The notes below the pieces were generated by a model that made no database searches, had not been told where the DNA came from, and worked only from the letters and a program-made list of their open reading frames with translations. This document shows positions 1 to 64,000 of a stretch of DNA of 64,000 bases, piece by piece. Source of the DNA: Streptomyces sp. WZ-12 (GTDB lineage: Bacteria > Actinomycetota > Actinomycetes > Streptomycetales > Streptomycetaceae); contig NZ_CP118574.1 of assembly GCF_028898845.1 (NCBI RefSeq), forward strand, positions 1,240,001-1,304,000, in the 5' to 3' direction. The number at the start of each line of letters is the position of its first letter. Position 1 is the first letter of the stretch. Position numbers and translations under genes: made by a program.

Positions 1-72
1 CAGGACGCGTAACGGGGCGGGCATCGCGTAGCGGGGAGTCGCGGCGCACCCGAAGGTGTCCGCCGCGGCTCC

Positions 73-780
73 CTACAACTTCAGCCCGTTCCGGGTGATG
101 TACCAGTTGTGGAAGGTGAGCAGTCCGCCGAGCAGCGCCAGCCACAGCACGGTGCTGACGAGCGGGAAGGAGTCCACCGGGATCGTGTAGGCCAGCACCA
201 CCCGCAGCGCCGCGTCGAGCAGGAAGACCGCGCCCCACACCGCCGTGACCAGCCGCAGGTGGTGACGGAACGTCGGCTCCACGTCCCAGCGCGCCTCCCA
301 TGCGACCAGCCCGGCCTCGCCGACCTTGGCGATGACGATGCCGCGCGAGGCCGTCATGATGAACGGACGCCGGGTGAGCAGCGTGCCGAGCACCCAGAAT
401 CCGATCGCGGCGGTCAGCCAACTGTCCCGGACCATCAACACCCGCGGGCTGCCGGTGATCGCCGACAGCAGCGCGCCGACCACCACCAGGCACAGCGTGA
501 ACACCGCCATCGCCTCCACGCGCCGCTGCCGCACGATGCCGTGGACGATCCACGGCAGCGTCAGCAGGCCGCCGGCGACCATCGAGAGCCACTGGCCGGC
601 GCCGAGCGCGCGCAGCCCGTAGTAGGAGCCGAGCGGGACGACGAGCTCGAAGAGCACCTGCGCCACGAGCCGTCGGCGCAGCCTGGCCGTGCGGCGTAAG
701 GCGGCCGCCGCGGCGTCCGGATCGGCCTGTGGTGCCGGGCCGGGGCCCATGGTGGGTGAGGGCGCATCCGCTGCGGTCAT
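73..780 (-). CDS. VC0807-like polytopic membrane protein
   Basis: A protein of about 235 residues with an Ala/Pro-rich cytosolic start and roughly five or six hydrophobic segments, beginning near FELVVPLGSYYGLRALG. The overall look matches the poorly characterised VC0807 family of integral membrane proteins; no enzymatic motif is visible. The ATG at 780 is chosen because it overlaps the TGA of the upstream TetR gene as ATGA (777-780), which implies one transcript and translational coupling. Codon 28 is TTA (699-697 on the minus strand), rare in Streptomyces and read by the bldA tRNA. Function is unknown; the partner regulator suggests a TetR-controlled membrane protein, possibly a response to a small molecule. 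Confidence 0.7.
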   Translation of the reverse strand: MTAADAPSPTMGPGPAPQADPDAAAAALRRTARLRRRLVAQVLFELVVPLGSYYGLRALGAGQWLSMVAGGLLTLPWIVHGIVRQRRVEAMAVFTLCLVVVGALLSAITGSPRVLMVRDSWLTAAIGFWVLGTLLTRRPFIMTASRGIVIAKVGEAGLVAWEARWDVEPTFRHHLRLVTAVWGAVFLLDAALRVVLAYTIPVDSFPLVSTVLWLALLGGLLTFHNWYITRNGLKL

Positions 781-1406
781 GACGTCCTCCTGGTGGCGCG
801 GTCGAAGAGGTCCGCCAACTCCCGGCCGGCGGCCCGCACATCGAGCTCGGGATCTCGGGTGGCGCGGCGCACCACGTCGTCGATGGCGGCGCGGATCGCC
901 CGGATCATCACCCACGGGTCGAAGTCGCAGAACTCGCCGGCGCGCTGCGCCTTGCGGAGCTGCTCCACTTGGAGGGCGAGGATCGACTCCGTGTGGCCGA
1001 GGAAGGCGACCACGCCGGGGGCGTCGCCGCGCAGGTGGGAGAGGACCTCGACCATCGCCGCGAGGTGGTTGGGGTACTCGGCGAGCAGGTCGAGGTTGCC
1101 CTCGATGGAGGCGCGCAGGCGATCCGCATAGGCCTCGTGCGCCTCGATGCGGGGACGGATGTACGCCTCGCCGAGCCGCATCACCTCGGTGACGACCTCG
1201 CGCATCAGGTCGTCCCGCCCGTCGAAGTGGTAGGAGATCATCCCCGTGCTGCTCAGCCCGGCGCGCTGCGCGATCTTCGCGAACGAGGCGCCGTGGTAAC
1301 CGACTTCGGCGATCACGTCGATCGCCGCGGCGACGATCTGGGCCCGGCGCCCGGTCTCCGTGAAGGAGGGCCTGGCCTTGCGCCCGGCCCCCTCTTGCTT
1401 GTCCAT
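777..1406 (-). CDS. TetR-family transcriptional regulator
   Basis: A regulator of about 209 residues. The N-terminal TetR helix-turn-helix is clear ([21 protein letters not shown], then [20 protein letters not shown]), followed by a variable all-helical ligand domain. The open frame extends to a TTG at 1430 and an ATG at 1424, but those lie inside a palindrome that looks like the operator, so I prefer the ATG at 1406. The SD is weak. It overlaps the downstream membrane-protein gene by ATGA, so it probably controls that gene and itself. The ligand cannot be predicted. Confidence 0.85.
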
Positions 1407-1413
1407 GCTATTT

Positions 1414-1461
1414 CTTGCTTGCATGAGCAAGACGATAGGGCGGTTTGCTCACCCGAGCAAG
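1414..1461. promoter_or_regulatory. Probable TetR operator pair
   Basis: Two inverted repeats lie side by side just upstream of the tetR start. The first, 1414-1431, has arms CTTGCT and AGCAAG around six bases. The second, 1445-1460, has arms TTGCTC and GAGCAA around four bases (ACCC). Both share the half-site TTGCT/AGCAA, as expected for two TetR dimer sites in an autoregulated promoter. They also lie upstream of the divergent amidase gene, which could be co-controlled. Confidence 0.55.
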
Positions 1462-1631
1462 AGGGCGCGCGGCGCGACGGTCACCACTCCCGCCCGGTGC
1501 GCACCCCAACGCGACGTCGCGAAGCGCGCCGCAATACCCTTTCGGCCAGCGGAAGTTGGTTTGATGACGACGTACGGACTACGAGTGCCGAGGTCAGGTC
1601 GGTCTCGGTGCGCCAGGGTGGGGAGGTATCC

Positions 1632-3056
1632 GTGGACGACAACGCGCTCTGCTGGCTCGACGGGACCGGGTTGGCGGGATTGATCCGCGCCCGGCGGGTG
1701 TCCGCCGCGGAGGTGATGCGGGCCCACCTGGAACGCATCGCGGCGATCGACCCGAAGGTCACCGCGATGGTGACGGTGCTCGCCGAGCGGGGGCTCGCGG
1801 CGGCCCGCGCCGCGGACGCGGCGGTGGCGGCGGGCCAGGCGGTGGGCCCGCTGCACGGCGTGCCGTTCACCGTCAAGGACTCGCTGGACGTGGCGGGCGC
1901 GGTGACCACCCGCGGCTCGTTGCTCTTCCGGGACCGGGTGCCCGCCGCGGACGCGACCGCGGTGGCCCGGCTGCGGCGGGCCGGCGGCATCGTGCTGGGC
2001 AAGACGAACCTGCCGGAGTTCTCCTACTGGACCGAGACCGACAACCTGCTCGTCGGCAGGTCGCGCAATCCGTGGGACGGCGAGCGGACCCCGGGCGGGT
2101 CCAGCGGCGGCGAATCGGCCGCGATCGCCGCCGGGTTGTCGCCGTTGGGGCTCGGCAGCGACGTGGCCATCTCGGTGCGCGGCCCCGCCCACGACACCGG
2201 CATCGTCGCGCTGAAGGCCACCCGGGGGCGGATCCCGATCACCGGGCACTGGCCCGAAGTGCCGCACCGCTTCTGGCACGTCGGCCCGATGGCCCGCAGC
2301 GTGCGGGACATCGCCACCGCGTTGCGGGTCCTCGCCGGACCCGACGGCGTCGACGGTCAGGTGCGGCACTCCCCTCCCCTGGACGACCGGTCCCCGGGCC
2401 AACGGCCGCGGGACCTGACCGGGTTGCGGGTGGGCTGGGCCTGCGAGCCGACATTCGGCCCGGTGGACGGTGCGGTCGCCGGCACCGTCGCGGCCGCCGC
2501 CGACGCGCTGCGCGAGCTGGGCTGCACGGTCGAGGCCGCCGCACCGCAGGGGCTGGCGGAGATCGACGCGACCGAGCTGAGCACGGTGCTGTTCACCGCC
2601 GAGGCGGTGCCGTACTTCCGACGGGCGGCGGCCGGCCGCGAGCACGAACTGCACCGGGTCACCCAACGGGCCCTCGACGCACCCGACATCGCGCTGGCCG
2701 ACTACCTCGCCGCCCAACGGCAGGTCGAGGCGCTCGACGCCCTGTTCGCCGGCTACTTCGAGCGGTACGACGCCCTGCTGTGCCCGGTGTGTCCGGTCCC
2801 CGCGCCCCCGCACGCCCGCTCCACGCTCCGCATCGGCGGGGCCACCGTCCCGGCGCGCGGCATCATGCGGGCGACCGTGCCGTTCAACCTCACCGGCCTC
2901 CCGGCGCTCTCACTGCCGTTCGGCACCACCGCCGACGGCCTGCCCATCGGCGTCCAACTCGTCTCCCGCTGGTACGCCGAGACCACCGTCCTGCGCCTGG
3001 GCGCCGCGCTGGAAGCCGTCAGCCCGGTCCGCAACCGCCGTCCCGAGCTGATCTGA
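1632..3056 (+). CDS. Amidase-signature family hydrolase
   Basis: A 474-residue cytosolic enzyme of the amidase-signature family, which hydrolyses amide bonds with a Ser-cisSer-Lys triad. Lys82 (GVPFTVKDS), Ser157 (GGSSGG) and Ser181 (AISVRG) have the spacing of the known triad (24 residues between the two serines). The usual glycine pair before the nucleophile (GGSIR) is replaced by AIS, so the oxyanion-hole loop differs from classical members. GatA is unlikely because no gatB or gatC is nearby. The start is the GTG at 1632, preceded by GGGAGG. The substrate is unknown. The 3-prime end overlaps an antisense carbonic-anhydrase reading frame. Confidence 0.85.
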
Positions 3057-3653
3057 GCCGGGGCCAGAACCCGCCCGATGGGTCAGGCCCCAGGCGAACT
3101 GGGTCGCCGCGGCGCCGAGCGGGCGGAAGGCGCGGGCGATGGCGTCCCAGGTGCGGAACTCGGCGGTGCGGTCGTCGTAGTGCCAGGCGTGCAGGCGGAG
3201 TCGGCGGGTGGCGAGGCGGCGGGTCACGCAGGGGTAGGTGCGCAGGTGGTGGAGCTGGGTGAGCAGGTGCCGCTCTTGCGGAGTGTGGCCGCCGGCGGGG
3301 CGGGCGTCGGGGTCGGGCTGGTGGGCGGCGCGGGTGAACCAGTTGCGGGTCAACGGGAGTTCGGGCGGGGCCGGGTCGTTCCGGAGGGCGCTCAGGGCCG
3401 CGCAGTCGGTGTGGCCGCACAGGATGACGTCGGGGACCTGGAGGGCGCCGAGGGCGAATTCGAGGGTGGCGGCGGTCCCGCACCGGGCGTCGGGCCGGTA
3501 GCGGGGGACGACATGGGCCGCGGTGCGGAGCTCGTGGAGTTCGCCGGGGGCGGTACCGGTGAGGAGGGTGGGCACGACGCGGGAGTCGGAGCAGGTGATG
3601 AACAGCGCCCGGGGAGTGGGGCGGGCGGCCGGGTCCTGGGCGGAAAAGGGCAT
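2910..3653 (-). CDS. Beta-class carbonic anhydrase-like protein
   Basis: The frame encodes about 247 residues. The zinc-site motifs of beta-carbonic anhydrases are intact: Cys21-x-Asp23-Ser-Arg25 (ITCSDSRV) and His81-x-x-Cys84 (CGHTDCAAL). The family interconverts CO2 and bicarbonate in the cytosol. The ATG at 3653 has GGAG about 10 bases upstream. The recognisable domain ends near residue 195; the frame then continues for about 147 bases antisense to the end of the amidase gene before meeting a stop, giving a low-complexity tail. Either the overlap is real or a frameshift has removed the original stop near 3060. Confidence 0.75.
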
Positions 3654-3723
3654 GGCGGCACTCCAGTGGGGTGGGTGGGGGTGGGCTCGTGCGGGTCCCG
3701 TAGGGCACAAGAAGCAGTAACAG

Positions 3724-5301
3724 TCAGGGAGTTGGCGGCGCGCCCGGCAGGGTGACCGTGAAGCGGGCGCCGCCGCGCTCCGCATCGCCGACCTCGATGT
3801 GGCCGCCGTGTCGCTGGACGACGTCGCGGACGATCGCCAGGCCCAGGCCGGCGCCGCCCTCGTCGCGGGTGCGGGCGTCGTCGAGGCGGATGAAGCGGGT
3901 GAAGATGCGCGCGCGGTCGTCGGGCGGGACGCCGGGGCCGTCGTCGGTGACGTCCAGGGCGACGGTGCCGGCCGCGCCGGGCCGCACCGCGACGCGGACC
4001 GTGGAGCCGGCGTGGCGCTGGGCGTTGTCGAGCAAGTTGCCCAGTACGCGGGCGAGTTGGGTCCGGCTGCCCTCGACCGGTACCGCCGCGTCGGGCAGGG
4101 ACACGGCGGTCGGCAACCGGTCGCCGATCCGGTGCGCCAGCTCGTCCCGGACGAGTTCGGCCAGGTCCAGGCGCTCGGCGCGGGGCCGTTCGCCGGCGTC
4201 CAGGCGGGCCAGCAGCAGCAGGTCGGAGGCGACCCGTTCCAGACGGACGGTGTCCTCGATCAGGCCGTCCAGCTCCAGCAGTTCGGGGTGGGCGCGGGCG
4301 ACCTCCAGTTGGGTGCGGAGGCTGGCGATCGGGCTGCGCAGCTCGTGGGAGGCGTCGGCGACGAACTGCCGCTGCCGCTCCACCGAGGTCTCCAGGGCGG
4401 CGAGGGTGGCGTTGGTGGTCCGGGCGAGGCGGGCGACCTCGTCGCGCGAGGCGGGTTGGGGGACCCGGCGGGAGAGGTCGCCGCCCATGATCTCGGCGAG
4501 CTCGGCCCTGATGCCCTCAACGGGGCGCAGGGCACGGCGGGTCACCAACCAGGTCACCAGGGCCACCACCAGCAGCAGCGCCGGCAGCCCGAGGAGCATG
4601 GCGTCGCGCACCCCGCCCACCGCCTGCCGTTCGGTGTCGAGGGAGGAGCCCGCGTAGACGGTGACGGTCCGGCCCTCCGGGGTGGTGGCGAGCAGCCCGG
4701 CCACTCGGAAGTCCTGGCCGGCGGGGTGGTCGTGGTGCAGCCACAGGGTGACGGTGCGGAACCCGGCATGATCGGCCACGGACCCGCGGGCCGGGGCGTC
4801 GTCATCGTCGTCGCCGCGGTCCCGGTGGTCGTCGTCGGGCTTGCCCTCGGGGTGCGGGGCGCGGGCGAAGTCGGCCATGGGCGGGGCGTGGTGGAGGTCG
4901 TCGTCGGCGGAGAGCACCTTGCGGTCGGCGTCGACCACCTGCACCGGCCGGTCGTCCTCGTCGGGCAGGTCGAGGTGGTCGACGGGCGTGCCGACCGCGA
5001 CCTGGGTGGCGACCTCGCGGGCGGCCACCTCCGCCTGGAGGCCCGCGCTGTCGACGAGGTTGCGCTGGAGCACGGCGAGCACCCCGACGCCGGCGGCGAC
5101 CAGGGCCAGCGCCACCACGAGCGTGGACGCCAGGGTCGTGCGGGCCCGGACCGATCCCCACCAGCGGGGCGGGTGGGCGTCGGTCGGCGGGGCGGCGGGG
5201 CGGTCCGGCCCGGGCACCGTCGCGGGCCCGGAGCCGGAGCCGGAGCCGGAACCGGCCGCCTCAGCGGTTTCGGACGCCGGCTCCGTCGTGCGCTCAGCCA
5301 C
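3724..5301 (-). CDS. Two-component sensor histidine kinase
   Basis: A 525-residue membrane kinase. It has a cytosolic Gly-Ser/Pro-rich start (residues 17-45, encoded partly by a short tandem GGAGCC-type repeat), TM1 about 57-78, an extracellular sensor region, TM2 about 234-255, then HAMP, HisKA with phospho-His319 (DASHELRSP), an N-box at Asn426 (NLLDNAQRH) and G-boxes DDGPGV and GAGLGL. The sensor region is very rich in Asp and His (about residues 111-170, with a DDDHRDRGDDDDD stretch), which suggests a cation as signal; that is inference. The GTG start overlaps the response-regulator stop by 8 bases, so the pair is co-translated. Confidence 0.93.
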   Translation of the reverse strand: MAERTTEPASETAEAAGSGSGSGSGPATVPGPDRPAAPPTDAHPPRWWGSVRARTTLASTLVVALALVAAGVGVLAVLQRNLVDSAGLQAEVAAREVATQVAVGTPVDHLDLPDEDDRPVQVVDADRKVLSADDDLHHAPPMADFARAPHPEGKPDDDHRDRGDDDDDAPARGSVADHAGFRTVTLWLHHDHPAGQDFRVAGLLATTPEGRTVTVYAGSSLDTERQAVGGVRDAMLLGLPALLLVVALVTWLVTRRALRPVEGIRAELAEIMGGDLSRRVPQPASRDEVARLARTTNATLAALETSVERQRQFVADASHELRSPIASLRTQLEVARAHPELLELDGLIEDTVRLERVASDLLLLARLDAGERPRAERLDLAELVRDELAHRIGDRLPTAVSLPDAAVPVEGSRTQLARVLGNLLDNAQRHAGSTVRVAVRPGAAGTVALDVTDDGPGVPPDDRARIFTRFIRLDDARTRDEGGAGLGLAIVRDVVQRHGGHIEVGDAERGGARFTVTLPGAPPTP

Positions 5302-5971
5302 GGTCCACCGCCAGCCGGTAACCGGCCCCGCGCACCGTGGTGATCGAGCGCCGGCCGAACGGCGCGTCGATCTTCCGCCGCAGCGCGCTGATGTAGACCT
5401 CGATGATGTTCGGGTCGCCGTCGTACGCGAAGTCCCAGACGTGCTCCAGTATTTCCGCCTTGGAGACCACATGGCCGGAGCGCGACGCCAGGTACTGAAG
5501 GACCGCGAACTCCTTGGCGGTGAGGGTGATCTCGGTCTCGCCGCGGGTGCAGCGGTGGCGGTTCGGATCCAGGGCGAGGTCGCCGATCCGGATCACGGGG
5601 CTGCCGCCGCGGGTCCGGCGGCGCAGCAACGCCCGGACGCGGGCGAGCAGGACCACGTAGGAGAACGGCTTAGTGAGGTAGTCGTCGGCGCCGGTGTCCA
5701 GGCCCTCCGCCTCGTCGTACTCGCCGTCCTTGGCGGTCAGCATCAGGATCGGCGTCTCGTCACCGGCCGCCCGCAGGGCCGCGCAGAGACGGTAGCCGTT
5801 CATGCCGGGCAGCATGATGTCCAGGATGAGCAGGTCGTAGCCCTGGTTGGTGGCCAGGTGCAGCCCCTCGCGGCCGTCGTGTGCCACGTCCACGGCGAAG
5901 CCCTCGGCAGCCAGCCCCTTGGCCAGGGTGGTGGCGAGGCGCTTCTCGTCCTCCACGATCAGCAAGCGCAT
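5294..5971 (-). CDS. OmpR/PhoB-family response regulator
   Basis: A 225-residue regulator: receiver domain with phospho-acceptor Asp51 (LLILDIMLPGMNGY) and the TKPF lysine, then a winged-helix DNA-binding domain (LTAKEFAVLQYLASRSG to VRGAGYRLAV). It is the partner of the kinase that overlaps its end. The ATG at 5971 begins the canonical MRLLIVEDE; an upstream ATG at 6013 would run into the promoter repeats. The divergent PepSY gene and direct repeats in the shared promoter suggest that this regulator controls that gene and its own operon. Confidence 0.95.
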   Translation of the reverse strand: MRLLIVEDEKRLATTLAKGLAAEGFAVDVAHDGREGLHLATNQGYDLLILDIMLPGMNGYRLCAALRAAGDETPILMLTAKDGEYDEAEGLDTGADDYLTKPFSYVVLLARVRALLRRRTRGGSPVIRIGDLALDPNRHRCTRGETEITLTAKEFAVLQYLASRSGHVVSKAEILEHVWDFAYDGDPNIIEVYISALRRKIDAPFGRRSITTVRGAGYRLAVDRG

Positions 5972-5994
5972 GCCGCCAGCCTGCCAGACGCTTC

Positions 5995-6031
5995 CTGAAG
6001 CGCTCTTCAGCAACCTTCAGGCCCGCTTCAG
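5995..6031. promoter_or_regulatory. TTCAG direct repeats in divergent promoter
   Basis: TTCAG occurs at 6006-6010, 6016-6020 and 6027-6031, that is at steps of 10 and 11 bases, and an inverted copy (CTGAAG) lies at 5995-6000. Helically phased direct repeats are the normal target of OmpR-type regulators. The site lies between the response-regulator gene and the PepSY gene. Binding is inferred. Confidence 0.5.
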
Positions 6032-6111
6032 CCACCGCACGGCACGGTGGTGGACGTTCCGACCCGCCGTCCGGCCGGCCCGGACCGGCCGCCGTACTCA
6101 GGAGGTTTCCC

Positions 6112-6546
6112 ATGGCTCCCACCCGCTTCCACCGCGCGCTCACCGGCCGCCGCCGCTGGCTCGCGGCCGGCGCAGCCGTGGCCGTGCTCGCCGCGGGCGG
6201 CACCGCGGCCGCGGTCGCCGCCACCGACGGCGCGACCACCCCCGCCACTCAGAACGCGGCCAGCACGGCGGCCGATACGGCGACCGGCACCACCGCCGAC
6301 AACACGGCCGGCAACGGCTCCGGTACGGCGTCCACCGCCCCGGACGACGGCCAGCAGCGGGCCGTCGACGTCGCGCGCCGCACCGTGCCGGGCGGCCGCG
6401 TCGTCTCGGTGGAGCCGGATCACGAGCACGGCGTCCGCGTCTGGGAGGTGGAGCTGCGCACCGGCAACGGCGTCGAGCACGAGGTCGACGTCAGCCGGGC
6501 CAACGGCACGGTGGTCAGCCACTCCGTCGACCACGACGACGACTGA
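6112..6546 (+). CDS. Secreted or anchored PepSY-domain protein
   Basis: A 144-residue protein. It has a basic start (TRFHRALTGRRRW), a hydrophobic segment about residues 14-35 (signal peptide or anchor), a Thr/Ala-rich linker, then one PepSY domain (about 80-140: AVDVARRTVPGGRVVSVEPDHE, WEVELRTGNGVEHEVDVSRANGTVV). It ends in SHSVDHDDD, acidic and His-containing like the partner kinase's sensor. A strong AGGAGG precedes the ATG at 6112. PepSY proteins beside two-component systems are common in actinobacteria and may act as extracytoplasmic modulators; the exact role is not known. Confidence 0.85.
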   Translation: MAPTRFHRALTGRRRWLAAGAAVAVLAAGGTAAAVAATDGATTPATQNAASTAADTATGTTADNTAGNGSGTASTAPDDGQQRAVDVARRTVPGGRVVSVEPDHEHGVRVWEVELRTGNGVEHEVDVSRANGTVVSHSVDHDDD

Positions 6547-6872
6547 GACGGCTGCGACGCTGCGACGGCTGAAAAGGCCACCGGCATGACGGCCGGATGA
6601 CGGCCGTACGGTGGCCGGAACGACCGCCCGGCCGGCGCGCCACGGGCGCGGTGCGCCGGCCGGGCCCCGTCCCGCGGCCTCGGCCGAGGAGCGGGCAGCG
6701 GGCGAAGTCGCGGCGGGGGAGCCAATCCCCGCTGCCGTCTTCGGAGTTGAGGGGAGACCGTGCCCGGGGCCCCACCGGGGACGGTCGTCCCGCCTGGACG
6801 GGCCACACCCCCGGTGTGTTAAGAAAGCGTCAATAAGGACGCCGGAAGAGCACACCGAGGGGTGGAGAACGC
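6547..6872. other. Gene-free gap before the PucR gene
   Basis: I find no convincing gene in these 326 bases. Near the start lies a possible terminator for the PepSY gene: arms GGCCACCG (6576-6583) and CGGTGGCC (6609-6616) around 25 bases that contain a tandem ATGACGGCCG. A relatively AT-rich patch at about 6818-6840 (GTTAAGAAAGCGTCAATAAG) probably belongs to the promoter of the next gene. Confidence 0.4.
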
Positions 6873-7934
6873 GTGACGGGGCGAAAGCTGCCCGAGGAGT
6901 TTTTGGACGGGTATGCGGGGGTCCTCTCCGATGTCGCGCAGACCGGCCGGCGGCTGAACCGCGATGAGCTCCAGGCGCGCCGTGCCGCCGGTGAGCGGGC
7001 CGCCGAGGCCGGGCACAGCCTGCGGGCCCTGGTCAATGCGCACCTCGCGGTGACCCGGGCGGCCTGGCCGCGGTCCGCCTCGGCGCCGACCGACAGCGTC
7101 CTGGCCGCGCTCGCCCAGGCCGTGGACGCGCTGGCCGGCGGCTACGAGCGGGCGCAGCACCTCGCGGTGCGGCAGGAGGAGGCCACGCGCCGGGAGTTCA
7201 TCGACGACCTGCTCTACGGGGGCAGCGATCTGGGGCGGCTGGCGGAGCGGGCGGAACGCTTCGGGCTGCGGCTGTCGCACGCCCATGCCGTCGCGGTGGC
7301 CGAGGGGTCCGAGGCGTACGCGGAGGCGGATCCGGTGGCCCGGCGGGTGCAGCAGGCCCTGGTGGGGCGGTTCGGGGACCGGCAGTTGCTGCTCACCACC
7401 AAGGAGGGCCGGCTGATCTGCATCGCGCCGGGCGACGCGGCCGAGGTGCTGGACTGCTTCGCGCGCGAGGCGCAGCAGGCCATCGGCGGGGTGCGGGTGG
7501 CGGTGGGCCGGACGCACGCCGGCGCCGGGGGCATCGTGCAGTCCTACGAGGAGGCGCTCAACGCGCTGGAACTGGCCGAACGGATGGGACTGGGCGACCC
7601 CGTGCTGTACGCCGCGGACCTGCTGGTCTATCCGGTGCTCACGCGGGACCGGCAGGCCATGGCCGATCTGGTGCGCAGCACGCTGGGCCCGCTGCGGGAG
7701 GCGCGCGGCGGGGCCGGGCCGCTGTTGGGGACGCTGGCGGTGTACTTCGACTCGGGGTGCATAGCGGCGGAGGCCGCGCGACGGCTGTCGCTGAGCGTGC
7801 GGGCGCTGACGTACCGGCTGGCGCGGGTGCACCAGCTCACCGGGGCCGATCCGGCCGATCCGGTGCACCGCTACACCCTGCACACCGCCGTGATCGGCGC
7901 CCGGCTGCTGGACTGGCCGGCCCAGGAGTTGTGA
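6873..7934 (+). CDS. PucR/CdaR-family transcriptional regulator
   Basis: A 353-residue soluble protein with the PucR/CdaR layout: a helical N-terminal region, a central GGDEF-like fold (about residues 110-245, including QQAIGGVRVAVGRTHAGAGGIVQSYEEALNAL split by short loops) and a C-terminal PucR helix-turn-helix (CIAEAARRLSLSVRALTYRLARVHQLTG region, about 295-330). The GTG at 6873 is used as start. Family members respond to nitrogen or carbon metabolites, but no obvious target gene adjoins it: the next gene is convergent. The likely target is elsewhere or itself. Confidence 0.85.
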   Translation: MTGRKLPEEFLDGYAGVLSDVAQTGRRLNRDELQARRAAGERAAEAGHSLRALVNAHLAVTRAAWPRSASAPTDSVLAALAQAVDALAGGYERAQHLAVRQEEATRREFIDDLLYGGSDLGRLAERAERFGLRLSHAHAVAVAEGSEAYAEADPVARRVQQALVGRFGDRQLLLTTKEGRLICIAPGDAAEVLDCFAREAQQAIGGVRVAVGRTHAGAGGIVQSYEEALNALELAERMGLGDPVLYAADLLVYPVLTRDRQAMADLVRSTLGPLREARGGAGPLLGTLAVYFDSGCIAAEAARRLSLSVRALTYRLARVHQLTGADPADPVHRYTLHTAVIGARLLDWPAQEL

Positions 7935-7992
7935 CCGCGGCGACCGCCGGGGGAGCAGGGGCGGTGGAGGACGTCGAGGAGCAGCAGGGCGG

Positions 7993-8016
7993 CGCCGGCC
8001 GGGGCGGCGGCCGGCG
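7993..8016. terminator. GC-rich hairpin between convergent genes
   Basis: Arms CGCCGGCC (7993-8000) and GGCCGGCG (8009-8016) enclose an 8-base loop between the PucR stop and the CPBP protease stop. There is no T-tract, as is usual in Streptomyces. It could end transcription from both sides. Confidence 0.4.
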
Positions 8017-8036
8017 GCGACGCTGGCCGTCGCCGG

Positions 8037-8966
8037 TTACCGCAGGGCCGCGCCCCACCGCCCACGAGCCAGGCCGAAGACCGCGGACGTGGCCGCCAAC
8101 CAGCCCAGTTCGAGCACCGCGGCATGCGCCGGGGCGATCGTCGCCGACCAGCCGGCGCCGCGGGCCACGCCCTCGAAGACCACGCGGTTGACGCTCAGGA
8201 AGGCGAGGTGGGTGCCGATCGCCGTCCAGAGCGGCGCGGGGCCCGGGACGGTCCGGGCGGCGACCAAGGTGAGGCCGAAGGCGCCGAGTTGGACGAGGTA
8301 TCCGACGGGGTCCCGGCCACCGGGGGCGAGGCCCAGGGGCGGGGGCGGGTCGCCGAACAGCGGGGCGACCCCGGCCTGGACGACGGTGACGGCCACCGGG
8401 ACGGCCAGGAAGACCAGGGTCGTGCCCAGCGCCGGGAGCGCACCGCCGAACCGGGCGCGCAGCGCCGCCCAGGTGTAGCCGCGCAGGGCGGTCTCCTCCG
8501 GCAACGCCTCCAGCAGCAGCGCGACGGGGGCGTTGCGGACGAGGAAGGCGAGCAGCGCCGGCGGATCCGGCGCGGCCCAGCGGACCCACCCGGCCGCGGT
8601 GCCCGCCCCGAGGACCGCCGCGGCGCAGCAGGTGGTGACGATCAGCCCGCGCAGGAAGGCCCGGAGCGCGCCGCGTCCGGGGCCAAGTCCCAGCTCGGGC
8701 AGGGCAGTTACGGTCCGCTGGCGGGCGTGCACGGCGAGCACCGCGGGGACCGCCAGGGCGCTCACCAGGGCGGCGCGGAGCAGCTCTCCGGCGTACCCGT
8801 CGGCGCCCAGGAGGCGGGCGAGTTCCGGGCCGGCGGCGTTGCCGGCGCCCAGGGCGCTGGCCATCAGCGCGCCGCCGAGGAGCGCCCGGCCGCATGCCTG
8901 GCGCGCGGGGCCGGCGGTGGATGTGCGGGTGCTGTCGCGGGAGGTCGTGGTGGTCACGGCCCACAT
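8037..8966 (-). CDS. CPBP-family intramembrane metalloprotease
   Basis: A 309-residue polytopic protein with about seven hydrophobic segments. The CPBP (Abi/CAAX protease) motifs are present: Glu157-Glu158-x-x-x-Arg162 (LPEETALRG) followed by the downstream conserved His (GTHLAFLSVN). The family includes CAAX-like prenyl endopeptidases and bacteriocin-immunity proteins, with the glutamates and histidines as catalytic or metal-binding residues. The ATG at 8966 is preceded by GGGAG. The gene stands alone between a convergent regulator and a convergently arranged intergenic gap; its substrate is unknown. Confidence 0.85.
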   Translation of the reverse strand: MWAVTTTTSRDSTRTSTAGPARQACGRALLGGALMASALGAGNAAGPELARLLGADGYAGELLRAALVSALAVPAVLAVHARQRTVTALPELGLGPGRGALRAFLRGLIVTTCCAAAVLGAGTAAGWVRWAAPDPPALLAFLVRNAPVALLLEALPEETALRGYTWAALRARFGGALPALGTTLVFLAVPVAVTVVQAGVAPLFGDPPPPLGLAPGGRDPVGYLVQLGAFGLTLVAARTVPGPAPLWTAIGTHLAFLSVNRVVFEGVARGAGWSATIAPAHAAVLELGWLAATSAVFGLARGRWGAALR

Positions 8967-9193
8967 GTGCCCGTGGCTCCCGGGGGCGCACTCGGGGTTA
9001 CCCCGGCCGCGCGGCGAAATCGTTCCGCGGGAGGAGTCGCCCCGCCCGGCGCTGCGCCGATGGGTCCAGGCGGCTGGGCACAACGGCGTACCCGGGCGGG
9101 CGTACCGCCGCGCCCGGCCGGGCCACCACGGGAGGCGGTGGTCCGACCGGGCGCGTCAACGGGTCCTGCTGGGCGGGCGGTTCAGGCCGGGGT

Positions 9194-11038
9194 TCAGGCC
9201 GCGCCGTGCTCCTTGCGGCGCCGGAGGGCGAAGAAGGTGCCGGTGGCGCCGGCCGCGACCGCGGCCGCGGCGATCCCGACGGGCAGCACGGGGAAGCCGG
9301 AACCGCCGTCCACGGCCGCGGTGTTCTGCATCGCCGGGCCGGGCGTGATGCTGGTGTGGACCGGCTTGACCGGGCGGATCGGGCCGACGGACTTGACCGA
9401 GCCGTCGGAGTTGAGCAGCACCTGCTTGCCGTTGGGGTGCCGGAAGTCGAACATCCCGCTCAGCGCGCCGGCGCGGGCGTCGAAGGAGGCGTCACCGATC
9501 CGGCCGAGGTGCCAGTTGTCCTCGACGAACCTGATGATCGAGGTCTGCTCGGTGGCGGTGTGGTCGATGTGGTTGGTCTTGCTGTACGGGGAGATGACGA
9601 GCAGCGGCTGGCGGGTGCCCGGGCCGCAGCGGTCCTGGTAGCCGCCGGCGGGCGCCGGGCCCGACTGGCAGGCCGGGCCGTCGGTGGACTTGCCGTTGGA
9701 CCCGGTGGCGGTGTCCTTGGAGCCGTTGGTGGGCTTGGCGAAGACGTGGTCGTACCAGCCGTCGGAGTCGTCGTAGGCGACGACGACGGCGGTGTCCTTC
9801 CACTGCGGCGCCTGCTGGATGCGGTTGATCTGGTCGACGAGGAAGTGCTGTTCGTCGATCGGGTCGGAGTTGCCGGCGTGGCCGTCCTGGTAGGCGGGGG
9901 CCTTGAGGAAGCTGACGGCCGGCAGCTTGCCGGCGCGCAGCGCGGCGTCGAAGTCGGTCAGGTCGTAGTTGTGGTTGGCCGGTCCGGCGTGGCCGACCTC
10001 GTCGACGCTCTTGGGCGGCAGGTGGTGCGGGTTGGCCGTGGACTTGTAGTACTGGAACGGGGCGTGGTGCGGGCTGTAGTCGACGACCGCCGCTCCCCCG
10101 ACGTTGGCGTGGGTGGTGCCGCCGCACTTGGCGAAGTGGCCCTGCTTGCCGTCCCAGGGGGTGCTGGGACGGAAGCCGCCCTGGAACCAACCCCAGCTCA
10201 CGTTGCGGGAGTTGAGCAGGTCGCCGATGTTGCGGCCCTGCATGGCGGCGAGCGCGTTCTTGCCGGTGTGGTCCTTGCTGGAGCAGTCGTCGTAGGCCGG
10301 GTCCGGGTCGCTGATCATCGTGCCGACACCCTTGGCGTCGGGCGAGTGGACGACGGAACCGTCCGGCTTGGGCGTCTGCTTGGGGTTCTCGGTGCCCGAG
10401 GTCGGGTCGGTGGAGATCACGCCGTGGGTGTTGCCGGAGGCCAGGTTGATCGCGCCGGGCGAGGAGGGGCCGTAGACCGAGCCGAAGGAGTGGTCGTTGA
10501 GGGCGTAGTGCTGGGCGTAGTTCCACAGGCCGGTGACGGTGTTGCCGTCGTAGTAGTCCATCACCAGTCCGGGCTCGCCGAAGAGGCCGCCGGAGCACTT
10601 GCCGGAGTCGGTGTTCTGGACGAACTTGTCGGCCTTGCCGGCGTCGTAGGCGTACTGCTCGGGGCCGTACTCGTGGTTCTGGTCGCAGGTCATGGCCTGC
10701 TGCGGGGTGAGCCGCTTGGGGAGGTACTGGTTGGGGTTGTGCTTGAGCAGCCCGGCGGTGCGCAGGTTGTCGACGTCCCGCGGGGTCTTCGGGGAGGGGG
10801 TGAACTTCGTCCCGTCGGCGTTGGTGGCCTGGGGGTAGGTGGCGAAGTAGTGGTCGAACGAGATGTTCTCGTCGAAGAGGACCACCACGTGCTTGATGGG
10901 GGTGGCGGTTCCGGTGGGACCGGGGTGCGGGCCGCCGGCGGCCAGGGCGGGTGCTCCCCCGCCGAGCGCGGCGAGCGCCATGGCTCCGGTGACGGCCCCC
11001 AGGGTCCGTATCGCTCTCGTCTTTCCCCTTTTGGCCAT
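9194..11038 (-). CDS. Secreted phospholipase C-type phosphoesterase
   Basis: A 614-residue secreted enzyme of the phosphoesterase family that includes bacterial phospholipase C and AcpA-type acid phosphatase. It has a signal peptide (about residues 1-34, cleavage after PALA-AGG), the family start HVVVLFDENISFDHYFATYPQ (residues 50-70, metal and active-site region), and later conserved blocks with DDSDGWYDHVF and RQPLLVISPYSK. The C-terminus has one hydrophobic segment and a basic tail (ALRRRKEHGAA), which would anchor it in the membrane; no LPxTG-type sorting motif is seen. Members release phosphate from phospholipids or other phosphoesters outside the cell. Direct repeats upstream hint at phosphate control. 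Confidence 0.9.
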   Translation of the reverse strand: MAKRGKTRAIRTLGAVTGAMALAALGGGAPALAAGGPHPGPTGTATPIKHVVVLFDENISFDHYFATYPQATNADGTKFTPSPKTPRDVDNLRTAGLLKHNPNQYLPKRLTPQQAMTCDQNHEYGPEQYAYDAGKADKFVQNTDSGKCSGGLFGEPGLVMDYYDGNTVTGLWNYAQHYALNDHSFGSVYGPSSPGAINLASGNTHGVISTDPTSGTENPKQTPKPDGSVVHSPDAKGVGTMISDPDPAYDDCSSKDHTGKNALAAMQGRNIGDLLNSRNVSWGWFQGGFRPSTPWDGKQGHFAKCGGTTHANVGGAAVVDYSPHHAPFQYYKSTANPHHLPPKSVDEVGHAGPANHNYDLTDFDAALRAGKLPAVSFLKAPAYQDGHAGNSDPIDEQHFLVDQINRIQQAPQWKDTAVVVAYDDSDGWYDHVFAKPTNGSKDTATGSNGKSTDGPACQSGPAPAGGYQDRCGPGTRQPLLVISPYSKTNHIDHTATEQTSIIRFVEDNWHLGRIGDASFDARAGALSGMFDFRHPNGKQVLLNSDGSVKSVGPIRPVKPVHTSITPGPAMQNTAAVDGGSGFPVLPVGIAAAAVAAGATGTFFALRRRKEHGAA

Positions 11039-11132
11039 CTGGTCCTCATCCTCCGGGCTGTTCGTGGTCGCTGCGTACGGCCGGATGGTGTGCCGGGCGG
11101 GCGGCGGCGGGGCAGAGCCATGATGGCGCGGG

Positions 11133-11184
11133 GGTGAACACCGGGTCAGGTATCCCGGGGCAAACCTTGACCGTGTGTTGACCG
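11133..11184 (-). promoter_or_regulatory. Possible PHO-box-like direct repeats
   Basis: On the minus strand, upstream of the phosphoesterase gene, GGTCA occurs twice 11 bases apart (within 11167-11184, TTGACCGTGTGTTGACCG on the plus strand), and a GTTCACC lies at 11133-11139. The 11-base step and the G(G/T)TCA core agree with PhoP direct-repeat units of Streptomyces, but only the first five positions match well. This is a candidate only. Confidence 0.3.
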
Positions 11185-11254
11185 TTGGCCCGGGCTCCGT
11201 CGGTGCCCCAGTTGTACGCGAGCGGCGGGTGGTTCGCCGGGTGGCGGGGCCGGG

Positions 11255-12607
11255 CTACGGCGCGAGGAGGGCCCGGCCGTACCAGTCGTCGCGGTCCTGT
11301 ACGCCCGGCAGCGCGAAGAAGTAGCCGCCGCCGAACGGCGTGACGTAGTCGACCAGCGGCTCCCCGGCCAGCCGGCGCTGGACGGTCTCGAACTGGCGGG
11401 CCAGGTCCTGTTGGTAGCAGCAGAAGAGCAGGCCCATGTCGAGGTTGCCGTTGGCGTCGGTGCCGCGGTCGTAGTTGTAGGCGCGGCGCAGCAGGCGCTG
11501 GTCGGCGGTGTCGGTGGTGCGGGGGTTGGCCTTGCGGATGTGGCTGTCCAGGGGGATGACGTCGCCCTTGGGGTCACCGGGGTAATCGGGGGCGTCGTGC
11601 TCGTCGTTGCCGTCGAGCGGGGCACCGGTCTCCCGGGCGCGGCCGAACATCCGCTCCTGTTCGGTCAGCGAGACCCGGTCCCAGAACTCCACCAACATCC
11701 GGATCAGCCGGACAACCTGGTAGCTGCCGCCGACCGCCCAGTCCGGCTCACCACCGCCCCTGCCGACCCAGACCAGGTCCCGCATCGCACGGGCCGATCC
11801 GGGGTCGGGGTTGGCGGTGCCGTCCTTGAAGCCGAAGAGGTTGCGGGGGGTGCCGGTGGGCCGGGGCGGGCTGGCGAAGCCGTCCAGCCGCCAACGGACC
11901 TGGAGGGCGCCGCGGGTGTGCCGGGTGAGGTCGCGCAGCGCGTGCAGCACGGTGTCGGTGTCCTCGGCGCAGAGTTGGAGGCTGAGGTCGCCGTGGCACC
12001 AGTCCGCCTGGAGGTCGTCGTCGGGGAAGGTGGGCATGGCGGTCAGCCGGCGGGGGGCGCGGGGGCACAGGCCGAACCGGTCGTCGAAGAGCGAGGAGCC
12101 GACGCCGACGGTCACCGCCAGTGCGCCGGGCGGGAGTTGGGGGCCGAGGATGCCGGAGTCGGCGGGCGGTCCGGTGACGCCGAGCGGCTCGGGGGTGCCG
12201 CCGCCGGTCAGGAAGCGGGCCCGCTCGGTGAGGGTGCGCAGCAGGTCGGCGAGGTCCCGGCGGCCCTCGGTGGTGACGTCGAGGGCGATGAACGCGGTGA
12301 CCCGGCGGGGCGGGGTGAGGACGGCCGCCTGGTGCGGGCCGTGGAACGGGACGGGGGGCGCGGCGCCCAGGAGTTGACCGGCGCCCGGCAGCGGCGGCTG
12401 CGGGACGGGGCCCTCGGCGTGGGGCGCGCGGGCCGATGCGGCGCCGCCGGCGGCGAGTGACGCCCCGCCGGCCACGAGTCCCCCGGCGCCGGCCAGGGCG
12501 GCCCCGCGCAGGAAGCCGCGCCGGCCGACGCCGGAGCGCCGCGCGTCCTGCGTACCGTCGTCGCCGGTGCCGTGGGCTCCGTTGGCACCGTGTCCGGCCT
12601 TGCTCAC
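11255..12607 (-). CDS. efeB: DyP-type heme peroxidase EfeB
   Basis: A 450-residue DyP peroxidase with a Tat signal ([18 protein letters not shown], twin arginine at residues 29-30). The DyP hallmarks are present: GFKDGTANP (distal GxxDG motif) and the proximal heme histidine in SHIRKANPR, then a C-terminal [21 protein letters not shown] block. In EfeUOB systems EfeB works outside the membrane with EfeO to supply iron, and may extract iron from heme. Its GTG start overlaps the efeO stop as GTGA, so it is translationally coupled to efeO. Tat export fits with cofactor insertion before export. Confidence 0.93.
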
Positions 12608-13812
12608 ACCGTCCTCCGCGGATCGCACAAAGTGGCCACCGGGGCCAGCCGTTCCACCAGGTCGCCCACGGCCGCGTTGGTCCGCTGCCGCTCGGGGCGG
12701 CTGAGGCCGTCCAGCGGGGTCCAGCGGCCTCCGCGCCGGAAGCCGTCGAGGAGCCGCCCGGTGCGGTCCAACGCGGCCTGAAGGTAGGGAAGTTCGGGGT
12801 AGCGCGGGGCGAGCAGGGGGCGCAGCCGGGCGAGCACCGCGCGGGTGCCGTCGAGGTTGGCGCGGGCGGTGGCGAGGTTGCTGCCGCTGCCGTAGTCGGT
12901 GCGGCCGGTCAGCTCGAACTGCGCGGTGTTCTCCAGGATTTCGTGGGCGCGCAGGCCGAGCGCCGCCGGGTCCATCCGGGCCTGGGCCCAGTCGTCGCGC
13001 AGCGCGCGCACCGCGTCGGCGAGCGCGGCGGCCGGCGCCCGCAGCCCGGTGACGGACTCGCCGTGCCACAGGCCGTATTCGAGGCGGTGGAAGCCGGCGA
13101 AGGCGGGGTCGTGGACGCCGCCGGCGAGCCCGGCGGTGGTCCCGTTGATCCTCTTGTCCGCGTCGCCGAACTCCCCGTAGGCGGCGCCCAGTCGCTCGTA
13201 GGTCAGATGGGCGGGCAGCCAGGCGGAGCGGGCCGCGGCCGGGTCGCCGGTGGCGACGGCGGTACGGAGGGCGGCGGTCTGCCGGACGAGGGTGTCGAGG
13301 CCGCCGGCTACCCACTTCTGGTAGTCGAGCGCCGGGCCGATCAGGTCGTGTTGGGTGATCGGCGCCGCGGCCGGACCGTCGCGGCCGGGGCCGACGATGC
13401 GGACGGTGGGGCCGGTGACCGCGCTGGCGTCGTCGGGCAGGCAGGTGAAGGCGTAGGCGCCCGGGCCGAGTCGGACCTGAAGGTGGCGGGTGGTGCCAGG
13501 GCCGATGCCCTCCACCTCGCCGTAGACGGGCCCGCCGCCGGCGCCGCGGAGGTAGCTCTCGGCCGGCTGGCTGGAGCCGTTGTGGAGGTCGAAGACCTGG
13601 AGGCCGGGGTGGGGGTGCCGCCAACCGCGGCCGCAGGCGCCCGGATCGACCTCGACGGTGGTGTGCGGGAGGCCGTCGGCGGCGGCCGTGCCGACGCCGG
13701 GGCCGGCGCCGGTGGTCAGCGCGACCGCGGTCACCGCGCCGGCGATCAACAGCGCGCCGCCAGGGCCCCAGACGCGCGGCGACCGCAGCCGCCGCAGGTC
13801 GGCTCGTGGCAC
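12604..13812 (-). CDS. efeO: EfeO-type iron-uptake protein (cupredoxin plus imelysin/M75)
   Basis: A 402-residue exported protein. It has an N-terminal hydrophobic signal or anchor (about residues 14-40), a cupredoxin-like domain (about 50-150) and a C-terminal M75/imelysin domain with the HxxxE motif (AHLTYERLG) and the [13 protein letters not shown] block. EfeO binds iron outside the membrane and passes it to the permease EfeU. The GTG at 13812 has a strong AGGAGG. It is followed directly by efeB. No EfeU/FTR1-like permease is visible in the window, so the permease gene must be elsewhere or be replaced. Confidence 0.9.
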
Positions 13813-14166
13813 GGGGCCTCCTGGGGCGTTCGGGAGCGGTGGCTGCGGATGGGAGGGCCGGCGGCCGCTCCGCCCCACATGCTAGGCAGCCGCGGCACCC
13901 CCGAACATCCTTCCGGGGGGCCGTAAACCAAGAGTTTCCGCTGCCTTCACCGTCCCGTAGGGCGGCGCGGCCGGGCGGCGGACCGACCGGCTCCGCACGA
14001 CCCACGGCGCGCTCCACTCCGCGCCCCGCGGCGAGGCCCCGCACAAGATCCCGCGCGAGATGCGCCTCACCGGGCAGTGAACCTCGCCCTCCGCATCATC
14101 GTCTACAGTCCTGTAGACACTCGCTGGTCGGGCAACGCGCGCTCCCGCGCGCCGGAAGGGCGGAAC
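13813..14166. other. Divergent promoter region, efeO and COG4705 gene
   Basis: These 354 bases separate the efeO start from the COG4705 membrane-protein start and hold no convincing gene. They carry the efeO SD (AGGAGG) at the left edge and the perfect palindrome at 14101-14118 on the right. No clear iron-box (IdeR/DmdR-type TTAGG) was recognised, so iron control of efeO is not shown by the sequence. Confidence 0.5.
14101..14118. promoter_or_regulatory. Perfect palindrome, TCTACA-N4-TGTAGA operator, copy 1
   Basis: GTCTACAGTCCTGTAGAC has 8-base perfect arms around TC. Its core TCTACA-N4-TGTAGA recurs at 37620-37635 in front of another gene. It lies 49 bases upstream of the COG4705 membrane-protein start. 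TACA/TGTA half-sites recall BlaI/CopY-type repressors, but no such gene is in the window, so the binding protein is unknown. Confidence 0.6.
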
Positions 14167-14988
14167 ATGACGATCGGACAGCCGAACGGCACGGCGGTGG
14201 CGACGCCGGAGGCCACCGGACGGTACCGCGGCGGCACCCCGCTGCGGACCAAGGTCCCCGAAGTCACCGCGCTGTTCTGGGTGGTGAAGATCCTCACCAC
14301 CGGCATGGGCGAGACCGCCTCGGACTACCTGGGCCGGACGCTCGGACCGATACCGGCCGGAGCCCTGGGATTCACCCTGTTCGCCGTCCTGTTGGTGGCG
14401 CAGTTCCGCGCGACCCGCTACCGGGCCGCGCTCTACTGGTCCGCGATCGTCGCGGTGAGCGTCTTCGGGACGATGGCCGCCGACGTCGTCCACGTCATCC
14501 TCGGGGTCCCGTACCTCGTCTCCACGATCGGCTTCGCACTGGCCCTGGCCGCCGTCCTGACCGCCTGGTACGCCAGCGAGGGCACGCTCTCCCTGCACAG
14601 CGTCCGTACCCGCCGCCGGGAGACGTTCTACTGGGCCACCGTGCTGGCCACCTTCGCCCTGGGCACCGCCGTCGGCGACCTCACCGCCGGCACCCTGGAC
14701 CTCGGCTATCTGACCTCGGGCGTCGCCTTCGGCGCGCTCATCCTGCTGCCCGCGCTCGGCGGGCGGTTCCTCGGCCTCCACGCGGTCGCCGCCTTCTGGG
14801 GCGCCTACATCCTGACCCGCCCGCTGGGGGCCTCCTTCGCCGACTGGATGGGCGTCCCGGTCACCCGCGGCGGCCTCGGCTGGGGCACCGGGCCGGTCAC
14901 GCTGGCCCTGACCGTGCCCATCGCCCTGCTCATCGGCTACCTGGCGGTGAGCCGCAAGGACACCCCCGCGGACGCGCGCCACCCCTAG
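14167..14988 (+). CDS. COG4705-like membrane protein
   Basis: A 273-residue protein with about seven transmembrane segments after a soluble start of some 35 residues. The conserved run KVPEVTALFWVVKILTTGMGE, then DYLGRTLGPIP, and the repeat of the same style later (TFYWATVLATFALGTAVGD) match the uncharacterised membrane-anchored protein family COG4705, whose halves look duplicated. The ATG at 14167 has GGAAGG upstream. It has its own promoter with a perfect palindrome, so it is probably regulated by a dedicated repressor. Biochemical function is unknown; some relatives occur near metal-resistance genes, which is only a hint. Confidence 0.75.
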   Translation: MTIGQPNGTAVATPEATGRYRGGTPLRTKVPEVTALFWVVKILTTGMGETASDYLGRTLGPIPAGALGFTLFAVLLVAQFRATRYRAALYWSAIVAVSVFGTMAADVVHVILGVPYLVSTIGFALALAAVLTAWYASEGTLSLHSVRTRRRETFYWATVLATFALGTAVGDLTAGTLDLGYLTSGVAFGALILLPALGGRFLGLHAVAAFWGAYILTRPLGASFADWMGVPVTRGGLGWGTGPVTLALTVPIALLIGYLAVSRKDTPADARHP

Positions 14989-15021
14989 GGCATATCCGCA
15001 CATTCCGTCCCAGGTCCGGCG

Positions 15022-15798
15022 TTAACGGATCCCCACCAGCACGCAACTGTCGCCGAACTGCCAGACGGGGACGACATGTGCGAAGCCGGCCTCGCGCAGC
15101 AGCGCCGCGTGATCGCTCACCGACAGCCCGTTGTCCGCGGCGCCGTCCCCGTCGCCGACGACCGGCGCGCTCAACCGGCGGCGGCGCTCGGCCAGCGGCT
15201 CGGCCAGCTCCGGCTCGGTCGCCACCCCCGCCCACCACGACTCCCAGTCCTCGTGGTCGCCGTCCCGCAGCCGCCGCGCGCGGCACCGGCCGACGTGGGC
15301 GGCGAGCGCACCGGCGACCGCCCCCGCTTGCGGCAGGTGGTCGCCGTTGACGAGCGCGCCACCGGGCCTTAGCAGGGCGGCGAGTTGGGCGTAGGTGCGG
15401 CGCAGCGCGGGCACCGTGAGGTAGTGCAGCGCGGTGGTGGAGACCGCGGCGTCCAGGGGGCGCCCCAGGGACAGCGCCTCGATCCAACCGTCCGCGCCGA
15501 TCACCGCGTCGACGTACCGGGCGGCGGAGGAGTGGTGGGTGCGGGCCAACTCCAGCAGCAGCGGGTCCATGTCGACCCCGATGACCTCGGCGCCGGGCAG
15601 CCGCTCCACGAGCCGGGCGGCCAACGAGCCCGGGCCGCAGCCGAGATCGACGACCAGCGGCCTCCGCCGACCCGTCGTCACATGCTCGACGACGTCGGCG
15701 ATCACCGTGAACCGCTCCTCGCGGTCGATGGCGTAGCGCCGCTGTTGGCGCTCCCAACGCTCCACCCACCACTCCGCGACGGCCATGCTCAGCCCCAT
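15022..15798 (-). CDS. Class I SAM-dependent methyltransferase
   Basis: A 258-residue soluble methyltransferase: motif I VVDLGCGPGSLAARL, an acidic residue ending the next strand (VIGVDMD), and later motifs (DAAVSTTALHYL, LLRPGGALVNGDHLP). The acceptor is unknown. Starts at 15798 or 15786 (MAVAEWW) are both possible. It is separated by 162 bases from the desulfurase-like gene upstream, and that gap carries a perfect 15-base palindrome, so it probably has its own promoter although it could also receive readthrough from the PLP gene cluster. Confidence 0.85.
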   Translation of the reverse strand: MGLSMAVAEWWVERWERQQRRYAIDREERFTVIADVVEHVTTGRRRPLVVDLGCGPGSLAARLVERLPGAEVIGVDMDPLLLELARTHHSSAARYVDAVIGADGWIEALSLGRPLDAAVSTTALHYLTVPALRRTYAQLAALLRPGGALVNGDHLPQAGAVAGALAAHVGRCRARRLRDGDHEDWESWWAGVATEPELAEPLAERRRRLSAPVVGDGDGAADNGLSVSDHAALLREAGFAHVVPVWQFGDSCVLVGIR

Positions 15799-15856
15799 CT
15801 GGACGCACCACCCCTACCGTTTCCCGCGCGCCGCACGATCACCACGAGGCTACAGG

Positions 15857-15871
15857 TGGAAACGGTTTCCA
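15857..15871. promoter_or_regulatory. LacI-type palindrome before the methyltransferase
   Basis: TGGAAACGGTTTCCA is a perfect palindrome of two 7-base arms around a single G, with outer GGCT and AGCC at 15848-15851 and 15874-15877. It lies about 60 bases upstream of the methyltransferase start. The shape resembles LacI/GalR operators. No LacI-family gene is in the window. Confidence 0.5.
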
Positions 15872-15960
15872 TTAGCCATAGGGTCCCCCTTTCACTCCGG
15901 AGGGGCACCGACCGGCGGGGAGCGGACGCACAGCGGTGCGGAACGGACGGGGTTCGGCGG

Positions 15961-17175
15961 TCATGTCAGGGAGGCGAGCACGGCCAGCAACCGGTCGATC
16001 TCCTCGGGGGTGTTGTAGACGTGCAGGCTCACCCGCACCGAGCTGGCGCGCTCCCCCACGCCCGCCTGACAGTGCCCGTCCGTCCGCACCATGAAGCCGT
16101 GGTCGAAGAGGATGAAGCCGAGGTCGCTCGCGCCGATGTCGCGGTGCCGGAACGTGACGATCCCGCAGCGCTGTTGGACCGGCGAGGCGACTGCCAGGCT
16201 GCGTTGGCACCCCACGACCTCGTAGGCGTCGAGATGGCGCAGCCCCTCGGTCAGCCGGGCGGCCAGCGCGACCGTCCAGCGCCCGATCCGTTCGGTGCCC
16301 GCGGCGTCCAACCAGTCCAACGCGGCCGCCAGGCCGGCGATCCCGGTGGTGTTGGGGCTGCCGGACCAGCCGCCGGGGTGCAGCTCCGGGCCGCGGGTCT
16401 GCCGGGCCCAGACCGCACCCGAACCGGGCAGCGCCAGCGCCTTGTGGCCGGAGAACGCCACGAAATCCACGTCGAGTTCGGCGACCGAGACCGGCAGATG
16501 GCCGACGCTCTGCGCGGCGTCCAGGCAGATCGGCACCTCCGGCCCGAGCACCCGGCGCAGCAGGTGGACGTTCATGTTGCCGCCGTAGACGTGGTGGACG
16601 TGGGTGGCGGCCACGAAACGGGTCCGGGGGCCGACCAGTTGGGCCAGTGCCGCCGGATCGTAGTCCCCGGACGAGGTCTGGTACGGCAGCTCCCGCACCC
16701 GGATCCGCACGCCCTGCCGGTCGAGCAGGTGCTGCGCCTCCAGCCACGGTGCGAGGTTGGCCTCGTGGTCGGCGAACGGGACGACGATCTCGTCCCCGTC
16801 GGCGAGGAGTTCGGGCAGCCAGTCCCGGGCGATCATCCGCAGCCCCTCGGTGGTCCCGCTGGTGAAGTGGACCGCCGAGCGCTCCGGGTCCGGGTCGCCG
16901 AGGAAGGTCTTGATCCGGTCGCGGACGCCGGCCACCAGGGCGGTGGAGGCATTGGCCCACGGGTAGGAACCGCGGCCGGCGTTGGCGTTGGCCGTGGTCA
17001 ACTGGGCCTGTACGGCGTCCAGTACGGCCTGCGGCTTCTGCGTGGTGGCGGCGCTGTCCAGGTACGTCAGCTCCGGGTTGCCGGTGACGATGGGGAACTG
17101 GGCACGCAGCCCGCGCTGCCACGGGCCCAACTCCACCAGGGCGGCGTCCGGTCCGTGCGCGGCGATCGGGGCCAT
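15961..17175 (-). CDS. SufS-like aminotransferase class V / cysteine desulfurase
   Basis: A 404-residue PLP enzyme of the class-V aminotransferase fold. Seen: YLDSAATTQKP at residues 38-48, FTSGTTEGLR, the ring-stacking His137 (FADHEAN), the cofactor Asp (ICLDAAQSVGH) and Schiff-base Lys245 (SGHKALALPGSG). Cys369 in VRTDGHCQAG sits where SufS-type desulfurases carry their persulfide cysteine, so desulfurase activity is plausible. It starts 4 bases after the stop of the rhodanese-fused enzyme, clearly in one operon. I infer that it strips sulfur from cysteine and hands it to the rhodanese domain next door; no suf genes adjoin, so a housekeeping Fe-S role is unlikely. Confidence 0.85.
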   Translation of the reverse strand: MAPIAAHGPDAALVELGPWQRGLRAQFPIVTGNPELTYLDSAATTQKPQAVLDAVQAQLTTANANAGRGSYPWANASTALVAGVRDRIKTFLGDPDPERSAVHFTSGTTEGLRMIARDWLPELLADGDEIVVPFADHEANLAPWLEAQHLLDRQGVRIRVRELPYQTSSGDYDPAALAQLVGPRTRFVAATHVHHVYGGNMNVHLLRRVLGPEVPICLDAAQSVGHLPVSVAELDVDFVAFSGHKALALPGSGAVWARQTRGPELHPGGWSGSPNTTGIAGLAAALDWLDAAGTERIGRWTVALAARLTEGLRHLDAYEVVGCQRSLAVASPVQQRCGIVTFRHRDIGASDLGFILFDHGFMVRTDGHCQAGVGERASSVRVSLHVYNTPEEIDRLLAVLASLT

Positions 17176-17179
17176 CGCG

Positions 17180-18526
17180 CTAATCCCTGACCAGCGGCGC
17201 GCCGGCGTCCCGCCAGGCGATGACGCCCCCGGTGAGGCTGCGCACGTCGGGATGGCCCATGCGGGTCAGCAGCGCCGCGTAACGGGCGGACTGCTCGCCG
17301 ACCGGGCAGACCAGCAGCACGGGCTGCCGGGTGCTGAACGGCAGCCCGCCCCGCACCAGTTCGTCGAAGAGCTGGTCCACGATGTTGATCGCCCCCTCGA
17401 TGTGCAGCGCGGCATAGGCGAACGGGCTGCGCAGATCGACGACGAGCGGCCGGTCCCGCTCCAGCCACTTCTGCGCCTCCTGGGTGTCGATCGCGGGAGC
17501 CGCGGCGATCTCGGCGTCCGTCAGGTCGGCCGGGTCGTTGCGGCGCACCGGCTGCCGGAACAGATCGGGCCGGCGCCGCTTGGTGTAGCTGAGGTAACTC
17601 TCGATCCGGTCACAGACGATGAACACGGCTGATCTGCGCGCCACTTCCTCACCAGCGGCCTGATCCTCCGTCAATTGCTCATCGATCTCCCGAAGATGAC
17701 GCACCGTCCCGTAATACGCGGCACCGCCGGTGGGGCCGGCCAGGATGCCGCAGCGCCGGGCCAGCGCCAGCATCCCCTCGATGGCCTCGTCGGAGCCGAC
17801 CGACTCCACGGTGTCGTACGTCGCCGGGTCGAACAGGCCCACCTCGTGGACCTCGTCGAGGGTCCGGATGCCGGGGATGAAGTCGGACTTGGCGGCGACC
17901 AGCCCCACCACCCGCACCCGGGGGTCGTGCTCGCGCAGCACCCGGGCCACCCCGGTGGACGAGCCGGCGGTGCCCACGCAGGCGACGAAGTAGTCGGGGG
18001 CCCGGCCGTCCAGGTCCTTGACGATCTCCGGGCCGGTGCCAGTGGCGTGCGCCTCGGTGTTGCGGGGGTTGAAGTACTGGTCGGTGTGGAGGTAGCTGGT
18101 GCCGGGTCCGGACAGCTCCCGGTGGAAGAGGGTGAGCGGGTCCTCGGTGTTGGTGGGGTCCAGGCACTCGCTCTGCCCGGGCAGCTCCTCGATCTCCGCG
18201 CCCAGCAGCAGGAGCAGGTCCTTGATCTCCGGTATCCGCATGCGGTTGGTCACGCTCTTGAACGGGAGCCCGTGCATCCCCGCGATCACCGCCAGCGCCT
18301 TGGCGGTGTTGCCGCTGGACAGTTCCACGACCTGGCTGCCGTGCTCCACCGCCTCGGCCAGACCCGGCCGGGCCATGTTCCAGGCCGCGCGGTCCTTCAC
18401 CGATCCGAAGGGGTTGAGCAGTTCCAGCTTGGCGTACAGGTCGATGTGGCGCAGACCGTGCACGGCCGGATCGATCCGTACCAGCGGGGTGTTCCCGATG
18501 GCCTCGGTGATGCTCTCGTACCTCAT
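17180..18526 (-). CDS. Cysteine-synthase-like PLP enzyme fused to a rhodanese domain
   Basis: A 448-residue fusion. Residues 1 to about 310 form a fold-II PLP enzyme of the cysteine-synthase type: Lys44 in LNPFGSVKDRA, the substrate loop ELSSGNTAKAL and a glycine-rich phosphate loop (CVGTAGSSTG). It resembles the SbnA/Y4xP group more than housekeeping CysK. Residues about 345-448 form a rhodanese domain with the persulfide cysteine Cys407 (LVCPVGEQSARYAALL). The ATG overlaps the stop of the decarboxylase as ATGA, and the desulfurase-like gene follows after 4 bases. The natural reading is a beta-replacement enzyme that takes persulfide sulfur from its own rhodanese domain; this is inference. 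Confidence 0.88.
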   Translation of the reverse strand: MRYESITEAIGNTPLVRIDPAVHGLRHIDLYAKLELLNPFGSVKDRAAWNMARPGLAEAVEHGSQVVELSSGNTAKALAVIAGMHGLPFKSVTNRMRIPEIKDLLLLLGAEIEELPGQSECLDPTNTEDPLTLFHRELSGPGTSYLHTDQYFNPRNTEAHATGTGPEIVKDLDGRAPDYFVACVGTAGSSTGVARVLREHDPRVRVVGLVAAKSDFIPGIRTLDEVHEVGLFDPATYDTVESVGSDEAIEGMLALARRCGILAGPTGGAAYYGTVRHLREIDEQLTEDQAAGEEVARRSAVFIVCDRIESYLSYTKRRRPDLFRQPVRRNDPADLTDAEIAAAPAIDTQEAQKWLERDRPLVVDLRSPFAYAALHIEGAINIVDQLFDELVRGGLPFSTRQPVLLVCPVGEQSARYAALLTRMGHPDVRSLTGGVIAWRDAGAPLVRD

Positions 18527-20016
18527 CGCTCTCCCCCTGGACGTGTGATCGGCCAGAACTGCTCGTCGAGGCACCAGCGCCAGGACCCGTCCTCCTCCCA
18601 CGCGGCGACCTTGCGCGCGACGGGCTGGTGCTGCGCGCGGCTGGTCTGGAAGTCCATGCAGTAGCCGGCGGTGTTGGCGAACGCCAACAGCTCGCCGGGG
18701 CGGGGCAGTCGGGGCAGGAACACCATCCGGCGGGTGATCAGGTCGGCCTCCAGGCACAGGCTGCCGGCCAGATAGACCCCCGCCGCGGGGCCGTCGCCGC
18801 CCCGGGTGACGCGGGCGCCGTCCCGCCCGAGCAGCACCGGGTCCAGCAGCACCCCGTGCTCCTCCAGCGCGGCGTCGTCGGCCTTCATCGCCAGCCGCAC
18901 CAGCGGCTCCCCACTGTCCGTGCGGCGCACCTCCAACACCCGGGCGAGCACCAGCCCGCACTGGTCCACCAGCGCCCGGCCCGGCTCGGTGTAGAGGTCG
19001 TAGAGGTTCTCCAGCAGCAGGGTGGCCAGCGAGCGGCCGCCGAACGAGGGGGCCGGCATGGCCAGTAGCTCGTCGAGGTAGCGGGCGCCGGCGACCGGGC
19101 GGTGGGCCGGGTAGAGGCCGAGCGCGCCGCGCAGGGTGCCGCCGTCGTTGCGGAGCCCGTAGCCGTGGCCGCGCCAGGTGAGCGGGGGTCGCTGGCCGAG
19201 CACGGCGGCGGTCAGCTCGGAGGTGTAACGCTCCCATTCGGCCGCGTGCGCGAGGTAGTTGACGCCGAAGCCGCCGCCGATGTCCACCGCCCGCGGCCGC
19301 AGCCCCCGGGCCCGGCAGGCGTCCATGGCCCGGACGCAACCCTCCAGGGCGCGGGCCTTCTCCTCCGGGCTGGTGGTGTCGAGGTGGTAGCCGACGCCGA
19401 GCGGCTCCAACGCGTCGGCGTGCCGCTCGACGGTGTCGAGCAGGGCGTCCAACTCCCCAGCCGGGGTGCCGAAGCGGCTGGGCCGGGACAGCACCCGCAC
19501 ACCGGGCCCGTCGAAGGCGGACAGCCGCAGCACCACCGGTATTCGGGCCAGGTGGTGGGCGCGCACCAGCGCGGCCAGCTCGTCCAACTCGCCGCCGGAG
19601 TCGGCGTTGACGGTGACGCCGGTGCGGGCGGCCAGCCACAGGAACTCGCGGTTCTTCGGCCCGGTCGCCATGATGCGGTCCGGGGTGAACCCCGCGCCGA
19701 GGGCGTGCTGCAGCTCGCCCAACGACGCCACGTCCACCGCCGCGTCGGTCGCCGCGAGCCGCCGCAGCAGCGCGCTGGAACGGTTCGCCTTGTGCGCGAA
19801 GTAGACCCGGCCGCCCAGCCGGTGGGTGCCGTACGCGGCGCGGAACCGCTCGGCGTTCTCCGCGATCTGCTCGGGCAGCACCACGCTCAACGGCGAGCCC
19901 AACGCGTCGACGAGCGAGGGGAGGAAGCCGCCCGCGCCGAGCAGCGCCGCGAGGCGCCGCTCCAGGCGCGGTTCCAGAGTCAGTGGCTCCGGAGACGATG
20001 GCACAGCGGCCGCCAA
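18523..20016 (-). CDS. Fold-III PLP decarboxylase (Y4yA-like)
   Basis: About 497 residues, with the alanine-racemase/ODC-type barrel shared by diaminopimelate and ornithine decarboxylases: PLP lysine in YFAHKANRSSAL near residue 76, the glycine-rich phosphate site DIGGGFGVN and a late cysteine (GSLCLEADL). It is longer than LysA and best fits the Y4yA-like group, named after a rhizobial gene next to the cysteine-synthase-like y4xP; the same pairing occurs here. The substrate is unknown. The start is uncertain: the TTG at 20016 has GAGGGGGG upstream, while a GTG at 20070 and a GTG at 20004 are alternatives. Its end overlaps the next gene (ATGA). Confidence 0.82.
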   Translation of the reverse strand: MAAAVPSSPEPLTLEPRLERRLAALLGAGGFLPSLVDALGSPLSVVLPEQIAENAERFRAAYGTHRLGGRVYFAHKANRSSALLRRLAATDAAVDVASLGELQHALGAGFTPDRIMATGPKNREFLWLAARTGVTVNADSGGELDELAALVRAHHLARIPVVLRLSAFDGPGVRVLSRPSRFGTPAGELDALLDTVERHADALEPLGVGYHLDTTSPEEKARALEGCVRAMDACRARGLRPRAVDIGGGFGVNYLAHAAEWERYTSELTAAVLGQRPPLTWRGHGYGLRNDGGTLRGALGLYPAHRPVAGARYLDELLAMPAPSFGGRSLATLLLENLYDLYTEPGRALVDQCGLVLARVLEVRRTDSGEPLVRLAMKADDAALEEHGVLLDPVLLGRDGARVTRGGDGPAAGVYLAGSLCLEADLITRRMVFLPRLPRPGELLAFANTAGYCMDFQTSRAQHQPVARKVAAWEEDGSWRWCLDEQFWPITRPGGER

Positions 20017-20180
20017 GGGACCCCCCTCGCAGTGGCACGAACTCGACCCGCTCGGTTCGCCGTTAACCACTTCCCGCTCCCGGTGGCCTTTACGCCCGCC
20101 CGTCGCCCCCGGCCGGAGTCGGCCCGCCACCCAGCGCCCGACCGGCGGCGGCGCGCGCCGCGGGGCTCCCCGGACACCGC

Positions 20181-21341
20181 TCAGAGGCGCACCAGGGAGT
20201 TCGGGCCGAGGTCGGCGAGGGTCGGATAGCCGTCCACCGCCATCAGCAGATCGGCCTCCGCGAGCAGCGACCGCAGGACGTGCACCACGCCGTCGGTGCC
20301 GGCGAGCGCCAACCCGTAGGCGTACGGCCGGCCGACCGCGACCGCGGTGGCACCGAGGGCGAGCGCCTTGACCACGTCGGTGCCGGAGCGCACCCCGGAG
20401 TCGAAGAGCACCGGCAGACCGTCGGCGGCGGCCACCACGCCCGGCAGCGCATCGAGCGCGGGGAGGCCGCCGTCGGCCTGCCGGCCGCCGTGGTTGGAGC
20501 AGTAGATGCCGTCCGCGCCACCGTCCCGGGCCCGGCGGACGTCCTCCGGGTGGCTCAAACCCTTGAGGATCAGCGGCAGTTCGGTCAGCGAGCGCAGCCA
20601 GGGCAGGTCATCCCAGGTCAACGGGTTGCGGAAGACGCTGGCGTAGAGGTCGATGGCGGCGGCCGGGTCCTCCTCCGGCGGCTTGCGCAGCCGGGACCGG
20701 AAGACCGGGTCGGAGGTGAAGTTGGCCAGGCAACGGCCGTGCGCCTGGGGTAAGTTGGCGAGGGCCAGATCGCGCGGACGCCAGCCGAGGGTCCAGGTGT
20801 CCAGGGTCACCACGATGCCCTGGAAGCCGGCCGCCTCCGCGCGGCGCACCAGGCTCTCCGCGAACTCCCGGTCGGTCGGGGTGTAGAGCTGGAAGTAGCC
20901 GGGGGTGTCCCCGCACTCGGCCGCGACCGCCTCCATCGGGTCCTCGGCGAAGGTCGAGGCGATCATCGGCACACCGGTGCGGGCCGCGGCCCGCGCGGCG
21001 GCCAGCTCCCCGTGCCCGTCCTGCGCACAGAGGCTCAGCACCCCGACCGGCGCCATCAGCAGCGGCGACGGCAACGTCCGACCGAACAGCTCGACGGTCA
21101 GGTCCCGTTGGGCGGCACCGACCAGCATCCGCGGCATCAGCCCCCACCGCGCGAAGGCCGCGACGTTGGCCCGCTGCGTCCGCCCGTCCCCGGCCCCGCC
21201 GTCCACATACGACCAGACGGCCGGCGGCAACGCGGCCTCCGTACGCGCCGCCAACTCCTCGAACGTCATGGGCAGCGTGGGCAGTTCGCCTTCCAGTCCG
21301 GCCGCGTAGATCTCGTGCTGGTAGTCGCCGAAGTGCGGCAT
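20181..21341 (-). CDS. FMN-dependent alpha-hydroxyacid oxidase (lactate 2-monooxygenase type)
   Basis: A 386-residue FMN TIM-barrel enzyme. Seen: the early DYQHEIY segment typical of lactate monooxygenases, LLMAPVGVLSL, the FMN/substrate block YFQLYTPTD, the active-site CSNHGGRQADGG with the catalytic histidine near residue 293, and the FMN phosphate site DSGVRSGTDVVKALALGA. Family members oxidise L-lactate, mandelate or similar 2-hydroxyacids. It heads the minus-strand PLP cluster, with about 165 bases before the decarboxylase. Codon 197 is TTA (20753-20751), so its translation may depend on bldA. The true substrate may be a product of the cluster rather than lactate. Confidence 0.88.
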   Translation of the reverse strand: MPHFGDYQHEIYAAGLEGELPTLPMTFEELAARTEAALPPAVWSYVDGGAGDGRTQRANVAAFARWGLMPRMLVGAAQRDLTVELFGRTLPSPLLMAPVGVLSLCAQDGHGELAAARAAARTGVPMIASTFAEDPMEAVAAECGDTPGYFQLYTPTDREFAESLVRRAEAAGFQGIVVTLDTWTLGWRPRDLALANLPQAHGRCLANFTSDPVFRSRLRKPPEEDPAAAIDLYASVFRNPLTWDDLPWLRSLTELPLILKGLSHPEDVRRARDGGADGIYCSNHGGRQADGGLPALDALPGVVAAADGLPVLFDSGVRSGTDVVKALALGATAVAVGRPYAYGLALAGTDGVVHVLRSLLAEADLLMAVDGYPTLADLGPNSLVRL

Positions 21342-21440
21342 GCGCAGGTCTCCGTTCCGTCGCGAATACGCGCGAAGTTACCCACGTTCGGGGACGGGCG
21401 ACATGGGCGATCACGCCAGTTCGCTGCGCTTGGCTGGCTT

Positions 21441-21959
21441 CCCACGTTGTCGGCCGTCCCGCCGTGGGGGTTGCTGTTCTTTGCGCCTGCGGCGCGAGCT
21501 TTGTTGCCGCTGCGCGGGGCTGTCGGGGTGCGGTGACGGGTATCGGGGGTTGGTATGCCAGACTGCTTCGCTTTACGTCTGGCATACCAACCCCCGATAC
21601 CCGTCACCTCCCGCTGGGGGTGGGAAGACTGGTGGGTGGGGACTGGCCATCGTGGTCCCCTGACCGTCGGGACCCGTCACTCCGGCGATCGTCGTCACTC
21701 ATCCCCCTGACGGTCACTGCTCGCTCCAGGGGCCCGAGTTGACCCACCGGCAGAACGTGGCACCCACCGTCTTTTACCCACCCTCCGCGGGAGGGGACGG
21801 GCCTGCGGGGCAGGGTGTTCGGACGTAAAGCGAAGCAGTCCGAACACCCTGCCCCGCAGGCCCGGCACCGCACTCGACAGCCCCGCGCAGCGGACACGAA
21901 GCCCGCACCACAGGCGCGAAGAACAGCAACCCCCACGGCGGGACAGCCGAAAACGTGGG
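21441..21959. repeat. Composite inverted repeat with two giant hairpins, copy 1
   Basis: This fills most of the gap of 659 bases between two divergent genes. Outer arms 21441-21490 and about 21910-21959 are near-perfect reverse complements. Hairpin A: perfect 31-base arms 21532-21562 and 21578-21608 around loop CTGCTTCGCTTTACG. Hairpin B: perfect 26-base arms 21798-21823 and 21839-21864 around CGTAAAGCGAAGCAG, the exact reverse complement of loop A. Between them lies a core from about 21731 (GGCCCGAGTTGACCCACCGG) that recurs in copy 2 (56171-56756). No gene is visible in the gap. I cannot name the family. Confidence 0.85.
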
Positions 21960-22000
21960 GCGATTTTGGCGGTGAGCCATTGTCTCCGTACGATCCGGCG

Positions 22001-23311
22001 ATGATCATCACAACGATCACCAAACGGATCACCAGGAGAAGGCTGGCATCCGGGGTGTGCGGACTGCTTGCCGCGATGGCGGTGGGGCTGTTGCCCACGT
22101 CGGCCGTCGCCGGCGAGCCCACCGGGGAGCCCGCCGCATCGGCTCCCCAGACATCGGCTCCCAAGGTGGAGCTGACGCTCGACGTCAGCGGCTCGATGCG
22201 GGCCCGGGACATCGACGGGCAGAGCCGGATGGCCGCCGCGAAGCAGGCGTTCAACGAGGTGCTGGACGCCGTCCCCAAGGACGTCCAGCTCGGCATACGG
22301 ACGCTCGGCGCCAACTACCCGGGCAACGACCGTCAGGTCGGTTGCAAGGACACCAAGCTGCTCTACCCGGTCGGGCCGCTCGACCGGACCGAGGCCAAGA
22401 CCGCGGTGGCCACGCTCGTGCCCACCGGATGGACGCCGATCGGCCCGGCCCTACAGGCCGCGGCCAAGGACCTCAAGGGCGGTGACGGACAGCGCCGGAT
22501 CGTGCTGATCACCGACGGCGAGGACACCTGCCAGCCGCTCGACCCCTGCCAGGTGGCCCGGGACATCGCCGCCGAGGGCATCCACCTCACCGTCGACACC
22601 CTCGGGCTGCTGCCGGACGCCAAGACCCGCAGCCAGTTGAGCTGCATCGCCGAGGCGACCGGCGGTACCTACACCTCGGTGCAGCACACCGACCAACTCC
22701 GGGACCGCGTGCACCAGTTGGTGGACCGGACGGCGCGGCCCGTGGTCACTCCGGTGGCGACCAAGGGCGCCGCGCAGTGCGCCACCGCCCCGGAGCTCAA
22801 GCCGGGTCTGTTCACCGACCGGGAGAAGTTCGCCGAGCACCGCTGGTACCGGGTGAACGTCAAGCCGGGCCAGGAGCTGCGCGCTTCGGTGAGCGTCGGC
22901 GCGGACCGCGCGGTCAACAACGACTACGGGGTGCTGCTGCGCGCCTCGACCGTGCACGGTCGGGAGATCGTCCGCGGTGCGGAGGCCGGCGACGGCCGGA
23001 CCGACGTGATCTCCACCGGGCTGCGCTACGCCAAGGCCGATGACGCCGCCGCCGGGGACGCCCCCGAGACGGTCTGCCTCCAGGTCAGCAACTCCTTCTC
23101 GGCGGGCCCCTCGGTCAAGACCGACCCGGGTCTGCCGGTGGAGCTGGCCGTGGACCTCGTCGACGGGCCGCACGACGCCTCCGACGTCGCCTCCTTCGGC
23201 CTCGGCCGGGGCTGGTGGCTGCTCGGCGCCCTGGTCCTCACCGGCCTGGTGGGCGGCCTGGCGTGGGGCTGGATCTCCCGTTGGCGCGTCACCGTCTGGA
23301 GGACCAACTGA
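22001..23311 (+). CDS. Secreted, membrane-anchored VWA-domain protein
   Basis: A 436-residue protein with a basic n-region and signal peptide (ITRRRLASGVCGLLAAMAVG, cleavage near SAVAG). A von Willebrand A domain spans about residues 55-245 with the full MIDAS set: Asp61-x-Ser63-x-Ser65 (DVSGSM), the Thr in TGWTPIG and the Asp in LITDGED. A beta-rich extracellular domain follows and a C-terminal TM helix (WLLGALVLTGLVGGLAWGW) with a short cytosolic tail. The ATG at 22001 has a poor SD, but downstream starts would cut the signal peptide. It ends in TGATG with the next gene, so they are coupled. A metal-dependent adhesion or scaffold role is likely. Confidence 0.85.
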   Translation: MIITTITKRITRRRLASGVCGLLAAMAVGLLPTSAVAGEPTGEPAASAPQTSAPKVELTLDVSGSMRARDIDGQSRMAAAKQAFNEVLDAVPKDVQLGIRTLGANYPGNDRQVGCKDTKLLYPVGPLDRTEAKTAVATLVPTGWTPIGPALQAAAKDLKGGDGQRRIVLITDGEDTCQPLDPCQVARDIAAEGIHLTVDTLGLLPDAKTRSQLSCIAEATGGTYTSVQHTDQLRDRVHQLVDRTARPVVTPVATKGAAQCATAPELKPGLFTDREKFAEHRWYRVNVKPGQELRASVSVGADRAVNNDYGVLLRASTVHGREIVRGAEAGDGRTDVISTGLRYAKADDAAAGDAPETVCLQVSNSFSAGPSVKTDPGLPVELAVDLVDGPHDASDVASFGLGRGWWLLGALVLTGLVGGLAWGWISRWRVTVWRTN

Positions 23312-24174
23312 TGCGTAGTGTAGGCAAGATGACGGGGCGTACTGCCCGTGCGATGCGGGGTGCCGGGGTGGTGGTGAGCGCCGCCGCGGTGGCGTTCGTC
23401 GGGGCCGGCGCGGCGGTCGCCGACAGTCCCGGCCCGAGCGCCAGCGCCAGCAGTGCGGGGGACGCCGCCAAGGGGCCCACGGAGGCCGGCACCTCCTTCC
23501 GTACCGCGACGCCGCTCGCCCTGGACCAGCGGGCCACCGCCAGCGCCTCCACCGGCGACTACCTGTACTGGGTGCTGCCGGCCGACGTCGGGCAGCGGGT
23601 CACCGTCAAGGCGAAGGTCACGCTGCCGAAGACGGCCCGACACGGCGCGGCCGCCTGGCAGTTGGACGTGTACGACGGGCTGCGGCGCCGGCAGGCGTGC
23701 CGCTACGGCGTGCAGACCAGGGCGGCGGCCGAGAACGCCGACGCGGTCGAGCTGTCCTGCGCGCTGCGCACGGTGCGCGGCTGGGCCGAGCAGTGGTCCA
23801 ACGACCCGTTGCCCGGCAACTACTACGTCCGGCTGACCGCCGTCGACCTGCCACAGGAGGAGCTGGGGCAACCGGTGCAGACGGAGGTCGAGGCGTCCGC
23901 GGCCGACGCGGGCGGCGCCCAGGCGGTGGACGGGAAGCTGTCCGCTCCCCTGGTGCCGGGCGCCGGGGCCGCGTCGCCGAAGCCGCAGCAGAGCGGCGCG
24001 ACGCAGGCGCCCGCCGCGGACGGCGCGCCGGACGGCGGCTGGTCCTCGGGCTGGTGGTCGGACCGCTGGGTGTGGACCGCGATCGGCGGCGTACTGGCGG
24101 CGCTGGCCGGCATCGGCGGCTACCGCCTGACCCGCGGTTCGGGCCGGCCGACGCACCTGCCGCCGGGCGTCTGA
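23311..24174 (+). CDS. Secreted, membrane-anchored partner of the VWA protein
   Basis: A 287-residue protein with a signal peptide (residues 1-38, ending AAVADS), an extracellular region of about 190 residues, a low-complexity Ala/Pro/Gly linker, a C-terminal TM helix (WVWTAIGGVLAALAGIGGY) and a short basic tail. The extracellular part (SFRTATPLALDQRATASASTG and following) resembles the C-terminal extracellular domain of the preceding VWA protein, so both may share a beta-sandwich module. No catalytic motif is seen. The ATG overlaps the VWA stop by one base and GGAGGA precedes it. The two probably form an envelope complex; their function is unknown. Confidence 0.8.
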   Translation: MRSVGKMTGRTARAMRGAGVVVSAAAVAFVGAGAAVADSPGPSASASSAGDAAKGPTEAGTSFRTATPLALDQRATASASTGDYLYWVLPADVGQRVTVKAKVTLPKTARHGAAAWQLDVYDGLRRRQACRYGVQTRAAAENADAVELSCALRTVRGWAEQWSNDPLPGNYYVRLTAVDLPQEELGQPVQTEVEASAADAGGAQAVDGKLSAPLVPGAGAASPKPQQSGATQAPAADGAPDGGWSSGWWSDRWVWTAIGGVLAALAGIGGYRLTRGSGRPTHLPPGV

Positions 24175-24337
24175 CCGACCGGCGGACCGGGCCGGACGGT
24201 CGCGGTGGGGCGCGGCGGGGTCGCGGCGGCCCACCGGGGACGCCCGGCCCCGGAACCCCGCCGTCCGGCCCCGTCGGCGGCCGGCGGCGGGGTACGCCCT
24301 ACGGGCGCGGGGGCCGGCCCAGGTGTAGAGAAGAGGT

Positions 24338-25450
24338 ATGCGCGTCCGGCACCGTCGTCATCGAAGCGGCCGGCCCTGGCGGCCCAGCCACGGGTTGATC
24401 GCCCTGCCGCTCGCCCTGATCGCGGCGGTCACGGTGCTGGACCTCACCACGCCCACCACCGTCCACCTGGGCCCGTTCCTGGTGGCGGCGCCGGCGCTGA
24501 CCGCCTCGTTCGCCGGCCCCGTCCTCACCGGCGCCATCGGGGCCCTGGCGGTGGCCGCGCAGATCCTCATCGGCTTCCTGCACGGCGGGATCACCACCTC
24601 GAACCACGAGGCGCAGATCGCCGCGCTGGTCATCATCTCGGTGCTGGTCACCCTCTTCCGCTACGCCCGCGACCGGCACCAGCGGCAGTTGAGCCAGGTC
24701 CGCACGGTGGCGGTCGCCGCCCAGCAGGTGCTGCTGTGGCCGTTGCCGCGCCGGAGCGGGGCGCTGCGGATCGAGTCGGCGTACATCTCCGCGGAGGCCG
24801 AGGCCGAGATCGGCGGCGACCTCTACGCGGCGGTGCCGGTGCCGGGCGGGACGCGGCTGGTCATCGGGGACGTCCGCGGCAAGGGCCTGACCGCGATCGG
24901 GGAGGCCGCGGCGCTGGTCGGGGCGTTCCGCGGCACGGCCTACCAGCACCTCGCGCTGCCGGCGGCCGTCGCGCACCTGGGCAACGCGGTGCACTGGAAC
25001 ATGGCGCACGCCCCGGAGGAGGACCCGGAGTCCTTCGTGACCGCCCTGGTCCTGGACGTCTACGACGACGGCCCGTGCGTCGAACTGGTCAACTGCGGAC
25101 ACCCCCCACCGCTGGTCCTGGGGAGCGGCGGAATCCGGTCGCTGGAGGTCGCCGCGCCGGCGGTGCCGCTGGGGCTGACGGCCCCGGCGGAGGGCGACTA
25201 CAAGGTGGAGAGCTTCGCGTTCGGGCCGGGCGAGGTGCTGCTGCTCTACACGGACGGGGTGATCGAGACCCGGGACCGCTCGGGGGCGTTCTACCCGTTG
25301 ACCGAGCGGCTGGCCGAGTGGAACGAGCCCGATCCGGCGGCGCTGATCGGGCGGCTGCACGACGATCTGCTGCGGTACGCGGACGGCAATCTGGGCGACG
25401 ACGTGGCCATGGTCGCGATCACCCGGCCCCCGGGGTACGGCCCGGGTTGA
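24338..25450 (+). CDS. Membrane SpoIIE-type PP2C phosphatase
   Basis: A 370-residue protein. Three or four TM segments (about residues 18-105) precede a SpoIIE/PP2C phosphatase domain (about 130-365): AEIGGDLYAAVPV with the metal-binding Asp, GDVRGKGLTAI, VNCGHPPPLVL, LLLYTDGVIETRDR and the final GDDVAMVAI with the second metal Asp. Such enzymes dephosphorylate anti-anti-sigma factors in partner-switching systems. The membrane part carries no obvious sensor domain. It is the first of four SpoIIE-type proteins in this window, convergent with the second. Confidence 0.9.
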   Translation: MRVRHRRHRSGRPWRPSHGLIALPLALIAAVTVLDLTTPTTVHLGPFLVAAPALTASFAGPVLTGAIGALAVAAQILIGFLHGGITTSNHEAQIAALVIISVLVTLFRYARDRHQRQLSQVRTVAVAAQQVLLWPLPRRSGALRIESAYISAEAEAEIGGDLYAAVPVPGGTRLVIGDVRGKGLTAIGEAAALVGAFRGTAYQHLALPAAVAHLGNAVHWNMAHAPEEDPESFVTALVLDVYDDGPCVELVNCGHPPPLVLGSGGIRSLEVAAPAVPLGLTAPAEGDYKVESFAFGPGEVLLLYTDGVIETRDRSGAFYPLTERLAEWNEPDPAALIGRLHDDLLRYADGNLGDDVAMVAITRPPGYGPG

Positions 25451-25459
25451 CGGGCCCGG

Positions 25460-26629
25460 TCAGCGGCGGCGGATCCGCGCGGCCAGCACCGCGACGTCGT
25501 CCTCGGCGTGCCGGCCGCCGAGGCGGAGCAGCACCTCGTCGAGGGCGGCGGCCACGCCGGTCCGGGCCGGCAGCCGCGTCCCGGCGAGCCGGGCGAGCGA
25601 GACGTCGATGTCCTCGCCGCGCCGCTCGACCAGGCCGTCGGTGAACATCAGCAGGGTGTCGTCGGCGGTGAGCGGGCACCTGACGGGTTCGTAGCCGCCG
25701 GCGCCGGTACCCAGCGGCGGGCCGGCGGGCACCGGCAGCAGTCGGGCGGTGCCGTCGGCGCCGAAGACGGCCGGCGGGAGGTGGCCGGCGCTGGCGAAGG
25801 CCGCGATGCCGCGGGCCGGGTCGATCTGGGCCAGCAGGCAGGTCGCCGGGCGGCGGTCGTCCCGGGCCGCGGCGGCGTCGAGTTGGCGCAGCACCCGGTG
25901 GGGCGGCAGTTCGGCGGAGGCGACGTAGCGGAGCGCGGCGCGGTAGCCGCTCATCTCCACGGCGGCCTCCAGGCCGTGCCCCATCACGTCGCCCATCACC
26001 AACAGGGTCCGCCCGAAGTGGAGTCGGACCGTCTCGCACCAGTCGCCGCCGACCAGGGTGCCGCTGTCGGCCGGCAGGTAGCGGGTGGCGAGCTCCAGGT
26101 TGGGGTGCGGCCGGCCGGGCTCGGCCAGGAGGGCGCGCTGGAGGTCCAGGGCGGTGCGCCGGGCGGCGGCGTGCCGGCGGGCGTGCGCGAGGTGGACGGC
26201 GGCCAGGCGGGCCGCGTGGTGGAGGGTGGCGGTCTCGTGCGCGGTGAAGCCGCCGCCGGCGCGGGCGGCGAGCAGGACGCCGTGCAACTGCCCGTGGGCG
26301 AGCAGCGGGACCGACACCGGGGCGGTCGCGGCGGGGCCGTGCAGTTCCAGCAGGGGCGTGCGGCCCTCGATCGCGACGCGGTGGAGCGCCGCCGGGGACG
26401 CGACGGCCGCCTCGGGTGCGCCGCCCGCGTCCCGCTCGTGTGCGACCGGCCCGACCTCGTCGGGGAGCAGTTCCACCGCGGCGGCGTCGCACAGCGAGCG
26501 GCAGGCGAAGCGGGCCAGTTCGCGGCAGGTGGTGCGGGCGTCCAGCGTGGTGCCGATGAGTTCGGCGGCATCCTCGGCGGCGCGCAGCCGGCGGGCCCGT
26601 TCGGCGTGGCCGGTGCTGATCGCGGTCAT
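25460..26629 (-). CDS. GAF-SpoIIE PP2C phosphatase
   Basis: A 389-residue soluble protein with a GAF-like sensor (about residues 20-160, LARFACRSLCDAAAVELL and following) and a SpoIIE phosphatase domain (about 180-389: LVGGDWCETVRL, MGDVMGHGLEAA, FASAGHLPPAV, LLMFTDGLVERRG, EDDVAVLAARI). Both metal-site aspartates are present. The expected target is a phosphorylated STAS anti-anti-sigma factor. The ATG at 26629 is preferred over 26704 because the recognisable domain starts after it. No RsbW-like kinase or STAS protein lies beside it. Confidence 0.88.
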   Translation of the reverse strand: MTAISTGHAERARRLRAAEDAAELIGTTLDARTTCRELARFACRSLCDAAAVELLPDEVGPVAHERDAGGAPEAAVASPAALHRVAIEGRTPLLELHGPAATAPVSVPLLAHGQLHGVLLAARAGGGFTAHETATLHHAARLAAVHLAHARRHAAARRTALDLQRALLAEPGRPHPNLELATRYLPADSGTLVGGDWCETVRLHFGRTLLVMGDVMGHGLEAAVEMSGYRAALRYVASAELPPHRVLRQLDAAAARDDRRPATCLLAQIDPARGIAAFASAGHLPPAVFGADGTARLLPVPAGPPLGTGAGGYEPVRCPLTADDTLLMFTDGLVERRGEDIDVSLARLAGTRLPARTGVAAALDEVLLRLGGRHAEDDVAVLAARIRRR

Positions 26630-26794
26630 GGACCCACTTCCGGAACTGCTGGGTGCGACGAGGTGACGGGGCGTGGTGGGGGTGCTCCACGGTCTCTCGA
26701 TCAAACACGGTGCGGAAGCCTCGGGTCCGTACGAGTGGGCGGAGAGCGGATGAATTCTGGGTTCACGGGAGTTCGCCGGGCATGGGCCGGCGCG

Positions 26795-28327
26795 TCACCG
26801 GGCGGTCGTGGCCGGCGGAAGGTAGACGCGGTAGCCGCGGAAGCTGGCGACGTCGGGCAGGGGCGCGGGCCGCCAGCCGCGGGCGAGTGCGGGCGGGGCG
26901 GCGGCCGGCGGGACGAGCAGCGCCACCGGCCGGCGGGCGGCCTCGGCCACCAGTTGTTCCGGGGTGGTGCCGGCGTCGGGTCCGGCGGTCTGTCGGGAGG
27001 CGCAGCCGGCGTAGTAGGCGAGTTGGACGGCGTGATCGCCGGAGAGCACGCAGGGCGGGCGGACCCCGAGCGCGTGCAGGGCGTCGGCCGCGGCCGTGAA
27101 GTCCCGACGCATGTGGCGGTTGCGGGCGGTGTTGCCGGTGAGCACGGCGAGTTGGACGACCAGGTGGACGGCGAGCGCGACGGCGAGGAGGGCCGCGGGG
27201 CGCGGCCGGAGTTGCCCCTCGGGGGCGACCAGTCGGCACAGGCCGTCGGCCACCGGGAGCGCCAACAGGGCGTAGGCGGGCAGCAGGAAGCGCGGTGCGG
27301 CGTAGTCGAGGAGGAAGAGGTAGGGCACCGCCGTCGCGGCCGCGACGGCGACCGGCAGCACGGCGGTGGCGGTGCGCCGGGCCCGACGGGCGGCCAGCAC
27401 GCCGGCGGCGGTCAGCGGCGGCAGCGCGAACCACCACACCGCGGTGACCGGGTGCGTCCAGGGCACGTCGCAGGGCCGGCACAGCCCACGCCCGTCCAGG
27501 CTGCGGAGCTGGGCGCCGACGGCGAGGTGCCAGCCGATGCCGCCCTGGATCTCGGCGGCGCGGTGCAGCCGGGCGAGCAGGCCCCCGTAGTGGGCGTACG
27601 CCTCGACGAGCCAGTCCGCGGCGCCCAGCAGCAGCCCGCCGGCCATCAACGGGACCAGCGCGGGGCGCCGCCAACGGGGCACCACCAGCGCCGCGGTGGC
27701 CGGTACCAGCACCAGCCAGGCGGCGTCCGGCGGGCGCATCAGCGCGACGACCGCGACGGCCAACGGGAGCCCGACGAGCGCCCGGCGGTCCCCGCGGTCC
27801 TGGACGGCGCGCAGGAAGCAGCCGGTGGCGGCGAGCGCCCCGTAGGCGGACCACAGGTTCGGCATGACCTGCGGGCCGTAGTAGAGGGTGATCCAGAGGG
27901 TGGCGAAGAGGGCGCCGCCGAGGGCCAGTACCCGGGTGGGCAGCAGCGGCCGCCAGACCCGCAGCGCCGCCCACAGCCCGGCGCCGGACAGGACCGCGAG
28001 GGCGATCCGCAGGGCGGTGGCGTCGGGGGTCAGCGCGGCGACGGGGGCGATGAGGTAGGTGATGCCGCGGGCCCGGGGCGCGCTGAAGAAGGCGGCCGGC
28101 AGGTCCCGGGCGACCTGGCTGGCGTAGACCGTCTCGTCCCAGCCCAGGCCGGTCCCGGGGACCACCAGGGCGAGTTGGAGGAGGGCGAACGCGGCGCCGG
28201 TGAGGGCGAGCCAGGGGCGCGGGCGGGACGCTGACCGGGACTCCGGGGTGGGCCGGCGTTCGGCGCGGGCGGGCGCCGGGGCCGTCCGTACCGCCCGGGC
28301 GTCCGGCAGGGGCCGGCTCTCGTCCAT
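26795..28327 (-). CDS. GT-C-like polytopic membrane protein
   Basis: A 510-residue protein with a Pro/Arg-rich cytosolic start and about ten to twelve TM segments. The first extracytoplasmic loop carries GWDETVYASQVARDL, an Asp-Glu pair of the kind GT-C glycosyltransferases use for catalysis. The C-terminal soluble part (about 410-510: VRPPCVLSGDHAVQLAYYAGC) fits the periplasmic domain of ArnT/GT39-like or GT87-like enzymes. It may transfer a sugar from a polyprenyl phosphate donor to an envelope acceptor. Donor and acceptor are unknown and no cell-wall cluster adjoins. Confidence 0.75.
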   Translation of the reverse strand: MDESRPLPDARAVRTAPAPARAERRPTPESRSASRPRPWLALTGAAFALLQLALVVPGTGLGWDETVYASQVARDLPAAFFSAPRARGITYLIAPVAALTPDATALRIALAVLSGAGLWAALRVWRPLLPTRVLALGGALFATLWITLYYGPQVMPNLWSAYGALAATGCFLRAVQDRGDRRALVGLPLAVAVVALMRPPDAAWLVLVPATAALVVPRWRRPALVPLMAGGLLLGAADWLVEAYAHYGGLLARLHRAAEIQGGIGWHLAVGAQLRSLDGRGLCRPCDVPWTHPVTAVWWFALPPLTAAGVLAARRARRTATAVLPVAVAAATAVPYLFLLDYAAPRFLLPAYALLALPVADGLCRLVAPEGQLRPRPAALLAVALAVHLVVQLAVLTGNTARNRHMRRDFTAAADALHALGVRPPCVLSGDHAVQLAYYAGCASRQTAGPDAGTTPEQLVAEAARRPVALLVPPAAAPPALARGWRPAPLPDVASFRGYRVYLPPATTAR

Positions 28328-28532
28328 GATCAGACCTCGCGGGGTGGGAGGGGCGCCGGTGGGGCTCCGCCATCATGCGGGCAGCCGGCCGGCCGGGCAC
28401 TGCGCGCGCGCCGATCAACAGCCGGCTTCGGCCTGCCGGCGGATCCGGCGCGCCGCCTACACTGGGCGCTCCGGTGCAAGCGGCGCGGGAGGACGGAGTG
28501 CGGCAGTGGTGAGGAGCATCGAGGGGGAGGCG

Positions 28533-28874
28533 ATGGCCGACCCGTCCGCCGAGGTGCTGGCCGAGGCGGCCGGGGTGTTCGGCCTGCTGGCCTCGCCCCC
28601 CAGACTGCACATCGTCTGGGCACTGGCCCAAGGAGAGAGCGACGTCAGCGGCCTGGCCGAACGGGTCGGCGGAGCCCTACCCGCCATCAGCCAACACCTC
28701 TCCAAACTCAAACTGGCCGGCCTGGTCCGCTCCCGCCGCGAAGGCCGCCGCGTCGTCTACTTCGTCGACGACCCCGAAACCGTCACCGTGATGCGCACCC
28801 TCGTCACCCAACTCGCCGCCCGCAACGCACCCCCGACACCGGCACCGGCCCGCCTGCGCCGGCTCGGTGCCTGA
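28533..28874 (+). CDS. ArsR-family winged-helix regulator
   Basis: A 113-residue ArsR/SmtB-type repressor: ASPPRLHIVWALAQGESDVSGLAERV, recognition helix ALPAISQHLSKLKLAGLV, wing SRREGRRVVYFVDD. The classical metal cysteines (ELCVCDL) are absent; the only likely ligands are histidines (LHIVW, QHLSKL), so any metal site must be of another type. GAGGGGGAG precedes the ATG. The last 8 bases overlap the GTG start of the downstream P-type ATPase, so this regulator very likely controls that pump. Confidence 0.9.
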   Translation: MADPSAEVLAEAAGVFGLLASPPRLHIVWALAQGESDVSGLAERVGGALPAISQHLSKLKLAGLVRSRREGRRVVYFVDDPETVTVMRTLVTQLAARNAPPTPAPARLRRLGA

Positions 28875-31590
28875 GACCACCGCCGTGTCGGGGGCGAGCC
28901 CGGTGCCCCCGGATGCGGAGGCGGTGTGCGCGGGCCCGGTGGAGCCACCGGGCGGTGCCGGGACGGAGGAGTCGGCGGCGCTGACGTCGTTGCAGCTCAT
29001 GCGGCGGCTGGACAGCGGGCCGCGCGGGCTGACCGAGGCCGAGGCCGAGGAGCGGCTGGCGCGCCACGGGGAGAACACCGTGCCGTCGTGGCGGCCGGTG
29101 TCCTGGCCGCGGCGGTTCCTGGGGGCGCTGCGCGATCCGTTCACCACGGTGCTGCTGTGTCTGGCGCTGGTCTCGGCGGCCGTCGCCTCGTGGGGCACCG
29201 CCTGCGTGATCATGACGCTGGTGGTGGTCAGTTGCGCGTTGCGGTCCGGCGGTGAGCACCAGGCGGGTCGGGCGATGGCGGCGCTGCGGGAGTTGGTCGC
29301 CACCACCTCGTCGGTGCAGCGCCGGGCCGATGCGCAGGCGCCGCCGCAGGTGCGGGAGGTCCCGGTCGACCAGTTGGTGGTCGGGGACGTGGTGCGGCTG
29401 GGGCCGGGCGATCTGATCCCGGCGGACGTGCGGTTGCTGCGCGCCAACGGACTGACGGTGCATCAGGCGGCGTTGACCGGGGAGTCAGCGCCGGTGCCGA
29501 AGCGGGCCCTGGACGCCCCGCCCACCGCGGAGCAGGACGGGGAGGAGCCGCCGCATCTGTGCTTCCAGGGCAGCAGCGTGGCGACCGGGAGCGGCACCGG
29601 CCTGGTGGTGGCGACCGGTCGGGACACCCGGTTCGCCGCGGCCTACCGCGAGCGGGCCCGGCGGCGCGGCGAGACCGCCTTCGACCGGTCGGTGCACGGC
29701 ATCGCCTGGACCCTGATCCGCTTCATGCTGCTGACCCCGCCGCTGGTGCTGATGGCCAACGCGGCGCTGCGCGGGCGGGGGTTGGAGACGCTGCCGTTCG
29801 CGGTGGCGGTCGCGGTCGGGCTGACGCCGGAGATGCTGCCGGTGATCGTGACCACCGCGCTGGCCCGCGGCGCCGCGCTGCTGGCCCGGACCAGCGGGGT
29901 GATCGTCAAGCGGCTGCCGGCGCTGCACGACCTGGGCGCGATCGACGTGCTGTGCCTGGACAAGACCGGCACCCTCACGCAGGACCGGCCGGTCGTGGTG
30001 CGGTCGGTGGACCCGGACGGTGCGCCCGATCCGGAAGTGCTGCGCCTGGCGGCGGTCAACAGCTTCTGGACCATCGAGCTGGCCGAACTGCCGGTCCCGG
30101 ACGCGCTGGACGAGGCGGTGCTGACGGCCGCCGACGACATGGGCGCGGATCCGCTGGAGTTCGACGGGATCGCGGCGCTGCCGTTCGACCCGGCGGTGCG
30201 GACGTCCACGGCGGTGGTCCGCCGCCCGGGGCAGCACGGCTCGCACACCCTGGTCGTCAAGGGCGCGGTGGAGGACGTCCTGGCCCGGTGCGGGCGGCTG
30301 CGGACCGGCGGGCGGGAGGTGGCGCTGGACGGGGCGGCCCGGGAGCGGCTGTTGCGGAGCGCCGCCGCGGAGGCGGACGGCGGCCTGCGGCTGCTGGCCG
30401 TGGCCCGCGGCGACCGCCGCCCCCGGCTCGGCGCGTACACCGACGCGGACGTGCGGGGGCTGACCTTCCTCGGCTTCGTGGCGCTGAGCGATGCGCTGGC
30501 GCCGTCGGCAGCGGACGCGCTGCGGGTGTTGGCCGAGCGCGGGGTGGCGGTGAAGGTGCTCACCGGCGACCATCCCGGCACCGCGGCCCGGGCCTGCCGG
30601 GATCTGGGACTGGAGCCGGGCGAGGTGCTCACCGCCGGCCGGTTGGCCGGGCTGGACGGGCCGGCGCTGGCCGAGGCGGTCGGGCGGGCCACGGTCGTCG
30701 CGCGCTGCACGGCCCAGGACAAGGCCCGGATCGTCACGGCGCTGCGCGCGGCCGGGCACACCACCGGGTTCCTCGGCGACGGGGTCAACGACCTGCCGGC
30801 GCTGCACGCGGCCGACGTCGGGATCTGCCCGCGCGATGCGGTGCCGGTGGCGCGGGAGGGCGCCGATGTGGTGCTGGCCGAGAAGGACCTGACCGCGATC
30901 GAGCGGGCGATCACCACCGGCCGGCTGGCCAGCGGCAACATCTCGGCCTACCTGCGGATCACGCTGTCGTCCAACCTCGGCAACGTGATCGCGATGCTGG
31001 CGGCGGGGCTGCTGCTGCCGTTCCTGCCGATGCTGCCGGCCCAGGTGCTGGTGCAGAACCTCTGCTTCGACGCGGCGCAGCTCTCGCTCGCCTTCGACCG
31101 GCCGGCGGCGGGCGCGGCGCGCCGGCCCGCGGTGCTGCGGCCGCGGGTGTTCCTGCGCTTCATCACCGCGTTCGGCGTGATCAACGCCACCGCCGACCTG
31201 GCGACGTTCGGGGCGCTGGCGCTCGCCGCGCGGGCCACCGCGGGGGTGGACAGCCCGACGATGTTCCACGCCGGGTGGTTCACCGAGAACCTGCTCACCC
31301 AGGGGATGGTGATGCTGCTGTTGCGCACCGGGCGACGGGCCGCGGAGGGGCGGACGGTCGGTCCGGTCCACCTGGCGGTGACCGCGCTGGCGGTGGTCGG
31401 GCTGCTGCTGCCGGTCTCCCCGTTGGCCCCGGTGCTGGCCATGTCGGCCCCGCCGCCGCTGTACTACCTGCTGCTCTCGGTCGTGTTGACGCTCTACGGG
31501 GCGGCGCTGGCGTTCGCGCGCACCCGGTACGCGCGCCGGGAACGCGGCGCGGAAGCGCCCGAGGGCGTGCCCGACGGATCGCAGCTCTGA
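28867..31590 (+). CDS. mgtA: Mg-importing-type (P3B) P-type ATPase
   Basis: A 907-residue P-type ATPase. Seen: actuator loop LTGESAPV, the MgtA-type membrane motif TPEMLPVIVTTALARGAALLA, the phosphorylation site DKTGTLT with Asp365, KGAVEDVLARCG in the nucleotide-binding domain, the hinge GDGVNDLPALHAADVGI, and about ten TM segments. There is no N-terminal heavy-metal domain and no CPC motif, so it is not a copper or cadmium pump. The MgtA family imports Mg2+ at the expense of ATP. Control by an overlapping ArsR gene is unusual, since MgtA genes are typically governed by riboswitches or PhoPQ-type systems. Confidence 0.85.
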   Translation: MPETTAVSGASPVPPDAEAVCAGPVEPPGGAGTEESAALTSLQLMRRLDSGPRGLTEAEAEERLARHGENTVPSWRPVSWPRRFLGALRDPFTTVLLCLALVSAAVASWGTACVIMTLVVVSCALRSGGEHQAGRAMAALRELVATTSSVQRRADAQAPPQVREVPVDQLVVGDVVRLGPGDLIPADVRLLRANGLTVHQAALTGESAPVPKRALDAPPTAEQDGEEPPHLCFQGSSVATGSGTGLVVATGRDTRFAAAYRERARRRGETAFDRSVHGIAWTLIRFMLLTPPLVLMANAALRGRGLETLPFAVAVAVGLTPEMLPVIVTTALARGAALLARTSGVIVKRLPALHDLGAIDVLCLDKTGTLTQDRPVVVRSVDPDGAPDPEVLRLAAVNSFWTIELAELPVPDALDEAVLTAADDMGADPLEFDGIAALPFDPAVRTSTAVVRRPGQHGSHTLVVKGAVEDVLARCGRLRTGGREVALDGAARERLLRSAAAEADGGLRLLAVARGDRRPRLGAYTDADVRGLTFLGFVALSDALAPSAADALRVLAERGVAVKVLTGDHPGTAARACRDLGLEPGEVLTAGRLAGLDGPALAEAVGRATVVARCTAQDKARIVTALRAAGHTTGFLGDGVNDLPALHAADVGICPRDAVPVAREGADVVLAEKDLTAIERAITTGRLASGNISAYLRITLSSNLGNVIAMLAAGLLLPFLPMLPAQVLVQNLCFDAAQLSLAFDRPAAGAARRPAVLRPRVFLRFITAFGVINATADLATFGALALAARATAGVDSPTMFHAGWFTENLLTQGMVMLLLRTGRRAAEGRTVGPVHLAVTALAVVGLLLPVSPLAPVLAMSAPPPLYYLLLSVVLTLYGAALAFARTRYARRERGAEAPEGVPDGSQL

Positions 31591-31635
31591 TCCGCGGGCC
31601 CGCCCTCGGGGGGAACGGCTAACAGGTCGGTCGGC

Positions 31636-33030
31636 TCACCAGTCGCCGCCGCCGAACCCTCCGCCGTCGAAGCCGCCGCCGTCGCCGAAACCGCCCGCGA
31701 AGTCCCCGGGGTTGAAGTCGGCGCCGGACTCGGTGCCGCCCTCGGGACCGCTGAGGAACGACGGGGAGTCGGCGTACGCGCTCGGGGCGCTGAGCACCGA
31801 GCCGAGCACGGTGCCGGCGACCATCGCGGTGAGCACGCTGCCGCCGCCGAAGTAGCCGCCGGCCCACGGGGAGTAGGCCGGTCCGGCGTCCCAGTAGGGC
31901 TGCCGGCCGCCCGGGGTCTGGACGGTGCGGGACATCGGCTCCAGGCCGTCGGCCAGGCGGGCCGCGTCGGCGGCGCAGGCCGGGACCGGGCGCGGGGCGC
32001 CGCCGGGCGGGGCCCACGCGACGTCGACGGTGGAGGGGCCGTGCCGCGGGTCGAAGAAGCAGGGCAGCCGGCGCTCGGGCAACGGGGCGCCGGTGCGGCG
32101 GGCGGCCAGGGTGGCCAGCGCGAACCGGCCGTCCTCCAGCGCCTCGGTCACCGGGCGGACGTCGTCGGGGCGGTGGGCCTTTGCCATCTTCGTCTTGGCG
32201 AGGTCGTAGGCGTCCAGGGCGCCGCTGTAGTCCGCGCGCATCGCGTCGGTGGCGCCGGGCTCGGACGGGGTGAAGTCCAGCCGCTCCAACTCCTCGCCGA
32301 AGGCGGTGATGTCCTCGTCGACGACCACCCGCAGCGTCTCCAGTTCGGCGCGCTCGCGCTCCTCCCGCTGCTTCTTGGCCCGGCGGAAGAGGGCGTAGCC
32401 GCCGACCCCGCCGGCGACCACCACGGCGCCGCCGATCAGCAGCCCGGTACCCGAACCGCCGGCGCCCGCGCCCTCGTTCCACGAGGCGGGCGCCCCGCCG
32501 CGGGCCTGGGCGGCGGCCTGCTGGGCGAACTCGGTGACCATGGCCTTGGTGTCGCCCTTGTGGGAGTCACGCGCCGCGTCCTTGAGGTTGTGCACCGCGT
32601 TGCGGGGCAGGACCTGGCCGTCGGCGCCGGCGTTGAATCCGTTGGCGCCGAGGTGGACGGCGTAGACGCCGGTGATCCCGACCTTGGTGCGCAGGTCCTG
32701 CAGCAGGGTCTTCTGGGGGAACTCGGGGGCGTCGGGCAGGACGGCGACGAAGACCGGCTTGTCGGCGTCGAGTATCTTCTGCGCGAGGGCCTTCCGGTCG
32801 GCGTCCGGGAGCTGGTCGCGGACCCGTGGATCGACGTACACCGGGCTCTTCTTGAGGGCCTCGGCGACGGCGTCCAGGCCGCCGCCCGCGGCGTGCGCCA
32901 GCTGCGGCGCGGCCACCGCCGCGCCGAGCAGCGCCAGGGCCGCCAGCAGGAGTCCGGCCAGGACTCTGGACAGGGCGCCGGGAACGGCTCTGGGCATCGC
33001 GCCGGGGGAGGGCCGGCTAAGGGTTGACAT
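31636..33030 (-). CDS. Secreted/membrane protein of unknown function, Gly-rich tail
   Basis: A 464-residue protein with a signal peptide (about residues 15-48, ending AQLAHAAGG), an extracellular domain of about 130 residues (LKKSPVYVDPRVRDQLPDAD, then VFVAVLPDAPEF) that looks like the TPM-type fold seen in other Streptomyces envelope proteins, a TM helix about 195-215, and a cytosolic part with a charged helical region (EERERAELETLRVVVDED). It ends in a Gly/Phe/Asp-rich low-complexity tail (residues 435-464). GAGGAGAAG precedes the ATG. No catalytic residue was recognised. Topology predicts an extracellular sensor-like head and a cytosolic tail. Confidence 0.72.
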   Translation of the reverse strand: MSTLSRPSPGAMPRAVPGALSRVLAGLLLAALALLGAAVAAPQLAHAAGGGLDAVAEALKKSPVYVDPRVRDQLPDADRKALAQKILDADKPVFVAVLPDAPEFPQKTLLQDLRTKVGITGVYAVHLGANGFNAGADGQVLPRNAVHNLKDAARDSHKGDTKAMVTEFAQQAAAQARGGAPASWNEGAGAGGSGTGLLIGGAVVVAGGVGGYALFRRAKKQREERERAELETLRVVVDEDITAFGEELERLDFTPSEPGATDAMRADYSGALDAYDLAKTKMAKAHRPDDVRPVTEALEDGRFALATLAARRTGAPLPERRLPCFFDPRHGPSTVDVAWAPPGGAPRPVPACAADAARLADGLEPMSRTVQTPGGRQPYWDAGPAYSPWAGGYFGGGSVLTAMVAGTVLGSVLSAPSAYADSPSFLSGPEGGTESGADFNPGDFAGGFGDGGGFDGGGFGGGDW

Positions 33031-33121
33031 GGGCTGATCTTCTCCTCAACATCGTGGCGACATGGGGGACATGGGCGACAAGTGACGTACCGGTGCCGGC
33101 GACCGTCGCAAGGTACCGGCG

Positions 33122-34603
33122 CTAACCGTACGAGAGATCGGCGCACGGGTCGTCCGCTGCGGAGCGCGCCGCGCCGCCGCGGTGTGCCGGCGGGGTGGCG
33201 GGGCCGTCGGCGTAGTCCCGGCCGAGGGTGACGCTGACGCCGGGCGCGGCGGCCTGCCGGAGCACCGCGCCGGCGAACTGCTGGGCGACGGCCCGCGCCT
33301 GGTCCTGCTGGCCGGGACCGTAGGCGACGACGGTGGCGGTGTACTGGTGGGCCGCGGCGGTGGCGGTGCGGGTCACGGTGAAGCCGGCCGTCCGGAGTTG
33401 GGCGGCGGCGTGCGCGGCGAGCCCGGCGACGGAGGTGCCGTTGTAGACCGCGACGGCGGCGCCGGGCGCGGGCGGCGCGGCGACGGGCGTCGGGACGGCG
33501 GCCTTGGGGTCCTCCTGCGCGCCGCGGTGCGGGCCGCCCCCGGCGTCCTGGCCGTCGATGGTGCGGTCGGCGCGCAGGTCGGCCCAGAGGTGGTCGGCGT
33601 CCGGGTGGACCACCGCGACCCGGGCGCCCTGGTAACGCCAGGGCACGGTCAGGAACTTGGTGTCGCGCAGGTCGACGTCCTTCATCGACAGCGCGAAGGC
33701 GAGGAGCCGGTCCGCGGAGCCCAGCCCGGGGTCGACGGTGAGGGCCGCGGTGGCCGCCCGGGCCAGCGGGAGCAGCGTGGAGGGGTTCATGCCGCGGGAC
33801 TTGACCTTCTTGATCAGCGCGGCGGTGAACGCCTGTTGGCGCTTGATCCGGCCGATGTCGGAGCCGTCCCCGAGGCCGTGCCGCAGGCGGACGTAGTCCA
33901 ACGCCCGCTGCCCGGAGACGGATTGCGGCCCCCGGGAGAAGAGCCGTTTGCCGCGGGCCCCCCGGTGCGGGTTGAGGTCGCCCTCGTAGACGTCCTGCGG
34001 CACGCAGACCGCCACCCCGCCGACGGCCGTGGTCAGCGCGGCGAAGCCGGCGAAGTCGACGACGACGGTGTGGTCCACCCGCACTCCGGTCAGTTGCTCC
34101 ACGGTGTTCTGGGTGCAGGCCGGGTTCCCCTTGGCCGTGCCGCCCACCGTGAACGCGGAGTTGAACATCGCGGCCGACCTGGCCGGCGTCCACGTCCCGT
34201 CGGGCATCCGGCAGGGCGGGATCCCGACGAGCGCGTCCCGGGGGAAGGAGACCGCGAGCGCGTGCCGGCCGTCGCCGTAGACGTGCAGCAGGAACGCGGT
34301 GTCGGAGCGCCCCACGTCGCCGGTGCCGCCGCCCAGCTTGCGGTTCTCGCCGGACCGCGAGTCGGAGCCGATGACCAGGACGTTGTTGCCGCCGGCGCCG
34401 GCGGCGGGCCGGTCCCGACTGAGGCCGTCCGCGCCGAAGGTGGAGATGTCCCCGTTGAGCTGGAGGTAGAGCCAGCCGGCGCCGGCGACCAGCAGCACCA
34501 GGAGCGAGAGGGTCGTCGCGGCCGCCGTACGGACCGCGCCCGGCCCGCGCCCGGCCTCCGCCCCGTCCCCCCGTGCGCCTCCTGCCCTGTGGCTGCGTGT
34601 CAC
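33122..34603 (-). CDS. LytR-CpsA-Psr (LCP) family cell-wall ligase
   Basis: A 493-residue protein: a short basic start, one TM helix (about residues 25-48), an extracellular LCP domain (about 72-300) and a LytR_C domain (about 385-470, AVAVYNGTSVAGLAAHAAAQLRTAGF). LCP motifs are clear: NVLVIGSDSRSG, GRSDTAFLLHVYGDGRHALAVSFPRD broken by short loops, and the basic block LRHGLGDGSDIGRIKRQQ. LCP enzymes attach teichoic-acid-like or other glycopolymers from polyprenyl-pyrophosphate donors to peptidoglycan. It stands divergent to tatA and shares a promoter region with it. Confidence 0.92.
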   Translation of the reverse strand: MTRSHRAGGARGDGAEAGRGPGAVRTAAATTLSLLVLLVAGAGWLYLQLNGDISTFGADGLSRDRPAAGAGGNNVLVIGSDSRSGENRKLGGGTGDVGRSDTAFLLHVYGDGRHALAVSFPRDALVGIPPCRMPDGTWTPARSAAMFNSAFTVGGTAKGNPACTQNTVEQLTGVRVDHTVVVDFAGFAALTTAVGGVAVCVPQDVYEGDLNPHRGARGKRLFSRGPQSVSGQRALDYVRLRHGLGDGSDIGRIKRQQAFTAALIKKVKSRGMNPSTLLPLARAATAALTVDPGLGSADRLLAFALSMKDVDLRDTKFLTVPWRYQGARVAVVHPDADHLWADLRADRTIDGQDAGGGPHRGAQEDPKAAVPTPVAAPPAPGAAVAVYNGTSVAGLAAHAAAQLRTAGFTVTRTATAAAHQYTATVVAYGPGQQDQARAVAQQFAGAVLRQAAAPGVSVTLGRDYADGPATPPAHRGGAARSAADDPCADLSYG

Positions 34604-34668
34604 GTGTGCACCCTCGTCCGTGCGATTTCCCGACGGCAGACGGATCCCCCCTGCCCAGGGTTATACAG

Positions 34669-34676
34669 TTGCGCAA
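34669..34676. promoter_or_regulatory. TTGCGCAA palindrome in the LCP/tatA promoter
   Basis: An 8-base perfect palindrome in a locally AT-richer stretch (34661-34690) between the divergent LCP and tatA genes. The same eight bases occur at 35426-35433 before the next minus-strand gene. It may be a regulator site, but eight bases are too few to be sure. Confidence 0.25.
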
Positions 34677-34760
34677 TGTAGCAAGTGAAATGTGAGCCCG
34701 GCCCCGCGAGACCGGCCGCGCACACCGACTGTGGTGACAAACGAGAGAAGGGTGGCAGCG

Positions 34761-35114
34761 ATGCTGCGCAACGGACTGGAACCTTGGCATCTACTGATCG
34801 TGGCGCTCGTGGTGATCCTCCTCTTCGGCTCCAAGAAGCTGCCGGACACCGCCCGCGCGCTGGGCAAGTCGCTGCGCATCCTCAAGAGCGAGACCAAGGC
34901 GATGCGGGAGGACGACGGGACGCCGCCCACCGCGGCCTACGCTCCCGGCCCGCAGGAGTCGGCGGAGGCACCGCGGACGATCCACGCGGCACCCGGCGCC
35001 GCCGCGACCGGCACCACCTCCGGCACCCCGGCCGCCAGCGCCACCCCCGGCACCGCCGAGCGACCGGCCGCCGCCCCCGCGAACCAGGAAGCCGGCCCGA
35101 ACCCCGCGCACTGA
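34761..35114 (+). CDS. tatA: Sec-independent translocase subunit TatA
   Basis: A 117-residue TatA/B-type protein: a short start ([12 protein letters not shown]), one TM helix ([19 protein letters not shown], with the Gly hinge and Phe-Gly before the amphipathic helix), an amphipathic helix [19 protein letters not shown], then a Pro/Ala/Thr-rich unstructured tail. TatA forms the pore part of the twin-arginine export pathway. The ATG at 34761 follows GAGAAGGGTGG. It is alone, with no tatB or tatC here, and is probably one of several TatA-like genes. Exported Tat substrates such as EfeB in this window would use the system. Confidence 0.9.
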
Positions 35115-35153
35115 AGCCGGGCCGCCACCGGCACGCCTCCACCTACACCGGCC

Positions 35154-35408
35154 TCACGGGCTCACCCCGTCGAAGCCGTACCGCAGGGGCTCGCTCTTCA
35201 CCTTGAGGTCGCGGCGGTAGATGTGCAGCGCCGCGATCTGCATGCCCTCGGGGGCACTCTCCACCCGACAGGGATGGCTCACCTGGAGCACGCTCGGCCG
35301 ACCGGTCAGTTGCAGCCGCACCCCGTCGGCGGGCCCTCCGGTCAGCACTGCCGTCTCCCAGTGCGCCGCGTCCGTCATCGCGCCCTGCACCAACTTCGTT
35401 TCGTCCAT
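35154..35408 (-). CDS. Small hypothetical protein
   Basis: 84 residues from the ATG at 35408 (a GTG at 35417 is an alternative). The sequence has a GGPADGVRLQL motif and a conserved-looking middle (VSHPCRVESAPEGMQIAALHIYRRD) with no TM helix. I do not recognise the family. No SD is visible, so the transcript may be leaderless. A TTGCGCAA palindrome lies 18 bases upstream. It is flanked by tatA and a membrane protein with a TTA codon, neither of which points to a role. Confidence 0.6.
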   Translation of the reverse strand: MDETKLVQGAMTDAAHWETAVLTGGPADGVRLQLTGRPSVLQVSHPCRVESAPEGMQIAALHIYRRDLKVKSEPLRYGFDGVSP

Positions 35409-35563
35409 GAGCAACACTTTAGGGATTGCGCAACCAGGGAACCATCAAGGAGCGCGCCGCGTTGTCTGAGCGGTGGCCGCCCCCCGTTCACCGCCCGGGC
35501 GACGCGGCCGGCAAGCGGGCCGGGCCCCCGGGCAATTGACCCTCAACCCATCGGGGATGACAC

Positions 35564-36388
35564 GTGCACCACAACGACCGCTTAACGGCCCAGGACGCTC
35601 TCGCCTTCGAGCGCACCCTGGACCAGGCCCTCAACTCCCCGGACCTCAGAGCCGCGTTGTCCCGCACCGCCGGTTCGGTCAACGCCGAGCAGCTGCGCAG
35701 CGCGGCGCTGCAGTCCCGTGACACCCTGGCCGCCACGGCGGCCTCGGAACACCGCGAGCTGCTCCGGCTGCGCACCGCCTCGGCCGACGCGCCCGCCAGC
35801 GTCGTCCCCTCGCCGTCCGGCGTCGGCACGACCTCCCGGAGCGGTGGACTGCTGCCCGCGCTGGGGGTGTTGATACCAGGGCTGGCCACCACCGCCGCGG
35901 CCGTCTTCCTGTTGTTCGGCTTCGGGCTGCGCGCCGTGGCCCCGTCCTCCCTCGCCGACAACCTGATCACGGCGGGCTGGACGTCCGCCGGGGTCGCCGT
36001 CGTCGCGACCCTGGTCGGGCTGGTCTGGCTGCTGACGACGGCCGCCCGCAACCGCGCCGGCGACGCCTCCGCCGAGTCCGACCCGGCGGCCGCCCGGGCG
36101 CACGAGGTCTGGCAACTGGCCCTGTTGGAGCGGGGGATCATGCCGTTCCTGCTCGGTCGGATCGACGCCGCGGTGCGCGGTGTGCCGGCCGCCGAGCGCC
36201 CGGCGCTCCCCCGCCCGGCCGCGGCCGGCGTGGTCGGCGGCGCGGGCGAGGGGCGTCCGGCGCCGGCCGACGGTCCGGGCTTCAGCTCGCCCGACTTCGC
36301 CAGCCCGGATTTCGCCAGCCCCGACTTCGCCGGCCCGGATTACGGCCGGCCGGGCTTCACCGGGCCGTCGGCGTCCGACTCCCCGTGA
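35564..36388 (+). CDS. Two-TM protein with SPDFA repeats and a TTA codon
   Basis: A 274-residue protein of unknown function: a helical start (residues 1-75), two TM helices (about 95-118 and 135-158), a soluble middle, then a C-terminal repeat of SPDFA units (residues about 241-262, shifting to GPDYG and RPGFTG). Both ends are probably cytosolic. Codon 7 is TTA (35582-35584), so its translation may depend on the bldA tRNA and be limited to later growth. GTG at 35564 is the start. A strong hairpin terminator follows. Confidence 0.75.
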   Translation: MHHNDRLTAQDALAFERTLDQALNSPDLRAALSRTAGSVNAEQLRSAALQSRDTLAATAASEHRELLRLRTASADAPASVVPSPSGVGTTSRSGGLLPALGVLIPGLATTAAAVFLLFGFGLRAVAPSSLADNLITAGWTSAGVAVVATLVGLVWLLTTAARNRAGDASAESDPAAARAHEVWQLALLERGIMPFLLGRIDAAVRGVPAAERPALPRPAAAGVVGGAGEGRPAPADGPGFSSPDFASPDFASPDFAGPDYGRPGFTGPSASDSP

Positions 36389-36391
36389 TGC

Positions 36392-36420
36392 GCGCCGCCG
36401 GGGAAGCCCCCCGGCGGCGC
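36392..36420. terminator. Strong bidirectional hairpin terminator
   Basis: Perfect 12-base arms GCGCCGCCGGGG (36392-36403) and CCCCGGCGGCGC (36409-36420) around a 5-base loop, 3 bases after the stop of the SPDFA protein and 22 bases from the stop of the convergent TerD-like gene. No T-tract. Confidence 0.7.
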
Positions 36421-36442
36421 CGCACCGTCCGGGCCGGGCACC

Positions 36443-37024
36443 TCACAGATGCGCGACGACGGCGGGTATCAGGTCCTCGAACGTCCGCCCCTGGGCGGGC
36501 GCGCCGATCGCGGCCATCTCCCAACCGCCGCCCGACCGGAAGACCTTGGCCATGATCTGGGCGGTGTGCGAGCCGCCGGCGGAGAGGGTGTAGCGGGCCA
36601 GCTCCTGGCCACTGGCCTCGTCGAGCAGGCGGCAGAAGGCGTTCTCCACCTCCTGGAAGGTCTGCCCGGTGAAGGAGTTGACGGTGAAGACGATCTGGTC
36701 GACGTGGGCCGGCACCCGCTGGAGGTCGACCAGGATCGACTCGTCGTCGCCGCCCTGACCGGCGCCGCCGACGAGGTTGTCGCCGGTGTGCCGCACCGAA
36801 CCGTCGTCGCTCACCAGGTGGTTGAAGAAGACGACGTCGACGGGCTGCTGGCCGGCGAAGAGCACGGCCGAGGCGTCGAGGTCGATCTCGCGGGCGGTGA
36901 GTCGGGCGAGGAAGCCCTTGCGGCGGGCGGCCTGCCAGCCCAGGCCCATCCGGACCACACTCAACGAGCCGCCGTCGGCCTTGCTCAGGCTGACCTTCTG
37001 GCCCTTGCTCAAGTTCACACTCAT
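36443..37024 (-). CDS. TerD-family stress protein
   Basis: A 193-residue TerD-domain protein: MSVNLSKGQKVSLSK start, the acidic calcium-binding block DDGSVRHTGDNLVGG and GGDDESILVDL, then VFTVNSFTGQTF and the C-terminal ELARYTLSAGGSHTA. TerD proteins bind calcium and belong to tellurite and general stress systems; Streptomyces carries many copies. The ATG at 37024 is preferred over 37036 since GGGGA precedes it and the family starts there. Upstream lies an inverted repeat at 37080-37100. No terB/terC gene is adjacent. Confidence 0.92.
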   Translation of the reverse strand: MSVNLSKGQKVSLSKADGGSLSVVRMGLGWQAARRKGFLARLTAREIDLDASAVLFAGQQPVDVVFFNHLVSDDGSVRHTGDNLVGGAGQGGDDESILVDLQRVPAHVDQIVFTVNSFTGQTFQEVENAFCRLLDEASGQELARYTLSAGGSHTAQIMAKVFRSGGGWEMAAIGAPAQGRTFEDLIPAVVAHL

Positions 37025-37079
37025 CTGATTCCCCATATGTCGGTCTCCCCAGGAAACGGACGCGCCGGCACGGCAGTTC

Positions 37080-37100
37080 CGGATTCCGTCGACGAATCCG
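37080..37100. promoter_or_regulatory. Inverted repeat before the TerD gene
   Basis: Arms CGGATTC (37080-37086) and GAATCCG (37094-37100) around CGTCGAC, 56 bases upstream of the TerD-family start. Possible operator; no cognate regulator is visible nearby. Confidence 0.35.
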
Positions 37101-37170
37101 CGATCCCTGTCACGCGCGAAACGGACATACTGGGACGGAGTTGGCCATTGACGGCCGGGCCGGCGCGCGC

Positions 37171-37437
37171 TCAGTCGCGGGAATTACCGAACAGCAACCG
37201 GTAGATGATGAGCAGGACCAGGGCACCGGCGATGGCCGCGACCCAGGTGGCGACGTCGAAGAAGTTGTGCGCGATCGGCCGGTGCAGGAACTTCGCCGAC
37301 AGCCAACCGCCGATGAACGAACCGGCGATGCCGATGAGCGTGGTGCCCACCAGCCCGCCGGGGTCCCGCCCAGGAAGCAGGAACTTGGCTATCGCCCCGG
37401 CCAGGAGCCCGAGCACGATCCAACTGATGATGCCCAC
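37171..37437 (-). CDS. GlsB/YeaQ/YmgE-family membrane stress protein
   Basis: An 88-residue protein with three TM segments and the glycine-rich family pattern: GIISWIVLGLLAGAIAKFLLPG, GGLVGTTLIGIAGSFIGGWL, and a last helix VAAIAGALVLLIIYRLLFG. The family (transglycosylase-associated/GlsB) is linked to general stress but has no proven activity. The GTG at 37437 has GGGAGGA upstream. A neighbouring TerD gene on the same strand gives a stress context. Confidence 0.9.
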   Translation of the reverse strand: MGIISWIVLGLLAGAIAKFLLPGRDPGGLVGTTLIGIAGSFIGGWLSAKFLHRPIAHNFFDVATWVAAIAGALVLLIIYRLLFGNSRD

Positions 37438-37619
37438 GGGACATCCTCCCCTCGGTGGTGGGTACGCAGGTCGTTGTGTACCCAGATCGTTGTGTGCGGC
37501 GGTCGTTGGGTGAGCGGTCGTCGGCCACGGACGCCGTGGACAAGGACGCCGCCGGGTACCGGCACCGTTGCCTCGGGGACGCCCGGTGAACGGCCGCCGC
37601 CGTCGCACGCTCGCGAAAA

Positions 37620-37635
37620 TCTACATCACTGTAGA
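37620..37635. promoter_or_regulatory. TCTACA-N4-TGTAGA operator, copy 2
   Basis: Arms TCTACA (37620-37625) and TGTAGA (37630-37635) around TCAC, identical in half-sites and spacing to the palindrome at 14102-14117. It lies 78 bases upstream of the alcohol-dehydrogenase start. Two such sites in promoters suggest one regulator controls both genes. Confidence 0.6.
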
Positions 37636-37712
37636 AGTTGGCCGCGCGCGATCCGGCCAGGACCTGCGGCACCGCGTTTGCCGGGGCGTCGGGCCGGCGG
37701 GAGGCTGGGGGT

Positions 37713-38759
37713 ATGGCGGGCGCCGGGCTCCCGGAGACGTTGTCCGGGTGGGCCGTTGAGCGGCCGGGGCCGATGGCCTCGGGACCGCTGACGGCGGTGC
37801 GCCGCCCCGTTCCGGTGCCCGGTCCCGGAGAACTGCTGGTGAGGGTGGAGGCTTGCGGTGTCTGTCGTACGGATCTGCATCTCGCTGAGGGTGATCTTCC
37901 GCCGCACCGGCCGGGCACCATACCGGGACACGAGATCGTGGGGCGGGTGGTGGCCGCGGGTCCGGCGGTGACGCGTTTCCGGGTCGGCGACCGGGCGGGC
38001 GGCGCCTGGCTCCGCGCCACCTGCGGCGAGTGCCGCTACTGCCGGTCCGGCGCCGAGAACCTCTGCCCCGCCTCGCGGTACACCGGGTGGGACGCGGACG
38101 GCGGATTCGCCGACCTGACCCTGCTGCCGGCCGACTACTCCTACCCGCTGCCGGAGTCCCAAGACGCCAAGACGCTGGCCCCGTTGCTGTGCGCCGGGAT
38201 CATCGGCTACCGGGCGCTGCGACGGTCCGCGCTGCCACCGGGCGGGCGGCTGGGCATCTACGGCTTCGGCGGCTCGGCCCACCTGGCGGCCCAGGTGGCG
38301 GTGGCCGAGGGGGCCCGGGTGCACGTGCTCACCCGGTCCCCGCAGGCGCGCGAACTGGCCCGCGCCCTGGGCGCGATGTCGGTCGGCGACGCCTACGACC
38401 GGCCGCCCGAACCGCTGGACTCGGCGATCCTCTTCGCGCCGGTGGGTGAGTTGGTACCGGTGGCACTGGCGGCGCTGGACCGCTCCGGGACGCTCGCGGT
38501 GGCCGGCATCCACCTCACCGACGTCCCCCCGCTCGACTACCAGGAACACCTCTTCTACGAGCGGAACTTGCGCAGCGTGACCGCCAACACCCGGCTCGAC
38601 GGGCGGGAGTTCCTCCGGACCGCCGCGCGCATCGGCATCCGGGTCAGCACCATGCGGTATCCGCTGGGCCGCGCCCCCGAGGCGCTCGCCGACCTCGCGG
38701 GCGACCGGGTGCAGGGGGCGGCGGTGCTGGTGCCGGACGGGGAGTTCAGCCCGTCGTGA
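37713..38759 (+). CDS. Zinc-dependent alcohol dehydrogenase
   Basis: A 348-residue MDR-family dehydrogenase. Catalytic zinc ligands are in CGVCRTDLH and GHE, and the structural zinc site has four cysteines in [15 protein letters not shown]. The Rossmann motif is [13 protein letters not shown]. Such enzymes interconvert alcohols and aldehydes with NAD(P)H. The first Ala of [10 protein letters not shown] departs from the usual GxGxxG, but the motif is recognisable. The ATG at 37713 follows GGGAGG. The promoter carries the palindrome shared with the COG4705 gene. The final 14 bases overlap the convergent YjbR-like gene. Confidence 0.9.
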
Positions 38760-39120
38760 GATAGGCCGCGACGAGGTCGGCGGGGGCCGCCTGCTTCCAG
38801 GAGTCGACGAGGATGTCGCGGAGCTCGTCCCGGTCGTCGAGGGCGGCCAGCCGCACCCGGACCCAGTGCGAACCCGCCTCGTGCGGCGGCACCCAGAACT
38901 TCGCCGGCTCCGCCGCGATCAGTTCACCGCGCTCGTGGAGGGGGCACCGCACCGCGAACGAGGTCTCGTCGTCGGGCACGGTCAGGAACATCTTCCCGGC
39001 GACCCGGAAGGTGGGCATGCTCCACGCCTCCTTCTCCACGGTCTGCGGGAGGGAGAGCGCGATGCGGCGGACGTCGCGGGAGTCGAGCCCGGAGCCGGCG
39101 CCGGAGGCGGTCGTGGTCAC
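38746..39120 (-). CDS. MmcQ/YjbR-family protein
   Basis: A 124-residue small protein of the YjbR (CyaY-like) DNA-binding fold: [44 protein letters not shown], then [19 protein letters not shown]. The family's role is unproven. The GTG at 39120 has GGTGAG directly upstream; the longer frame to 39222 has no family similarity. Its 3-prime end overlaps the convergent alcohol-dehydrogenase gene by 14 bases. Confidence 0.85.
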
Positions 39121-39215
39121 CTCACCAGGGTACGACCCGATGATCTCCGCCGGAGGGGCGGCGGAGCGCCGCCCGGAGCCGCGGAGCGCGACCCCGGTGC
39201 GGCGGCCGCGGGGGT

Positions 39216-40676
39216 TCACCACGGGGACGGGGCGTAGTCCTTGAGGAAGCAGCCGTGCAGGTCCTCGCCCTGTTCACCGCGGACGATCGGGTCGTAGACC
39301 CGGGCCGCGCCGTCCACCAGGTCCAGCGGGGCGTGGAAGCCCTCGTCGGCCAGCCGCATCTTCTCCGGGTGCGGGCGCTCGTCGGTGATCCAGCCGGTGT
39401 CGACCGCGGTCATCAGGATGCCGTCGGTCTCCAGCATCTCGCGGGCGCTGGTGCGGGTGAGCATGTTGAGCGCGGCCTTGGCCATGTTGGTGTGCGGGTG
39501 GCCGGCCCCCTTGTAGCCGCGGCTGAACTGGCCCTCCATCGCGGAGACGTTGACCACGTACTTGCGCCGGGCCGGGGAGCCGGCCAGCGCCGGACGCAAC
39601 TTGCTGACCAGGAGGAACGGCGCGGTCATGTTGCAGAGCTGGACCTCCAGCAGCTCCACCGGGTCGACCTCGTCCACCTTGTGTATCCAGCTGTTGCGCG
39701 CGTGCAGATCGGGCACCAGCCCGCCGGCGTCGATCGCGGTGCCCGCCTCGATCCGGGCCGGCGAGGCCGAACCGCTGGTCAGGGCGAGGGCGGTGAGGTG
39801 CTCGGCGGTCATCGGGTCGGCCTCGCCGGCCGTTATGGCCGGCAGTTCGGGGGCCCCGCTGCCGAAGCGGCCCAGGATGACCGGGGTGGGCAACTCCCCC
39901 GCGGGCAGCGGCGCGGACTCGGCCTCCACCAGCTTGCGGTACGCCTCGGGCGAACGGCGCACGGTCTGCGCGGCGTTGTTGATCAGGATGTCCAACGGGC
40001 CCTCGGCGCGCACCGACTCGGCGAGCGAGAGGACCTGCGCCGGGTCGCGCAGATCGATCCCGACGATCTTCAGCCGGTGCAGCCACTCCGCGCTGTCCGG
40101 CATCGCCGCGAAGCGCCGGACCGCGTCGTTGGGGAAGCGGGTGGTGATGGTGGTGTGTGCGCCGTCCCGCAGCAGGCGGAGCGCGATGTACATGCCGATC
40201 TTGGCGCGGCCCCCGGTGAGCAGCGCGCGCCGCCCCGTGAGGTCCGTCCTGGCCTCCCGGCGGGCCCGGTTCTCCTCCGCGCAGGACGGGCAGAGCTGGT
40301 GGTAGAACGCGTCGACCTCGACGTACCGGTCCTTGCAGACGTAGCAGGAGCGGGGCCGCTCCAGGATGCCGGCGAGCTCCGTGCTCACCGAACTGGCCAG
40401 CGCGCGGCCCATCGTCTCGTCGTCGATCCGGTCCGCGGCGCCGGTGGCGGTGGCCTCGGTGACGGCCTTGTCGTGGGCGGTCTTGGCGGCCCGGCGCTCC
40501 TGCCGGCGGCGCCGCTTGACCTCGCGGAAGACGCCGGCGGTGGCGCGTCGTATGGCGATCGCGTCGGGGTGGTCCAGCGGCAGGGTGTCGAGCTCCTCCA
40601 ACACGCCGAGGCAGATCGCCATCCGCTCCGCGTCGATGCCTACGCCCTCGGCCCGGCCTTCTTCGGTCACCGTCAT
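39216..40676 (-). CDS. SDR oxidoreductase with N-terminal zinc ribbon
   Basis: A 486-residue protein in three parts: a charged helical start (residues 1-105), a zinc ribbon Cys111-x2-Cys114 and Cys129-x2-Cys132, and an SDR Rossmann domain (about 142-480) with TGGRAKIGMYIA and NNAAQTV. The catalytic set is atypical: Ser378 (NVSAMEG) and Lys400 (TNMAK) are present, but the position four before the lysine is Thr396, not Tyr; a Tyr388 lies eight residues earlier. It may be a non-canonical or inactive SDR with a binding role. It is divergent from the Trypco1-type gene with a shared promoter carrying inverted repeats. Confidence 0.82.
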   Translation of the reverse strand: MTVTEEGRAEGVGIDAERMAICLGVLEELDTLPLDHPDAIAIRRATAGVFREVKRRRRQERRAAKTAHDKAVTEATATGAADRIDDETMGRALASSVSTELAGILERPRSCYVCKDRYVEVDAFYHQLCPSCAEENRARREARTDLTGRRALLTGGRAKIGMYIALRLLRDGAHTTITTRFPNDAVRRFAAMPDSAEWLHRLKIVGIDLRDPAQVLSLAESVRAEGPLDILINNAAQTVRRSPEAYRKLVEAESAPLPAGELPTPVILGRFGSGAPELPAITAGEADPMTAEHLTALALTSGSASPARIEAGTAIDAGGLVPDLHARNSWIHKVDEVDPVELLEVQLCNMTAPFLLVSKLRPALAGSPARRKYVVNVSAMEGQFSRGYKGAGHPHTNMAKAALNMLTRTSAREMLETDGILMTAVDTGWITDERPHPEKMRLADEGFHAPLDLVDGAARVYDPIVRGEQGEDLHGCFLKDYAPSPW

Positions 40677-40763
40677 CGCCGCTGCCGCTTTCCTGGGTTC
40701 GTACGGTCTCGCCAGGCCGGCCGCCTCCGGCCCTCAAACCCTGTTCGAGCTTCGGCGGAACTT

Positions 40764-40879
40764 TACGTAGCGGCGGGCGCCTCCGCCAAACCGAGGGCGA
40801 GGAGGGGGCGGACGCGCGGGGCGGGAGCGCGGGCCGGGCGGCCACCCGCCCTCGCGGAACGTAGCCGCCTTGCTACGTA
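40764..40879. promoter_or_regulatory. TACGTAGC / GCTACGTA inverted repeats in divergent promoter
   Basis: ACGTAGC (40859-40865) and GCTACGT (40872-40878) form an inverted repeat around CGCCTT. A further half-site TACGTAGC lies at 40764-40771. The gap between the zinc-ribbon SDR and the Trypco1-type gene is 270 bases and contains no gene. The layout fits a regulator that controls both directions. Confidence 0.45.
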
Positions 40880-40946
40880 CGGAAGTTGTCCGCGTGGCCC
40901 CGGTGTTCGGCCCGTTCCCCCCGCCTGATCGCGGGCGATCGGCACA

Positions 40947-41297
40947 ATGGGGACCGTGCCGAATCACGCTGAACTCACGCTCGCCGATGGGACATCCATC
41001 CGCTTGGAGCTCGCGCCGGCGCAGGGTGCGCCCGGTCCGCCCGAGACCGCGGAAGACGCCTTCCTCGGGCTGGGAAAGGCGCCCGTCACGGCCGCGCTGC
41101 GCACCACGCTCCACCCCCTGGGCCAGTTGCTCCAGGAGATCCATGACGCGGTCACCACCGCCGAGCGGCTCCCGCCCGAGATGTCGGTGCAGTTCGGGGT
41201 GCAGATCGGCCAGGACCTCAAGCTGGGCATCGTCGGGGCCAACGGGCGGGCGTCCCTGACGGTCACCGCCACCTGGCGGCCGCAGCAGACGGAGTGA
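40947..41297 (+). CDS. CU044_2847-like small protein (Trypco1-type domain)
   Basis: A 116-residue protein with the pattern of the CU044_2847/Trypsin-co-occurring domain 1 family: a beta-rich start (HAELTLADGTSIRLELA), a helix (LGQLLQEIHDAVTT) and a C-terminal beta pair (MSVQFGVQIGQDLKLGIVGANGRASLTVTATW). Such domains were described beside trypsin-like effectors in predicted conflict systems. A trypsin-like protease gene lies 9 kb away (49847-50794), not adjacent. A GTG at 40956 is an alternative start. Its function is unproven. Confidence 0.7.
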   Translation: MGTVPNHAELTLADGTSIRLELAPAQGAPGPPETAEDAFLGLGKAPVTAALRTTLHPLGQLLQEIHDAVTTAERLPPEMSVQFGVQIGQDLKLGIVGANGRASLTVTATWRPQQTE

Positions 41298-41399
41298 GGC
41301 CGCCGTCGCGGGCCTTCCGGGCCGGTGTCCGGCGGGCCTGCTGGTCGACGCCCGGCGGCGTAACGTCAACACTGTGCCGTGGCTGTGGGCAGGTGCACC

Positions 41400-43505
41400 G
41401 TGACGACGACCCGTGGGGCCGGGGAGGTCTCGCTGGGGCAGGAGTTGCTGCGGGCGATGGCGGACACCGGGGCCTCGGCCGTCATGGTCTACGAGCTGGC
41501 CCCGGACACCCCGGTGCTGCGGCTGACGGCGCTGAGCGGGCTCCCGCCGCCGGTGCTGGCCCCCTGGCGTCGGATCGCGCTGGCGGCACCGATCCCGGTC
41601 GCGGTGGCCGCGCGCCGGCAGTGCCTGGTGTGGGCGGCCGGCCACCAGCAGTTGGCCCGGGACTTTCCCCGGACGGCGGTGGCGCTGCCGTACGACTTCG
41701 CGCTGGGTGCGGCGCCGCTGGACGACGGGTCCGGGTGCCGGGGCGCGGCGGTGCTGCTGTGGCCGGCGGGGCACCCGCCGGAGCTGTCGCCCGCCGAGCG
41801 CGCCGCGTTCGCGGCCGCCTGTCGGCGGCTGGCCGCGCTGTTGCCCGTGGGGCGGAGCCCGGACGGGCCGCTGGTGGTACCGAAGCCCCCGGCCCGTATC
41901 GCCGGTCCGGACGAGGCGCGGGCCGCGGTGGACTTCGTGGAGCGACTGCCGGGCGGCGGCTGTGCGCTCGATCTGGAGGGGCGGATCACGATGCTCAGCA
42001 CCGGAGCGACGGAGCTGCTGGGCGCGGGGCCGGGGCAGTTGTTGGGCGCGCGGCCGTGGGAGGCACTGCCGTGGCTCGGCGGCCCGGTCTTCGAGGACCG
42101 GTGTCGGGCCGCGGTGCTCAGCCGCCGGCCCGCCTCGTTCACCGCCTGCCGGCCGCCGGAGCAGTGGTTGACGTTCCGGCTGTTCCCGGACGGCCGGGGG
42201 GTGAGCGTGTGGTTCGGCGCCGCGGACGAGGAGCAGGACCCGGCCGCGCGCTGGCCGGCGGAGGTGCTGCCGGTGCGGGCCACGCAGATGTACCACGTGC
42301 TGCACCTGGCGGCGGCGCTCACCGAGACGGTGGGCGTCCAGGACGTCACGGACCTGTTCGCGGAGCAGATCGTGCCGGCGTTCGGCGCCCAGGGGATGTT
42401 GATGTACGCGGCGGAGGCGGGCCGGCTGCGGACCGTCGGTCAGCGCGGCTACCCGGAGGAGGCCGTGGAGGCGTTCGAGGGCATCCCGTTGAGCACCGCG
42501 CAGAGTCCCGCGGTGCGCGCCCTGGCCACCGGCGAGCCGAGCTTCTTCAGCTCCCTGGAGGAGACCGAGCGGCAGTTCCCCGGGCTGGGGAAGCTGACCG
42601 GGATGGCGGCCCGGGCGGTGCTGCCGCTGATCGTCTCCGGCCGCCCGGTCGGCTGCTGCATCCTGGCCTACCGACATCCGCGGACCTTCACCCCGGAGGA
42701 GCGCCAGGTGCTGACCTCGCTGGCCGGGCTGATGGCGCAGGCCCTGGACCGGGCGTTCCTCTACGACGCCAAGCAGCAGTTGGCGCACGAGTTGCAGGCG
42801 GGGCTGCTGCCGCGCGGGCTGCCGCCGGTGAAGGGGCTGTCGGTCGCCGCGCGCTATCTGCCGTCGACCCGCGGGATGGACATCGGCGGCGACTTCTACG
42901 ACCTGATCCGGCTCGGCGCGCACCAGGTGGCCGCGGTCATCGGTGACGTCCAGGGGCACAATGCGGCGGCCGCCGCGCTGATGGGCCAGGCCCGCACCGC
43001 GGTGCACGCCTACGCGACGGCCGGCGCGGCGCCGGACGAGGTGCTGGCGCGCACCAACCGGCTGCTGGCCGACCTGGACCCGGACCTGTTCACCAGCTGC
43101 CTCTACGTCCACCTCGATCTGCGCACCCACCTGGCCTGGCTGGCCAGCGCCGGCCATCCGCCGCCGGTGCTGCGCCATCCCGACGGGCCCGCGGACGTGC
43201 TGCGGGTGCCGCCCGGCATGCTGCTGGGCGTGGCGCACGGGACCCGTTACTCGGCCACCACGGTCGCCCTGCCGCCCGGTGCGGTGCTGGCGCTCTACAC
43301 CGACGGGCTGGTCGAGCGGCCGGGCGCGGACCTGGACGACGGGGTGGCGGCACTGGCCGCGGACCTCGCCGCGGCGGGGCCGGTGGACCTCGACTGCCTC
43401 GCCAACGCCGTCCTGACCCGGCGCGGCATCCATGCCGAGCGGCTGGACGACGTGGCGCTGCTGCTGCTCTCGCCGACGGACGACGGGCGGGGTGAGGGCG
43501 GATGA
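41400..43505 (+). CDS. Multi-sensor (GAF/PAS/GAF) SpoIIE PP2C phosphatase
   Basis: A 701-residue soluble protein: an N-terminal GAF-like domain (residues about 10-150), a PAS-like domain (about 175-280, FVERLPGGGCALDLEGRITMLS), a GAF domain (about 305-460) and a SpoIIE phosphatase domain (about 480-700) with GGDFYDLIRLG, GDVQGHNAAAAAL, LASAGHPPPVLR, LALYTDGLVERPG and LDDVALLLL. Metal-site aspartates are intact. It probably dephosphorylates a STAS anti-anti-sigma factor in response to a small molecule. Start: the GTG at 41400 is best placed; an in-frame GTG at 41379 is an alternative. Confidence 0.9.
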   Translation: MTTTRGAGEVSLGQELLRAMADTGASAVMVYELAPDTPVLRLTALSGLPPPVLAPWRRIALAAPIPVAVAARRQCLVWAAGHQQLARDFPRTAVALPYDFALGAAPLDDGSGCRGAAVLLWPAGHPPELSPAERAAFAAACRRLAALLPVGRSPDGPLVVPKPPARIAGPDEARAAVDFVERLPGGGCALDLEGRITMLSTGATELLGAGPGQLLGARPWEALPWLGGPVFEDRCRAAVLSRRPASFTACRPPEQWLTFRLFPDGRGVSVWFGAADEEQDPAARWPAEVLPVRATQMYHVLHLAAALTETVGVQDVTDLFAEQIVPAFGAQGMLMYAAEAGRLRTVGQRGYPEEAVEAFEGIPLSTAQSPAVRALATGEPSFFSSLEETERQFPGLGKLTGMAARAVLPLIVSGRPVGCCILAYRHPRTFTPEERQVLTSLAGLMAQALDRAFLYDAKQQLAHELQAGLLPRGLPPVKGLSVAARYLPSTRGMDIGGDFYDLIRLGAHQVAAVIGDVQGHNAAAAALMGQARTAVHAYATAGAAPDEVLARTNRLLADLDPDLFTSCLYVHLDLRTHLAWLASAGHPPPVLRHPDGPADVLRVPPGMLLGVAHGTRYSATTVALPPGAVLALYTDGLVERPGADLDDGVAALAADLAAAGPVDLDCLANAVLTRRGIHAERLDDVALLLLSPTDDGRGEGG

Positions 43506-43562
43506 CCCGGTATACCGGGGTGCGGCGCGCCGGTGGGCGGCGCCCGGAGAGGAGCGGCGCGG

Positions 43563-44336
43563 ATGCATCGGGACCGAGGCGGGGCGCCGGTCGGCACGGA
43601 GGCGCCCGGGTATCCGGCCGAGCGGGCGCCGCGCTGCGGCGGACTGCCGGAGCTGGACGCCGCGGTGGTGGAGTGCCGGGCCTGTCCCCGGCTGGTGGCC
43701 TGGCGGGAGCGGGTGGGCGCGGAGCGGCGGGCGGCGTTCCGGGACTGGGACTACTGGGCCCGGCCGGTGCCGGGTTTCGGTCCTGCCACCGCGGCGTTGG
43801 CGGTGGTGGGCCTGGCGCCGGCCGCGCACGGCGGCAACCGCACCGGCCGGATGTTCACCGGCGACGCCTCCGGGGACTTCCTGTTCGCGGCGCTGCACGC
43901 GGTGGGCCTGGCCTCGCAGCCGACCGCCACGCACCGGGGCGACGGGCTGGAGCTGTACGGGGTGCGGGTCACCGCGCCGGTGCACTGCGCGCCGCCGCAG
44001 AACCGGCCGACCTCGGGCGAGCGGGACGCCTGCCGGCCCTGGCTGGCGGCGGAGCTGGGGCTGCTGGCGCCGGGGTTGCGGGCGGTGGTGGCGCTGGGCG
44101 GGTTCGGGTGGCAGGCCCTGTGGCCGGTGTTGGGCGCGACGGGCTGGTCGGTGCCGCGGCCCCGGCCGGCGTTCGGCCACGGCGCGGAGGTGGTCCTGCC
44201 GGCCGTCGGGGGGCTCGGGGAGCTGCGGGTGCTGGGGTGCTACCACCCGAGTCAGCGGAACACCTTCACCGGCAAGCTCACCCCGGGCATGCTGGTCGAC
44301 CTGCTCACCCGGGCCAGGGAACTCGCCGGGCTGTGA
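43563..44336 (+). CDS. Uracil-DNA glycosylase, family 5 (UDGb type)
   Basis: A 257-residue DNA-repair enzyme with the family-5 features: iron-sulfur cysteines (CRACPRLV near the start, further cysteines CAPPQNRP later), motif A GLAPAAHGGNRTGRMFTGDASG and motif B HPSQRNTFTGKL. UDGb enzymes remove uracil, and often xanthine or hypoxanthine, from DNA of GC-rich organisms. GAGAGGAG precedes the ATG at 43563. It follows the SpoIIE gene after a short gap and could be in the same transcript. Confidence 0.92.
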   Translation: MHRDRGGAPVGTEAPGYPAERAPRCGGLPELDAAVVECRACPRLVAWRERVGAERRAAFRDWDYWARPVPGFGPATAALAVVGLAPAAHGGNRTGRMFTGDASGDFLFAALHAVGLASQPTATHRGDGLELYGVRVTAPVHCAPPQNRPTSGERDACRPWLAAELGLLAPGLRAVVALGGFGWQALWPVLGATGWSVPRPRPAFGHGAEVVLPAVGGLGELRVLGCYHPSQRNTFTGKLTPGMLVDLLTRARELAGL

Positions 44337-44433
44337 GACGGGGCGAAAGGCCCGGGGCCAGTAGCCTCATATGGGGTAAATAGCGCATATAACACATGCA
44401 CCCGGCTCGTCCGGCAGAGACGGAACGGCTCAG
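44337..44433 (+). promoter_or_regulatory. AT-rich promoter patch before a SpoIIE gene
   Basis: Within this gap, 44366-44396 is locally AT-rich (CATATGGGGTAAATAGCGCA, then TATAACACATG), with repeated CATAT elements. It probably holds the promoter of the following phosphatase gene. No specific sigma-factor motif was assigned. Confidence 0.35.
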
Positions 44434-46869
44434 ATGGTGGACTTCGAGGAGCACGGCCCCGCACGACGGCAGGCACCGCTGGACATCGCCGGTGCCGCCC
44501 TGGTGCTGTGCGACGCCCGCGGCCGCGTGGAGAGCTGGCCGGAGGGCGCCGAACGGCTCCTGGGCCACCCGGCCGCGGACGTCGTGGGGCGGACCGCCGC
44601 GGCCCTGCTGGCACCCGACGACGCGGCGCGGCTGCCCGCGATCGCCGCGGAGTGCCGGACGCGGGGCGGCTGGAGCGGCACCGTCACCGCCCGGCACAAG
44701 GACGGCGGACCGGTCGACGTCACGGTGCAGTTGGCCCGCGCGGTCGACGGCACGGGGGCGGCGCACTGGCTGGCGGTGGCCACCCGGGCGTCGGTGTTCC
44801 CCGGGCGGGAGATGAGCCGGGCGGTGCTGGAGCAACTGCTGCTCCAGACGCCGGTCGGGATGGCCGTGGTCGACACCGACCTGCGGTTCGTCTGGTCGAA
44901 CGTGGCGCTGGAGCGGTTCGGTGGCGGCCCGGCCCGGGAGCGGATCGGGCGGCGGCTGGCCGAGGTCCAACCGGGCCTGGACGCGGAGGCGTTGGAGGCC
45001 CAGATGCGGCGGGTCCTGGAGAGCGGCGAACCGGTCCTGGGCTACGAACACATCGGCCGCCCCCAGTCGGAGCCGCACCACGAACGCGCCCACGCGATGT
45101 CCTTCGTCCGGCTCGACAACGGCGACGGCCGCCCCATCGGCGTCTGCTACACCGTCATCGACATCACCGAGCGGTACCGCAACCGCCAGCGGCTGATCCT
45201 GCTGGACCGGGCCGGCACCGCCATCGGCCAGAGCCTGGACGTGCTGCGCACCGCCCAGGAACTCGCCGACGTCGCGGTGCCCGACCTCGCCGACTTCGTC
45301 ACCGTCGACCTGCTGGACTCGGTGATCCGGGGCGGCGACCCGCTGACCGGGCCGCCCGGCGACGCGGACCGGGTCGCGCTGCGCCGCGGCGGCCAGCAGT
45401 CCGCCCGGGCCGGCATCCCCGAGGCGGTCGTCGACGTCGGGGACCTGGCGTCGTACCACTCCTGGTCCCCGCCCATCCGGGCGCTGGTCGAGGGCAAGCC
45501 ATGGCGGATGGAGTGGCTGGACCCGCACGGTCAGGAGTGGGCCGCGGACGTGCCCGGCGGCCGGCGCCGGGCACTGCGCGAACAGGGCCTGCACACCGCG
45601 ATGGTGGTCCCGATCCGGGCCCGCGGCACGACGATGGGCGTCACCAGCTTCTTCCGCGGCGCGCGCGGCGAGCCGTTCACCGCCGACGACCTGCGGCTGG
45701 CCGAGGAGTTCGTGGCGCGGGCCGCGGTCTGCCTGGACAACGCCCGCCGCTACACCAGGGAACGGGAGGCGGCGCTCACCCTCCAGCGCAGCCTGCTGCC
45801 GCAGGGCGTGCTGGACCACAGCGCCCTGTCGCTGGCCACCCGCTACCGGCCGGCCGACGAACTGGCCGGCGTGGGCGGCGACTGGTTCGACGTGATCCCG
45901 CTGTCCGGGGCGCGGCTGGCGCTGGTGGTGGGCGAGGTGCGCGGGCACGGCATCGGCGCGATCGCCACGATGGGGCGACTGCGCACCGCCGTGCAGACGC
46001 TGGCCGCCCTGGACCTGCGCCCTGAGGAGCTGTTGGCCCGCCTCGACGACCTGGTCAGCCGGGTGTCGGAGGAGGGCGGCCAGGGCGCCGACGCCGGTGC
46101 GGTGGGCACCAGTTGCCTGTACGCGGTCTACGACCCGGTGGGCCGCTCCTTCACCGCGGCCAGCGCCGGACACCCGCCGCCGGTCATCGTCGACCCCGAC
46201 GGCACCGCCACCTTCGCCGAGTTGCCGGTCGGCCCCCAACTGGGCGTCAGCGGGCTGCCGTTCGAGGCCGTCGAGGTGGCCGTCAAGGAGGACAGCGTGC
46301 TGGCGCTCTACACCGACGGGCTGCTGGCCGGCGCGGTCCCCGGGACCGGCGAACCGGCCAAGGAGCGGCTGCTGCGCGCGCTCGCCGCGCCGGACGAGGC
46401 CCTGGACGCGCTGTGCGAGTCGGTCATCGGCGCCCTGACGCCGCGCCGGCAGCACGACGACATCACGCTGCTGCTGGCCCGGACCCGCGGCCTGGCCCCG
46501 GACCGGTTCGCCGCCTGGGAGCTGGACGCAGACCCGGCCGTGGTGGGCCGCGCCCGCGAGATGGCCGCCCGACAACTGGCCGAATGGGAGCTGCCGGACC
46601 TCACGTTCACCACCGAGTTGGTGGTCAGCGAGCTGGTCACCAACGCGATCCGGTACGGGTCGGGGCCGATCCGGCTGCGGTTGATCCTGGAGCACACCCT
46701 GATCTGCGAGGTGTGCGACGGCTCCAGCACCTCCCCGTACCTGCGGCATCCGCGGACCACCGACGAGGGCGGCCGGGGCCTGTTCCTGATCTCCCAGTTC
46801 ACCCACCGCTGGGGCACCCGCTACACCACCGACGGCAAGGTGATCTGGGCGGAGCAACTGCTGGCCTGA
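44434..46869 (+). CDS. PAS-PAS-GAF-SpoIIE phosphatase with HATPase domain
   Basis: An 811-residue bifunctional regulator: PAS domain (residues about 15-120, ALVLCDARGRVESWPEGAERLLG), second PAS (about 130-245), GAF (about 255-440), SpoIIE phosphatase (about 450-680: VGGDWFDVIPL, GEVRGHGIGAIA, ASAGHPPPVIV, LALYTDGLLAG, HDDITLLLA) and a C-terminal RsbW-type HATPase (about 690-811: TELVVSELVTNAIRYGSG, GGRGLFLISQF). It carries both halves of a partner switch, the anti-sigma kinase fold and the phosphatase, in one chain. The HATPase keeps the N-box Asn. It is the fourth SpoIIE-type gene of the window. Confidence 0.93.
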   Translation: MVDFEEHGPARRQAPLDIAGAALVLCDARGRVESWPEGAERLLGHPAADVVGRTAAALLAPDDAARLPAIAAECRTRGGWSGTVTARHKDGGPVDVTVQLARAVDGTGAAHWLAVATRASVFPGREMSRAVLEQLLLQTPVGMAVVDTDLRFVWSNVALERFGGGPARERIGRRLAEVQPGLDAEALEAQMRRVLESGEPVLGYEHIGRPQSEPHHERAHAMSFVRLDNGDGRPIGVCYTVIDITERYRNRQRLILLDRAGTAIGQSLDVLRTAQELADVAVPDLADFVTVDLLDSVIRGGDPLTGPPGDADRVALRRGGQQSARAGIPEAVVDVGDLASYHSWSPPIRALVEGKPWRMEWLDPHGQEWAADVPGGRRRALREQGLHTAMVVPIRARGTTMGVTSFFRGARGEPFTADDLRLAEEFVARAAVCLDNARRYTREREAALTLQRSLLPQGVLDHSALSLATRYRPADELAGVGGDWFDVIPLSGARLALVVGEVRGHGIGAIATMGRLRTAVQTLAALDLRPEELLARLDDLVSRVSEEGGQGADAGAVGTSCLYAVYDPVGRSFTAASAGHPPPVIVDPDGTATFAELPVGPQLGVSGLPFEAVEVAVKEDSVLALYTDGLLAGAVPGTGEPAKERLLRALAAPDEALDALCESVIGALTPRRQHDDITLLLARTRGLAPDRFAAWELDADPAVVGRAREMAARQLAEWELPDLTFTTELVVSELVTNAIRYGSGPIRLRLILEHTLICEVCDGSSTSPYLRHPRTTDEGGRGLFLISQFTHRWGTRYTTDGKVIWAEQLLA

Positions 46870-46885
46870 GCCGCCCCGGCCCGCT

Positions 46886-48304
46886 TCAGACGGTCCCCAC
46901 CCGGCCGGCCGCCTGGACGCGCGCCCGCTCCCGGGCCGCCGCCGCGCGCTCCGGGTCGCCCGTCCGCTCCGCCAACCGGGCCTTGGCCGACCAGTTGTAG
47001 GGGGAGATCGGGCGGAGCCGACTGCGCTCGCTGAGCAGGGTGCCGGCCAGGTCGTGCCGGCCGGCCCGCAGCGCGGCCTCGACCAGGGTGCGCTGGACCG
47101 CGTCCCGCTGGGCGTGGCTGCCGCCGAAGTCGTGCAGCCGGTGCCGGATCGGCAGCAGCAGGTCGGTGACGGCGGCGAAGTCCCGCCGGCCGTAGGCGAC
47201 CAGGGCCCGGCAGACGGGCAGGCCGACGTCGGCGGTCATCGCGCGGTTGGCGGGCGCGGGGCCGGCCGGGGTGGCCGCCAGCCAGCGCTCGCGGTCCGCG
47301 ATGAGGTGCTCGGCCCGCGCCGGGCGACCCGCGCCGACGTACGCCATCACCGCATGGGCGTCGTTGAAGGCGTAGTGCGGGCCGTCGTCCCGGCGCTCCC
47401 AGGCGTCGGCGACGGCCGCCCAGCGGGCGCCCTGGTCGTCGTCGGCGAGGTACAGCCGCCACAACAGGGCCGCGGCGTCGATGAGTTCCATGGCCACGTC
47501 GCCGGAGTCCTCGTGGTGCACCGCGGCGTCGTAGATGTCCAGGACGCGGGTGGTGTCGCCGGTCTCCAGGGTGTAGAGGGCGTAGTGCCACCAGTTGTGG
47601 ACGGTGAGCAGGGTGCCCTCGGACCAGGCGTCGGTGCGGGCGTCCAGGAAGCGCGCGCCGTCGAGGAACCGGCCGCGCATCTCGTAGGTGTGCGCGACGC
47701 CGTGGATGCCCCAGACGTCGTGCGGGTGCCGCTCCAGGGCGGCCAGGCCGGTCTGTTCGGCGTGTTCGTAGTGGCCGTTCTCCTCCAGGCCGAAGGTGTA
47801 CATGCCGAGCAGCGGGCCGTAGTGCGGATCGTCCTCGTCCCAGGCGTCGAGCGCGCCGCCGACCCGGTCGCGCAGCCGCAGCCCGTCGCCGGTGAGGAAG
47901 TCGTGGTGGTGACCGGCGAAGAGGGCGAGCAGGTCGCGGGGGTGGGCGACGGCGATCTCGCCGAGGACCCGGCCGGCGGTGCGCCAGTCACCGTCCAACC
48001 AGGCGCCGGCGGCGGCCAGATGCATCCGCTCGCGCGGGGTGAGGCGGGCGGTGTCGAGACCGGCGCGGAAGGCGGTGAAGGTCTTCCGGGCGGCCGCGGC
48101 ACCCTGCTCCTCGGTGCCCAACACGCCCAGGTAGGCGGCGAGGGCGTGCCCGATGGGCGAGCAGGGCGCGGCGGCCAGCAGCGCCCCGCTGGTCTCCTCG
48201 ATCCTGGGGCGGAAGAACAGCAGGTCGTCCAGGGCCTGTTCGTAGTGGCCGAGGGCCTCGGCGCCGGTGTCGGTCATGGCGTGCCCGTGCCGGTCGGCTG
48301 TCAT
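46886..48304 (-). CDS. Tetratricopeptide-repeat protein, TTC38-like
   Basis: A 472-residue helical-repeat protein close in pattern to eukaryotic TTC38: a HYEQALDDLLFFRPRIEE start, many paired helices with short loops, and conserved WxxH-type segments (VHNWWHYALYTLETGDTTR, HDVWGIHGVAHTYEMRGRF). No signal peptide. TTC38-like proteins have no assigned reaction. AGGAG precedes the ATG at 48304. It is divergent from the CoA transferase gene; their shared promoter is about 130 bases. Confidence 0.85.
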   Translation of the reverse strand: MTADRHGHAMTDTGAEALGHYEQALDDLLFFRPRIEETSGALLAAAPCSPIGHALAAYLGVLGTEEQGAAAARKTFTAFRAGLDTARLTPRERMHLAAAGAWLDGDWRTAGRVLGEIAVAHPRDLLALFAGHHHDFLTGDGLRLRDRVGGALDAWDEDDPHYGPLLGMYTFGLEENGHYEHAEQTGLAALERHPHDVWGIHGVAHTYEMRGRFLDGARFLDARTDAWSEGTLLTVHNWWHYALYTLETGDTTRVLDIYDAAVHHEDSGDVAMELIDAAALLWRLYLADDDQGARWAAVADAWERRDDGPHYAFNDAHAVMAYVGAGRPARAEHLIADRERWLAATPAGPAPANRAMTADVGLPVCRALVAYGRRDFAAVTDLLLPIRHRLHDFGGSHAQRDAVQRTLVEAALRAGRHDLAGTLLSERSRLRPISPYNWSAKARLAERTGDPERAAAARERARVQAAGRVGTV

Positions 48305-48435
48305 GGTGACTCCTGCGGATGCGTGGGGGTGCCACCGGATCCCTGCCGGATCCGGGGATCCGTCGGTCGGATCCACGCGCTCATAGGTACCCCCACCGGC
48401 CGCCCCGGCCCCGTCTTTTCAGGAAAGGTCCGCTC

Positions 48436-49617
48436 ATGCCCCCGCTCCCCCTGGACGACATCACCGTGGTCGCCCTCGAACAGGCCGTCGCCGCGCCCTT
48501 CGCCACCCGTCAACTCGCCGACCTCGGCGCCCGGGTCATCAAGGTGGAGCGCCCCGGGACCGGCGACTTCGCCCGCGGCTACGACGAGACGGTGCGCGGC
48601 ATGTCCAGCCACTTCGTCTGGCTCAACCGCAACAAGGAGTCGATCGCGCTGGACGTCAAGAGCCCCGGGGACGCGGCGGTGCTGCGCCGGCTGATCGCCC
48701 GCGCCGACGTCTTCGTGCAGAACCTCGCGCCGGGCGCCGCCGACCGACTGGGCCTGTCCGCCGGGGAGTTGCTGGCGGCGCACCCCCGGCTGGTGGTGTG
48801 CGGCATCTCCGGCTACGGGAGCGGCGGCCCGTACGAGCGGGAGAAGGCGTACGACCTGCTGGTGCAGTGCGAGGCCGGGGCGATGTCGCTGACCGGCACC
48901 GAGCGGGAACCGGCCAAGATCGGCATCCCGGTGGCCGACATCGCCGCCGGGACGTACGCCTACAGCGGCATCCTGACCGCCCTCTACGAGCGCGAACGGA
49001 CCGGCCGGGGCGGCGCCTTCGAGGTGTCGATGCTGGAGGCGCTGGGCGAATGGATGGGCTACCCGGCCTACTTCACCGGCTACGGGGGCACCACCCCGCC
49101 CCGCTCCGGCGCCGAGCACGCCGCGATCGCCCCCTACGGGCCGTACCCGGCGGCGGACGGCACCCGGATCTTCCTCGGCGTCCAGAACGAGCGGGAGTGG
49201 CGGGCGTTCTGCGGGGAGGTGCTGCGGCGGCCGGAGTTGGCGGCCGACCCGCGGTTCGCCCGGAACTCCGTGCGAGTGGCCAACCGGGCGGCACTGCGGG
49301 AGCGGATCGAGGCGCGGTTCGGCGCGTTGCCGGCCGAGGAGATCGAACGGCGGCTGGCCGGCGCCCGGATCGCCCACGGACGGCTGCGCGACGTCGCGGA
49401 GTTCACCGACCACCCGCAGCTCGCCGCCCGGGACCGCTGGCGCACCGTGGACTCGCCCGTCGGCCCGCTGCGGGCGCTGCTGCCGCCGGTCACGGTCGCC
49501 GGCCGGGAGCCCCGGATGGACCGCATCCCGGCCCTGGACGAGGACCGGGAGCGCATTCTGGCGGAACTCGACGGCACGGCCGGGGAAACGGGCGGGGACG
49601 CCACGGAGAACGGATGA
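48436..49617 (+). CDS. CaiB/BaiF family-III CoA transferase
   Basis: A 393-residue CoA transferase: ALEQAVAAPFATRQLADLGARVIKVERPG start, the active-site aspartate in EKAYDLLVQCEAG (near residue 145), the RGGAFEVSMLEAL segment and the IAPYGPYPAADG loop. Class III enzymes move CoA between carboxylic acids by an aspartyl-anhydride route. AGGAAAGG precedes the ATG at 48436. The donor and acceptor are unknown and no acyl-CoA partner gene adjoins. A hairpin terminator follows at 49701. Confidence 0.9.
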   Translation: MPPLPLDDITVVALEQAVAAPFATRQLADLGARVIKVERPGTGDFARGYDETVRGMSSHFVWLNRNKESIALDVKSPGDAAVLRRLIARADVFVQNLAPGAADRLGLSAGELLAAHPRLVVCGISGYGSGGPYEREKAYDLLVQCEAGAMSLTGTEREPAKIGIPVADIAAGTYAYSGILTALYERERTGRGGAFEVSMLEALGEWMGYPAYFTGYGGTTPPRSGAEHAAIAPYGPYPAADGTRIFLGVQNEREWRAFCGEVLRRPELAADPRFARNSVRVANRAALRERIEARFGALPAEEIERRLAGARIAHGRLRDVAEFTDHPQLAARDRWRTVDSPVGPLRALLPPVTVAGREPRMDRIPALDEDRERILAELDGTAGETGGDATENG

Positions 49618-49700
49618 CGCCCCCTCTGGTCAGCCGCCCCCCGGCGTACGACCATGTCGGCCTGGGGCCGGTCCGACCCTGACCCGTCGAACAGGCCCTG

Positions 49701-49728
49701 GGGCCCGCCAGGTTGAGCGGGCGGGCCC
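49701..49728. terminator. Hairpin terminator after the CoA-transferase gene
   Basis: Arms GGGCCCGCC (49701-49709) and GGCGGGCCC (49720-49728) around 10 bases, about 85 bases after the stop of the CoA transferase. GC-rich and without T-tract. It isolates that gene from the protease gene that follows. Confidence 0.6.
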
Positions 49729-49846
49729 CTGCACCGCGACCGCCGGACGGTGAGCCGGTGTCCCCCACCCCGGCACCGCACCCGGACCGCACGGCCCCGA
49801 CCGCATCCCGTCGTGCACGTCGTCTCCCCCCGAAAGGAACCCGACC

Positions 49847-50794
49847 ATGGGCAGACCCCTGGCCGCCCGCCGGCGCCCCGCCCCCGTGCCGCTCGCCGCC
49901 CTGTTCGTGCTGGTGCTGGCGCTGCTCGCGGTGCCGGCGCCGCCCGCGCGCGCCGTCGGCGACCCGGCCTCCGACGTCGACGCGTACTGGACCGCGCACC
50001 GCATGGAGGCCGCCGAACCCGTGGTGGACAAGGGCGCGTTGGCCCGGCGGGCGGCGACCACCCCGCCGGCGCCGCCCAGCCATCCCTTCCAGGGGCTGCC
50101 CCAAGTGGGCACGTTCTTCTGGACGGACGGCACCAACACCGGCCGGTTCTGCGGCGGAACGGTGCTCCGCAGCCCGCACCGCGACCTCGTGCTCACCGCC
50201 GGACACTGTCTGCGCTCCCCCGACCCGAAGAAGTACCTGTCCTTCGTGCCGCAGTACCACGACGGCCGCAAGCCGCACGGCATCTACCCGGTCGAGCGGA
50301 TCTACCTCGACCAGCACTACTACGACCTCGGCACGGACGGCGGCGCCCGCTGGGACTACGCGGTCGTCAAGGTCGGCCCCCGCGAGGACGGCGCCCGCGT
50401 CCAGCAAGTGACCGGCGGCTACGACCTGTTCGCCTACCCCGGCTACGACCACCCCCGGGTCCGGCTCGTCGGCTACCCCGGCAGCGATGACGCCCACTAC
50501 CCCGAGCCGCTGGACTGCTCCTCGTCCACCCACCGCTACACCAGCACCGACCCGGCCGCCCCCGGCGACTTCCTGGAGATCCCCTGCACCGGCTACGTCG
50601 GCGGCACCTCCGGAGGGCCGTTCCTGGTGCGGGACTCCCGCGGCTACGCCGTGATCGGCGTGATCGGCGGCTACCACACCGGTGGGGACACCCCGGACAT
50701 CTCGTACAGCTCGTACTTCACCGTCGACACCCTGCTGCTGTACCTGCACGCGGTGCGCGGCGACACCCCCGCGGCGCCGCGCACCGGGGCCTGA
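49847..50794 (+). CDS. Secreted trypsin-like serine protease
   Basis: A 315-residue secreted protease with a signal peptide (about residues 1-36, ending ARAVG), a propeptide-like stretch (about 37-80) and a chymotrypsin-fold domain. The catalytic triad is His120 (LTAGHC), Asp170 (WDYAVVKV) and Ser255 (GGTSGGPF). Cysteines at 102/121 and 224/247 could form disulfides. The substrate specificity is unclear. GAAAGGA precedes the ATG. It may be the trypsin-like partner suggested by the Trypco1-type gene at 40947, but the distance argues against linkage. Confidence 0.9.
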   Translation: MGRPLAARRRPAPVPLAALFVLVLALLAVPAPPARAVGDPASDVDAYWTAHRMEAAEPVVDKGALARRAATTPPAPPSHPFQGLPQVGTFFWTDGTNTGRFCGGTVLRSPHRDLVLTAGHCLRSPDPKKYLSFVPQYHDGRKPHGIYPVERIYLDQHYYDLGTDGGARWDYAVVKVGPREDGARVQQVTGGYDLFAYPGYDHPRVRLVGYPGSDDAHYPEPLDCSSSTHRYTSTDPAAPGDFLEIPCTGYVGGTSGGPFLVRDSRGYAVIGVIGGYHTGGDTPDISYSSYFTVDTLLLYLHAVRGDTPAAPRTGA

Positions 50795-51058
50795 CACCCC
50801 GGCACCCGCGGTGCACCGCCCGGGCCCCGGAGGGCTCCAGCGCCCGGGCGGCCCGCGCGACCGCCTGGCGGCACAACAACTCCCGCGCTCCGACCGTCAC
50901 TTGACGGAACATCGCACCCCACCCCCCCAAGGCCATTCGTTCGCCTGTTCTTCATCCTCCGGTCGCGGCCGAATCCGCGCGGCGGCTTCTAGGGTTACCG
51001 CGCCCCTCCCCCGCACGCCCGTCGTCGCACACCCGTCGCTTCCGTCCGGAGGACAGTC

Positions 51059-51952
51059 ATGACCGCAGTCAACGCGCGCAAGCGCACCCGGCGTTCCCTC
51101 GCCGCGCTGGCCGGCGCGGCGGCGCTGGCCGCCGCCTCGCTCGGGTTGTGGGCCACCACCGGCGCCACCGCGAGCGCACAGCCCACCGGGCTCCCGGCCC
51201 CCGACCACGTGGTCGTGGTGGTGCTGGAGAACCACGCCTACGGCCAGGTCATCGGCAGTTCCCACGCGCCCTACCTGAACTCCCTCAAGGCCGGCGGCGC
51301 CGACCTGACCCAGTCGCACGCCCTGACCCACCCCAGCGAACCCAACTACTACATGCTCTTCTCCGGCTCCAACCAGGGGCGCACCGACGACGGTTGCGTG
51401 CCGGTCGGCTCGCTGACCGCGCCCAACCTGGCCTCCGAGCTGATCGCCGCCGGCAAGAGCTGGGGCAGCTACAACGAGGGCCTACCGGAGCAGGGTTCGA
51501 CGGTGTGCAGCAGCGGGCAGTACGCGCAGAAGCACAACCCGTGGTTCGGCTTCGACAACGTGCCGACCGACACCGCGCAGTCCTTCGACCAGTTCCCGTC
51601 GGACTACACCACCCTGCCGAAGGTCTCGTTCGTCATCCCGGACCTGTGCAACGACATGCACGACTGCTCGGTGGCCACCGGCGACGGCTGGCTCAAGGAG
51701 AACCTCGCCGGCTACGCGGAGTGGGCCAAGACCCACAACAGCATCCTCGCCGTCACCTTCGACGAGGACGACCGGCTGTCCGGCAACCGCATCCCGACGC
51801 TCTTCTACGGCGCACACGTGGCGCCCGGCAGCACCACCGACACCACCTACAACCACTACAACGTCCTGCGCACGTTGGAGGACCTGGCCGGGCTGACCGC
51901 GCACGCCGGCAACGCCGCCGCGGCGGCCGACATCACCGGCATCTGGAACTGA
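51059..51952 (+). CDS. Secreted acid-phosphatase-like phosphoesterase
   Basis: A 297-residue secreted protein of the phosphoesterase family (alkaline-phosphatase superfamily): signal peptide (about residues 1-40, TASA-QPT), the family start DHVVVVVLENHAYGQVIGSSHAPYLNSL split near residue 60, the HPSEPNYYMLFSG block with active-site and metal residues, and VTFDEDDR with later metal aspartates. It hydrolyses phosphomonoesters or similar bonds outside the cell. It is followed 5 bases later by an MFS transporter gene, and together with a propeller protein forms one operon. Confidence 0.88.
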   Translation: MTAVNARKRTRRSLAALAGAAALAAASLGLWATTGATASAQPTGLPAPDHVVVVVLENHAYGQVIGSSHAPYLNSLKAGGADLTQSHALTHPSEPNYYMLFSGSNQGRTDDGCVPVGSLTAPNLASELIAAGKSWGSYNEGLPEQGSTVCSSGQYAQKHNPWFGFDNVPTDTAQSFDQFPSDYTTLPKVSFVIPDLCNDMHDCSVATGDGWLKENLAGYAEWAKTHNSILAVTFDEDDRLSGNRIPTLFYGAHVAPGSTTDTTYNHYNVLRTLEDLAGLTAHAGNAAAAADITGIWN

Positions 51953-51957
51953 CGCCG

Positions 51958-53268
51958 GTGTACCTCGCGGACTCCCGCACCGCCGACCCGGCGCCCGACC
52001 CGCGTACCACCGCCGCCCCGGACCGCACCCGTCCGGGGCGGCGGCCCGCGGTGCCCGGCACGGTGCTGGCGCTCGGCGCGGTCAGCCTGATCACCGACGT
52101 CTCCGCGGAGATGGTCACCGCGGTCCTCCCGCTGTACGTCATCACCGCGCTCGGCCTGTCACCGCTCGGCTTCGGCCTGTTGGACGGCCTCAACAACGGG
52201 GTGGGGGCGCTGGTCCGGCTCGCCGGGGGCCACCTCGCGGACGGCGGCGGGCGCCGGCACAAGGTGGTCGCCGGGATCGGCTACGGCCTGTCGGCGGTGT
52301 GCAAGCCACTGCTGCTGATCGCCCGTGGACTGCCGGCGATCGGCGCCGTGTTGGCCGTGGACCGGGCCGGCAAGGGGCTGCGCACCGCGCCCCGGGACGC
52401 GATGATCTCGCTGGCCAGCGCGCCGGAGCAGCGCGGCCGGGCGTTCGGGGTGCACCGCGCCATGGACACCGGAGGCGCGCTGCTCGGCCCGCTGGTCGCG
52501 TTCGCGGTGCTGCGGGTCGCGGTGGACGGGTACGACGCGGTGTTCACCGTCAGCGCCTGTGTGGCGGCGCTGGGCGTGCTGGTACTGGTGCTCTTCGTCC
52601 CCGCCCGCGCGGGCGCCGCCGGCACCCCCACCCCCGCTCCCCCGCGGCCCGCGCTGCGCGACTCGCTGGCCCTGCTGCGCCGCCCCGGGCTCCGCCGGCT
52701 GACGCTGTGCGCCACACTGCTCGGCCTCACCACCGTCAGCGACGCCTTCCTGTACCTCCTTCTCCAGCGCGAACTCGGCGTGCCCGCCGGCCTGTTCCCG
52801 CTGCTGCCGCTCGGCACCGCCGCGGTCTTCCTGCTGCTCGCCGTCCCGTTGGGCGCCCTGGCCGACCGGGTGGGCCGCCGCCGGCTCTTCCTGGCCGGCC
52901 ACGCCGCGCTGCTCCTGGCGTACGGGCTGGTGCTCGGCCCGTTGCGCGGCCCGGCCACGGTGGTCGCGGTGCTGGTGCTGCACGGCGCCTTCTACGCCGC
53001 CACCGACGGGGTGTTGGCGGCCGCGACCGCCGGCGCGGTCCCGACGGAGCACCTGGGCGCCGGACAGGCCCTGGTGGGCACCGGCCAGGCCCTGGCGCGG
53101 TTCGTCTGCTCGCTGGCGTTCGGCGCGGCCTGGAGCCGGTGGGACGGGCGGGCCGCGCTGGCGGTCGCCGCGGCGGCGCTGACCATCGCCGCCCTGTTCG
53201 CCGCGCGCCTGCTCCGGAGCACCGGCACCGACGACGACCACCACACCCCCGAAGGAGCACCCCGATGA
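51958..53268 (+). CDS. MFS transporter
   Basis: A 436-residue permease with about twelve TM segments. It begins with [23 protein letters not shown], has the loop motif [14 protein letters not shown] after TM2 and a second, [11 protein letters not shown], later. The first segment ([10 protein letters not shown]) resembles MFS proteins that were annotated as efflux or sugar-phosphate transporters. The substrate is unknown; the context with a secreted phosphatase suggests uptake of a product of phosphoester cleavage, which is inference. GTG start at 51958. Its stop overlaps the ATG of the next gene as ATGA. Confidence 0.88.
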
Positions 53269-54287
53269 ACCGCACGACCCGCCTGACCGTGCTGCTGCTC
53301 GCGGTGGCGCTGCTGGGGACGGTCGGCACCGCGGCGGTGCTGCGGGCCGCCGACCGGTCCGCCGCGCGCGACCGGCAGCAGGCGGGCGGCCCGCCGGTCC
53401 GCGCCGGCGCGGTCACCCTCCGCCCGTCCGGCGGGCGGCAGTTGCTGGTGCGCAACCTGGCCTGGGGCCCGCACCGCGACGAGCTCGCCACGGTGCCGGC
53501 CGGCCGCCCCGACGGCCCGCGCACCGCCTCCGGCGTGCGGTGCCTGCGCTTCCACGCCGCCGCCGGCACCGGCATCTGCCTCCAGGCCGAGCGCGGCGCG
53601 CTGGCCGACAGCTACCGGGCGGTGGTGCTCGACGCCCACCTCCGCGAACGGCACCGCTTCCCCGCGCCCGGCATCCCCACCCGGGCCCGGGTCTCCCCCT
53701 CCGGCCACACGGTCGCCTGGACCGTCTTCGTCAGCGGCGACTCGTACGCGGGCACCGCCTTCTCCACCCGCACCGCGCTCGCCGACACCCGCACCTGGGC
53801 GCTGGACGACAACCTGGAGGAGTACGCCGTCATCAAGGACGGCCACCCGTACCACGCCTCGGACATCAACATCTGGGGCGTCACCTTCGCCGACGACACC
53901 CGCTTCTACGCCACCCTCGCCACCGCCGGCCACACCTACCTCGTCCGCGGCGACCGCACCGCCCGCACCCTCACCACCCTCCACCCCAACGTCGAATGCC
54001 CCTCGCTCTCCCCCGACGGCACCCGCGTCGCGTACAAGAAGCGCGTCCCCGGCGCCTCCCCGGACGCCCCCTGGCGGCTGTACGTCCTCGACCTCGCCAC
54101 CCTGCGGGAGACCGCCACCGCCGAGCGCCGCAACATCGACGACCAGGCCCTCTGGTCCGACGACCACACCCTCGTCTACGCGCTGCCCGGCGACTACGGC
54201 TCTGACCTGTGGACCGTCCCGGCCGACGGCACCGGCACCACCCGGCGGCTGATGACGTCGGCCCTCGCCCCCGCGTACGCGGGCTGA
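53265..54287 (+). CDS. Membrane-anchored beta-propeller (PD40/TolB-like) protein
   Basis: A 340-residue protein with an N-terminal TM anchor or signal (residues about 5-28) and an extracellular part with repeated PD40-like blades (ARVSPSGHTVAWTVFV, CPSLSPDGTRVAYKKR, QALWSDDHTLVYALPG). It is probably a beta-propeller scaffold. It is coupled by ATGA to the MFS gene and so belongs with the phosphatase/MFS operon. Function is unknown. GAAGGAGC precedes the ATG. Confidence 0.82.
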   Translation: MNRTTRLTVLLLAVALLGTVGTAAVLRAADRSAARDRQQAGGPPVRAGAVTLRPSGGRQLLVRNLAWGPHRDELATVPAGRPDGPRTASGVRCLRFHAAAGTGICLQAERGALADSYRAVVLDAHLRERHRFPAPGIPTRARVSPSGHTVAWTVFVSGDSYAGTAFSTRTALADTRTWALDDNLEEYAVIKDGHPYHASDINIWGVTFADDTRFYATLATAGHTYLVRGDRTARTLTTLHPNVECPSLSPDGTRVAYKKRVPGASPDAPWRLYVLDLATLRETATAERRNIDDQALWSDDHTLVYALPGDYGSDLWTVPADGTGTTRRLMTSALAPAYAG

Positions 54288-54291
54288 CCGG

Positions 54292-55224
54292 TCAACCCCG
54301 GCGCCGGGACCGGGTGCGCGGCGGCCGGGACAGCGGTTCCCCGCTCTGACCGGTCGCCAGATCGCGGGCGAGCGACACCTGGGAGAGCAGCACCGCGCCC
54401 CACAGGACGAGACCGACGCCCACCGCCTCCGGGATCAGCCACCAACCGGCCCGGACCCGCTCGTTGAAGAGCGTGACCCCCAGGGACAGGCTGATCAACG
54501 CGTCCCCCAGGGTGAGCACCGGCTGGGAGGCGGTCAACGGCCCGGACTGCATGGCGTTCTCCATCATGAAGAGGGCCACGACACCGCTGACCGCGAAGCC
54601 GTAGCTCTGCCAGGACGTGAAGAACTCGGCCGGCCCGCCGTGCTGCCAGCTGTGCGAGGCGTCCTTGAGCAGTGCGGCGGTGAGCGCGTAGCCGACCGCG
54701 GCGGCCGCCCCGAAGCAGGCGGCGCGGACGCTGCCGGCCCCGCGGCGCAGCCCCGCGCCGACCGTCAGGCAGATCACCGAGACGCAGGCGATCAGCGCGA
54801 GCACCCAACGGCTCAGCGGCGCGTAGTCACGGCCGCCCGTAGGCGCGGCGGCGCCCAGCGCCGTCGCCAGCCCCAGCACCATCAGCCCCACCCCGATCCA
54901 GCCCGCCGGGGAGATCCGCGCCGGCGTCGGCCCGCGCAGCAACACCCGGGCGATGAGCAGCGCCAACGGGAGCTCCAACACGAAGATCGGCTGGACCACC
55001 GACAGCGGGCCCAGCAGCAGCGCCAGGGCCTGGAAGGCGGCGGCCGGCAACACCATCAGCATCCCCGCGAGCCACACCGCGCGGTGCAACAGGTCGGCGA
55101 TCAGCCCGAACCGGAGCCGCGGGGAGACCGGCACGGTGCGCGCCGCGCGCCGCTGGAGCACGGTGGACAACGCGTTGCACCCCGCCGCGAGCACCGCGAA
55201 CACGACGGCCGCCCAGATGGCCAC
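54292..55224 (-). CDS. DMT-superfamily transporter-like membrane protein
   Basis: A 310-residue protein with about nine or ten TM segments in two halves (start AAVVFAVLAAGCNALSTVLQRRAAR, later GPLTASQPVLTLGDALISLSLG). The pattern fits the DMT superfamily, in particular the NIPA/EamA-like branch annotated in actinobacteria. The substrate is unknown. It is convergent with the propeller gene (5 bases apart) and stands alone. Confidence 0.8.
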   Translation of the reverse strand: MAIWAAVVFAVLAAGCNALSTVLQRRAARTVPVSPRLRFGLIADLLHRAVWLAGMLMVLPAAAFQALALLLGPLSVVQPIFVLELPLALLIARVLLRGPTPARISPAGWIGVGLMVLGLATALGAAAPTGGRDYAPLSRWVLALIACVSVICLTVGAGLRRGAGSVRAACFGAAAAVGYALTAALLKDASHSWQHGGPAEFFTSWQSYGFAVSGVVALFMMENAMQSGPLTASQPVLTLGDALISLSLGVTLFNERVRAGWWLIPEAVGVGLVLWGAVLLSQVSLARDLATGQSGEPLSRPPRTRSRRRG

Positions 55225-55381
55225 GCGCCCACCTCTCCCTCGCCCGACGTCGACTCGACGCTAACCGGAGCCGGGCCCGGCCGCCCGGCACGGACCTGCC
55301 GGGGCCCGCCGCTGTCGTTCGTCCGCGTGACCGCCCGGCGCGTCGCTTGGCCCCCCGCGGCCCGTCCCCCACCGTGAGACC

Positions 55382-55615
55382 GTGCGCCGCATCCCGCCCC
55401 TCCTCACCACCGCACTGGCCGCCGCCTCCTTCGCCGCCGCCGGTTGCACCGCCGCCCCGGACTCCCCGTCGACCCCCGGCCCCGGCGGTTCGTCCCGGCG
55501 CACGGTCGCGCCCGGCCGCCCCTCGCCGGTCCTGATGCCGTGGCCGTTCCGCGTCAACGCGGCCGAAGGGCCGCGGAGCTCCGCGAGCCGATGGGAGCAT
55601 GTGGCGATCGGCTAA
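55382..55615 (+). CDS. Small putative lipoprotein
   Basis: 77 residues from a GTG at 55382: basic start, hydrophobic stretch, and a lipobox AAAGC at about residues 18-22 (FAAAGCTAAPD), then a Pro/Ser-rich tail. Downstream the coding character is poor, so this may be a short lipoprotein or a chance frame. A cupin gene starts 26 bases later. I keep it with reservation. Confidence 0.4.
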   Translation: MRRIPPLLTTALAAASFAAAGCTAAPDSPSTPGPGGSSRRTVAPGRPSPVLMPWPFRVNAAEGPRSSASRWEHVAIG

Positions 55616-55640
55616 GCCCGTCGTCCCGAGGAGGAACGCC

Positions 55641-56150
55641 ATGACGGCGCCCGACCACGCCCTTCCGCCCGACCCGTCACCTGACGGCGCGACGCCGGGT
55701 GACGCCTTCCACCCGGACCTGACCGGCCACGCCGACCAGGACGGCCCCGCCCCGCTGCGGGCGCGGCTGCACCACGTCCGTGCCGACGCGCTCGACGGAG
55801 ACACCGCACAGACCGGCGGCATGCGGCGCTTCGCCGCGATCAGCGGGCAACGGGTCGGCTCGGAACGCATCTGGATGGGCCAGACGCATGTCGCTCCCGC
55901 GACCTCCTCCGCGAACCACCACCACGGCCACTCGGAAACGGCCATCCACGTCGTCCGGGGCCACCCGGAGTTCGTCTTCGCCGACGAGTCGGGCGAGGAG
56001 GTCCGCCTCCAAACCTCGCCCGGCGACTACGTCTTCGTCCCGCCGTACGTCCCGCACCGCGAGGAGAACCCTCACCCCGAGGAGGAGGCGGTGGTGGTCA
56101 TCGCGCGCAGCACGCAGGAGGCGATCGTCGTCAACCTGCCGACGCTGTAA
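55641..56150 (+). CDS. Cupin-domain protein
   Basis: A 169-residue single cupin. Motif 1 holds the metal ligands HHHGHSETAIHVVRGH, motif 2 is GDYVFVPPYVPHREENPHPEE. The fold is a metal-binding beta barrel found in dioxygenases, isomerases and sugar epimerases. The specific reaction is unknown. GAGGAACG precedes the ATG. The downstream boundary meets the second hairpin repeat, whose outer end may serve as its transcription terminator. Confidence 0.85.
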   Translation: MTAPDHALPPDPSPDGATPGDAFHPDLTGHADQDGPAPLRARLHHVRADALDGDTAQTGGMRRFAAISGQRVGSERIWMGQTHVAPATSSANHHHGHSETAIHVVRGHPEFVFADESGEEVRLQTSPGDYVFVPPYVPHREENPHPEEEAVVVIARSTQEAIVVNLPTL

Positions 56151-56151
56151 C

Positions 56152-56183
56152 GGCGCCGCACGTTTGTATTGGCGCCGCACGTT
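56152..56183. repeat. 13-base direct repeat at the edge of the hairpin element
   Basis: GGCGCCGCACGTT occurs at 56152-56164 and again at 56171-56183, separated by TGTATT. The second copy starts the hairpin element proper. This could be a duplication made when the element inserted, or slippage. It has no match at the right end. Confidence 0.5.
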
Positions 56184-56756
56184 GTTGGCTCTCCCGCCGT
56201 GGCACTTGCGACTCCGCTGCGCGGGGCTGTTGGCTGCGGTGACGGGCCTCCGGGGGCGGCATGCCAGACTGCTTCGCTCTACGTCTGGCACACCGCCCCC
56301 TCCGGCCCGTCCCCTCCCGTTGAGGGGTGGATTTCTCTAGTCGGGGGCTGATCACTGTGGTCCGCTGACGGTCACCGCCCGGGTGCTTGGGCCACCCGTT
56401 CCTCTGACGGTCACCACTCAACCCAACGGCCCGAGTTGACCCACCGGCAGGATGCGGCACCCACCGTTTTCACCCACCCCCAACGGGAGGGGACGGGCCG
56501 GAGGGGTGGGTGTGCAGGACGTAAAGCGAAGCAGTCCTGCACACCCACCCCGGAGGCCCGTCACCGCACCCAACAGCCCCGCGCAGCGGACAACAACCCA
56601 CCCGCCCCGCGCAGCGGAACGGCAGCGGACCGGCCCGCCGCAGGCGCCACGGCGGGACAGCCACCCACGTGGGCAGCAAGCCAAGCGCAGCGGATCGGCC
56701 CGCGCCGCAGGCGCAAAGAACAGCAACCCCCACGGCGGGGCAGCCGACAACGTGGG
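56171..56756. repeat. Composite inverted repeat with two giant hairpins, copy 2
   Basis: This fills the gap between the cupin gene and the convergent SDR gene and holds no gene. Hairpin C: imperfect 28-base arms 56241-56268 and 56284-56311 around CTGCTTCGCTCTACG. Hairpin D: arms 56492-56519 and 56535-56562 (three mismatches) around CGTAAAGCGAAGCAG. The core (GGCCCGAGTTGACCCACCGG at 56428) and the arm CAGCAACCCCCACGGCGGGG near 56721 match copy 1. The right arm is partly duplicated in tandem: GCCCCGCGCAGCGGA recurs near 56575 and 56604. Confidence 0.85.
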
Positions 56757-56759
56757 AGG

Positions 56760-57668
56760 TCACACCACTCCGTACGCCACCCGCACCGGCTCCGCCGCCG
56801 AGAGCAGGTCGCGGGTCGCGAGCCCCGCCTCCTCCGGGGTCCACCGTGCCCCCTTGTCCGCCGTCGGCCCGGGGCGCCAGCCTTCCATCACGGTGATGCG
56901 GCCCCCCTCGGCCTCGAAGACGCGTCCGGTGACGCCGGCGCTGTCGGCCGACGCGAGCCAGACGACGAGCGGGGAGACGTTCTCCGGGGCCATCGCGTCA
57001 AACGCGCCCTCGACGGGCGCCATCGCCGACGCGAACGTCCGCTCCGTCATGCGGGTGCGGGCCGCCGGCGCGAGGGCGTTGACGTGGACGCCGTAGCGGG
57101 CGAGTTCGGCGGCGGCGACCAGGGTCAGGCCGAGGATGCCGGCCTTGGCCGCGGAGTAGTTGGCCTGGCCGACGCTGCCCAACAGCCCGGCGCCGGAGCT
57201 GGTGTTGACGACCCGGGCATCGGGCGTGCGCCCCGCCTTGGACTCGGCGCGCCAATGCGCGGCGGCGTGCTTCAACGGGAGGAAGTGGCCCTTGAGATGG
57301 ACCCGCAGCACCGCGTCCCAGTCGTCCTCGGCGAGATTGACCAGCATCCGGTCGCGCAGGAAGCCGGCGTTGTTCACCAGGGCGTCCAGGCGGCCGAAGG
57401 CGTCCAGGGCGGTGGCGACGAGGGACGCGGCGCCCTCGTCGGTGGTGATGTCGCGGGTGTGCGCGACGGCCCGGCCGCCGTGCGCCCGGATCTCCTCGAC
57501 GACTTGTTGGGCGGGGCCGGCGGAGCCGCCGGCGCCGTCGGCCGCCACGCCCAGGTCGTTGACGACGACGGCGGCGCCCTCGGCGGCGAGCGCGCGGGCG
57601 TGGGCGCGACCCAGGCCGCGGCCGGCCCCGGTGACGGCGGCGACGCGTCCGGTGCAGATTCCGGTCAT
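56760..57668 (-). CDS. SDR oxidoreductase of the KstR2 block (Rv3548c-like)
   Basis: A 302-residue SDR: TGAGRGLGRAHA cofactor motif, NNAG, catalytic Ser (NTSSGAGLLG) and YSAAK. The N-terminal VVVNDLGVAADGAGGS loop is typical of the HSD17B4-like and Rv3548c-like branch. By position and strand it equals Rv3548c of M. tuberculosis, a member of the KstR2 regulon for steroid ring C/D degradation. It begins 1 base after the stop of the next SDR. Its substrate within the pathway is not known. Its stop lies 4 bases from the hairpin element. Confidence 0.82.
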   Translation of the reverse strand: MTGICTGRVAAVTGAGRGLGRAHARALAAEGAAVVVNDLGVAADGAGGSAGPAQQVVEEIRAHGGRAVAHTRDITTDEGAASLVATALDAFGRLDALVNNAGFLRDRMLVNLAEDDWDAVLRVHLKGHFLPLKHAAAHWRAESKAGRTPDARVVNTSSGAGLLGSVGQANYSAAKAGILGLTLVAAAELARYGVHVNALAPAARTRMTERTFASAMAPVEGAFDAMAPENVSPLVVWLASADSAGVTGRVFEAEGGRITVMEGWRPGPTADKGARWTPEEAGLATRDLLSAAEPVRVAYGVV

Positions 57669-57669
57669 C

Positions 57670-58455
57670 TCAAGGCTCCTTGGGGTGGTTGACGGTGGCG
57701 GCGTCGAGGAAGGCGGGGCGTTCCCCGCCGCCGTGGACGAGCAGGCTGGCGCCGCTGACGTAGCCGGCGCGGCCGGAGGCGAGGAAGACGCAGGCGTCGC
57801 CGATCTCGGCGGGTTCGGCGAGCCGGCCGAGCGGCACGGTGGCCTCGACCGCGGCGACGCCGGCGGCGTCCCCGTAGTGGCGGGCGGCCAGTTCGGTGCG
57901 GACCATGCCGAGGACGACGGTGTTGACGCGGACGTGCGGGGCCCATTCGACGGCCATCGAGCGGGCCAGGTTGTCCAGGCCGGCCTTGGCGGCGCCGTAG
58001 GCGGCGGTGCCGGGCGAGGGGCGGGTGCCGCTGACGCTGCCGATCATGATCACCGAGCCGCCGTCCGGCTGTGCGCGCATCACCTCGTACGCGGCGAGCG
58101 AGGCGGTCAGGGGGGCGGTCAGGTTGAGCTCGACGACCCTGGCGTGGCGTTCCGCGGTGGACTCGCCGAGGAGTCGGTAGGGGGTGCCGCCGGCGTTGTT
58201 GACCAGGCAGTCCAGGCGTCCGTGGGCGGCGACGGTACCGAAGAAGGCCCGGACCGCGTCGGGTTGGCGCAGGTCGAGGGGGTGGAAGCGGGCGGTGCGG
58301 CCGTCGGCGGCGATGGGGGTCTCCGGGGGGCGGCGGGCGCAGACGACGACCTCCGCGCCGGCCCGGAGGAACGCGCGGGCGATGCCGGCGCCGACGCCCC
58401 TGGTGCCGCCGGTGACGACGGCGACGCGTCCGGTCAGATCGAGGGTGAGGGACAA
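57670..58455 (-). CDS. SDR oxidoreductase of the KstR2 block (Rv3549c-like)
   Basis: A 261-residue SDR with TGGTRGVGAGIA, NNAG, catalytic Ser (SVSGTRPS) and YGAAK. It starts at TTG 58455 behind GGGAGG at good spacing. By order, strand and size it corresponds to Rv3549c. It reads divergently from echA20, with the KstR2-like operator between them, and forms a two-gene unit with the SDR that follows. Its precise step in ring degradation is unassigned. Confidence 0.82.
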   Translation of the reverse strand: MSLTLDLTGRVAVVTGGTRGVGAGIARAFLRAGAEVVVCARRPPETPIAADGRTARFHPLDLRQPDAVRAFFGTVAAHGRLDCLVNNAGGTPYRLLGESTAERHARVVELNLTAPLTASLAAYEVMRAQPDGGSVIMIGSVSGTRPSPGTAAYGAAKAGLDNLARSMAVEWAPHVRVNTVVLGMVRTELAARHYGDAAGVAAVEATVPLGRLAEPAEIGDACVFLASGRAGYVSGASLLVHGGGERPAFLDAATVNHPKEP

Positions 58456-58500
58456 CTGGTACCTCCCGCGGCGGGCGATCCGCTGCTAACTTCGCTACCT

Positions 58501-58514
58501 AACAAACGCTTGGT
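58501..58514. promoter_or_regulatory. KstR2-like operator
   Basis: AACAAACGCTTGGT matches the known mycobacterial KstR2 consensus AnCAAGnnCTTGnT with one mismatch (A for G at position 6). It sits in the 80-base gap between the divergent SDR and echA20 starts, where KstR2 would control both directions. The consensus is recalled from the literature on KstR2, not computed here. Confidence 0.7.
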
Positions 58515-58535
58515 GGAAAGGTAGCTGATCTGCCC

Positions 58536-59303
58536 ATGGGTGTCTCCACCTCCGCGCCCGACCACGGCGTCGCGGTCGTCACCGTCGACTTCCCGCCGGT
58601 CAACGCCCTGCCCGTACACGGCTGGTACGACCTCGCCGACGCGGTCCGGACCGCCGGTCGCGACCCCGCCGTCCGCTGTGTGCTGCTCACCGCCGCGGGG
58701 CGCGGGTTCAACGCCGGCGTCGACATCAAGGAGCTACAGCGGGACACCGCGACCGGCGGTCGCGGGGCGCTGCTCGGCGCCAACGGCGGCTGCGCCGAGG
58801 CGTTCGCCGCGGTCTACGACTGCGCGGTGCCGGTGGTCGCCGCCGTGCAGGGCTTCTGCCTGGGCGGCGGCATCGGCCTGGTCGGCAACGCCGATGCGAT
58901 CGTGGCGAGCGAGGACGCGACCTTCGGGCTACCGGAGTTGGACCGCGGCGCACTGGGCGCCGCCACCCACCTCGCCCGACTGGTGCCCCAACACCTCATG
59001 CGGGCGCTGTACTTCACCTCGCGGACGGCCACCGCGCACGAACTGCACGCGCACGGTTCGGTGTGGAGGGTGGTACCGAGGGGCGAACTGCCCGACGCCG
59101 CGATGGAGTTGGCCAGGGAGATCGCGCGCAAGGACGGCTATCTGCTGCGGCTCGCGAAGGCCGCCCTCAACGGCATCGACCCGGTCGACGTCCGTCGCAG
59201 CTACCGCTTCGAGCAGGGCTTCACCTTCGAGGCCAACCTCAGCGGGGTCGCGGACCGGGTCCGCGACGCCTTCGGCGCATCCGGCAAGGAGGCACGCTCA
59301 TGA
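58536..59303 (+). CDS. echA20: EchA20-type crotonase (ring-opening hydrolase)
   Basis: A 255-residue crotonase-fold enzyme: the AGRGFNAGVDIKELQ oxyanion block and CLGGGIGLVGNADAIVASEDATFGLPEL. By order it equals EchA20 (Rv3550), which in mycobacteria hydrolyses ring D of the bicyclic steroid intermediate HIEC-CoA. The context strongly favours this role over fatty-acid hydration. ATG at 58536. Its stop overlaps the ipdA start as ATGA. The gene follows directly on the KstR2-like operator. Confidence 0.9.
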   Translation: MGVSTSAPDHGVAVVTVDFPPVNALPVHGWYDLADAVRTAGRDPAVRCVLLTAAGRGFNAGVDIKELQRDTATGGRGALLGANGGCAEAFAAVYDCAVPVVAAVQGFCLGGGIGLVGNADAIVASEDATFGLPELDRGALGAATHLARLVPQHLMRALYFTSRTATAHELHAHGSVWRVVPRGELPDAAMELAREIARKDGYLLRLAKAALNGIDPVDVRRSYRFEQGFTFEANLSGVADRVRDAFGASGKEARS

Positions 59304-60139
59304 CCGACAAGACCATGGCCCCCGAGGACGTGGTGGCGCGCCTGCGCAGCGGCATGACCCTGGGCATCGGCGGCTGGGGCGCCCGCCGCAAGCCGATGGC
59401 GCTGGTGCGGGCGTTACTACGGTCCGACGTCACCGATCTGACCGTGATCTCCTACGGCGGGCCGGACGTCGGGCTGTTGGCGGCCGCGGGGAGGATCCGC
59501 AAGCTGGTCACCGCGTTCGTCACCCTCGACTCGATACCCCTGGAGCCGCACTTCCGCGCGGCCCGCCAGCGGGGCGCGTTCGCGCTGCGGGAGCTCGACG
59601 AGGCGATGTTCATGTGGGGACTGCACGCCGCCGCCAACCGGCTGCCGTTCCTCCCCGTCCGGGCCGGCCTGGGCTCGGACGTGATGCGGGTCAACCCCGA
59701 GCTGCGGACGGTCACTTCGCCGTACGAGGACGGCGAGACCTTCGTCGCCGCGCCAGCGCTGCGGATGGACGCGGCGCTGGTCCACGTCAACCGCGCCGAC
59801 CGGCTCGGCAACGGCCAATACCTGGGCCACGACCCGTACTTCGACGACCTGTTCTGCGAGGCGGCGGACAGCGCCTACGTCTCCTGCGAGCGACTGGTGG
59901 AGGACTTCGGCGCCGCCGCCCCGCAGACCCTGCTGATCAAACGCCATGCCGTCACCGGCGTCGTGGAGACCCCGCACGGCGCGCACTTCACCTCCTGCGC
60001 GCCGGACTACGACCGCGACGAGGCGTTCGTGAAGTTCTATGCGGCCACGCCCTGGCCGGAGTTCGCCGCGCGGTTCCTGCACGGGGACGAGAAGGGCTAC
60101 CAGTCGGCCGTCCAGACCTGGCACGAGGAGCAGCGATGA
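59300..60139 (+). CDS. ipdA: IpdA, alpha subunit of the ring-C opening CoA-ester hydrolase
   Basis: A 279-residue CoA-transferase family I alpha-type protein (LRSGMTLGIGGWGARRKP start). In mycobacteria IpdA with IpdB forms a heterodimer that opens the last steroid ring of COCHEA-CoA by hydrolysis, not CoA transfer. Position, strand and the overlapping ipdB gene support the assignment. Codon 39 is TTA (59414-59416) followed by CTA, which makes translation of this gene, and by coupling of ipdB and ipdC, a candidate for bldA control. It starts in the ATGA overlap with echA20. Confidence 0.92.
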   Translation: MTDKTMAPEDVVARLRSGMTLGIGGWGARRKPMALVRALLRSDVTDLTVISYGGPDVGLLAAAGRIRKLVTAFVTLDSIPLEPHFRAARQRGAFALRELDEAMFMWGLHAAANRLPFLPVRAGLGSDVMRVNPELRTVTSPYEDGETFVAAPALRMDAALVHVNRADRLGNGQYLGHDPYFDDLFCEAADSAYVSCERLVEDFGAAAPQTLLIKRHAVTGVVETPHGAHFTSCAPDYDRDEAFVKFYAATPWPEFAARFLHGDEKGYQSAVQTWHEEQR

Positions 60140-60864
60140 CCAGCCGCGCCGAATACGCCGTGCTCGCCTGCGCCGATGCCTGGCGCGACGACGGCGAGGT
60201 GCTCGCCAGCCCGATGGGCGCCGTCCCGTCCATCGGCGCCCGGCTCGCCAAGCGCACCTTCTCCCCCGACCTGCTGCTCACCGACGGCGAGGCGCTGTTG
60301 GTCGGCTTGGACGGGCGGGCCGAGGGCTGGCTGCCCTACCGTCAGCACCTGGCCATGGTCACCGGCGGCAAACGGCATGTGATGATGGGCGCCAGTCAGC
60401 TCGACCGGTTCGGCAACCAGAACATCTCCTGCATCGGTGACTGGGAACGACCCACCCGGCAACTGCTCGGCGTCCGCGGCGCGCCCGCCAACTCCCTCAA
60501 CAACCCGACGAGTTACTGGGTTCCCCGGCACTCCCGGCGGGTCTTCGTCGAGCGGGTGGACATGGTCTGCGGGGTCGGCTACGACAGTGCGGCCGCCGCC
60601 GGACCGTCCGCCACCCGCTACCACCGCATCCCGCGGGTGGTCAGCAACCTCGGCGTCTTCGACTTCGCCACCCCGGACCACTCGATGCGCCTGGCGTCGG
60701 TGCACCCCGGCGTCACCGTCGAGGAGGTGCTGGACGCCACCGGCTTCGAGCTGGCCCGCCCGGACGCGGTGCCGTACACCCGCGAACCGACCGCCGAGGA
60801 GCTGCGGTTGATCCGCGAGGTGATCGATCCGCAGGGGCTCCGCGACCGCGAGGTGCCGGCATGA
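60136..60864 (+). CDS. ipdB: IpdB, beta subunit of the ring-C opening CoA-ester hydrolase
   Basis: A 242-residue beta-type subunit with the family block VTGGKRHVMMGASQLDRFGNQNIS, the loop GVRGAPANSLNNPTSYW and HSRRVFVERVDMVCGVGY. It overlaps the ipdA stop and ipdC start by ATGA on both sides, as expected for a stoichiometric partner. Together with IpdA it hydrolyses the cyclic beta-keto CoA ester in ring C/D degradation (established for Mtb and Rhodococcus). Confidence 0.93.
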   Translation: MTSRAEYAVLACADAWRDDGEVLASPMGAVPSIGARLAKRTFSPDLLLTDGEALLVGLDGRAEGWLPYRQHLAMVTGGKRHVMMGASQLDRFGNQNISCIGDWERPTRQLLGVRGAPANSLNNPTSYWVPRHSRRVFVERVDMVCGVGYDSAAAAGPSATRYHRIPRVVSNLGVFDFATPDHSMRLASVHPGVTVEEVLDATGFELARPDAVPYTREPTAEELRLIREVIDPQGLRDREVPA

Positions 60865-61958
60865 CCGCCGAGGGCACCGCGACCACTGGGGCCGCCGCCA
60901 ACGAGACCCCCGTCCTCGCCACCGCGCTGACGAAGCTGGTCGGAGTGCGGCATCCCCTCGTGCAGACCGGGATGGGCTGGGTGGCCGGCCCCCGGCTGGT
61001 CTCCGCCGCCGCCAACGCGGGCGCGCTGGGCATCCTCGCCTCGGCGACCATGACCCCCGAGCAACTGCGGTCGGCGATCGGCGAGGTGGCCTCCCGTACG
61101 GACCGGCCGTTCGGGGTCAACCTCCGGGCGGACGCGGGCGATGCGGCCGAGCGGGTGCGGATCATCATCGACGGGGGCGTGCGCGTCGCCTCCTTCGCGC
61201 TCGCGCCGTCCCGGGAGCTGATCGCCCGCCTCAAGGACGCGGGGGTGGTGGTCATCCCGTCCATCGGCGCCCGGCGGCACGCCGAGAAGGTCGCGGCCTG
61301 GGGCGCCGACGCGGTGGTCGTCCAGGGCGGCGAGGGCGGCGGGCACACCGGGAGCGTGGCCACCACCGTGCTGCTCCCCCAGGTCGTGGACGCGGTCGAC
61401 ATCCCGGTGATCGCCGCGGGCGGGTTCTTCGACGGCCGGGGCCTGGTCGCCGCGCTCGCCTACGGGGCGGCCGGGATCGCCATGGGCACCCGCTTCCTGC
61501 TGACCTCGGACAGCACCGTGCCACCGGCCGTACAGGCCCGCTATCTGAAGGCGGCGGTCAAGGACGTCACCGTCACCACCAAGGTCGACGGACTGCCTCA
61601 CCGGATGCTGCGCAGCGAACTGGTCGCGTCCCTGGAGCGGTCCGGACGGGCCGCCACGCTGCTGACGGCGGTGCGGCACGCCGCGTCGTTCCGGAAGCTG
61701 TCCGGGCTGAGCTGGGCCCAACTGGTGCGCGACGGGCTGGCGATGAAGCACGGCCGGGAACTGACCTGGAGTCAGGTGCTGTTGGCGGCCAATGCTCCGA
61801 TGCTGCTCAAGGCGTCGATGGTGGACGGCCGCACGGACCTCGGCGTGATGGCCTCCGGCCAGGTCGCCGGGCTGATCGAGGACCTCCCGTCGTGCGCCGA
61901 ACTGGTCGACCGGATCATGGCCGAGGCGCACCGGACGGTGGCGGCTCTTCCCCACTGA
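60861..61958 (+). CDS. ipdC: IpdC, nitronate-monooxygenase-like FMN enzyme
   Basis: A 365-residue TIM-barrel flavoprotein of the 2-nitropropane dioxygenase type: HPLVQTGMGWVAGPRLVSAA, VVQGGEGGGHTG, the FMN phosphate block AAGGFFDGRGLVAALAYGAAGIAMGTRFLLTSD. In the KstR2 regulon the orthologue IpdC (Rv3553) is required for ring C/D catabolism and may act as a CoA-ester reductase or isomerase. It is the last gene of the ATGA-chained operon. Confidence 0.9.
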   Translation: MTAEGTATTGAAANETPVLATALTKLVGVRHPLVQTGMGWVAGPRLVSAAANAGALGILASATMTPEQLRSAIGEVASRTDRPFGVNLRADAGDAAERVRIIIDGGVRVASFALAPSRELIARLKDAGVVVIPSIGARRHAEKVAAWGADAVVVQGGEGGGHTGSVATTVLLPQVVDAVDIPVIAAGGFFDGRGLVAALAYGAAGIAMGTRFLLTSDSTVPPAVQARYLKAAVKDVTVTTKVDGLPHRMLRSELVASLERSGRAATLLTAVRHAASFRKLSGLSWAQLVRDGLAMKHGRELTWSQVLLAANAPMLLKASMVDGRTDLGVMASGQVAGLIEDLPSCAELVDRIMAEAHRTVAALPH

Positions 61959-61963
61959 CCGCC

Positions 61964-61989
61964 CGTCCAGGCATCAGGGCGCCTGGACG
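61964..61989. terminator. Hairpin between ipdC and fadA6
   Basis: Perfect 9-base arms CGTCCAGGC (61964-61972) and GCCTGGACG (61981-61989) around 8 bases, just after the ipdC stop in the gap before the convergent fadA6. No T-tract. It could end both transcripts. Confidence 0.6.
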
Positions 61990-62087
61990 CATGTCACGAC
62001 GACGGCCCGGACCGACGCACCACCGCCGCACCGTTCCGGGCTGCCGGTCAACGAATTGCCCTATGCCTCAACGATTTTGACGCATCA

Positions 62088-63245
62088 TCACATCCGCTCG
62101 ATGAGCGTCACATTGGCCTGGCCGCCGCCCTCGCACATGGTCTGGAGGCCGAACCGCCCCCCGGTACGCTCCAGTTCGTTGAGCAGCGTGGTCATCAGCC
62201 GGACGCCGGTCGCGCCCAACGGGTGGCCGAGGGCGATGGCGCCGCCGTTGACGTTGACCCGCTCCGGGTCGGCTCCGGTCTCCTTCAGCCAGGCCAACAC
62301 CACCGGTGCGAACGCCTCGTTGATCTCGACCAGATCGATGTCGCCGAGGGTCAGCCCGGTCTTCTTCAGCGCGTGCGCGGTGGCGGGGATCGGCGCGGAC
62401 AGCATCCGGATCGGGTCCTCGCCGCGGACCGAGAGGTGGTGGATGCGGGCCCGCGGGGTCAGGCCGTGTTCGGCCACCGCCCGCTCGGAGGCGAGCAGCA
62501 TGACGGCGGCGCCGTCGGAGACCTGCGAGGAGACCGCGGCGGTCAGCCGGCCGCCCTCGACGACGGGGGGCAGCGAGGCCATCTTCGCCAGTGAGGTGTC
62601 GCGCCGGGGCCCCTCGTCGGCGGCGACGTCCCCGTAGGCGACGATCTCGCGGTCGAAGCGGCCCTCGTCCTGGGCGCGGACCGCCCGTTGGTGGGAGCGG
62701 AGCGCGAACTCCTCCATGTCCCGGCGGGAGATGCCCCACTTGGTGGCGATCAGCTCGGCGCCGTGGAACTGGTTGACGGGCTGGTCGCCGTAGCGGGCCC
62801 GCCAGCCCTCGGAGCCGGCGAACGGGCCCCCGGTGAGGCCGAGCGGCTCGGCGGCCTGCCGGCTGGCGAAGGCGATCGGGATCTGCGACATGTTCTGCAC
62901 CCCGCCGGCGACGACCAGGTCCTGGGTGCCGGAGAGCACCCCCTGGGCGGCGAAGTGCAGCGCCTGCTGCGAGGAGCCGCACTGCCGGTCGACGGTGACG
63001 CCGGGTACCTCCTCCGGCAGCCCGGCGGCCAGCCAACTGGTCCGGGCGATGTCCCCGGCCTGCGGCCCGACGGCGTCCAGGCAGCCGAAGACGACGTCCT
63101 CCACCGCGGCCGGATCGATCCCGGTCCGCGCGACCAGCGCGGTCAGCACGTGCGCCCCGAGGTCGGCCGGGTGGACGGCGGACAGTCCGCCGCCCTTCTT
63201 CCCCACCGGGGTGCGGACCGCGTCGACGATGTACGCCTCGGACAT
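62088..63245 (-). CDS. fadA6: FadA6-type thiolase
   Basis: A 385-residue thiolase: nucleophile Cys89 (DRQCGSSQQALHF), the GHPLGATG histidine loop and the C-terminal general-base cysteine in MCEGGGQANVTLIERM. By order it equals FadA6 (Rv3556c), which releases the acetyl-CoA or related unit at the end of ring C/D breakdown. It is transcribed toward ipdC. The ATG at 63245 is preceded by AAGGAG. kstR2 lies 43 bases upstream. Confidence 0.92.
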   Translation of the reverse strand: MSEAYIVDAVRTPVGKKGGGLSAVHPADLGAHVLTALVARTGIDPAAVEDVVFGCLDAVGPQAGDIARTSWLAAGLPEEVPGVTVDRQCGSSQQALHFAAQGVLSGTQDLVVAGGVQNMSQIPIAFASRQAAEPLGLTGGPFAGSEGWRARYGDQPVNQFHGAELIATKWGISRRDMEEFALRSHQRAVRAQDEGRFDREIVAYGDVAADEGPRRDTSLAKMASLPPVVEGGRLTAAVSSQVSDGAAVMLLASERAVAEHGLTPRARIHHLSVRGEDPIRMLSAPIPATAHALKKTGLTLGDIDLVEINEAFAPVVLAWLKETGADPERVNVNGGAIALGHPLGATGVRLMTTLLNELERTGGRFGLQTMCEGGGQANVTLIERM

Positions 63246-63288
63246 GGTGAACTCCTTGGTCCTTGGTCAGATTCTGCGGATGTGCCGG

Positions 63289-63873
63289 TCAGTCCCGCAA
63301 GGCGATGCCGTCCAGCACGATGGACAGGTACTGACGGGCGATCTCCTCGGGGCCGTGTCGGCCCTGCGGTCGGTACCAGCTCGCGGCAACCCAGACGGTG
63401 TCGCGGACGAACCGGTACGTCAGCCGGGGGTCGAGGTCGACGCGGAAGACTCCGTCGGCCACCCCGCGCTCCAGGGTGCCGAGCCAGGCCCGGGCGAAGC
63501 GGCGGCGGGCGTCGGCGAGGTAGCCGAAGCGCGGGTTCCGGTCGGCGAGGTGTTGGGCCTCCTTCTGGTAGATCGCGACCGCGGCACGGTGCCGGTCGAT
63601 CTCCCGGAACGACTCGGTGACCAGGGCCTCGATGGTCTCCCGCGGGCCGAGTTCGGCCGCCAGGACGGCGTCGTAGCCGGCCCGCAGCTCGTCCAGGAAG
63701 GTGGCGAGGATCTCGTCGACCATCGATTCCTTGGAATCGAAGTGGTAGTAGAGGCTGCCGGCGAGCATGCCGGCGGCGTCGGCGATCTGTCGGACGGTAG
63801 TCGCGCTGTAGCCCTGCGCCGCGAACACCTCCGCGGCGGTGGCGAGGAGTTGGCCGCGGCGCTCCTCAGGCAT
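63289..63873 (-). CDS. kstR2: KstR2, TetR-family repressor of steroid ring C/D genes
   Basis: A 194-residue TetR-type repressor: RGQLLATAAEVFAAQGYSATTVRQIADAAGMLAGSLYYHF. In mycobacteria KstR2 (Rv3557c) represses the ring C/D genes and is released by the CoA thioester of HIP. The position between fadA6 and ipdF and the KstR2-like operator at 58501 support the name. The ATG overlaps the upstream ipdF stop by 8 bases, so it is co-transcribed with it. Confidence 0.88.
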   Translation of the reverse strand: MPEERRGQLLATAAEVFAAQGYSATTVRQIADAAGMLAGSLYYHFDSKESMVDEILATFLDELRAGYDAVLAAELGPRETIEALVTESFREIDRHRAAVAIYQKEAQHLADRNPRFGYLADARRRFARAWLGTLERGVADGVFRVDLDPRLTYRFVRDTVWVAASWYRPQGRHGPEEIARQYLSIVLDGIALRD

Positions 63874-64000
63874 GCTGGGAGCTGACCGAGACGGTCTCCC
63901 CGGTCAGGTACGAGGCGTAGTCGCCGGCCAGGAAGACGATCACGTTGGCCACCTCCCAGGGCTCGGCGTAGCGGCCGAACGCCTCCCGCTCGGTCAACTC
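63866..64000 (-). CDS. ipdF: IpdF, SDR dehydrogenase, 3-prime end only
   Basis: The last 44 residues of an SDR run off the window edge: LTEREAFGRYAEPWEVANVI, then VFLAGDYASYLTGETVSVSS. This is the typical SDR C-terminus. Its location upstream of kstR2 and on the same strand equals Rv3559c (IpdF), which oxidises the 5-hydroxyl of the HIC-CoA intermediate. The stop overlaps the kstR2 start. The gene is cut by the window, not broken. Confidence 0.8.
   Translation of the reverse strand, partial: ELTEREAFGRYAEPWEVANVIVFLAGDYASYLTGETVSVSSQHA

Follow-up and report, generated by a model that had tools for sequence, protein, structure and literature searches.

A conserved cassette of three PLP enzymes and a methyltransferase in Streptomyces, with a predicted Zur box and a possible role in making a small zinc ligand

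The DNA analysed here (the window) is a stretch of 64,000 nucleotides of Streptomyces sp. WZ-12, positions 1,240,001-1,304,000 of a 9.17-Mb contig in a 9.55-Mb genome. A first-pass annotation had described four genes in it as lying on one strand, some of them tightly coupled, and had read them as a sulfur pathway. The coordinates agree with this layout, and all four open reading frames lie on the minus strand. They encode a lactate 2-monooxygenase-like FMN oxidase (20181-21341; Pfam FMN_dh), a Y4yA-like fold-III PLP decarboxylase (18523-20004; Pfam Orn_Arg_deC_N), a CysM-like PALP synthase of 448 residues that is fused to a rhodanese domain (17180-18526; Pfam PALP and Rhodanese), and a SufS-like class-V PLP enzyme of 404 residues (15961-17175; Aminotran_5, with SufS as the best PDB relative). 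The start of the decarboxylase is uncertain; its longest open reading frame reaches 20130, and we adopted a start near 20004-20016. The decarboxylase stop and the synthase start overlap as ATGA (18526-18523), and the synthase stop ends at 17180, four bases before the SufS-like ATG at 17175. The next downstream gene, 162 bp past the SufS-like stop and also on the minus strand, encodes a SAM-dependent methyltransferase of 258 residues (MT; 15022-15798; Pfam Methyltransf_25), which is the fourth gene of the cassette described below and has a predicted Zur box of its own.

We compared 85 loci, consisting of the best 80 of 580 synthase relatives found by an alignment scan of genome contigs and 5 further loci. 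The decarboxylase, the synthase and the SufS-like gene (the trio) are present in 85/85 of these loci, a few of which are clipped by contig ends. MT is present in 76/85, three times as a weak or partial match (L045, L058, L120), whereas the FMN oxidase is found in only 4/85, each from the closest clade. The expectation that the four originally noted genes are kept together thus holds for the trio and fails for the oxidase. We dropped the oxidase as a pathway step, since it is missing from 81 loci and its best PDB relative is lactate 2-monooxygenase (516 bits). The earlier suggestion that the methyltransferase at 15022 may belong to the pathway is borne out by its frequency in these loci. In a second set, anchored on the SufS-like gene with 1.5-kb flanks and comprising 29 loci out of the 69 genomes that carry this gene, every locus contained the synthase, 28 contained the decarboxylase and 27 contained MT. 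When gene families were called with a simple caller of our own in 86 loci with flanks of up to 10 kb, only four families reached at least 75 loci, and the next commonest neighbour family after the four cassette genes was present in 22/86; relatedness among Streptomyces inflates such locus counts. Grouping by at least three common neighbour families split the loci into 31 groups, the largest having 39 members, and the cassette is therefore found in many genomic backgrounds. No exporter, uptake system, NIS or NRPS was conserved with the cassette in the 86 loci with flanks of up to 10 kb, nor was an Fe-S assembly partner conserved in it in the 86 loci.

Of 295 Streptomyces genomes, 69 (about 23%) have the SufS-like gene, 73 have MT and 66 have both. 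Two of the three SufS-positive genomes without a full MT carry a partial one (L166, L207). MT occurs without the SufS-like gene in 7 of its 73 genomes, of which we examined five (all but G566 and G630). Three of these have divergent MTs without a Zur box (G441, G503, G570), one is a decayed cassette from which most of the trio is deleted while MT remains (G496), and one has a frameshifted MT (G485). In one locus with a contiguous core, a second decarboxylase-like match lies far off (L115), and two distant loci with 46-49% synthase identity (L042, L043) keep the trio and have an HMA-domain gene between the decarboxylase and SufS-like genes. Judged by this gene conservation, the conserved unit is the decarboxylase, the synthase-rhodanese fusion, the putative SufS-like desulfurase and MT, with the oxidase outside it.

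In the synthase, Pfam places the PALP domain at residues 6-283 and the rhodanese domain at residues 348-440, and the AF2 model has a pLDDT of 86.5. The PLP lysine K44 is kept in 84/84 called genes. The rhodanese domain (17207-17485, minus strand; PF00581, 60.5 bits) has the active loop CPVGEQS, and its cysteine C407 (TGC, 17308-17306), which is kept in 84/84 called genes, falls on the GlpE active loop in an alignment, confirming that this cysteine is intact. With a catalytic cysteine in a six-residue loop, the domain is predicted to be an active rhodanese. The synthase had also been called SbnA/Y4xP-like, a label that we abandoned. It scored 134.7 bits with the SbnA model TIGR03945, below the cut-off of 349.95, and its identity to six PALP enzymes encoded near plasmid Y4yA genes is 27-30%, whereas it shares 38% identity with the cysteine synthase paralogue of the same genome. 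It also fell short of the CysM model TIGR01138 (163.6 bits, cut-off 394.2) and, among the 25 matches listed, of the cut-off of every NCBIfam model matched; the genome's own paralogue likewise fails TIGR01138 but passes the cysKM cut-off. By these comparisons the synthase appears nearer to cysteine synthases than to SbnA/Y4xP. In a structural search, only aspergillomarasmine A synthetase covered both domains among the 50 matches listed, and it was not among the 29 matches of the C-terminal part of the synthase.

The SufS-like enzyme retains the residues expected of its family. The loop cysteine C369 (TGT, 16071-16069), whose presence had been noted before, is kept in 85/86 sequences, the remaining row being a gap; K245 and H137 are each kept in 86/86, and R364 and R381 each in 85/86 with one gap. 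From the SufS literature we take these to be the catalytic loop cysteine, the PLP lysine, the acid-base histidine and the substrate arginines, and by its residues the protein would be a SufS-type cysteine desulfurase. Its score with the SufS model TIGR01979 is 245.4 bits, below the cut-off of 475.1. Three other SufS-like matches in the genome are weaker (E up to 1e-10), and the cassette enzyme is therefore an extra paralogue. The decarboxylase is related to diaminopimelate decarboxylases and matches PF02784, and its PLP lysine K72 is kept in 84/85 sequences with one gap. It reached no cut-off among NCBIfam models. Its fold-III domain, its PLP lysine and its similarity to plasmid proteins annotated as Y4yA (30-34% identity) mark it as Y4yA-like.

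A palindrome was spotted between the SufS-like gene and MT and then tested as a Zur box. Read on the minus strand it is TGGAAACCGTTTCCA (15857-15871), and it occupies positions -73 to -59 relative to the MT start. According to the accessible part of Choi et al. (PMC5472717), the Zur box of Streptomyces coelicolor is tGaNNatSatNNtCa and the actinobacterial 21-mer is taaTGaNAANNNTTNtCANta. Using this 21-mer with a threshold of 19 of 24, which was chosen after seeing the window's palindrome and which the window site just reaches with a score of exactly 19, we found 50 sites in the 86 loci (1.76 Mb) and none in the reversed sequence. Of these, 32 precede MT and one precedes the displaced MT of L045; 5 are found ahead of an L28 paralogue, 2 ahead of ZnuA and 1 ahead of a Fur/Zur-family gene, and the remaining 9 lie in other places. 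The pattern TGRNAANNRTTNYCA, which was designed with these boxes in view, matched the whole 9.55-Mb genome at three places (none in a backward control), namely the MT box and two sites immediately upstream of ZnuA zinc-binding proteins (PF01297).

A Zur-type box lies ahead of MT in 71/75 loci, as a full box in 55 and as a variant in 16; the variant overlaps the SufS-like stop codon and its left arm deviates from the consensus. The window has a -10-like hexamer, TAGCCT, after the box on the minus strand; behind the full boxes, a hexamer of the form TAGnnT recurs, with each of its bases kept in at least 65%. Four MT loci have neither type of box in the strict count (L107, L108, L113, L120), and in L113 a box was found before the trio instead. 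In the second locus set the box precedes MT in 28/29 loci; this set is only partly independent because 12/29 have an MT start region identical to the first set. In L205, about 8.5 kb separates MT from the SufS-like gene, and the box stays with MT. In the distant variants L042 and L043 a Zur box was not found. Hence, as far as site conservation can tell, control of MT by Zur is well supported.

The trio presents a different picture. Its upstream regions were scored with a matrix whose training sites came from these very loci and for which the 95th percentile of the background is 1.0. Of the 84 loci that could be scored (all but L062 and L091), only nine exceeded 15 (L060, L063, L074, L078, L079, L081, L113, L117 and L118). 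Two of the three Nocardia loci (L117, L118), which lack this MT, have the box before the decarboxylase. In the window, there is no Zur box upstream of the trio and the box is found only before MT. Control of the trio by Zur is thus suggested for a minority of loci, and for the remainder we infer it.

Genes related to zinc recur around the cassette. Neighbours include ZnuA, an ABC-3 permease, CobW, a Fur-family regulator and paralogues of the ribosomal proteins L31, L28, S14 and S18, each family being named from one scanned member. At least one zinc-related neighbour is present in 20/86 loci, a raw count for this cassette alone. Both the Zur box and this zinc-regulon neighbourhood had been missed in the first-pass annotation.

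We consider it fairly probable that the cassette encodes a pathway that is linked to Zur and yields a small zinc ligand, irrespective of the nucleophile that its synthase uses, and in this breadth the proposal overlaps the amine route discussed below. The product may be secreted as a zincophore or may bind zinc inside the cell. In the mechanism that we propose, zinc shortage would cause Zur to leave its box and MT to be expressed. The PALP domain would turn O-activated serine (O-phospho- or O-acetylserine) into an aminoacrylate on K44, to which a nucleophile would then add. This would most likely be sulfur, handed from cysteine to C369 of the SufS-like enzyme and on to C407 of the rhodanese domain. 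Decarboxylation by the Y4yA-like enzyme would leave a two-carbon amine scaffold for MT to methylate. Given a Zur-linked zinc-ligand pathway, we see about an even chance that sulfur is the nucleophile, while an amine is a plausible but less probable choice. The most specific form of the proposal is a persulfide-relay zincophore, in which the SufS-like enzyme loads the rhodanese domain, the synthase sulfurates the aminoacrylate and a methylated aminothiol results, with zinc gating the last step only; we advance it tentatively. Sulfur transfer is a possible route, but it is contested, since aspergillomarasmine A synthetase, the only solved enzyme of this two-domain architecture among the matches listed, forms C-N bonds, as stated in the accessible part of the source (PMC12751119). 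Furthermore, taking sulfur from cysteine to remake cysteine from serine would be futile unless the donor or the acceptor differs, and the lack of a conserved exporter or uptake gene would be unusual for a secreted zincophore and counts against it. The synthase and the rhodanese domain might also carry out taurine/cysteate or thiosulfate chemistry, but none of the partner genes hints at this.

Alternatively, the synthase could couple O-phosphoserine to an amino acid, through the amino group of the latter, and the Y4yA-like enzyme could decarboxylate the product to an EDDS-like, ethylenediamine-type chelator, which MT would N-methylate, the rhodanese domain having a structural or regulatory role. 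This amine route has precedents in aspergillomarasmine A synthetase, which uses Asp with O-phosphoserine, and in Fda4, which uses L-Ala. However, it leaves the SufS-like enzyme and the invariant cysteines unexplained, the PALP domain is nearer to cysteine synthase, and releasing free diaminopropionate needs an oxidoreductase, of which none is conserved in the cassette. The six plasmid stretches with Y4yA genes (about 17 kb each) also contain no matches to the SufS-like enzyme, the rhodanese domain or MT. We regard the amine route as possible but doubtful.

The neighbourhood of the cassette brings up another alternative, in which the product, whether a low-molecular-weight thiol, a persulfide or some other metabolite, stands in for a function that needs zinc when the metal is scarce. 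A similar role is ascribed to alternative ribosomal proteins, and the L31, L28, S14 and S18 paralogues and CobW among the neighbours would fit such zinc sparing, as would the two sulfur-transfer active sites and the lack of a conserved exporter. Since there is no evident zinc enzyme for such chemistry to bypass, we think zinc sparing an unlikely explanation. It is less likely again that MT alone belongs to the Zur regulon and that the trio forms a separate sulfur or amine pathway merely adjoining it. The window, with its single box before MT, and the locus in which MT sits about 8.5 kb away would agree with such an arrangement, but the near-constant company of MT and the SufS-like gene (66 of 69 SufS-positive genomes, with a partial MT in two of the other three) argues against it, and so do the nine loci with a box before the trio, including the two of Nocardia without this MT. 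The genomes with a deleted trio or a frameshifted MT also fit a linked decay of both parts. The route first suggested, from desulfurase to rhodanese, synthase, decarboxylase and FMN oxidase, accords with the gene order in this clade only and is hardly credible for a cassette that nearly always lacks the oxidase. Overall, the earlier interpretation is partly supported.

If a Zur-linked pathway to a zinc ligand is correct, about 23% of the sampled Streptomyces species (69/295) would possess a previously undescribed pathway, linked to zinc starvation, that runs on PLP and SAM enzymes alone. Because it has no NRPS, PKS or NIS genes, the cassette may evade cluster-finding tools. The few zinc chelators known to be under Zur control would gain a member, a bacterial synthase would be linked to the two-domain fold of the fungal aspergillomarasmine A synthetase, and there would be a concrete test for the role of fused rhodanese domains in such synthases. 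In agreement with the earlier statement that no such pathway is known, no paper listed in searches of open-access literature describes the cassette in its title or opening abstract lines; subscription papers were mostly not covered, so this is weak evidence of novelty.

Each part of the cassette has relatives in known systems. Modules of the SbnA/Y4xP and Y4yA type (staphyloferrin B type; on rhizobial, Agrobacterium and other plasmids) likewise have a Y4yA-like decarboxylase near a PALP enzyme. Their partners are an ornithine cyclodeaminase, an opine-type dehydrogenase or an FAD/NAD(P)-binding protein, with ParB in three, and some are accompanied by siderophore or efflux genes; the six plasmid modules differ from the cassette in having no SufS-like, rhodanese or MT match. 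SufS cysteine desulfurase shares with the cassette enzyme its fold, PLP lysine, histidine, arginines and loop cysteine, but the cassette enzyme stays under the SufS cut-off and is without an Fe-S assembly partner. Compared with CysM (cysteine synthase B), the synthase adds the rhodanese fusion and the Zur-linked cassette and scores below the model's cut-off. Aspergillomarasmine A is a zinc chelator. Its fungal synthetase (8H4H, 8H4Q) combines PALP and a C-terminal rhodanese domain in one chain, as the synthase does, and matches it over the full length, but with 24% identity and another domain orientation (rmsd 20). The accessible parts of the sources describe no SufS-like, decarboxylase or MT partner for this synthetase or for Fda4 of Fusarium poae. 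Coelibactin is given in the accessible part of its source as a putative non-ribosomal peptide (PMC3430247), unlike the cassette. Regulation provides a further parallel, as EDDS and coelibactin are described, in the part of the source available, as Zur-controlled metallophores in actinomycetes (PMC6103462), and both EDDS (aes, Amycolatopsis japonicum), likened here by its description and not by gene content, and coelibactin would share with MT a link to Zur.

The composition of the cassette varies between the loci, and its usual fourth gene, encoding a SAM methyltransferase, can be missing. In locus L041, a different methyltransferase gene and an adjoining Fur/Zur-family gene (L041:1063-1782 and 2459-2827) lie a few kb away from a cassette without the usual methyltransferase, and box scoring over the cassette loci assigned the strong predicted Zur box TAATGATAATCTTTTTCATTA to this different methyltransferase. 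In several cassette loci, analysis of neighbour gene families identified a GNAT acetyltransferase gene directly preceding the gene for the Y4yA-like decarboxylase, with a Zur-like box upstream of the GNAT gene in L106. The acetyltransferase is possibly a fifth tailoring gene of the cassette. Within the distant variant (L042 and L043), the decarboxylase, synthase, and SufS-like genes are accompanied by genes for a CBS-domain protein and an uncharacterised protein of 341-369 aa with a C-terminal HMA (CxxC) domain; this variant may serve another metal.

Other loci hold a reduced or apparently decayed cassette. L203 contains a frameshifted methyltransferase gene (L203:4135-4865) with a Zur box upstream and an adjoining ZnuA-like gene, and our search of Streptomyces genomes found no SufS-like gene in its genome. 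Judged by sequence, L203 appears to be a decayed cassette. In L200, an internal deletion has shortened the cassette, so that decarboxylase sequence continues directly into SufS-like sequence from the end of that gene (L200:4764-5882); the methyltransferase is retained.

In the genome of WZ-12 itself, a genome-wide pattern search also placed a strict Zur box at a second gene for a ZnuA-like protein (G000:C1:8884109), far from the other ZnuA gene, which lies at ∼6.0 Mb. Close to the window cassette, and on the same strand, are genes for a DyP peroxidase and an EfeO-like imelysin (window 11255-13749), likely an iron-uptake operon. Among the cassette loci, this pair has an equivalent position in the closest clade only.

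Y4yA-like decarboxylases also occur in plasmid modules (L125 and L129), together with a ParB-domain protein, an ornithine cyclodeaminase, and a PALP protein, and in L125 additionally a MATE exporter. These are probably diaminopropionate-type metallophore or diamine modules.
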